Part shown: positions 1 through 23,880 of the stretch, in pieces
How the letters are laid out: the number at the start of each line of letters is the position of its first letter
How positions within the stretch are numbered: the stretch's first letter is position 1
Origin: a virus
DNA length: 23,880 bases
IMG/VR virus record: IMGVR_UViG_3300028840_000875
Span: 1-23,880 of that record
Direction: 5' to 3' (one strand)
Program-made: the position numbers and the translations under genes
The notes under the pieces: generated by a model
Databases searched by the model: none
Told to the model about the DNA's origin: nothing
The model's input: the letters and a program-made list of their open reading frames with translations, nothing else

Positions 1-1
1 G

Positions 2-859
2 GATTCTGAAGACAGCGTTAAGCCAGAGGGCATTATAGAAGTGAAAGCGAACGGGCGTATCGAGAAAGTGGATCTTTCAGATACGGAAAAAGTGAGCACA
101 CTCCTGTCCAAGGCATTTGGTGCGGATAAGGCGTTTCGTGAAAAAGCTAAGCTAGCTAAAGACTATGAAGCGTTGAAAGCCGAAGCAGAGGAAGCCACTA
201 ACACTGTTAATACACTCAAGCGTGTTGTAAATGACGAGGGTATTGATGGGTTACTTAAGCTCCTGCTCAACGACGAGGAAGCAGCTGATAAGTATTTCAA
301 GCATAAGCTTGATTTATACGAAGCATCTCCAGAGGAGAGAGAACGTAAAGAAGCTGTGGAAAAAGTGCGACGTCTTGAAAAGAAGATGGAGCGTGAAGAA
401 GCTGAGCGTAAGGAACGAGAGAAAAAGGCTAAGGAACTAGCTGAACATGAAGCTACGGCTCAATTTAAGCTACGTGCCTCCGATGTATATCATTCTACTA
501 AATTAGAGGGTGACACCAAAACTGTTAAGATGTTAAACACGCAAATTTGGAACGAAGCTATTCGTGAGCTTGATAGCAAACACGGAAGTGACGGAATGCT
601 TAAAGCCTCTAAACGAGAAATCGAAGCAGTGTTTAAGCAAATATCACAGGAAGTGAAAAGCGAATATCGTTCTACACAGAAGAAAGCTAAGGCTCAAGCC
701 ATAGGCAAAGCCAAGCAAAAAGCGGCTAAGAGTGTTGCAGCCGATGTTCGAGGTGGCGTAAAAGGAAGTAAGGGTAAGGATGCCCACGTTCAAGAGATAC
801 GCAATGCCGAGGATGAAGCATCACTAGCGAATGCGTTTAAGAAATTTTTCGGAGGCTAA
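2..859 (+). CDS. Scaffolding-like protein (5' end outside window)
   Basis: The frame is open from base 2 with no stop upstream of the first internal GTG (41), so the gene very probably begins before the window; 285 residues are visible. The chain is highly charged and almost entirely helix-forming, with long Lys/Glu/Arg runs in the middle (about residues 100-155 of the visible part) that predict a coiled coil, and an alanine/lysine-rich basic region near the C-terminus ending in Phe-Gly-Gly. It lies 55 bases upstream of the major capsid gene, the standard place of a phage scaffolding protein, which templates procapsid assembly and then leaves or is degraded. No protease motif is visible in the part present. 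The call rests on composition and position, not on a recognised family signature. Confidence 0.7.
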   Translation, partial: DSEDSVKPEGIIEVKANGRIEKVDLSDTEKVSTLLSKAFGADKAFREKAKLAKDYEALKAEAEEATNTVNTLKRVVNDEGIDGLLKLLLNDEEAADKYFKHKLDLYEASPEERERKEAVEKVRRLEKKMEREEAERKEREKKAKELAEHEATAQFKLRASDVYHSTKLEGDTKTVKMLNTQIWNEAIRELDSKHGSDGMLKASKREIEAVFKQISQEVKSEYRSTQKKAKAQAIGKAKQKAAKSVAADVRGGVKGSKGKDAHVQEIRNAEDEASLANAFKKFFGG

Positions 860-899
860 CAATAATGTTGGTCGCCGAGCAAGCCATTAATTAATTATA

Positions 900-907
900 A
901 AGGAGAT
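900..907 (+). promoter_or_regulatory. Strong ribosome binding site of the major capsid gene
   Basis: AAGGAGAT matches the consensus Shine-Dalgarno AAGGAGGT at seven of eight positions and lies seven bases before the ATG at 915. The 13 bases AGGAGATTTTTAT (901-913) recur exactly before the S74 spike gene at 6937. Confidence 0.8.
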
Positions 908-914
908 TTTTATC

Positions 915-2279
915 ATGGCAGTTACAGATTTTACTACATTGGGACTTCCCCAAATTGTTCAAGAGTATTTCCTAAAAGGATTAGTCCTCAACCTATCTTC
1001 AGATGCTACAGCATTTGAAATGATTAAGAAAAACAAAGTGAGTGTTCCTCCATCAAAAAGCTTAGAGTTTTACATTCAGTCAGGACGTGGCCCTGCTGGT
1101 GTTCAAATGGCAGCTGCTGGTGCTGGTGCTCTTCCAGGAGTTCATAGAGCTTCTGGTGCAAGAAGAAGTGCATTCTTCAAAACTTTAGATGCTACAATAG
1201 CTGTCAACTATGACGAGCTACGAAGAGCACAAGAGTCTAGCCAAAACAGATTTGGTGAGCCTCTAATGATTGAAATTGACAGCAAAAGACAAGAAGTTGC
1301 TAGATTAATTTCTAAGCAAGTATGGGCTGACGGAACTGGCGTTCTTGGAACAGTGGCTTCTTCTTCTGTTTCTTCTGGCCAAGCTTCTGTTGTTCTAACA
1401 GAAACTGCTGCTAATTTAACATGGGCTGGTACTATTGGTCAGTTTGACTATGACGACCTTCTTGTTTCTTGCAACCAAGACGGCACTGTTGTTTCTCCAA
1501 CACTCTCTTCTGGAACACACTATGCATGGAAAGTGATTTCTCGTGATAGAGATAACAACACTGTTGTTTTAGCTTCTGTAAACTCTGCTGGTACAGCACT
1601 CACTGTTACAGATACTGGCTTAACAGCTGAAGATGTATTCTACAGAGTTGGGCAATCTACCATTGCTGACCTTTCTTCAATTGCTGTTGACTATTCAACA
1701 CTTACAGAAAACCTAGTTGGTTTAGATACATTAGCTGCTGCTGATGGACGTCTTATCAACGGCATCACTATGAGTGGAGCTACCAAAGGAACAATTGTTG
1801 ATTGCTCTTCTAACGCATTGAATGTTTCTTACATTCAAAAACTTATGAGCAACATCAAAACTGAAGTGGGACAAAACGCTGCTAAATGGGACAATCTTGT
1901 TATGGCTCCAGAAGCCATCGACCTTCTAATCAATGAAAACGAAGGCAACCGCTTCTTCAATACATTTGAAGACCAAAAACGTGGTACTCGTTCTCTATTC
2001 TATCAACACAGAAACGATTCTCTTGAAATGATTTCTGACGAATACATTGCTAAGAATGTAGCTTATGCTATACCTAAAGCAAGATTTGACGGCGGACGTC
2101 AGCCTTTAGAGTTTGGATATTCTGAAGTTAAGATGATGGAAGTTGACGGAAAAGCATTCCAATTGAACATCTCTAGCGGTGCATATCAAAAACAATTAGT
2201 AGGCTTCATGGAAGGCTACATGGTTCTTTACAGTGCATTCCCTGCAACAATTGGTAAGTTGTCTGCATTTACACTTTAG
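915..2279 (+). CDS. Major capsid protein, HK97-fold type (probable)
   Basis: A 454-residue protein that would form the icosahedral shell. What is seen: a start with a near-perfect ribosome binding site, a scaffolding-like gene just upstream, and a strong terminator just downstream. The N-terminal third is mixed helix/strand with a basic patch after a Gly/Ala stretch (near residues 70-95), compatible with an HK97 N-arm and E-loop. A Ser/Thr/Val-rich, strand-forming middle (about 145-245) looks like an inserted surface domain, and the C-terminal part carries the long helix and closing strands expected of P- and A-domains (for example the Trp-Asp-Asn-Leu-Val-Met-Ala-Pro segment). Length and context fit capsid proteins of podoviruses. 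The fold is inferred and no maturation protease site is evident. Confidence 0.82.
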   Translation: MAVTDFTTLGLPQIVQEYFLKGLVLNLSSDATAFEMIKKNKVSVPPSKSLEFYIQSGRGPAGVQMAAAGAGALPGVHRASGARRSAFFKTLDATIAVNYDELRRAQESSQNRFGEPLMIEIDSKRQEVARLISKQVWADGTGVLGTVASSSVSSGQASVVLTETAANLTWAGTIGQFDYDDLLVSCNQDGTVVSPTLSSGTHYAWKVISRDRDNNTVVLASVNSAGTALTVTDTGLTAEDVFYRVGQSTIADLSSIAVDYSTLTENLVGLDTLAAADGRLINGITMSGATKGTIVDCSSNALNVSYIQKLMSNIKTEVGQNAAKWDNLVMAPEAIDLLINENEGNRFFNTFEDQKRGTRSLFYQHRNDSLEMISDEYIAKNVAYAIPKARFDGGRQPLEFGYSEVKMMEVDGKAFQLNISSGAYQKQLVGFMEGYMVLYSAFPATIGKLSAFTL

Positions 2280-2287
2280 TAGTGTAT

Positions 2288-2316
2288 TTGCAATTATACT
2301 TTGCATAGGGTATAAT
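2288..2316 (+). promoter_or_regulatory. Sigma-70-like promoter overlapping the capsid terminator
   Basis: TTGCAA (2288-2293, four of six matches to the -35 consensus) is followed after exactly 17 bases by a perfect -10 box TATAAT (2311-2316). The expected start at about 2322-2324 lies just inside the 5' arm of the terminator hairpin at 2320-2346. A transcript starting there would read into the head-fibre-like gene at 2403. This is a match by eye in A+T-rich DNA, so chance is possible. Confidence 0.5.
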
Positions 2317-2319
2317 ATT

Positions 2320-2355
2320 GGGGAGGCTAAATAGTTTAGTCTCCTCTTTTATTTT
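2320..2355 (+). terminator. Intrinsic terminator after the major capsid gene
   Basis: The arm GGGGAGGCTAAA (2320-2331), a three-base loop TAG and the arm TTTAGTCTCCTC (2335-2346) form a 12-pair stem with two G-T wobbles, followed by TTTTATTTT. This is a textbook intrinsic terminator and would set a high ratio of capsid mRNA over downstream genes. Confidence 0.9.
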
Positions 2356-2402
2356 AATAGGCAGAATTTTCTGTCGGGCACAATTCATGAAAGGAATTAA
2401 TT

Positions 2403-3116
2403 ATGAGCCTTTATTCTAAGACAATCAAAGACGAAAACATTGCACGTGCTCCCAGCAATCTTGCTAATAACAGGATTCCTGATACACACAAAGCAACATT
2501 AAAACTAGCAAGCCTTTACAGCAATGCAAGCTCTGGCTTATCTGCAACAGACCTACAAGGAGCTATTGATGAAATAGACTCTAGCGTTGATACTCTTCAA
2601 TCAGAAATGCTTGTTGAGCAAAGCAACGTTGATACTTTACAGGCTGAAATGCTTGTTGAGCAAAGCAATGTTGATGCTCTTCAAGCTCTTGATGCAGCAG
2701 CTGCTTCTGGTGCAGGATTCCGTAAGCTATATGCAAAAGCTATTGTAGATATGGATGAAGTGACACTTGGAAGTGACTATGTTGTAGATGTTAACATTCC
2801 AGACAATGCAATTATAACAAACGCATGGATTGACGTTACCACTACAGTGGCTGGTGACGTTGACGACACATTAACAATCGGTGTCGGTGTTGAGACAGTG
2901 TCTGCTGGCTCAGAAGACTTAGTGAACGCAATTGCTGTATCTGATGGCTCTAACGTATGGGACGCTGGCATCCAAGCTTGTATTCCTGTAGGAACAGCAG
3001 CAACAGCTATTAAGCTTACAGCTGAGAGAGATATCACAGTTGTTACAGTGGCTAATGGAAATGCCTCAGCTACTGGTGCTTTCGATGTTTATGTTGAATA
3101 TGTTCTTGGTGAATAA
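2403..3116 (+). CDS. Head fibre / capsid decoration-like protein
   Basis: 237 residues, directly after the capsid gene between two terminators. Residues about 40-95 form a coiled coil that includes a 14-residue (two-heptad) unit repeated in tandem at 62-75 and 76-89, with a partial third copy at 90-95. The motif before it (Thr-Asp-Leu-Gln-Gly-Ala-Ile-Asp-Glu) is of a kind often seen at the foot of phage fibre proteins. The C-terminal part (about 105-237) is strand-rich and Val/Thr/Ala-rich, with an Ile-Pro-Asp-Asn-Ala-Ile-Ile element and a Pro-Val-Gly-Thr-Ala-Ala-Thr-Ala element that I associate with small phage structural proteins. The architecture suggests a trimer: a helical stalk with a beta head. 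Its place beside the capsid gene favours a head fibre or decoration protein over a tail part, but this is inference. The start has only a moderate site (AAAGGAA, 2389-2395). Confidence 0.6.
   Translation: MSLYSKTIKDENIARAPSNLANNRIPDTHKATLKLASLYSNASSGLSATDLQGAIDEIDSSVDTLQSEMLVEQSNVDTLQAEMLVEQSNVDALQALDAAAASGAGFRKLYAKAIVDMDEVTLGSDYVVDVNIPDNAIITNAWIDVTTTVAGDVDDTLTIGVGVETVSAGSEDLVNAIAVSDGSNVWDAGIQACIPVGTAATAIKLTAERDITVVTVANGNASATGAFDVYVEYVLGE
2586..2687 (+). repeat. 42-bp tandem repeat, 2.4 copies, in the head-fibre-like gene
   Basis: Units at 2586-2627 and 2628-2669 plus a partial unit at 2670-2687, each starting GTTGAT. The two full units differ at only a few positions and encode the same 14-residue, two-heptad coiled-coil segment (one Ser/Ala change). 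In-frame gain or loss of units would change stalk length by fixed steps without disturbing the heptad phase. Confidence 0.9.
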
Positions 3117-3129
3117 TAACAACCCCCTG

Positions 3130-3170
3130 AAGAGACGTAGTATGTTATAGACATATTGCGTCTTTTTCTT
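3130..3170 (+). terminator. Intrinsic terminator after the head-fibre-like gene
   Basis: The arms AGACGTAGTATGT (3133-3145) and ACATATTGCGTCT (3151-3163) form 13 pairs with two G-T wobbles around a TATAG loop. Preceding A residues can pair with the following T run (TTTTCTT), giving the shape of a strong, possibly two-way, terminator. I see no convincing promoter between it and the fibre gene at 3187, so fibre expression may depend on read-through or an unrecognised promoter. Confidence 0.88.
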
Positions 3171-3186
3171 TAGTAAGAGGCAGCCC

Positions 3187-6100
3187 ATGTCAGATGAAAT
3201 AACGCCTTACTTAGGGCTTATTCTAAGTAGTGATTTGACACGAGAGTCAAAAATAAATCTAAGAAAGATAGACACAATAGCAGCTGTCTTTTACAATTCC
3301 CAGACAAGCGGAGCAGGACTTCGTTCAGCTGGTGATATTAATATTGTATCTGATGCCAGTGAATTAGGCGGTGGCGGCAATGGCCCCACAATAGAACTAG
3401 ACGTAGCAGGAAATGCTATAAATTTTGCAAGTGATGCAGCTGATTTAGCTATAGATTTTGGTGGAGCAACAGCAACAAGTTTGACAGTGCCATGGGCATT
3501 GTTGACGTTTGCAGATTCCTCTGTGCTAGACATATTAGATTATGTAACAGAGACACAATCACAAATAAATTCAAATACAAACGTAATAAGTGCAGCAGCA
3601 CATATTATCCGTACAGACAATCCTCATAGTGTAACAGCAGCTCAAGTAGATGCTTACACAATAGCTCAAGTAGATGCATTAATTGATGGAAGAGCTTCAG
3701 ATGCAGAACTAGCTGCACATGTTAATGACACAACAAATCCACACAGTGTTACAGCAGCACAAACAGGCGCATATCAAACCACGGAAGTGGATGCCTTATT
3801 ATTATTAAAAGCAAATAAGAGTGTAGTGGATAGCCACATTGCAGACACAAGTGTTCATGGTGTATCAGGCGATGTTGTTGGAACAACAGACACGCAAGTG
3901 CTTTCTAACAAGACAATAAATGCTTCTGTAAATACAATAAGTAATATAACAAACGATGAAATCAAATCAGACGCTGCTATTGACGGTACAAAAATCACCC
4001 CTGATTTTGGCAGTCAAGTTGTAAAAACAACGGGGTCTTTTCAGCTTTCTAATGGAACATGGACAACAGATATAAAACCAGCAGCTTCAGGACAAGCAGG
4101 GCATTTAACATTCTATTTCCCTTCAGCCGACGGAACAGCAGGACAAGTGCTCACTACGGATGGGGCAGGTAATTGGACATGGGCTTCTGTTATGACTAGT
4201 GTTCTTCCTGAAAACAATCTACGTGTAGGAGACGCTGGCGGGGCTGTAGCTATTGTTGATACAAGCTCTGTAGGGGATGTATTAGCTGATAGCGTAACAG
4301 GTCTTACAATCAAAGCTGGGGCTATTGTGAATGCTGATATAAATGCATCAGCAGCTATTGATGCTTCTAAAATAGGAGCAGGCAGTGTTAGTAATACAGA
4401 GTTTGGATATTTGGATGGTGTAACATCAAGTATTCAAACACAATTTGATGATATTTCTACAGCTACAGTGCCGTTAACAAAAACAGGCACGCCTACAACA
4501 TTAGATGTTATAGATGATGCAAATACATTCTTCCTCAGTGCGGGACTTGTATCAGGTGGGGGTATTACAACAGACGATGTTAATGACGAAGTAAGTATTG
4601 CCAACGGTGAAGTGTACATTCGTACAAGTGCAAGTCATACAGCAGAGCTGATATATACAACATTCACAGGCGGAACATTATCTATACCTGACGGAACTAC
4701 GAGATATGTTTATGTAGATTATAATGCAGGTTCCCCTAACGTCGGTGTAACAGACGATATCACGTCTATTCCTTGTCAAGATACGTGTGTGCTATATGTA
4801 TGTAGTAATTGGAATGGAAGCATTAGCCACACGGCGATTGGTAATTATTTAAATGACCATCAAGCAAAAGAAGCCAGAAAGAGTGCTGTTATAGCTTGGC
4901 TTGAGCATGGATATGGAGCAGCTCTTAGTAGCCCTTCCACAACAACAATAGCTTTAACAGCAGGTGGCTTCTATGTAGGACATGAGCTACAAACTACAGC
5001 GGCGTTTGATACAAGTGCAGCGGATACATTCACAGCAGCTTATAGAGATGGGCTTGGAGCATGGACGTATGTTGATAGCCAGACAGCCCTGTCTACAGCG
5101 AAATACGATGATGGGTCTGGTACATTAGCAGATTTAAACAACAACAAGTTCGGTGTGCATTGGGTGTATTTAGACATTAACACACCTGATAGATTGCTTT
5201 CTGTTTATGGAACAGCCGAATATCCAACACTAGCTGAAGCACAAGCGGCTGGTGTGCCTTCTGTTCTTCCTCCAGCAGCACAAGCATACTCTACAGCAAA
5301 GCTTGTAGGGAAAGTGATTGTTAAGCAAGGCGTTACAGATACACAAGATGTTCAGTCTCCATTTGAAGATGTTCTTGTTTCCTCTACACCAGTGACACAT
5401 AACAATTTAGCTGGACTTGATGTTGGTGATTATCAACATTTAACAGCGGCTCAAGATGCAAAACTAAATACAAATACATTGACAGCGGAACGTGTATTAA
5501 TAGCAGACGCTTCTGGATATGTGGCTACATCTGATATTACAACAACAGAGCTTGATTATTTAGACGGAGCTTCTTCTAATATACAAGCACAATTAGATGT
5601 ACTTGCAGCTGTTAATACGGATACATTAGAGCCTACAGGATTTGTAAATAGAACAGATTCTACACTATCGTTCGATAATGGTACAAGAACAGTGGCTATA
5701 ACACCTGCTGTAACATCCTTTGATTTCTACATACGAGGAACAAAATACACAAAATCCTCTGCACAATCAATTGTAATTCCTAACACAACAGATACTTACT
5801 ACGTGTATTTCGACAATACAGGAACATTACAATATTCTACGTCTGTACCTGATTTCACAAATACGTCGTTTGCAGCCCTCCTTTATTGGAATGCTACAAC
5901 AGGTGATTGGTTCTTAGGCGAAGAAAGACATGGCATTACAATGGACGGGGCTACACATGGGTATTTACATAATACTCGTGGAGCTGCCTATGCCAGCGGA
6001 CTTGCTGTTTCAGGATATAACACAGGAAGTGACACAGCAGCTGATATTGAATTTGATATTAGTGCAGGTGTCTTCTATGACGAAGATATTAGAAATACAC

Positions 6101-6906
6101 CAACAGGTCTTACAGCAGGAGATAATTGGCATAAGTGGTATAGAAGCGGGGCTGCTGGAGATTGGAAAAAAGACACAGCTACAAGCATTCCTACATTCTA
6201 TGATGGTGGGATAAATCGCCCGTTAATAAATATTCTCTCAGGAGGCGTGAGCTGGACACAAACTCCCGTAACAGCTAATTATTATTTTAATACATATGTT
6301 GTTGCCACGAATGAGGCTGACACTAATGGCTTAATATTATTATCAGGGCAAGAGGAATATAGTAGTCAAGCAGCAGCTGAGGCTGAGACAATCAGTGGGC
6401 TTTCTTTAGGGTCTCTTCCTTCTCCTGAGACAGTGCCTTTGTATCAGATAACATATCAATATAAGACAAGCTATACAAATAATGATGCTCGTGTAGTGAT
6501 TGCCTCTGTAACAGATTTAAGAAATACAGGTTCTCTTGGTGTATCGGCTACGCCTTCCAACAATCACGACGCTTTAGCAGGATTGCAAGGTGGGGCAGCT
6601 GGTGAGTATTTCCATTTAACAACAGCACAGCACACAAGCTTAGTGGGGAATTTACGCTACGAAGGAACATTCGATGCTACAACAAGTTGGGGAAGCTCGG
6701 CTGTAGGAGCAGATGGATTTACGTATTACACAATAACAATTACAGCAGCAACACATGGCCTCTCCTCTCCTGCAAGTGTATGTGTTTATGAAGACAGCAC
6801 AAATGAGCGTGTTTATTTAGACACATTCATAGACGAGAGCACAAAGGATGTTTCTTTCCGTGTGGAAGATGACTTCCGTTTTGCTGGTAATTACCGTATA
6901 ATTTGA
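3187..6906 (+). CDS. Long tail fibre protein
   Basis: 1239 residues, with start site AAGAGG (3175-3180) before the ATG. The N-terminus (Asn-Leu-Arg-Lys-Ile-Asp near residue 25) resembles virion-anchoring ends of phage fibres. Known fibre-type repeats are visible. An Asn-Pro-His-Ser-Val-Thr-Ala-Ala-Gln unit occurs at 145 and 184, within a 39-residue repeat. A Tyr-Leu-Asp-Gly...Ile-Gln-x-Gln unit occurs near 407 and 790. A His...Leu-Ala-Gly-Leu...His-Leu-Thr-x-Ala-Gln unit occurs at 738 and 1127. Between them are long Thr/Ser/Gly-rich beta segments with scattered aromatic residues. Such proteins are homotrimers that bind the host surface. There is no S74 or other chaperone domain at its own C-terminus; the last about 90 residues look like a compact beta domain. 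It heads a cassette of three fibre-like genes. Which part contacts the receptor cannot be told. Confidence 0.88.
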   Translation: MSDEITPYLGLILSSDLTRESKINLRKIDTIAAVFYNSQTSGAGLRSAGDINIVSDASELGGGGNGPTIELDVAGNAINFASDAADLAIDFGGATATSLTVPWALLTFADSSVLDILDYVTETQSQINSNTNVISAAAHIIRTDNPHSVTAAQVDAYTIAQVDALIDGRASDAELAAHVNDTTNPHSVTAAQTGAYQTTEVDALLLLKANKSVVDSHIADTSVHGVSGDVVGTTDTQVLSNKTINASVNTISNITNDEIKSDAAIDGTKITPDFGSQVVKTTGSFQLSNGTWTTDIKPAASGQAGHLTFYFPSADGTAGQVLTTDGAGNWTWASVMTSVLPENNLRVGDAGGAVAIVDTSSVGDVLADSVTGLTIKAGAIVNADINASAAIDASKIGAGSVSNTEFGYLDGVTSSIQTQFDDISTATVPLTKTGTPTTLDVIDDANTFFLSAGLVSGGGITTDDVNDEVSIANGEVYIRTSASHTAELIYTTFTGGTLSIPDGTTRYVYVDYNAGSPNVGVTDDITSIPCQDTCVLYVCSNWNGSISHTAIGNYLNDHQAKEARKSAVIAWLEHGYGAALSSPSTTTIALTAGGFYVGHELQTTAAFDTSAADTFTAAYRDGLGAWTYVDSQTALSTAKYDDGSGTLADLNNNKFGVHWVYLDINTPDRLLSVYGTAEYPTLAEAQAAGVPSVLPPAAQAYSTAKLVGKVIVKQGVTDTQDVQSPFEDVLVSSTPVTHNNLAGLDVGDYQHLTAAQDAKLNTNTLTAERVLIADASGYVATSDITTTELDYLDGASSNIQAQLDVLAAVNTDTLEPTGFVNRTDSTLSFDNGTRTVAITPAVTSFDFYIRGTKYTKSSAQSIVIPNTTDTYYVYFDNTGTLQYSTSVPDFTNTSFAALLYWNATTGDWFLGEERHGITMDGATHGYLHNTRGAAYASGLAVSGYNTGSDTAADIEFDISAGVFYDEDIRNTPTGLTAGDNWHKWYRSGAAGDWKKDTATSIPTFYDGGINRPLINILSGGVSWTQTPVTANYYFNTYVVATNEADTNGLILLSGQEEYSSQAAAEAETISGLSLGSLPSPETVPLYQITYQYKTSYTNNDARVVIASVTDLRNTGSLGVSATPSNNHDALAGLQGGAAGEYFHLTTAQHTSLVGNLRYEGTFDATTSWGSSAVGADGFTYYTITITAATHGLSSPASVCVYEDSTNERVYLDTFIDESTKDVSFRVEDDFRFAGNYRII
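3574..3850 (+). repeat. 39-residue (117-bp) fibre repeat
   Basis: Two clear copies of a unit containing His-x-x-x-Thr-x-Asn-Pro-His-Ser-Val-Thr-Ala-Ala-Gln start their Asn-Pro-His at bases 3619 and 3736, 117 bases apart. A degenerate third copy (His-Ile-Ala-Asp-Thr-Ser-Val-His-Gly-Val) follows. The outer boundaries given are approximate. The unit type is common in phage fibre shafts. Confidence 0.75.
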
Positions 6907-6936
6907 CAATAACACATACTACAGGAGATTTTTATA

Positions 6937-8142
6937 ATGGGCAAATTAACAGATAGAATAGCCCTTCCTCTGCTTCCTACAGGCACAGATAATGCCGTAG
7001 TGAAGTATAACGGAACCAGTGCTATACAAGAAAGCGGCGTAATAGTAGACGGAAGCGATAATGTTTCAGGGGTAGGGACATTCACAGCCACGGGACTGGT
7101 AAAAGGCTCATCTATACAAGGAACACTATATACAAGCGGACGTATTCCTAAATTCAGTACAGACGGATTGGTGGCTGATAGTGGCGTGTCTATTGATGCT
7201 TCTGATAATATTAGTGGAGTGGGAACGCTTGATTGCGGGGCTATAACGAGCACGAGCACAGGAACATTCACAAATACAATTACAGACGTTGTAAAGGTGA
7301 AAACAGGCTCAGGTTCGCTTGCTATTCAAAACAGCTCAGGAACAAGTCTTGCAAGCTTTGATGATAGCGGTTCTTGTAGAATTGGTTTATTGTCAGGTGC
7401 TAGTGCATTAAATATGAATGTAAGGACAGGGGAAATACAACTACAATCTACGCTAAATGATGTTGACCCATCCATTCGATTTATTACTGATAACGCTGCA
7501 AACAAAGCAAGAATACAATCTAATAGGAATAGAGTTAGCGGTTCAGGTTCAAGTTCCTGTGGTTTAGATTTTTATGCTTCCACGAGCGGTAGTGAGGTGC
7601 TTGCAGGTTCTTACACATTTGCAGGAGCTTGGACGCTTGGGGCCAGCAGTAGTGCAAGGCACTTCATCCAAGCCACAAATGTAGCTGGTCAAGAAATACT
7701 ATGGCTGACAAAACTAGGCGTAGCAGGAGGAACCACTTCGTCTTATTTCCAAGGATTTTTCCACGGTGCCACGGCAGAGGGCTACATATGGCATGATGGT
7801 TCTGGGAACATGACATTTGCAAATGCTTCAGATGAACGACTAAAAGAAAACTTCAGAGACTTTAATGCTTTAGAGTTAGTCGATGCTGTAAGTCCTAAAT
7901 TGTACGATTGGAAAGATGGAAAAGGGACAGATGTTATAGGATTTATTGCTCAGGACTTACAACAGACATTTCCTAAAAATGTTAACTACTTACCAAAGTC
8001 AAATCCAGAAGATGAAAACGAAGAGCAGTATTTAGGGATTAGTGAAAGCCAATTAACAGCAGTGTTGTGGAAGGCCGTCAAAGAGCTAAAAGCAGAGAAT
8101 AATAACTTAATAGCTCGTATAGAAGCATTGGAAAATAAATAA
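6937..8142 (+). CDS. Tail fibre/spike with C-terminal Peptidase_S74 intramolecular chaperone
   Basis: 401 residues. The C-terminus is a Peptidase_S74 (endosialidase-type) chaperone: Ser298-Asp-Glu-Arg-Leu-Lys303 is the family's Ser/Lys dyad motif (Ser and Lys five apart), followed by Gly-Phe-Ile-Ala-Gln-Asp and a terminal helix. In this family the domain guides trimer folding and then cuts itself off before the Ser, here leaving a mature part of about 297 residues. Residues 19-53 and 68-103 are two copies of a short beta module ending in Asp-Asn-(Val/Ile)-Ser-Gly-Val-Gly-Thr, and a related copy is in the gene at 8810. A Gly-Ala-Trp-Thr-Leu-Gly element precedes the chaperone. The leader AGGAGATTTTTAT (6923-6935) is identical to that of the capsid gene, suggesting good translation. 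No enzyme (depolymerase) domain is recognised. Confidence 0.93.
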   Translation: MGKLTDRIALPLLPTGTDNAVVKYNGTSAIQESGVIVDGSDNVSGVGTFTATGLVKGSSIQGTLYTSGRIPKFSTDGLVADSGVSIDASDNISGVGTLDCGAITSTSTGTFTNTITDVVKVKTGSGSLAIQNSSGTSLASFDDSGSCRIGLLSGASALNMNVRTGEIQLQSTLNDVDPSIRFITDNAANKARIQSNRNRVSGSGSSSCGLDFYASTSGSEVLAGSYTFAGAWTLGASSSARHFIQATNVAGQEILWLTKLGVAGGTTSSYFQGFFHGATAEGYIWHDGSGNMTFANASDERLKENFRDFNALELVDAVSPKLYDWKDGKGTDVIGFIAQDLQQTFPKNVNYLPKSNPEDENEEQYLGISESQLTAVLWKAVKELKAENNNLIARIEALENK

Positions 8143-8143
8143 C

Positions 8144-8719
8144 ATGAAGCCTACAAAGCTCGACAAATTAAAATGTTATACACATGTATGTCTGTTACTA
8201 TTAATAGATTTATTCCGTATTGTCTCAGCTCCATTCATGTACATTATATATTACAGATTCTATAGAAAAGAATTATTCGGACGACGTAATGCTGAGGGCT
8301 TGTCTCCTTGGCATAAATTTGTATGGCTATATGCTGACATGGAAGAGCTGCCACATTGGGCAGGAAAGCCTACATTCTATAATTGTTGGAAATATTCAGC
8401 CATACGCAATCCCATGTTCAATCTATGCCTCACATCTTCGCTGTACAATATAAAAGGATTTACACATTGTTATGTGCAATTTGACACACGGGATAAAACT
8501 CGCTATGCTACATCCGACGGCGTAGGAAAGCAATATTATGGCAGCGTAATGGTGTGGTATTATAGCGAAGAACGTAAACGCTGGGTATTTATTTGGGAAC
8601 GAGCTAATGAAAACGTCTATCAATATTTTGGCTACGTCGGATTGCTTGATAGGAAATTTGAAAGACTAAGCGCACGCTTTGAGCTTGCATTTAGAAAGAA
8701 CACAACGCCACGGCAATAG
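8144..8719 (+). CDS. Small membrane-anchored phage protein, unknown function
   Basis: 191 residues, starting one base after the previous stop, so translation is probably coupled. The N-terminus has a short basic stretch and then a hydrophobic segment (about residues 11-37, with Pro30) that should anchor it in the membrane. The rest is rich in Trp, Tyr, Phe and Arg, including Trp-His-Lys-Phe-Val-Trp-Leu-Tyr (56-63) and Ile-Arg-Asn-Pro-Met-Phe-Asn-Leu (87-94). The layout (N-terminal membrane segment, aromatic region, Arg-Asn-Pro motif) reminds me of a widespread small phage protein family of unknown function (DUF7338-like), but I cannot confirm that. It sits between two receptor-binding genes although nothing in it looks like a fibre. 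A role in the infected cell's envelope (lysis accessory or exclusion) is possible but unsupported. Confidence 0.7.
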   Translation: MKPTKLDKLKCYTHVCLLLLIDLFRIVSAPFMYIIYYRFYRKELFGRRNAEGLSPWHKFVWLYADMEELPHWAGKPTFYNCWKYSAIRNPMFNLCLTSSLYNIKGFTHCYVQFDTRDKTRYATSDGVGKQYYGSVMVWYYSEERKRWVFIWERANENVYQYFGYVGLLDRKFERLSARFELAFRKNTTPRQ

Positions 8720-8740
8720 CCGAATAAAAGAAAGGAACGC

Positions 8741-8766
8741 CGGAGTTGAAATGGGTTCAACTTCCG
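8741..8766 (+). promoter_or_regulatory. RNA hairpin in the leader of the second S74 gene
   Basis: CGGAGTTGAA (8741-8750), loop ATGGG, and TTCAACTTCCG (8756-8766) form ten pairs with a single bulged T. No T run follows, so it is not a standard terminator. It lies in the 90-base gap before the ATG at 8810, whose ribosome binding site is the AAAGGAAAGG at 8795-8804. It could be an mRNA-stabilising or processing element. Confidence 0.6.
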
Positions 8767-8809
8767 CGCACAAGCCACAGCAACAGCTGATTCAAGAAAG
8801 GAAAGGCTT

Positions 8810-10531
8810 ATGTTAATTAAGGGACTTCTTAAATTAGTTACAGGAATATTCTTAAAGGAACGTTCTAGTACACCGCCTACACCAAGTGCAGGAGAAAAGC
8901 TCCTGTATGCTAAAGACGACGGGAAAGTGTATACACTCGACAGCACAGGTAAAGAATCAAGTATTGGTTCAGGACTTGTACTTGTCAGCCTAGACCACAC
9001 AGATGACGCAGGTTCTGGCTACAACACAACGGAACAAGAACATTACCTATGCGACACCTCTGGTGGAACATTTACAGTTAATTTGCCTGCTGGAGACGAA
9101 GGCTTTAAAATTAGATTTAGTGACGCTGGTAATGCATGGGCTACAAACAATTTGACAATTAGCCCTGCGGCTGGAGAGACAATTGATGGCTATGCTGCGG
9201 ACGAGGATTTAGTATTAGACGTAAATAGAAGCTGGGTGCAGCTGAATTGGGACAATGACAATAGTGTGTGGTTAGTTGATACGCTGGCAACACAAGATGT
9301 TATTCAGCAATCAGACGCAAGTGTAACGGATAATACATTGCCAAGATATGATGGAACAACAGGACAATTGATACAAGGCAGTGGGATTGTTGTAGCTGAC
9401 ACAACAAACAATGTTTCAGGCATGGGAACATTAAGTTGTGGGGCTATAACAAGTACGGGGAGTAGTACGTTTGGCGACACAGCAGGAGGAACCGCACAAA
9501 GGATGTATGGTAAAGACGCTAGCGGAAATATAGACTTACCATCAGTAATCACATCTAGTGCATCTGGAGCTGGAGGAACCTCTTTATACACTATAATCGA
9601 CCATACAAACTCGTGGTGTGGGTTTAGGGCTACTGGAAACACAGGAGCAGCTAAAGAGCTTAGATTTTATGCAGGTACAAGTAACGTAGGTGGTCATTCT
9701 TCAACAGGAGCTTGGACGCTTGGACTAGCATCAAACAGAGCAGTTATTAATCAAACAACAAATACAACAGCAATAAATAGCAATGCTTACTATTCAGGAT
9801 TTTCAGAGTATCGAAGCGATACCACAAGAGCGGGAGCATGTTTAATCGTAAACGCACCAGCTAGTGACGGAGGAAATGTTTATGAGTTTTGCGTTAACAA
9901 GGACGGAGAAGCTACAAACGCACCTCATACAGTGATAGGTTCAGCTACGCCACTAGGAGCTTGGACGCTTGGGCCTAGCAGCGATGCTAATACATTAACA
10001 CACCCTGTATATGGTCGCATAGCATCTCGTACAAGTACGACTGGTAACTACTTTTATTGCAAAACCTCGACAACGACAGATGCCATACTGAGAATGTTTT
10101 CAGATGTTAGTGGTACAGAAGTATTAAAATTTAGAGTGGAGGCTGACGGTGACGTAATTTCAGCTACAAACTCATACACTTCCGACGAAAGAGCTAAAAA
10201 ACTAATAAGAGCAATTCCGTATGGGCTTAACGAAATAATGCAATTAAATCCATCAGGCTTTAGATGGAACCACGAAGACGATGATGCTATAGAAAGCTTC
10301 TCCGTTGCAACAGCTCAGAATTTAGAGCAAGTAATGCCAGAGATGGTGAGAGACGATGGCCTTGAATATATAGATGAAAATGGAGAAACAAAGCAGTATA
10401 AGGCTATTTATGACAAAGAAGTGATGGCTGTTATGGTGAAGGCAATACAAGAGCTAAACGCAAAACACGAAGCTGTTGTTGCTGAATTACGAGCGGAAAT
10501 AGAACTGTTGAAAAATCCACTACAACAATAA
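8810..10531 (+). CDS. Second tail fibre/spike with C-terminal Peptidase_S74 chaperone
   Basis: 573 residues. A basic hydrophobic N-terminus is followed by a Pro-Pro-Thr-Pro-Ser-Ala-Gly-Glu-Lys-Leu-Leu-Tyr motif (from about residue 22), a type seen at phage fibre N-termini. A beta domain with a Phe-Thr-Val-Asn-Leu-Pro-Ala motif lies at about 60-165. A module like those of the gene at 6937 starts at Asn175 and includes Asn-Asn-Val-Ser-Gly-Met-Gly-Thr. Two Gly-Ala-Trp-Thr-Leu-Gly elements occur in the middle. The C-terminal S74 domain shows Ser458-Asp-Glu-Arg-Ala-Lys463, the expected Ser/Lys dyad, and ends in a coiled coil; self-cleavage would leave about 457 residues. The two S74 proteins differ in their N-terminal ends and chaperones but share central modules, suggesting two spikes or branches on one virion. 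No enzymatic domain is recognised. Confidence 0.93.
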   Translation: MLIKGLLKLVTGIFLKERSSTPPTPSAGEKLLYAKDDGKVYTLDSTGKESSIGSGLVLVSLDHTDDAGSGYNTTEQEHYLCDTSGGTFTVNLPAGDEGFKIRFSDAGNAWATNNLTISPAAGETIDGYAADEDLVLDVNRSWVQLNWDNDNSVWLVDTLATQDVIQQSDASVTDNTLPRYDGTTGQLIQGSGIVVADTTNNVSGMGTLSCGAITSTGSSTFGDTAGGTAQRMYGKDASGNIDLPSVITSSASGAGGTSLYTIIDHTNSWCGFRATGNTGAAKELRFYAGTSNVGGHSSTGAWTLGLASNRAVINQTTNTTAINSNAYYSGFSEYRSDTTRAGACLIVNAPASDGGNVYEFCVNKDGEATNAPHTVIGSATPLGAWTLGPSSDANTLTHPVYGRIASRTSTTGNYFYCKTSTTTDAILRMFSDVSGTEVLKFRVEADGDVISATNSYTSDERAKKLIRAIPYGLNEIMQLNPSGFRWNHEDDDAIESFSVATAQNLEQVMPEMVRDDGLEYIDENGETKQYKAIYDKEVMAVMVKAIQELNAKHEAVVAELRAEIELLKNPLQQ

Positions 10532-10544
10532 CGGCAGATGTACG

Positions 10545-10574
10545 TTGGACTTATGTTCGAGATTGTTGTATACT
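10545..10574 (+). promoter_or_regulatory. Possible promoter for the holin-like and tail genes
   Basis: TTGGAC (10545-10550) and TATACT (10569-10574) are separated by 18 bases, in the 106-base gap between the second S74 gene and the small membrane protein. The -35 match is weak (three of six) and the -10 match is good. Position after the fibre cassette and before a new functional group supports it; sequence evidence alone is modest. Confidence 0.42.
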
Positions 10575-10589
10575 ATATACACACTAACA

Positions 10590-10611
10590 GGGCCAGTAGA
10601 ATTGCTGGCTC
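10590..10611 (+). promoter_or_regulatory. Hairpin in the leader of the holin-like gene
   Basis: GGGCCAG (10590-10596) and CTGGCTC (10605-10611) form seven pairs (one G-T) around an eight-base loop. No T run follows, so a terminator is unlikely. It would lie close to the 5' end of a transcript from the promoter-like element at 10545-10574. Confidence 0.5.
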
Positions 10612-10637
10612 AACAAATATCAACTAAGGGAGAGAAC

Positions 10638-10856
10638 ATGGACAAGGATTGTGCAAGGACGCATAAGAAACTCGACAAAATTCAGGATGATATCCATGAG
10701 ATTAAATTAGATGTGCAAAAGAATACACTAGACATCATGTATCACATCAAAAGAACCAACCTCCTTGAATCACGAATGAAAATGTTTTATTTAAAAGAAA
10801 TCAGTATTTTATTAACATTAGTGGCTTTAGCCGCAAAATTATTAGGCTTATATTAG
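10638..10856 (+). CDS. Holin/XhlA-like small membrane protein
   Basis: 72 residues. I place the start at the ATG at 10638, preceded by AAGGGAGAG, rather than at the TTG at 10545, which has no binding site and overlaps a promoter-like element. Residues about 10-45 form a heptad-like amphipathic helix (Leu12, Ile15, Ile19, Ile22, Val26) followed by Tyr-His-Ile-Lys-Arg-Thr-Asn-Leu-Leu-Glu, close to the His-Ile-Arg-Arg-Thr-Glu pattern common in small phage proteins with this layout. Residues 55-71 form a single C-terminal membrane segment. This architecture (cytoplasmic coiled coil, C-terminal anchor) is that of XhlA-type haemolysin/holin-associated proteins. A lysis role is therefore plausible, but no endolysin lies beside it in the window, so a structural or other membrane role remains open. 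Confidence 0.6.
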   Translation: MDKDCARTHKKLDKIQDDIHEIKLDVQKNTLDIMYHIKRTNLLESRMKMFYLKEISILLTLVALAAKLLGLY

Positions 10857-10868
10857 AAAGGAAACAAA

Positions 10869-11129
10869 ATGCCAATAGATATGTCAGCCCCGATGAGCGA
10901 AGAAGAAATGAGTGCCATGGAAGATGTGCCTATGGAAGAGGAAGCGTTAGAAGAAGAAGCTGTTCCCGGCGGCGAGCTTGGAGACATGACACTTGCAGAT
11001 GTTGCAGCTAAAATAGCCGAAGGCTCTATGACAATAGACGAAGTGATTGGCTTTTTACAACCAGAAGAAATGCCTACAGCCCCCGGAGCAGAGGAAATGG
11101 CTATGGGCGGCCCAGAAGAACTAATGTAA
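10869..11129 (+). CDS. Highly acidic Met-rich small protein, unknown function
   Basis: 86 residues with a good site (AAAGGAAA) before the ATG. About 24 of the residues are Glu or Asp against one Lys and no Arg, and 12 are Met. The N-terminal 40 residues and the last 20 are low-complexity Glu/Met/Pro/Gly. Between them one helix pair is likely (Met-Thr-Leu-Ala-Asp-Val-Ala-Ala-Lys-Ile-Ala-Glu-Gly, then Met-Thr-Ile-Asp-Glu-Val-Ile-Gly-Phe-Leu). It stands just before the neck adaptor gene. I recognise no family. The coding call is supported by the tight spacing, the binding site and the non-random composition. An assembly chaperone or DNA-mimic role would fit the charge but is speculation. Confidence 0.72.
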   Translation: MPIDMSAPMSEEEMSAMEDVPMEEEALEEEAVPGGELGDMTLADVAAKIAEGSMTIDEVIGFLQPEEMPTAPGAEEMAMGGPEELM

Positions 11130-11147
11130 TTAAAAAGGAATAGGCTC

Positions 11148-12143
11148 ATGGCAAGAAGACAGCTTGTATCAGATTTAATTAAAGATGTGCGAGTGGACAC
11201 AAACGAGGAATCCGAAGTGAGCCTTGAGGATAATGATATTCTTGCAATGCTCAACAGAGGACAAGAAATAGCAACAGACATACTTGCTAAGCAATATCCC
11301 GACCCACTCCTTAAAACAACAACATACAATATATCAACAGACGGCCCGATGTTTGACATCCCAAAAGACGCCTATTCACAACGTATTCAACAAGTGCGTG
11401 TGTATAGAAACGGGCTAAATTATTATGATGTTATTCCACGCTTTTCTTATAGAGAAGCAGGTAAAGTGGATAGAGGTGGTGCTGCTGGTCATCCTTGTGG
11501 TTGGCTTGTAGAATCCCATCAATGGAGATTTGCTCCTAAATTGATTCAAGGATATAGCACGGCTGAAGTGTATTATATTGTAGAACCTCCTGAATTAGTA
11601 ATTGAAGATGGACGTATTACAAGTATAAACGAATCAAGTGGCTACGTGTATATTAATGCTCTTAGAGACGATACAGAATTAAGCCAGCAAATTGATAGCT
11701 TCGATAGCTATGTAAATATAATAGATGGACAAACAGGCGTTATTAAAGGCTCCTTGCAAATTAAATCTATTGATGATACAAAAATTTCATTTAGAAATAC
11801 ACCAGTGAGAACATCTGTATACGGCAGGGATGTAACAGGTGCTACAGATATAGCGGATTTAAACATTTCAGAAGATGATTATATTTGCTCTATTAAAGGC
11901 TCTTGTATTCCATTCCTTAAAAATCCATTAGCTCCTTTGTTAGTGGAATATGCTGTATTACGAATCAGACAACGTAATTTAGATCCTTCAGATTTAGAAG
12001 CCCAGATATACACAAAAATGGAAAAAGAATTTGGTGGTCTTTGGTCTGGACGAGAAGTGAAAAGTAGAATAGCAAGAACAAACAGAAACTTCGGCTCTAG
12101 GGCTGGGGCACAGTATTTTAGACGAAACAGAAAAACTTATTAA
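11148..12143 (+). CDS. Neck / tail adaptor-like protein
   Basis: 331 residues. The N-terminal helical region (about 1-50, with Leu-Glu-Asp-Asn-Asp-Ile-Leu-Ala-Met-Leu-Asn-Arg-Gly-Gln) followed by a Pro/Tyr-containing beta region resembles proteins that sit under the portal in short-tailed phages (T7 gp11 / head-tail adaptor type). A strand-rich middle (about 145-235) looks like an insertion. The C-terminal helix (Pro-Leu-Leu-Val-Glu-Tyr-Ala-Val-Leu-Arg) and the basic tail (Arg-Arg-Asn-Arg-Lys) fit packing against portal and DNA. The very next gene is nozzle-like, as in T7 (gp11-gp12), which supports the call. Family membership is inferred from layout and general sequence character. Confidence 0.6.
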   Translation: MARRQLVSDLIKDVRVDTNEESEVSLEDNDILAMLNRGQEIATDILAKQYPDPLLKTTTYNISTDGPMFDIPKDAYSQRIQQVRVYRNGLNYYDVIPRFSYREAGKVDRGGAAGHPCGWLVESHQWRFAPKLIQGYSTAEVYYIVEPPELVIEDGRITSINESSGYVYINALRDDTELSQQIDSFDSYVNIIDGQTGVIKGSLQIKSIDDTKISFRNTPVRTSVYGRDVTGATDIADLNISEDDYICSIKGSCIPFLKNPLAPLLVEYAVLRIRQRNLDPSDLEAQIYTKMEKEFGGLWSGREVKSRIARTNRNFGSRAGAQYFRRNRKTY

Positions 12144-12161
12144 TAAACGAGGCACACAACA

Positions 12162-15100
12162 ATGGCTGTTGAAAAAAGCTCGCTAATTGAAAATAAATTC
12201 CACAGAGGGATAGACGCACATTCCTCTGAAGATAATTTAGCTAACGGCCATGTAGCCGATGCTATTAATATGGATGCTAAATCAGCAGGACAAATAGAAA
12301 AACGAAATGGATATGCAGCATCGTATGGTAACTTGCCGTTGTATGTTCAGCAATACGAAGCTAAAATAACTGGCAGCGAGATAGTACTGACACTAGATAG
12401 TAGTATAGACTTATTAGCCACTGGAGCAGAGTGGACACCAACCCCTTTACTTGTATACGGTACAGTGTATGGTACAGCAGGAAACTTACTCCCGTTTTCA
12501 GAAGCTTTAGGAATTAAATATCAGTGGTATTCAGAAGATAAAATAACAGTGACAGGAGCCAACGAGATAACAATTGCAACAGCGTCTACTGTGAGTGCGG
12601 ATTTAACCAACACTAACACCTTCCTATGGGTGTATGGAATAAACAACATACCAAGCTATCCTGCTGTAGAAGGAACAAGACTTGGCTGGGTGAATCATAT
12701 AGACGGCTACAAAACACCCGAACAATTAAGACTGATAGCAGGAATGCATGGACATTTGTTCTACTCAGCTGATAGTGTGGATAGCGCATCAATTCCAAGT
12801 TGGTCAGTGAATAATACGTGGACAGTATTTTCTGAAGTGGATTTGTGCCCAAGCTTTCGTAACTCTACAGAAACAGCCGGAGACAACTACTATTTAAACA
12901 GCCTATCCCTCGGAGGATTTGCACGAGTAGAATCAATCGAATGGGTGAGTGGCAATACACAAAGAGTGACAATAAGAGGAACAACAACACTAGGAGCTGG
13001 TACACCAATAGACAGCACGTATAGCACATTGAAAGTACAAAAAGCTGGATATACAAAGAATGAAGGAACATTCAACGTCTCTGCTGTAAATTTAGCCGCA
13101 GGTGTATTGACAATTGATATCACCAATCCTAATGTAGATAGTGCAGATTGGAACGAATCTGACTCGTCTGCACAGGCAGGAAGCTTCACAAGACTTATTC
13201 CCACAACAAGTTCCTCACCCTATTCTTATGAAGCAGGGGACAAGCTACAAGGCGGAGATATACCTGAAGATGTAAATTTAGAGATGGTTGGTGATTTAGG
13301 CTCACCAGTTAACGTGATTGTAGATAACGTAACAGAAGCCTTCACCTTATCTGCTAGTTCTAAAGCATACACACTATCCGAAAACGACGTCCTCACTGTA
13401 CTCTTTACACAAAACATTGTCGTAGGAGACACTGTATCCGTAGGCTCCTCTGGCAGACTATTCAAAGTTACAGCAATGGATACTGGTCGAAACGAAGTGA
13501 CACTAGACTCAGACGTAGAAGTGCTGTCTGACACAGATAGTGTAACAGTGGTGGGCAGATGGCTTCCTATTCCTTCTCCTGAAAACTACACAAAGCCGTT
13601 TTCAACAAGCTCAGAATCAGCCCAAGAAATAATTAGAAGTGTTGTTGCATCCGATTGCATGTTCCTAACAAGTGGAGAAGACGCAATTATAAAATATGAC
13701 GGTGTACAACAGTATAAAGCTGGGCTTCCTGATTGGCAGCCTCATGCATTTATTTCTGTGGAACCTGATAGTTCTGGTATATTTATTCCTATATCTACCA
13801 AGTCCGTAACCGTAACTGGCACTTCTGGTAATTCTTATGTAACATTTGGGACAGCAGCAGATGCATACTCATTTGCTGTTGGAGATATTGTCACTTTGGC
13901 TGGAAACTCTGGAACATTTACAATAACAGATCTGCAAGTTATCAGCTCTACATACTATGCCTATTTTAACACAACACTAAATGCTAATGTATCATCAGGC
14001 GCAATGACAGAGGCAACACAAGCCGTCTATCGCTACTACTACAGACTAAATGCAATAGACAATCAAGGGAACATTGTCGCATCAGCCGTAGCACATTCCG
14101 AAGATTTGACTGTGGAGTTGACAGAGTCCTCTTTTGTACATCACAGAATCCTCCAACCACCTGTAGATAATTCATATGATTATGCTAAATGGACTGTCGA
14201 CGTTTATAGAACAAAGACAAACGGAACAACATTCTATCAAGTAACTAAAATACCCCTTGAAGCAGACGCATCGGTTGTTTACATAGACTTTACAGACAAT
14301 CAAGCCGACGATGTTATTGGCTCTCTTGACCCAGTAAGTTCTGCATTAAAAGGAGAGGAGCTTGGTGTTTCATGGAAATCTCCCCAAATAGCCAAATATC
14401 ACACAGCTTTAGGAAATAGCTTAATTCAAGCAAACATAACAACAAAAGCCACAGCAAATATTGTATACGATTCTTCTGTCATTTCATCTGGCTTCTTAGA
14501 CCTATCCTTAACACTAGGGACAAGCCCTTCAGATTTACAAGTAAAAAGCGAGGATGTATCCACACCTATCAGTATTTCAAACATCACGTATGCGGCAGGA
14601 ACACTAACAATCACATCTGCAGCACACGGCATCGCTGACCAAGATTTCACTTCCGTTATTTATTTAGTGTACTTAGGAAAGAACACTGCCACGACAGCTC
14701 CTGATATGAGGTATGCTGGTTGGTATCGTGTAACAGCAAGAAATAGCACAACAGAGATAGAAGTGGAATGCCCATTCACGCCAGCAAGCGGAGCATTTAG
14801 CGCAGCAAACGATGTAGACACGTTAGTTGTCGGCGAGGATAGAGTGCTTCCTGTTATCGGAAACATATCTACAACAGATTATGACAAGTTTGTTCAGACA
14901 AAAGACATGACAGGCGGCCTTCTAAGCTATCAAGCAATGTTTGCTCGTTCAGCGGCAAGAGCTTTAAACTGGGCTAGCGCAAGTGGATATTTTCCTGAAT
15001 TTGAGGGATTAGTTGCTAAGGCTGGTAATCTGTATAGCCCTGCGGAAATTATTATAGAAACAGAATCAGAGATAGCAATTGCTGTAGGCTCCAACTCTGC

Positions 15101-16247
15101 TTCCATAAACGGGGGTAGTTACAGCATATCATCAGGGACAACACAAGTCAAGAGATTTCCTTCTCGTGTTTTAATTAGCTATCCAAACTATCCTGATATA
15201 ATGGACAATCCCTACACATCCGTAGAACAGCTATCTGATAGTGTTGTAGATGTTAATGCAGAGGATGGTCAAGAGATTACAGGCGTTATTCCTCTCTTTG
15301 GTGAATCAGCATTCGGAGCAGCCCAAACCAGTTCACAGCTGATTGTGTTCAAAGAACGATCTGCTTATTTACTCGATATCAACGCTAAAAGAGCTGGAGC
15401 TGCAAACATTGTAGCAAGAATAGATACACATGGAATTGGTTGCACATATCCGTTTACAATATGCAACACTAAACGTGGTGTATCATTTGTATGCGACGAA
15501 GGAATATATAAAATCAATCGCAATCTCCTTTGTGAAAAGACAGGAGAGGCTTACGATCGTGCATTTGATTCAATTGACAAAACAGGCTTATTGACAAGTC
15601 ATAACGATACTTATGGACAAAAATACATTACATCTGTCTTAGATGAAGATGGTACAGCTATGGTGTATCATTACGAGCAAGAAGGCGAGGAAATCAAATT
15701 CGGGGCATGGACTACCTATAACAACATGTTTGCTACTGGATGGGCACGACACAATGGAATTTCTTACTTTGGTACAAACCAAGGCCGTGTAATGCAATTC
15801 CTATATGCAGACGAAATTGGTAAATATGCTTATTCAGATGATACAGAACCGATTAGTTGTAGTGTAACATTCCGAGCACAATCCTTCGGAGATGCAGCAC
15901 GCCGTAAAATGCTAACAGGTGTAAACATTGGATTTAGAAACGAAACAGCTCAAAGCAGTACGACAGTGAGCTCTGCCACAGAACTTACAGATGCTTTCTC
16001 AGAATTAGACCAACTAACATTAAAAGGACAAAACAGAGATAGCAACTTGTACGACAGATACACTAGCGTAGTGGCTATAATTTCTTTTAAAGTGGATAAG
16101 CAAAAGTTTAATTTCATTCAAGTGAAAATAGAAAACGACGGATTACACGAACCATTGGAAATTACACAAGTAGCGTATAGAGTGGCAGGACTAAGTAGAA
16201 TGGGAATAGAGGCGGCCTCACAGACAGGGGACAATATTGGAAATTAA
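12162..16247 (+). CDS. Very large tail nozzle-like protein (tubular protein B type)
   Basis: 1361 residues. The start matches the N-terminal style of podovirus nozzle proteins: a short lead, then Phe-His-Arg-Gly-Ile-Asp...Asn-Met-Asp...Gly-Gln-Ile-Glu-Lys-Arg-Asn-Gly-Tyr, the 'own the coordinates, then Lys/Arg-Arg-x-Gly' pattern seen in T7 gp12-like and P22 gp10-like proteins. A long beta-rich middle (about 60-1000) has many Val/Thr/Ser strands. The region near 1057-1130 (Leu-Ile-Val-Phe-Lys-Glu-Arg-Ser-Ala-Tyr-Leu-Leu-Asp, then Gly-Ile-Gly-Cys and Gly-Val-Ser-Phe-Val-Cys-Asp-Glu-Gly-Ile-Tyr) is typical of the propeller part of these proteins. T7 gp12 has about 794 residues, so this one carries roughly 570 extra, probably inserted beta domains. 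It should form the distal tail tube through which DNA leaves. Confidence 0.7.
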   Translation: MAVEKSSLIENKFHRGIDAHSSEDNLANGHVADAINMDAKSAGQIEKRNGYAASYGNLPLYVQQYEAKITGSEIVLTLDSSIDLLATGAEWTPTPLLVYGTVYGTAGNLLPFSEALGIKYQWYSEDKITVTGANEITIATASTVSADLTNTNTFLWVYGINNIPSYPAVEGTRLGWVNHIDGYKTPEQLRLIAGMHGHLFYSADSVDSASIPSWSVNNTWTVFSEVDLCPSFRNSTETAGDNYYLNSLSLGGFARVESIEWVSGNTQRVTIRGTTTLGAGTPIDSTYSTLKVQKAGYTKNEGTFNVSAVNLAAGVLTIDITNPNVDSADWNESDSSAQAGSFTRLIPTTSSSPYSYEAGDKLQGGDIPEDVNLEMVGDLGSPVNVIVDNVTEAFTLSASSKAYTLSENDVLTVLFTQNIVVGDTVSVGSSGRLFKVTAMDTGRNEVTLDSDVEVLSDTDSVTVVGRWLPIPSPENYTKPFSTSSESAQEIIRSVVASDCMFLTSGEDAIIKYDGVQQYKAGLPDWQPHAFISVEPDSSGIFIPISTKSVTVTGTSGNSYVTFGTAADAYSFAVGDIVTLAGNSGTFTITDLQVISSTYYAYFNTTLNANVSSGAMTEATQAVYRYYYRLNAIDNQGNIVASAVAHSEDLTVELTESSFVHHRILQPPVDNSYDYAKWTVDVYRTKTNGTTFYQVTKIPLEADASVVYIDFTDNQADDVIGSLDPVSSALKGEELGVSWKSPQIAKYHTALGNSLIQANITTKATANIVYDSSVISSGFLDLSLTLGTSPSDLQVKSEDVSTPISISNITYAAGTLTITSAAHGIADQDFTSVIYLVYLGKNTATTAPDMRYAGWYRVTARNSTTEIEVECPFTPASGAFSAANDVDTLVVGEDRVLPVIGNISTTDYDKFVQTKDMTGGLLSYQAMFARSAARALNWASASGYFPEFEGLVAKAGNLYSPAEIIIETESEIAIAVGSNSASINGGSYSISSGTTQVKRFPSRVLISYPNYPDIMDNPYTSVEQLSDSVVDVNAEDGQEITGVIPLFGESAFGAAQTSSQLIVFKERSAYLLDINAKRAGAANIVARIDTHGIGCTYPFTICNTKRGVSFVCDEGIYKINRNLLCEKTGEAYDRAFDSIDKTGLLTSHNDTYGQKYITSVLDEDGTAMVYHYEQEGEEIKFGAWTTYNNMFATGWARHNGISYFGTNQGRVMQFLYADEIGKYAYSDDTEPISCSVTFRAQSFGDAARRKMLTGVNIGFRNETAQSSTTVSSATELTDAFSELDQLTLKGQNRDSNLYDRYTSVVAIISFKVDKQKFNFIQVKIENDGLHEPLEITQVAYRVAGLSRMGIEAASQTGDNIGN

Positions 16248-16254
16248 TTCCAAT
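16236..16254 (+). other. Inverted repeat spanning the nozzle stop codon
   Basis: ATTGGAA (16236-16242) and TTCCAAT (16248-16254) are perfect seven-base arms around ATTAA, which includes the end of the stop codon at 16245-16247. Only three T residues close the right arm region, so termination would be weak. It may be an mRNA 3'-end or processing hairpin, or an operator. Confidence 0.5.
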
Positions 16255-16282
16255 TTGTGGTACAATTAGTTGGCTGTATATA
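16254..16282 (+). promoter_or_regulatory. Weak promoter-like element before the 857-residue gene
   Basis: TTGTGG (16254-16259) and TATATA (16277-16282) are 17 bases apart in the 50-base gap. The matches are three of six and four of six. The gap is the largest in the right half of the window, which is the main reason to note it. AAAAGGA (16282-16288) is the ribosome binding site of the next gene. Confidence 0.28.
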
Positions 16283-16297
16283 AAAGGACACAAACAC

Positions 16298-18871
16298 ATG
16301 GCAATACAAAAAGACTTATCAACAGACCTATCGACACCAGACTTGCCAGAAGAGCAAAAGAAGAAAATTGGCACGGCTATAACACCTCTTGGAGCTACAT
16401 TGTCTGGTGCGACGGAAGACCAAACTAAGATGATGGGCACACCTGCTGCTAAAATGGGAGCTATTAAGCGAAGCTCTACAGGACTTGCAGAAATACAACA
16501 AGCTGCTCAAGAAGGACGTGCCATAGACGAAGCCGCTGTAAAAGCGCAGCAAAAAGAACAAGACTTACTTGCTAAGGCAGGGACAGGATTTTTAGATGTA
16601 GATATGGAACGCCTAAGTGAAGTGGCTGGATATAATACAGACGTAGAAGCTAAGGCTAAACAAAATGCCCTATCAAGTATTCAAGCATCAATACAAGGAC
16701 TTGGCACTAAATTAGATATAACAGCTGAAAAAGAAAAAGAATATGGACTTACAACAGATGAAGCATCTAAGATTGAGGCGTTATTAAATAAAGGAAGAGT
16801 AACAGAAGCTATGGATATGTTTAGAACATCCACAGCAGACACAATGGACAGTAGTGGCCTGTCAGACACAGACGCTATACGTAGTTTATTTCCAGACGTG
16901 AACGAGTCTTTATTAGCTACAGTGGAGAATACTAAGTTTGGATTACCTGAAGAAATGAAAGCTTCTGACATATGGGAAACAGGTTCGGATAAAGAGACGA
17001 CAATAAAAGAGTTATTCCCCGATGTAGAACTTGACAAGATAAGTCCTGTTAAGCTCATGGACATGGTGCAAGAGAAATTAGCCTCTTACAATCAAGTGGA
17101 CAATTTAAAAGCTGTATTAGCCGACCCATTCACAGGAACCCATGAAAGACAAGCAGCTATACAAAAATTAAGAGAACTTGGAGCTACAGGTACTCGTTCC
17201 TTCGAGAATCAAATAGATCAACTTGAAGTGGATTTGATGGATGATAGAGCAACAGTGGAATACGACGGAGAAGAATACACGTATGAGGAATTGTTATCAG
17301 GAGAGAATCCTGCAATAACAGCATCTATACTATCTGCCGTTACAGATGAAAAAGAGTTTGAAAAGCTAAAAGCATCTCAGCCCGGATTGGCTGGTGCTAT
17401 AGAAAAATACAGAGATACATTCAAGACAGCCTATGACAATATGTCCCAAGCCAATAAGACAGTGTATGGGAACGTAGCACATAATAATAGCGTGATGACA
17501 ATTAAAGACAAGAGTGGTAATGAGATACGGGTAGGAGACAACGTAGCTCAAGTATTAGGAATAAATACAGCAAGTGGTTTAAAGAGGGCTGTACAACCTG
17601 ACGTAATAGAAGTGGCTGGAGAATTAGAAGACATGGGATATGACCCCACTACGTATAAGAATACATTAGAATGGCTCGCTGTCAATCAACCTGCTTTACT
17701 AAAGACACTTGAAGGAGAGACAGACTCCGTGGACGATGTATTAAATCTATTACAAGGAGATTATAGCTTCCTTCTCGAAGACCCACAAAAATACATGTCC
17801 AGTTATGAAGGTTCTAAAGCATTCAATGCTATGGTGAGCAATAATAATTGGAAAGGTGTATGGGACACTATTGGGGTGGATGATGAAGCGAAAGATGTAA
17901 TAAAATCTCTTACATCAGGCATTACAGGACTTGATTGGAAGAATAAGAGAATGAAAACAGAGAGCGTAGATATTATGGGTGTCTCTGTACCTGTCAAAGA
18001 CCTAATGACAGAGTCAGGCATACGCAATTTAATGCACAAAGTGGGTCCACAGAAATTTGCAGCAGCAGGAACAACATTACCAGCAGAGATACAAAAAGCT
18101 GTAGTGGGTAAATTGGAAGGGAAAGCAAAAGCATTTGAAGACAATCTACAAAAATTTGGAGCTAGTGTTAGGTTTGGAGAGGTAAATCCCCGTTTATTGA
18201 AGCAAGATTTTGGAAATGGTGTTAAATTATCAGATACTATGGCTTTGTTGGAAACAGCAGGAGCATCTAAGGCTATTCAGGCTGAAGGAACCAGAGTGCG
18301 AGAGGAAATAAACAAACTAAAAGCGGAATACAACCCTTCTTTCATTATTATAAATGGGGAACAGGTAGAGATTCCTAATTCTGAGATAAACAAACAAATA
18401 CAAGAAAAGATTGATGGATATAATAAATTTGTAAAGGAAGAAACAGAAAAAGCTTATGCTCCATATGCAAAGTATATAAACGAGGCAACAGAATACAGGA
18501 AGGCATACTTAGAAATTAGAGAAATAGATGCAAAGCTAAATAAAATACGTGATGATCGAAGTAAAGGAAACTACTCATCAGGAGGAAATTTTGGTGAGTT
18601 AACAAAGCGAAGACAAGAAATTGGTACACAGCTTGATAAACATAATTGGGTGATAGGAAGCAAACCAAAAGACTACGACAAGTTATTTCCGAAAGACCCC
18701 CTTGATTTTACGGATGTTATAAAGCCGAAAGCTTCCTCGTCAGGAGGAAACAGGACACTAAGTGATGAGAGGTCTTTTAATTTTTCCAGAAGAGGCGGCA
18801 GTGGTAGCCCTACAACAACAACAATACAAACTAACAGGCCAGAAAGCTCGTACAAACCAACGAAAGCATAA
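16298..18871 (+). CDS. Large internal virion / ejection-like protein, unrecognised family
   Basis: 857 residues, hydrophilic and largely helical, with no signal peptide or clear membrane segment. Residues 1-70 are low-complexity (Thr/Gly/Ala/Lys with Thr-Pro-Leu-Gly). A Leu-Phe-Pro-Asp-Val element occurs twice (about residues 195 and 245), each followed by an acidic helix, suggesting a short internal duplication. A helical Lys/Glu-rich region lies near 700-785, and the C-terminal 50 residues are Gly/Ser/Thr/Pro-rich and probably disordered. It is the first of a run of helical proteins directly after the nozzle gene, where podoviruses encode proteins packed in the head and ejected ahead of DNA (as T7 gp14-gp16). 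No lytic transglycosylase or other enzyme motif is visible. The role is inferred from position and composition. Confidence 0.6.
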   Translation: MAIQKDLSTDLSTPDLPEEQKKKIGTAITPLGATLSGATEDQTKMMGTPAAKMGAIKRSSTGLAEIQQAAQEGRAIDEAAVKAQQKEQDLLAKAGTGFLDVDMERLSEVAGYNTDVEAKAKQNALSSIQASIQGLGTKLDITAEKEKEYGLTTDEASKIEALLNKGRVTEAMDMFRTSTADTMDSSGLSDTDAIRSLFPDVNESLLATVENTKFGLPEEMKASDIWETGSDKETTIKELFPDVELDKISPVKLMDMVQEKLASYNQVDNLKAVLADPFTGTHERQAAIQKLRELGATGTRSFENQIDQLEVDLMDDRATVEYDGEEYTYEELLSGENPAITASILSAVTDEKEFEKLKASQPGLAGAIEKYRDTFKTAYDNMSQANKTVYGNVAHNNSVMTIKDKSGNEIRVGDNVAQVLGINTASGLKRAVQPDVIEVAGELEDMGYDPTTYKNTLEWLAVNQPALLKTLEGETDSVDDVLNLLQGDYSFLLEDPQKYMSSYEGSKAFNAMVSNNNWKGVWDTIGVDDEAKDVIKSLTSGITGLDWKNKRMKTESVDIMGVSVPVKDLMTESGIRNLMHKVGPQKFAAAGTTLPAEIQKAVVGKLEGKAKAFEDNLQKFGASVRFGEVNPRLLKQDFGNGVKLSDTMALLETAGASKAIQAEGTRVREEINKLKAEYNPSFIIINGEQVEIPNSEINKQIQEKIDGYNKFVKEETEKAYAPYAKYINEATEYRKAYLEIREIDAKLNKIRDDRSKGNYSSGGNFGELTKRRQEIGTQLDKHNWVIGSKPKDYDKLFPKDPLDFTDVIKPKASSSGGNRTLSDERSFNFSRRGGSGSPTTTTIQTNRPESSYKPTKA

Positions 18872-18883
18872 GAGGACGATAAC

Positions 18884-19741
18884 ATGGCAGGACTATTAAA
18901 TTCATTACAAGACACAATAGAAGCCAAGAAGCAAACCAATAAGGGAAGTCTCGAACAGCTCAAGGAATTGGCTGTAGCTAAGCTTGGTAAAGTGTATGGG
19001 CAACAAGCAAGTACAGGTACATCTGCTCAGGCTGAAAAGAGAGCACAGGTGTTGGCTAGTGCTAATTTAGACAACGTAAACAAAGCCGTCCAGAATAAAC
19101 AGCTCGACCAACAACGTAAGTTTGATGCAGCTCAACAAGAGACACGTCTTGCTGCTAAGGAAATGGATCAAAAACAAATACAATTGTATGAGAGCGTAGA
19201 GCAAATGAAATCAGAGCTTTACACACGTGCTGCTCAAAATGCCAGTAAGTTAAGTTTTAGAGAAAAAGAATCATTCCAACAACAAGCTATATTTATGGAA
19301 AAGCTCACAAACAAAAAATATCTAATGGAATTAAACAGCGTATGGACTAAGCAAAATTTACGAGATCAACAAACATTTGATATGGAATTACAACGTGCTA
19401 TATTTGCAGATGAGTTTGAGCTATTAGAAGACGATATAGAATTTAGGACGTTATTAAATGCAGATGAAAGAGCATTTAGAATAGAGGAAGCTAATATAAA
19501 TAACGCATTAGCTGAACAGCTCCTTGGTCTTGAAATGGAAGCTAACAAGTATGCAGGTATTGTGAAAGGCACTACACAAATCGCTAAATCTGGTATACAA
19601 TACTATACAAGTCAAGCAGGAACACCAGAAGGAGATGCTGTGGAAAATCCATATGGAAACTACGTACAATCTGAAAGAGATACAGGACTAACAGGAAACT
19701 ATAGCTGGGACAGCCCTGTTCCTACGTTTGGAAAGGAATAA
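18884..19741 (+). CDS. Coiled-coil internal virion-like protein, 285 residues
   Basis: Starts 12 bases after the previous stop, with GAGGA before the ATG. It is Gln/Lys/Glu/Ala-rich and almost all helix: a first region at 1-60 (Leu/Lys/Ala-rich, possibly amphipathic at the very N-terminus), then long helices at 60-230. The last 50 residues lose charge and become Gly/Tyr/Ser/Pro-rich, so probably extended. There is no membrane segment. The composition and the length of about 285 fit small ejection proteins. Its Gln-rich helical style is like that of the next gene, but I see no alignable repeat between them. I do not recognise a family. Confidence 0.55.
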   Translation: MAGLLNSLQDTIEAKKQTNKGSLEQLKELAVAKLGKVYGQQASTGTSAQAEKRAQVLASANLDNVNKAVQNKQLDQQRKFDAAQQETRLAAKEMDQKQIQLYESVEQMKSELYTRAAQNASKLSFREKESFQQQAIFMEKLTNKKYLMELNSVWTKQNLRDQQTFDMELQRAIFADEFELLEDDIEFRTLLNADERAFRIEEANINNALAEQLLGLEMEANKYAGIVKGTTQIAKSGIQYYTSQAGTPEGDAVENPYGNYVQSERDTGLTGNYSWDSPVPTFGKE

Positions 19742-19744
19742 CAC

Positions 19745-20551
19745 ATGGCCATCAATCCTACATTATTACAACCACCTGCGGATGACGAACAATCGGCTAC
19801 AATTCAATCAACAATTGGTGGAATGCAGCCGGGAGCTTTCAACACAGGACAATTACAACAAGCAGCAGGTAAATTAGCTGAGCAACAATCTGCTAAAACA
19901 ACACAAACACTTGCACAACAAGGGGAAGAAGATTTACAGCAGCAAGCTCGTTCGTATGAAATACGTCAACAAGAAGCTGGAATGAATCTTAAAGAAAGGC
20001 AATTACGCTTAAACGAAGTGAAATTTAAAAATGACCAAGAGCTTAGGAAGCTAGAAGGCGTAATTAATTCAGAAGCATTCAGCAGAGAAATGAAAATTAA
20101 TTATGACAATTTAGGAAGAGCTGCATTGAACGAAAAACAATTGTTGGATGTAGCCATACTTCAAGCAAGAAGTGAGCAAGACTTAGTGCAGTTTAAAATT
20201 AAGGCTGAAGCTATGCACAAACGTAGGTTGCAAATTTTACAACAATCGTATAAAGTGTTAGTGCAACAGACGAAACAGAATTTTGAATCTAGTGAACAGG
20301 AAAAAGACCAAGCTATGAAAGCAGAACTAGCAAGAATTAAGGCAGCTTATGATAAGAAAGTGGCTGAAGCTAAAGCTAAATCTTCTAAACTCGGCTCTAT
20401 AATATCAGGTGTCTTCACTGTAGGCGGGGCCATTATTGGTGGTATTTATTCCTTTGGTGCGGGTGCTCCTGCTGGAGCCGCAGCAGGGGGAATGATAGGA
20501 AGTCAAGTAGGTGGATTAGTGAGTTCAGCAGCACAAGACGAAGGGATATAA
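19745..20551 (+). CDS. Internal virion-like protein with glycine-rich hydrophobic C-terminus
   Basis: 268 residues. It begins three bases after the previous stop, and its site (AAGGA) is inside the end of that gene, so translation is coupled. Residues 1-75 are Gln-rich, and 75-210 are long charged helices. From about 216 to 263 the chain changes sharply to Gly/Ala/Ile with small residues spaced in a glycine-zipper-like way (Gly-Gly-Ala-Ile-Ile-Gly-Gly, then Ala-Gly-Ala-Ala-Ala-Gly-Gly-Met-Ile-Gly). This looks able to enter or span a membrane. T7 gp14, the small ejection protein, inserts in the outer membrane, and this gene is the best local candidate for a comparable role. The family is not recognised. 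Confidence 0.58.
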   Translation: MAINPTLLQPPADDEQSATIQSTIGGMQPGAFNTGQLQQAAGKLAEQQSAKTTQTLAQQGEEDLQQQARSYEIRQQEAGMNLKERQLRLNEVKFKNDQELRKLEGVINSEAFSREMKINYDNLGRAALNEKQLLDVAILQARSEQDLVQFKIKAEAMHKRRLQILQQSYKVLVQQTKQNFESSEQEKDQAMKAELARIKAAYDKKVAEAKAKSSKLGSIISGVFTVGGAIIGGIYSFGAGAPAGAAAGGMIGSQVGGLVSSAAQDEGI

Positions 20552-20555
20552 TAAA

Positions 20556-22613
20556 ATGGCATTTACTAAAGAGTATTTAGAGCGAAAACGAAAGAGTGAC
20601 GAGCAGATACGAAAAGGAAGAGAAGAGGCTAAACGTAAAGGAATTCCTTCTAAGTATGAGCGCATGTACCATCCTAACAAGGCAGAGGAACAAGCAGACG
20701 ACAACTCGCCTAGTTTTGTGGATAAAGCACTAGAGTGGATAAAAGGCAATCCAACGGACAATAGTTTTCTTGGAAGTACCTCAGACGAATTAGTAGCGTC
20801 AGAGGCAGCTAAAAAAGAAGAGATACAGGAAGCAAAAGCTTTACAAACAGGAGACGATACTGTCACAGAAAAACGTGCTCCTGTGTTGGAAGATGTAACT
20901 GCCCCTTGGGAGGTTCCAGAAGAAGAACCAGCACTAGCTCCTTCTGTTGAAGAAGACAAAAGAGATGTGGAGGTTACACCTACTATCAGAAGTTTGGAAG
21001 ATGTATTCAAAGCTTCTATATCTCGTCCCGAGGCTCCAAAGCGAAGCGGAGAACTTGAGCTTGTTGATGCTGAAGGCAAGCCAGTAGTACAAAAATATGG
21101 CAATTTAGTAGAGGCAAACAAACAACTAAATAAATGGATATTTAGCCAAGTAGGTGCTATTGATAAAAAAGAACAAGCAGGAATAAATAGCGCTGTAGCA
21201 AGACTAGATAATAAGTTTGCAGCATACAAACAAAAAATAGCAAGCTTGACAGGACAAGCTGATAGAGAGAGCAAAAATCTCGCTATGGGTATGCTATTAG
21301 AAGGTATTGTAGATGGACTTGGAATGATTGCTGTTGCTGCTACAACAAAAGGACGAGCAGAGTATTCCAAAGGTAAGGGTGTAAATTGGGACATGTTGAA
21401 TGCTCAAATTGATAAACGTATGAAAAATCAAATGGCTGTTCTTGATGCTCAATTCAACTTCGACCAAAATGTAGTTAAAGATGAGATATTACAAGCTAAA
21501 TACAACGCCAAGGCTGAACGAGACAGAGTGGCAATGATGGCAGGTGGAGCACAAAGACAGATAAGTACACAAGAGAGAGATATAGCAGATAAGGAAGCTA
21601 AGTTACAAAAATATAAAGAGATGTGGTTTGGTGTGCAAAAAGAAGACCAACTACGCAAGGAGGCAGCGGCTAAGGAAAATAGAGCATTCGAGCTTCAGGA
21701 GAAAGAGCAACGGCTTAAATACGCTGATAAAGAAGAAGAAAGAAAAGCTAAAGCACAAAGACAACAATTGGCTATTGATGCAAAATCCCTTGAAGGTACA
21801 AAAAACAGAGCGTTGAAAGAGCGTATGCAACGCACTGCACAAGCGTTCGAAGCTGTACAAAGTGAACTAAATAGAATGAACAAAATAGACTTGACCACTA
21901 TGAATATTGAAAGTAGACGAGAATTCCAACAAGAGCGTATGAAATTTGAAGCTGAACAAAACAGATTAGAGAGAGAGTTGAGAACGGACATGCTTGCTGC
22001 TAGATTAGAAAACAGTAGAGTGCTGCGGCGATTATCTATTAAGCAAAAAGAATTTGACAGAGCAGCTAAAACAATGTCCGAGGATAAAAGGATAGCTGCA
22101 CAAAAAGAACTAAAACAACTAGAAGCAGAGGCCCAAAAAGAAATAATGAGAGAAGAAAAACGTCTAAATAACATGTATGGAAACGCCTCTACAAGCACAC
22201 AATTAGCTAGTCAGAAATTTGGCTATAAAATGGGTCAAGATAGAGAAAAGAAGCAAGGAGAGCGGCTAGGGCTAGGAAGCCTTCTGGTTGAAATAGGCTC
22301 CAATCCTGATGCATCATCTAAGCAAGTATCACTACCAGCAGGAAGGCAGATTGAAAAATTCCCTAATGCACTTAATGCTCTACCAGCAGATATTCGGACA
22401 GCTATATCAGAGGCTATAGGATTATTAAAATCATCTGAAGGTACATCATTCATGGGCAAGATATTTAACAGTGGTGATAGAGAAAAGGCACAGAAAGCAG
22501 TGAAAGAAATAGGAGAGGCTATATCCTCCGGCAAACCTATCATCTCAGGAAAAAACGCTGGTAAGGACAGGAAGAAGTATAGAGACGCAGGATATGTTAT
22601 AATTAATATTTAA
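20556..22613 (+). CDS. Long coiled-coil internal virion-like protein, 685 residues
   Basis: Begins four bases after the previous stop. The N-terminus is strongly basic (Lys/Arg-rich, 1-50), followed by an acidic, Pro-rich linker (about 80-140). Residues 244-265 form one hydrophobic helix (Met-Gly-Met-Leu-Leu-Glu-Gly-Ile-Val...) long enough to cross a membrane, although it contains Glu and Asp. From about 280 to 545 comes an unbroken Lys/Glu/Arg/Gln-rich coiled coil, one of the longest helical stretches in the window. The C-terminal 140 residues look like a small globular helical domain ending in Ile-Ile-Asn-Ile. The place after the two smaller helical proteins fits an ejection-protein role like T7 gp15. 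No enzyme motif is visible. I do not recognise a family. Confidence 0.55.
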   Translation: MAFTKEYLERKRKSDEQIRKGREEAKRKGIPSKYERMYHPNKAEEQADDNSPSFVDKALEWIKGNPTDNSFLGSTSDELVASEAAKKEEIQEAKALQTGDDTVTEKRAPVLEDVTAPWEVPEEEPALAPSVEEDKRDVEVTPTIRSLEDVFKASISRPEAPKRSGELELVDAEGKPVVQKYGNLVEANKQLNKWIFSQVGAIDKKEQAGINSAVARLDNKFAAYKQKIASLTGQADRESKNLAMGMLLEGIVDGLGMIAVAATTKGRAEYSKGKGVNWDMLNAQIDKRMKNQMAVLDAQFNFDQNVVKDEILQAKYNAKAERDRVAMMAGGAQRQISTQERDIADKEAKLQKYKEMWFGVQKEDQLRKEAAAKENRAFELQEKEQRLKYADKEEERKAKAQRQQLAIDAKSLEGTKNRALKERMQRTAQAFEAVQSELNRMNKIDLTTMNIESRREFQQERMKFEAEQNRLERELRTDMLAARLENSRVLRRLSIKQKEFDRAAKTMSEDKRIAAQKELKQLEAEAQKEIMREEKRLNNMYGNASTSTQLASQKFGYKMGQDREKKQGERLGLGSLLVEIGSNPDASSKQVSLPAGRQIEKFPNALNALPADIRTAISEAIGLLKSSEGTSFMGKIFNSGDREKAQKAVKEIGEAISSGKPIISGKNAGKDRKKYRDAGYVIINI

Positions 22614-22630
22614 TCTGGAGCCTATTGACA

Positions 22631-23880
22631 ATGGAAAACCAATCAAGTAAAATGAGAACATCCACCCCCCAAGAGGCAGGTAGTTCAATGGCAACGCCTG
22701 TCTCTTCCCCCTATACACAAACATCAAGTTACGATGGTAATGAAACATTTGATGTAAGAAGCGTGATTGAACGCTTGCGTTCTTCTCCATCCGCAACATC
22801 AGAGGAAGAATATGTCGCCCCGACTGCTGAAGATACACAAGAAGAAGATGGTTATGATATTGGGTCGCTGATACGTTCTCTACGTCCTTCGACGGGTTTA
22901 CGAGATGCCCTACCTTCTGTGACAGAGTCTGTGTCAACAGGAGCGGAAGAAGAGTATTACGCAAGTGATGAGGGAATGAAAGGGCATATTGTAGCCACTA
23001 TCCGTCCTGAGGAAATAGAAGATATTGCAGCAAAATATGGAGTAGAAGAGGCTCCATTGCGTGGGTATTTGGACTGGGTAGGAGGTACAATATATGGCGA
23101 GGATATGGATGTGACGACACAGGCTGGTAGTTTGTTACAAGAAAGCTTACTTCTAGGACTTCCCGGATGGCTACGTAAGAAATTTGAAGACGACGACACA
23201 GAAAAAGCTATGGACGAAGTGAGAGACTTAGTACGTTCAAGACAAGGAATAGCTCGTACAGCTCTTGATATAGGAACTGGTGTAGCAGCAGCGGTTCTTA
23301 CAGGTGGCGGAACAGCCCTGTTGAAAGTGGGGGCATCGGCTGTCTCTAAAACAGCAGCAGCTAAAATAGCTCAGTCTACAGCAAAATCCGTTGTAGCAAA
23401 GAACGCAGCAGAGACAAGTTTAACAGCCATTCTGACAACAACAGCAAAGCAAGGTGCTATATATGGAGGCTTGTCTGGACTTGCAGAGTCTGAATCAGAT
23501 AGTGAATTTTCTGGAATAGCAAAAGGAGCAGCACTTGGTGTTGCGGCAGGTATGGCTCTTCAAGGAATTGTACGAGGCGGTACAGCTACTTATAAACACA
23601 TAACAGCTAATAGAAAAAAAGTGGAACAGGAGGTGGCGGATGCCTTAGCTCCTGTACAAGATGACATACTTGATGCACACGTGCAAATGTATGGTGATGT
23701 AGAGTCTAAAATTGTCGACGCAATGCAAACACCTTATGTTATATTACCCGACGAAGCACTAGATGCAATGGCAATACGACCTACAACATATCTTCTGTCT
23801 TTTGCTGACGCCTCTCCTGCCTTCTTTAATGGAGCAGTTTCATCTATTTTTCCCATACGTTTAAGCCGTATTGCCATTGC
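22631..23880 (+). CDS. Large virion-like protein, 3' end outside window
   Basis: The frame opened by the ATG at 22631 (GGAG at 22617-22620, ten bases upstream) has no stop up to the window end, giving 416 complete codons. Residues 1-115 are Ser/Thr/Glu-rich and probably disordered, with two related short elements (Val-Ile-Glu-Arg-Leu-Arg-Ser and Ser-Leu-Ile-Arg-Ser-Leu-Arg). Residues about 120-205 look folded and helical. From 210 to 240 and from 275 to 320 the chain is Gly/Ala-rich and hydrophobic (Gly-Thr-Gly-Val-Ala-Ala-Ala-Val-Leu, then Gly-Ala-Ala-Leu-Gly-Val-Ala-Ala-Gly), separated by an Ala/Lys/Ser helix. This pattern suits a large ejected or membrane-penetrating protein. Any peptidoglycan hydrolase, polyvalent or polymerase domain would lie beyond the window. 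Low-complexity composition makes family assignment unsafe. Confidence 0.7.
   Translation, partial: MENQSSKMRTSTPQEAGSSMATPVSSPYTQTSSYDGNETFDVRSVIERLRSSPSATSEEEYVAPTAEDTQEEDGYDIGSLIRSLRPSTGLRDALPSVTESVSTGAEEEYYASDEGMKGHIVATIRPEEIEDIAAKYGVEEAPLRGYLDWVGGTIYGEDMDVTTQAGSLLQESLLLGLPGWLRKKFEDDDTEKAMDEVRDLVRSRQGIARTALDIGTGVAAAVLTGGGTALLKVGASAVSKTAAAKIAQSTAKSVVAKNAAETSLTAILTTTAKQGAIYGGLSGLAESESDSEFSGIAKGAALGVAAGMALQGIVRGGTATYKHITANRKKVEQEVADALAPVQDDILDAHVQMYGDVESKIVDAMQTPYVILPDEALDAMAIRPTTYLLSFADASPAFFNGAVSSIFPIRLSRIAI

Follow-up and report, generated by a model that had tools for sequence, protein, structure and literature searches.

Escherichia coli phage SU10 (Kuravirus) ejects five proteins, gp20-24, which are found in virions and are absent from genome-release intermediates (PMC9509320). 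These proteins comprise 260, 350, 322, 551 and 1473 aa, in that order, and gp21 and gp22 were found here to be a paralogue pair (hhalign probability 97.7%). Sets similar to that of SU10 are present in Grimontviridae phages. Five cargo proteins, gp45, gp46, gp47, gp49 and gp50, were also described for the crassvirus crAss001; of this cargo, two proteins were proposed as a channel, and unfolding is expected during passage through the tail (PMC10172136). The gp14/15/16-like proteins follow a recurrent order, in which a small membrane protein precedes a mid-size and a large protein (roughly 181-240, 431-982 and 609-1337 residues, respectively) (PMC8954989). In most of the reference podophages examined here, the ejection genes come after the adaptor and nozzle/tail genes.

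The DNA analysed in this study (the window, 23,880 bp) is the entire length of an IMG/VR record. It encodes a scaffold-like protein, the major capsid protein, fibre proteins, an adaptor and a nozzle, followed by five genes, designated P1 to P5 (Table 1). The initial annotation had described the latter as five consecutive and tightly spaced genes, which was confirmed: the open reading frames are present, the gaps between them are of 12, 3, 4 and 11 nt, and the arrangement recurs in nine relatives.

Table 1. Coordinates of the P1-P5 cassette and associated features in the window
Feature	Coordinates	Strand	Remarks
Putative tail adaptor / tail tube A-like protein, 331 aa	11148..12143	+	Position as T7 gp11; PHROG 2941 via relatives
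Putative tail nozzle / tail tube B-like protein, 1361 aa	12162..16247	+	Conserved, 31-34% identity in best segments
P1, 857 aa, first cassette gene	16298..18871	+	Homologues of 704-962 aa in 10/10 genomes
P2, 285 aa, helical and rich in Gln, 0 Cys, P3 paralogue	18884..19741	+	10/10 genomes
P3, 268 aa, Gln-rich coiled coil, 0 Cys	19745..20551	+	10/10 genomes
P4, 685 aa, Lys/Glu-rich coiled coil, 0 Cys	20556..22613	+	10/10 genomes
P5, 5' part of a 1282-aa protein	22625..23778	+	0 Cys; homologues of 1085-1282 aa in 10/10 genomes
Fold-back assembly artefact at contig end	23779..23880	.	Outside P5; inverted G1 21861-21965

The lengths first assigned to the products of the initial four genes held, but the contig end truncates the fifth frame, the final portion of which is false. 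A near-identical contig, IMGVR_UViG_3300017963_000377 (G1), shows a single mismatch in the bases shared with the window up to position 23778. From 23779 on, the window corresponds to the reverse complement of the G1 sequence located immediately 3' of the break. The final ~102 bp of the window are a fold-back assembly artefact, and the last ~33 residues of the open P5 frame are therefore false. The P5 gene is intact in G1 (L002:16328-20176), where it encodes 1282 aa from a TTG or 1280 aa from an ATG; in the window, the ATG at 22631 is a likelier start than the TTG at 22625.

The conservation of the cassette was evaluated in ten uncultivated IMG/VR genomes, namely that of the window phage itself and nine diverged relatives, of which G2, G6 and G9 were recovered via their adaptor and capsid proteins and further ones via P5. 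The order nozzle-P1-P2-P3-P4-P5 is kept in all ten, with the cassette directly behind the nozzle gene and most gaps between -13 and 39 nt. The proteins of the relatives share about 11-28% identity with the reference member. P2 ranges from 240 to 320 aa and P3 from 262 to 320 aa, and P4 is the member that varies most in size (358-685 aa). Pairwise BLAST between the window phage and G2 linked P1 (3e-12), P2 (4e-9), P3 (6e-15) and P5 (1e-4), and P5 was also linked to that of G6 (2e-7); the P4 proteins are connected by a G2-G6 match (3e-7), an aligned conserved block and their position. P1-P5 are not chance open reading frames, since each of them has homologues in nine diverged genomes, where the gene order is unchanged. 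Moreover, the C-terminal domain of P5 is conserved and includes an FSMFTKWP-type motif, and an EF-hand-like loop was found in P1 of six of the ten genomes, that of the window not being among them.

In G2 and G6, the genes upstream of the cassette encode a terminase, which in G2 carries an intein-like insertion, as well as a portal, a scaffold-like protein and a capsid protein, and the G2 portal matches both P22_portal and SU10_portal. The adaptor-like protein is conserved in G2, G6 and G9 at 33-37% identity, and its relatives match PHROG 2941, 'virion structural protein' (best E value 6.4e-6); hhalign comparison with T7 gp11 and SU10 gp11 returned no match. The N-terminus of the nozzle-like protein matches PHROG 8040, 'head closure Hc3' (E=7e-4), and one member of the adaptor/nozzle sets matches PHROG 6013, 'tail protein' (E=4e-4). 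Both names are putative, being derived from gene position and weak family matches. In tblastn searches of 50,697 named phage records, no match was obtained for the adaptor, nozzle, capsid, portal, P1 or P5, and no P5 relative that would indicate a prophage or host link was found in 84,980 bacterial and archaeal genomes. The lineage is one of short-tailed phages and has no cultured representative among those phage records.

The composition of the five proteins was reported as helical and rich in Gln, Lys and Glu. This applies to P2 and P3, in which Gln accounts for 10-12% of the residues in the window, and to P1 and P4, which are Lys/Glu-rich, but not to P5, which is neither. P1 is hydrophilic, predicted to be helical with a few beta-hairpins, and has no transmembrane segment and no Cys. 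Of the three proteins for which hydrophobic or glycine-rich segments were proposed, that of P3 was confirmed: its C-terminus (216-263 in the window) is Gly-rich and hydrophobic, and the corresponding segment is a single hydrophobic stretch in 10/10 genomes (KD19 0.92-1.82) and Gly-rich in 9/10. For P4, the window does show a hydrophobic stretch at the proposed site, 244-265 (KD19 1.75 at 242-262), but it is absent from all nine relatives (maximum KD19 1.20). The segments proposed for P5 at 210-240 and 275-320 are present and Gly-rich in 9/10 genomes, but their maximum in the window phage (1.51) lies below the threshold of a classical transmembrane helix.

An hhalign comparison of ten-member profiles revealed a relationship between P2 and P3 (P=2.8e-6, probability 88%), which was not reproduced by reversed and column-shuffled controls (P>=0.1); no other pair among P1-P5 showed significant similarity. 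Judged from these profiles, P2 and P3 are diverged paralogues, so that five genes need not equal five distinct roles.

No convincing match for P1-P5 was found in Pfam, PHROGs, PDB sequence profiles or named phages, and the reported absence of known enzyme motifs was corroborated, no motif or family being recognised in any of them. Comparisons by hhalign with about 50 reference proteins and with Grimontviridae/Kuravirus profiles yielded nothing significant, and no profile similarity was detected to the ejection proteins of T7, P22, N4, SP6, P-SSP7, epsilon15, phiGT1 and RIO-1, nor any significant one to those of SU10 and Grimontviridae. The best scores were those of P5 with T7 gp16 (probability 6.8%, among gp14/gp15/gp16 by hmmsearch and hhalign), P5 with SU10 gp24 among gp20-24 (probability 18-21%, E 0.001 over 18-47 columns) and P3 with P22 gp7 among gp7/gp20/gp16 (probability 9%, 26 columns). 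One-by-one homology to the T7, P22 and N4 proteins, the comparison named in the initial annotation, was thus not found. Neither Pfam nor PHROG searches recognised a transglycosylase or peptidoglycan hydrolase domain in the cassette, and none of the ten P1 homologues contains a transglycosylase domain. An endolysin gene is present elsewhere in G1, where it presumably serves lysis.

Three candidate matches were rejected because they fell on Gly-rich or coiled-coil stretches. The window fragment of P5 matched the N4 virion RNA polymerase PHROG (E=5e-4), a match that was lost with the full-length protein, and P3 matched an endolysin PHROG (2e-4) and Pfam DUF6861 (5e-5, under the family cut-off); all three were attributed to composition. 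The structure-based search that had been suggested was carried out for P1 and P5. AlphaFold2 models were all-helical for P5 (pLDDT 51) and of pLDDT 48.6 for P1, too weak for fold comparison, and Foldseek at E<=0.001 returned nothing for P5 against PDB and BFVD nor for P1 against BFVD.

A further property of the cassette is the scarcity of cysteine. Over the ten genomes, P1-P5 contain 2 Cys in 30,563 residues, where about 140-180 would be expected at the rate of the head and tail proteins of the same genomes (0.45-0.6%; other ORFs, 1.4-2.2%). P1 and P2 alone hold 2 Cys in 11,080 residues, and the adaptor and nozzle carry several each. Zero Cys was likewise counted in T7 gp15/gp16, P22 gp7/20/16, SP6 gp35-37, SU10 gp20-24 and their Grimontviridae counterparts, N4 gp51/52 and the first (N-terminal) 1000 residues of N4 gp50; the exceptions were T7 gp14 and the small P-SSP7 protein, with one each, and epsilon15, with five over four proteins. 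A test devised in this analysis located the longest Cys-free coding run of each region, and it fell on the ejection genes in 11/11 reference podophage regions (T7, P22, N4, SP6, SU10 and six further ones), which are mostly partial genomes picked to contain the structural module and in which the ejection genes of phiGT1, RIO-1, A24 and BUCT695 are presumed only. In three of the four uncultivated genomes tested, the longest run covers P1-P5; in G2, a single Cys, which derives from an over-long ORF start, interrupts it. The likely cause of this scarcity is that the proteins cross the oxidising periplasm and unfold to pass the portal. It applies to P1 and P2 as much as to P3-P5, which argues that the five form one group, although the scaffold and some fibres also lack Cys and the scarcity is not unique to ejected proteins. 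No description of this signature was found in the literature searched (the search was not exhaustive), and it may offer a simple, homology-independent locator of ejection cassettes in uncultivated phages.

Given their position, order and size, helicity, Gly-rich hydrophobic segments and near-zero Cys content, it is probable that P1-P5 serve an uncultivated podovirus as its internal (ejection) proteins, in agreement with the unrecognised ejection-like set first proposed. A narrower arrangement, in which only P3-P5 are ejected as a T7-like three and P1, P2 or both belong to the tail or head (as a plug, a needle or a portal-bound factor) and are retained or act in assembly, is rather unlikely. 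T7, P22 and N4 do use three ejection proteins, T7 gp13, encoded between the nozzle and gp14, stands outside the ejected three, and P1 has no hydrophobic segment and adjoins the nozzle gene; however, P1 and P2 share the lack of Cys of P3-P5, unlike the adaptor and nozzle, P2 is a paralogue of P3, and in SU10 the genes at the equivalent position encode five ejected proteins (PMC9509320). It is unlikely, too, that some of the proteins, above all P1 or P5, are cytoplasmic cargo acting on the host rather than conduit parts, since no enzyme domain was recognised in ten homologues of either and their closest BFVD fold matches were not significant. This possibility draws on the RNA polymerase subunits of crAss001 and the N4 vRNAP, on the large size and conserved C-terminal domain of P5, on the EF-hand-like loops in P1 of several relatives, and on the fact that cargo accompanies channel proteins in crAss001 (PMC10172136).

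The best BFVD matches were tape-measure proteins (E 0.03-0.1, non-significant), which would suit proteins of a longer tail, either accessory to its tube or acting as tape-measure-like scaffolds. Matches to tape measures are frequent among long helical proteins with poor models, the module contains no recognised major tail tube or sheath gene, and the adaptor and nozzle-type genes imply a short tail, so that this origin is highly improbable. It is also doubtful that the cassette represents an independently evolved ejectosome class, with a non-enzymatic P1 unlike known ejection proteins, calcium-sensing timing and no cassette hydrolase. If so, the EF-hand-like loops of P1 in several relatives could sense the calcium drop from the outside to the cytoplasm and time conduit assembly, and the wall would be crossed without a cassette-encoded hydrolase. 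Most likely, the cassette encodes a new version, unrelated in sequence, of an assembly type that is already known, and its protein families are novel at the sequence level.

As ejection proteins, P1-P5 would be packaged in the head, precede the DNA on its way out through the portal and nozzle, probably in a partly unfolded state, and refold inside the cell envelope. There, P3, possibly together with P2, would insert first through its Gly-rich hydrophobic end and act at the outer membrane, P4 may constitute the coiled-coil periplasmic part of a tunnel, and P5 would reach the inner membrane and handle DNA, roles modelled on T7 gp14, gp15 and gp16, respectively. P1 would be a soluble fifth component in the slot of the SU10 transglycosylase gp20, and of the five it has the least certain role. 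From the genes, we infer that the proteins are packaged and ejected, that they form a channel and that each acts as outlined. With the cassette, five sequence-novel, strictly co-conserved families would join the few podophage ejection systems described.

Compared with described systems, P3-P5 resemble T7 gp14/gp15/gp16 in following the tail tube genes, in their ascending small, medium and large sizes, in a small protein with hydrophobic sequence, which in P3 is a single stretch, and in the near-absence of Cys. They fit the order of gp14/15/16-like proteins (PMC8954989) and mostly their sizes, P3 being somewhat larger and P4 smaller in some relatives. In contrast, T7 has three proteins instead of five, and the cassette has neither a transglycosylase domain nor detectable sequence similarity to them. 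P22 gp7/gp20/gp16 share the position of the cassette, a P22-type portal occurs in cassette relatives, and the Gly-rich C-terminus of gp7 resembles that of P3 (hhalign, 26 residues, not significant); gp16 has no muralytic domain, and none was recognised in the cassette either; a transglycosylase is not a defining trait of P22-like sets. However, the P22 proteins are three and smaller, and their sequence similarity to P1-P5 is undetectable. crAss001, compared by description, also has five internal proteins, but three of its cargo proteins are RNA polymerase-related and its tail barrel is built of rings.

The initial annotation had regarded five ejection proteins as a larger and undescribed assembly, which does not hold, given the five proteins ejected by SU10 (PMC9509320) and the five cargo proteins of crAss001 (PMC10172136). 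SU10 is similar in its five tandem genes downstream of the nozzle and in a tandem paralogous pair of Gln-rich proteins of ~300-350 aa followed by proteins of ~550 and >1000 aa, as in P2-P5. Both SU10 gp20-24 and P1-P5 of the window are entirely Cys-free, and SU10-type portal similarity was found upstream of the cassette in G2. The first genes differ, gp20 being a 260-aa transglycosylase and P1 an 857-aa protein without a hydrolase domain, and SU10 has the needle gene gp18 and gene 19 between the nozzle and ejection genes, whereas the cassette lies directly behind the nozzle. Member-by-member homology was not detected by profiles; by analogy, we infer that the cassette would work like the SU10 set. 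These likenesses suggest that the five-protein plan of SU10 recurs in a lineage unmatched among 50,697 named phage records.

The fifth and last of the inferred ejection proteins, P5, is truncated in the window because of an inverted fold-back at the contig end, the source sequence of which lies just downstream in the near-identical contig G1. This fold-back is an assembly or amplification artefact. At the other end of the cassette, EF-hand-like DxDxDG loops were present in P1 of six of the ten uncultivated genomes, and two of these six proteins matched Pfam EF-hand models (best E of 1.2e-4); the P1 of the window carried no such loop.

Away from the cassette, the genome of the window phage also encoded a protein matching 'DNA transfer protein' and metallophosphoesterase PHROGs (E of 2e-16). 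Two fibre proteins of the window (401 and 573 aa), whose genes were separated by a 191-aa orphan, both matched tail-fibre PHROGs, and their C-termini look, in sequence, like S74-type intramolecular chaperones. A ClpP-like or head maturation protease-like gene, with homologues in the relatives G2, G6, and G9, was located among replication genes and not in the head module. The large terminase (TerL) of G2 harbored a Hint/intein-like insertion, reaching 836 aa versus 482 in G6.

Coordinates of the features described
Feature	Location	Strand
533-aa DNA transfer protein-like	L008:1500-3098	-
Protease-like gene	L007:7397-8191	-
TerL of G2	L011:7858-10365	-
Fibre genes	window 3187-10531	
Fold-back	window 23779-23880	
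EF-hand-like loop in P1	L032 (residue 555), L034, L035, L036, L037, L040	

The ejection cassettes were virtually devoid of cysteine, both in P1-P5 of the ten uncultivated genomes (L032-L041) and in the reference podophage loci (L042, L044-L053). A Cys-free run is possibly a general annotation signature for ejection genes; each of the 11 podophage regions checked as references had its longest Cys-free coding run at the genes known or presumed to encode ejection proteins.
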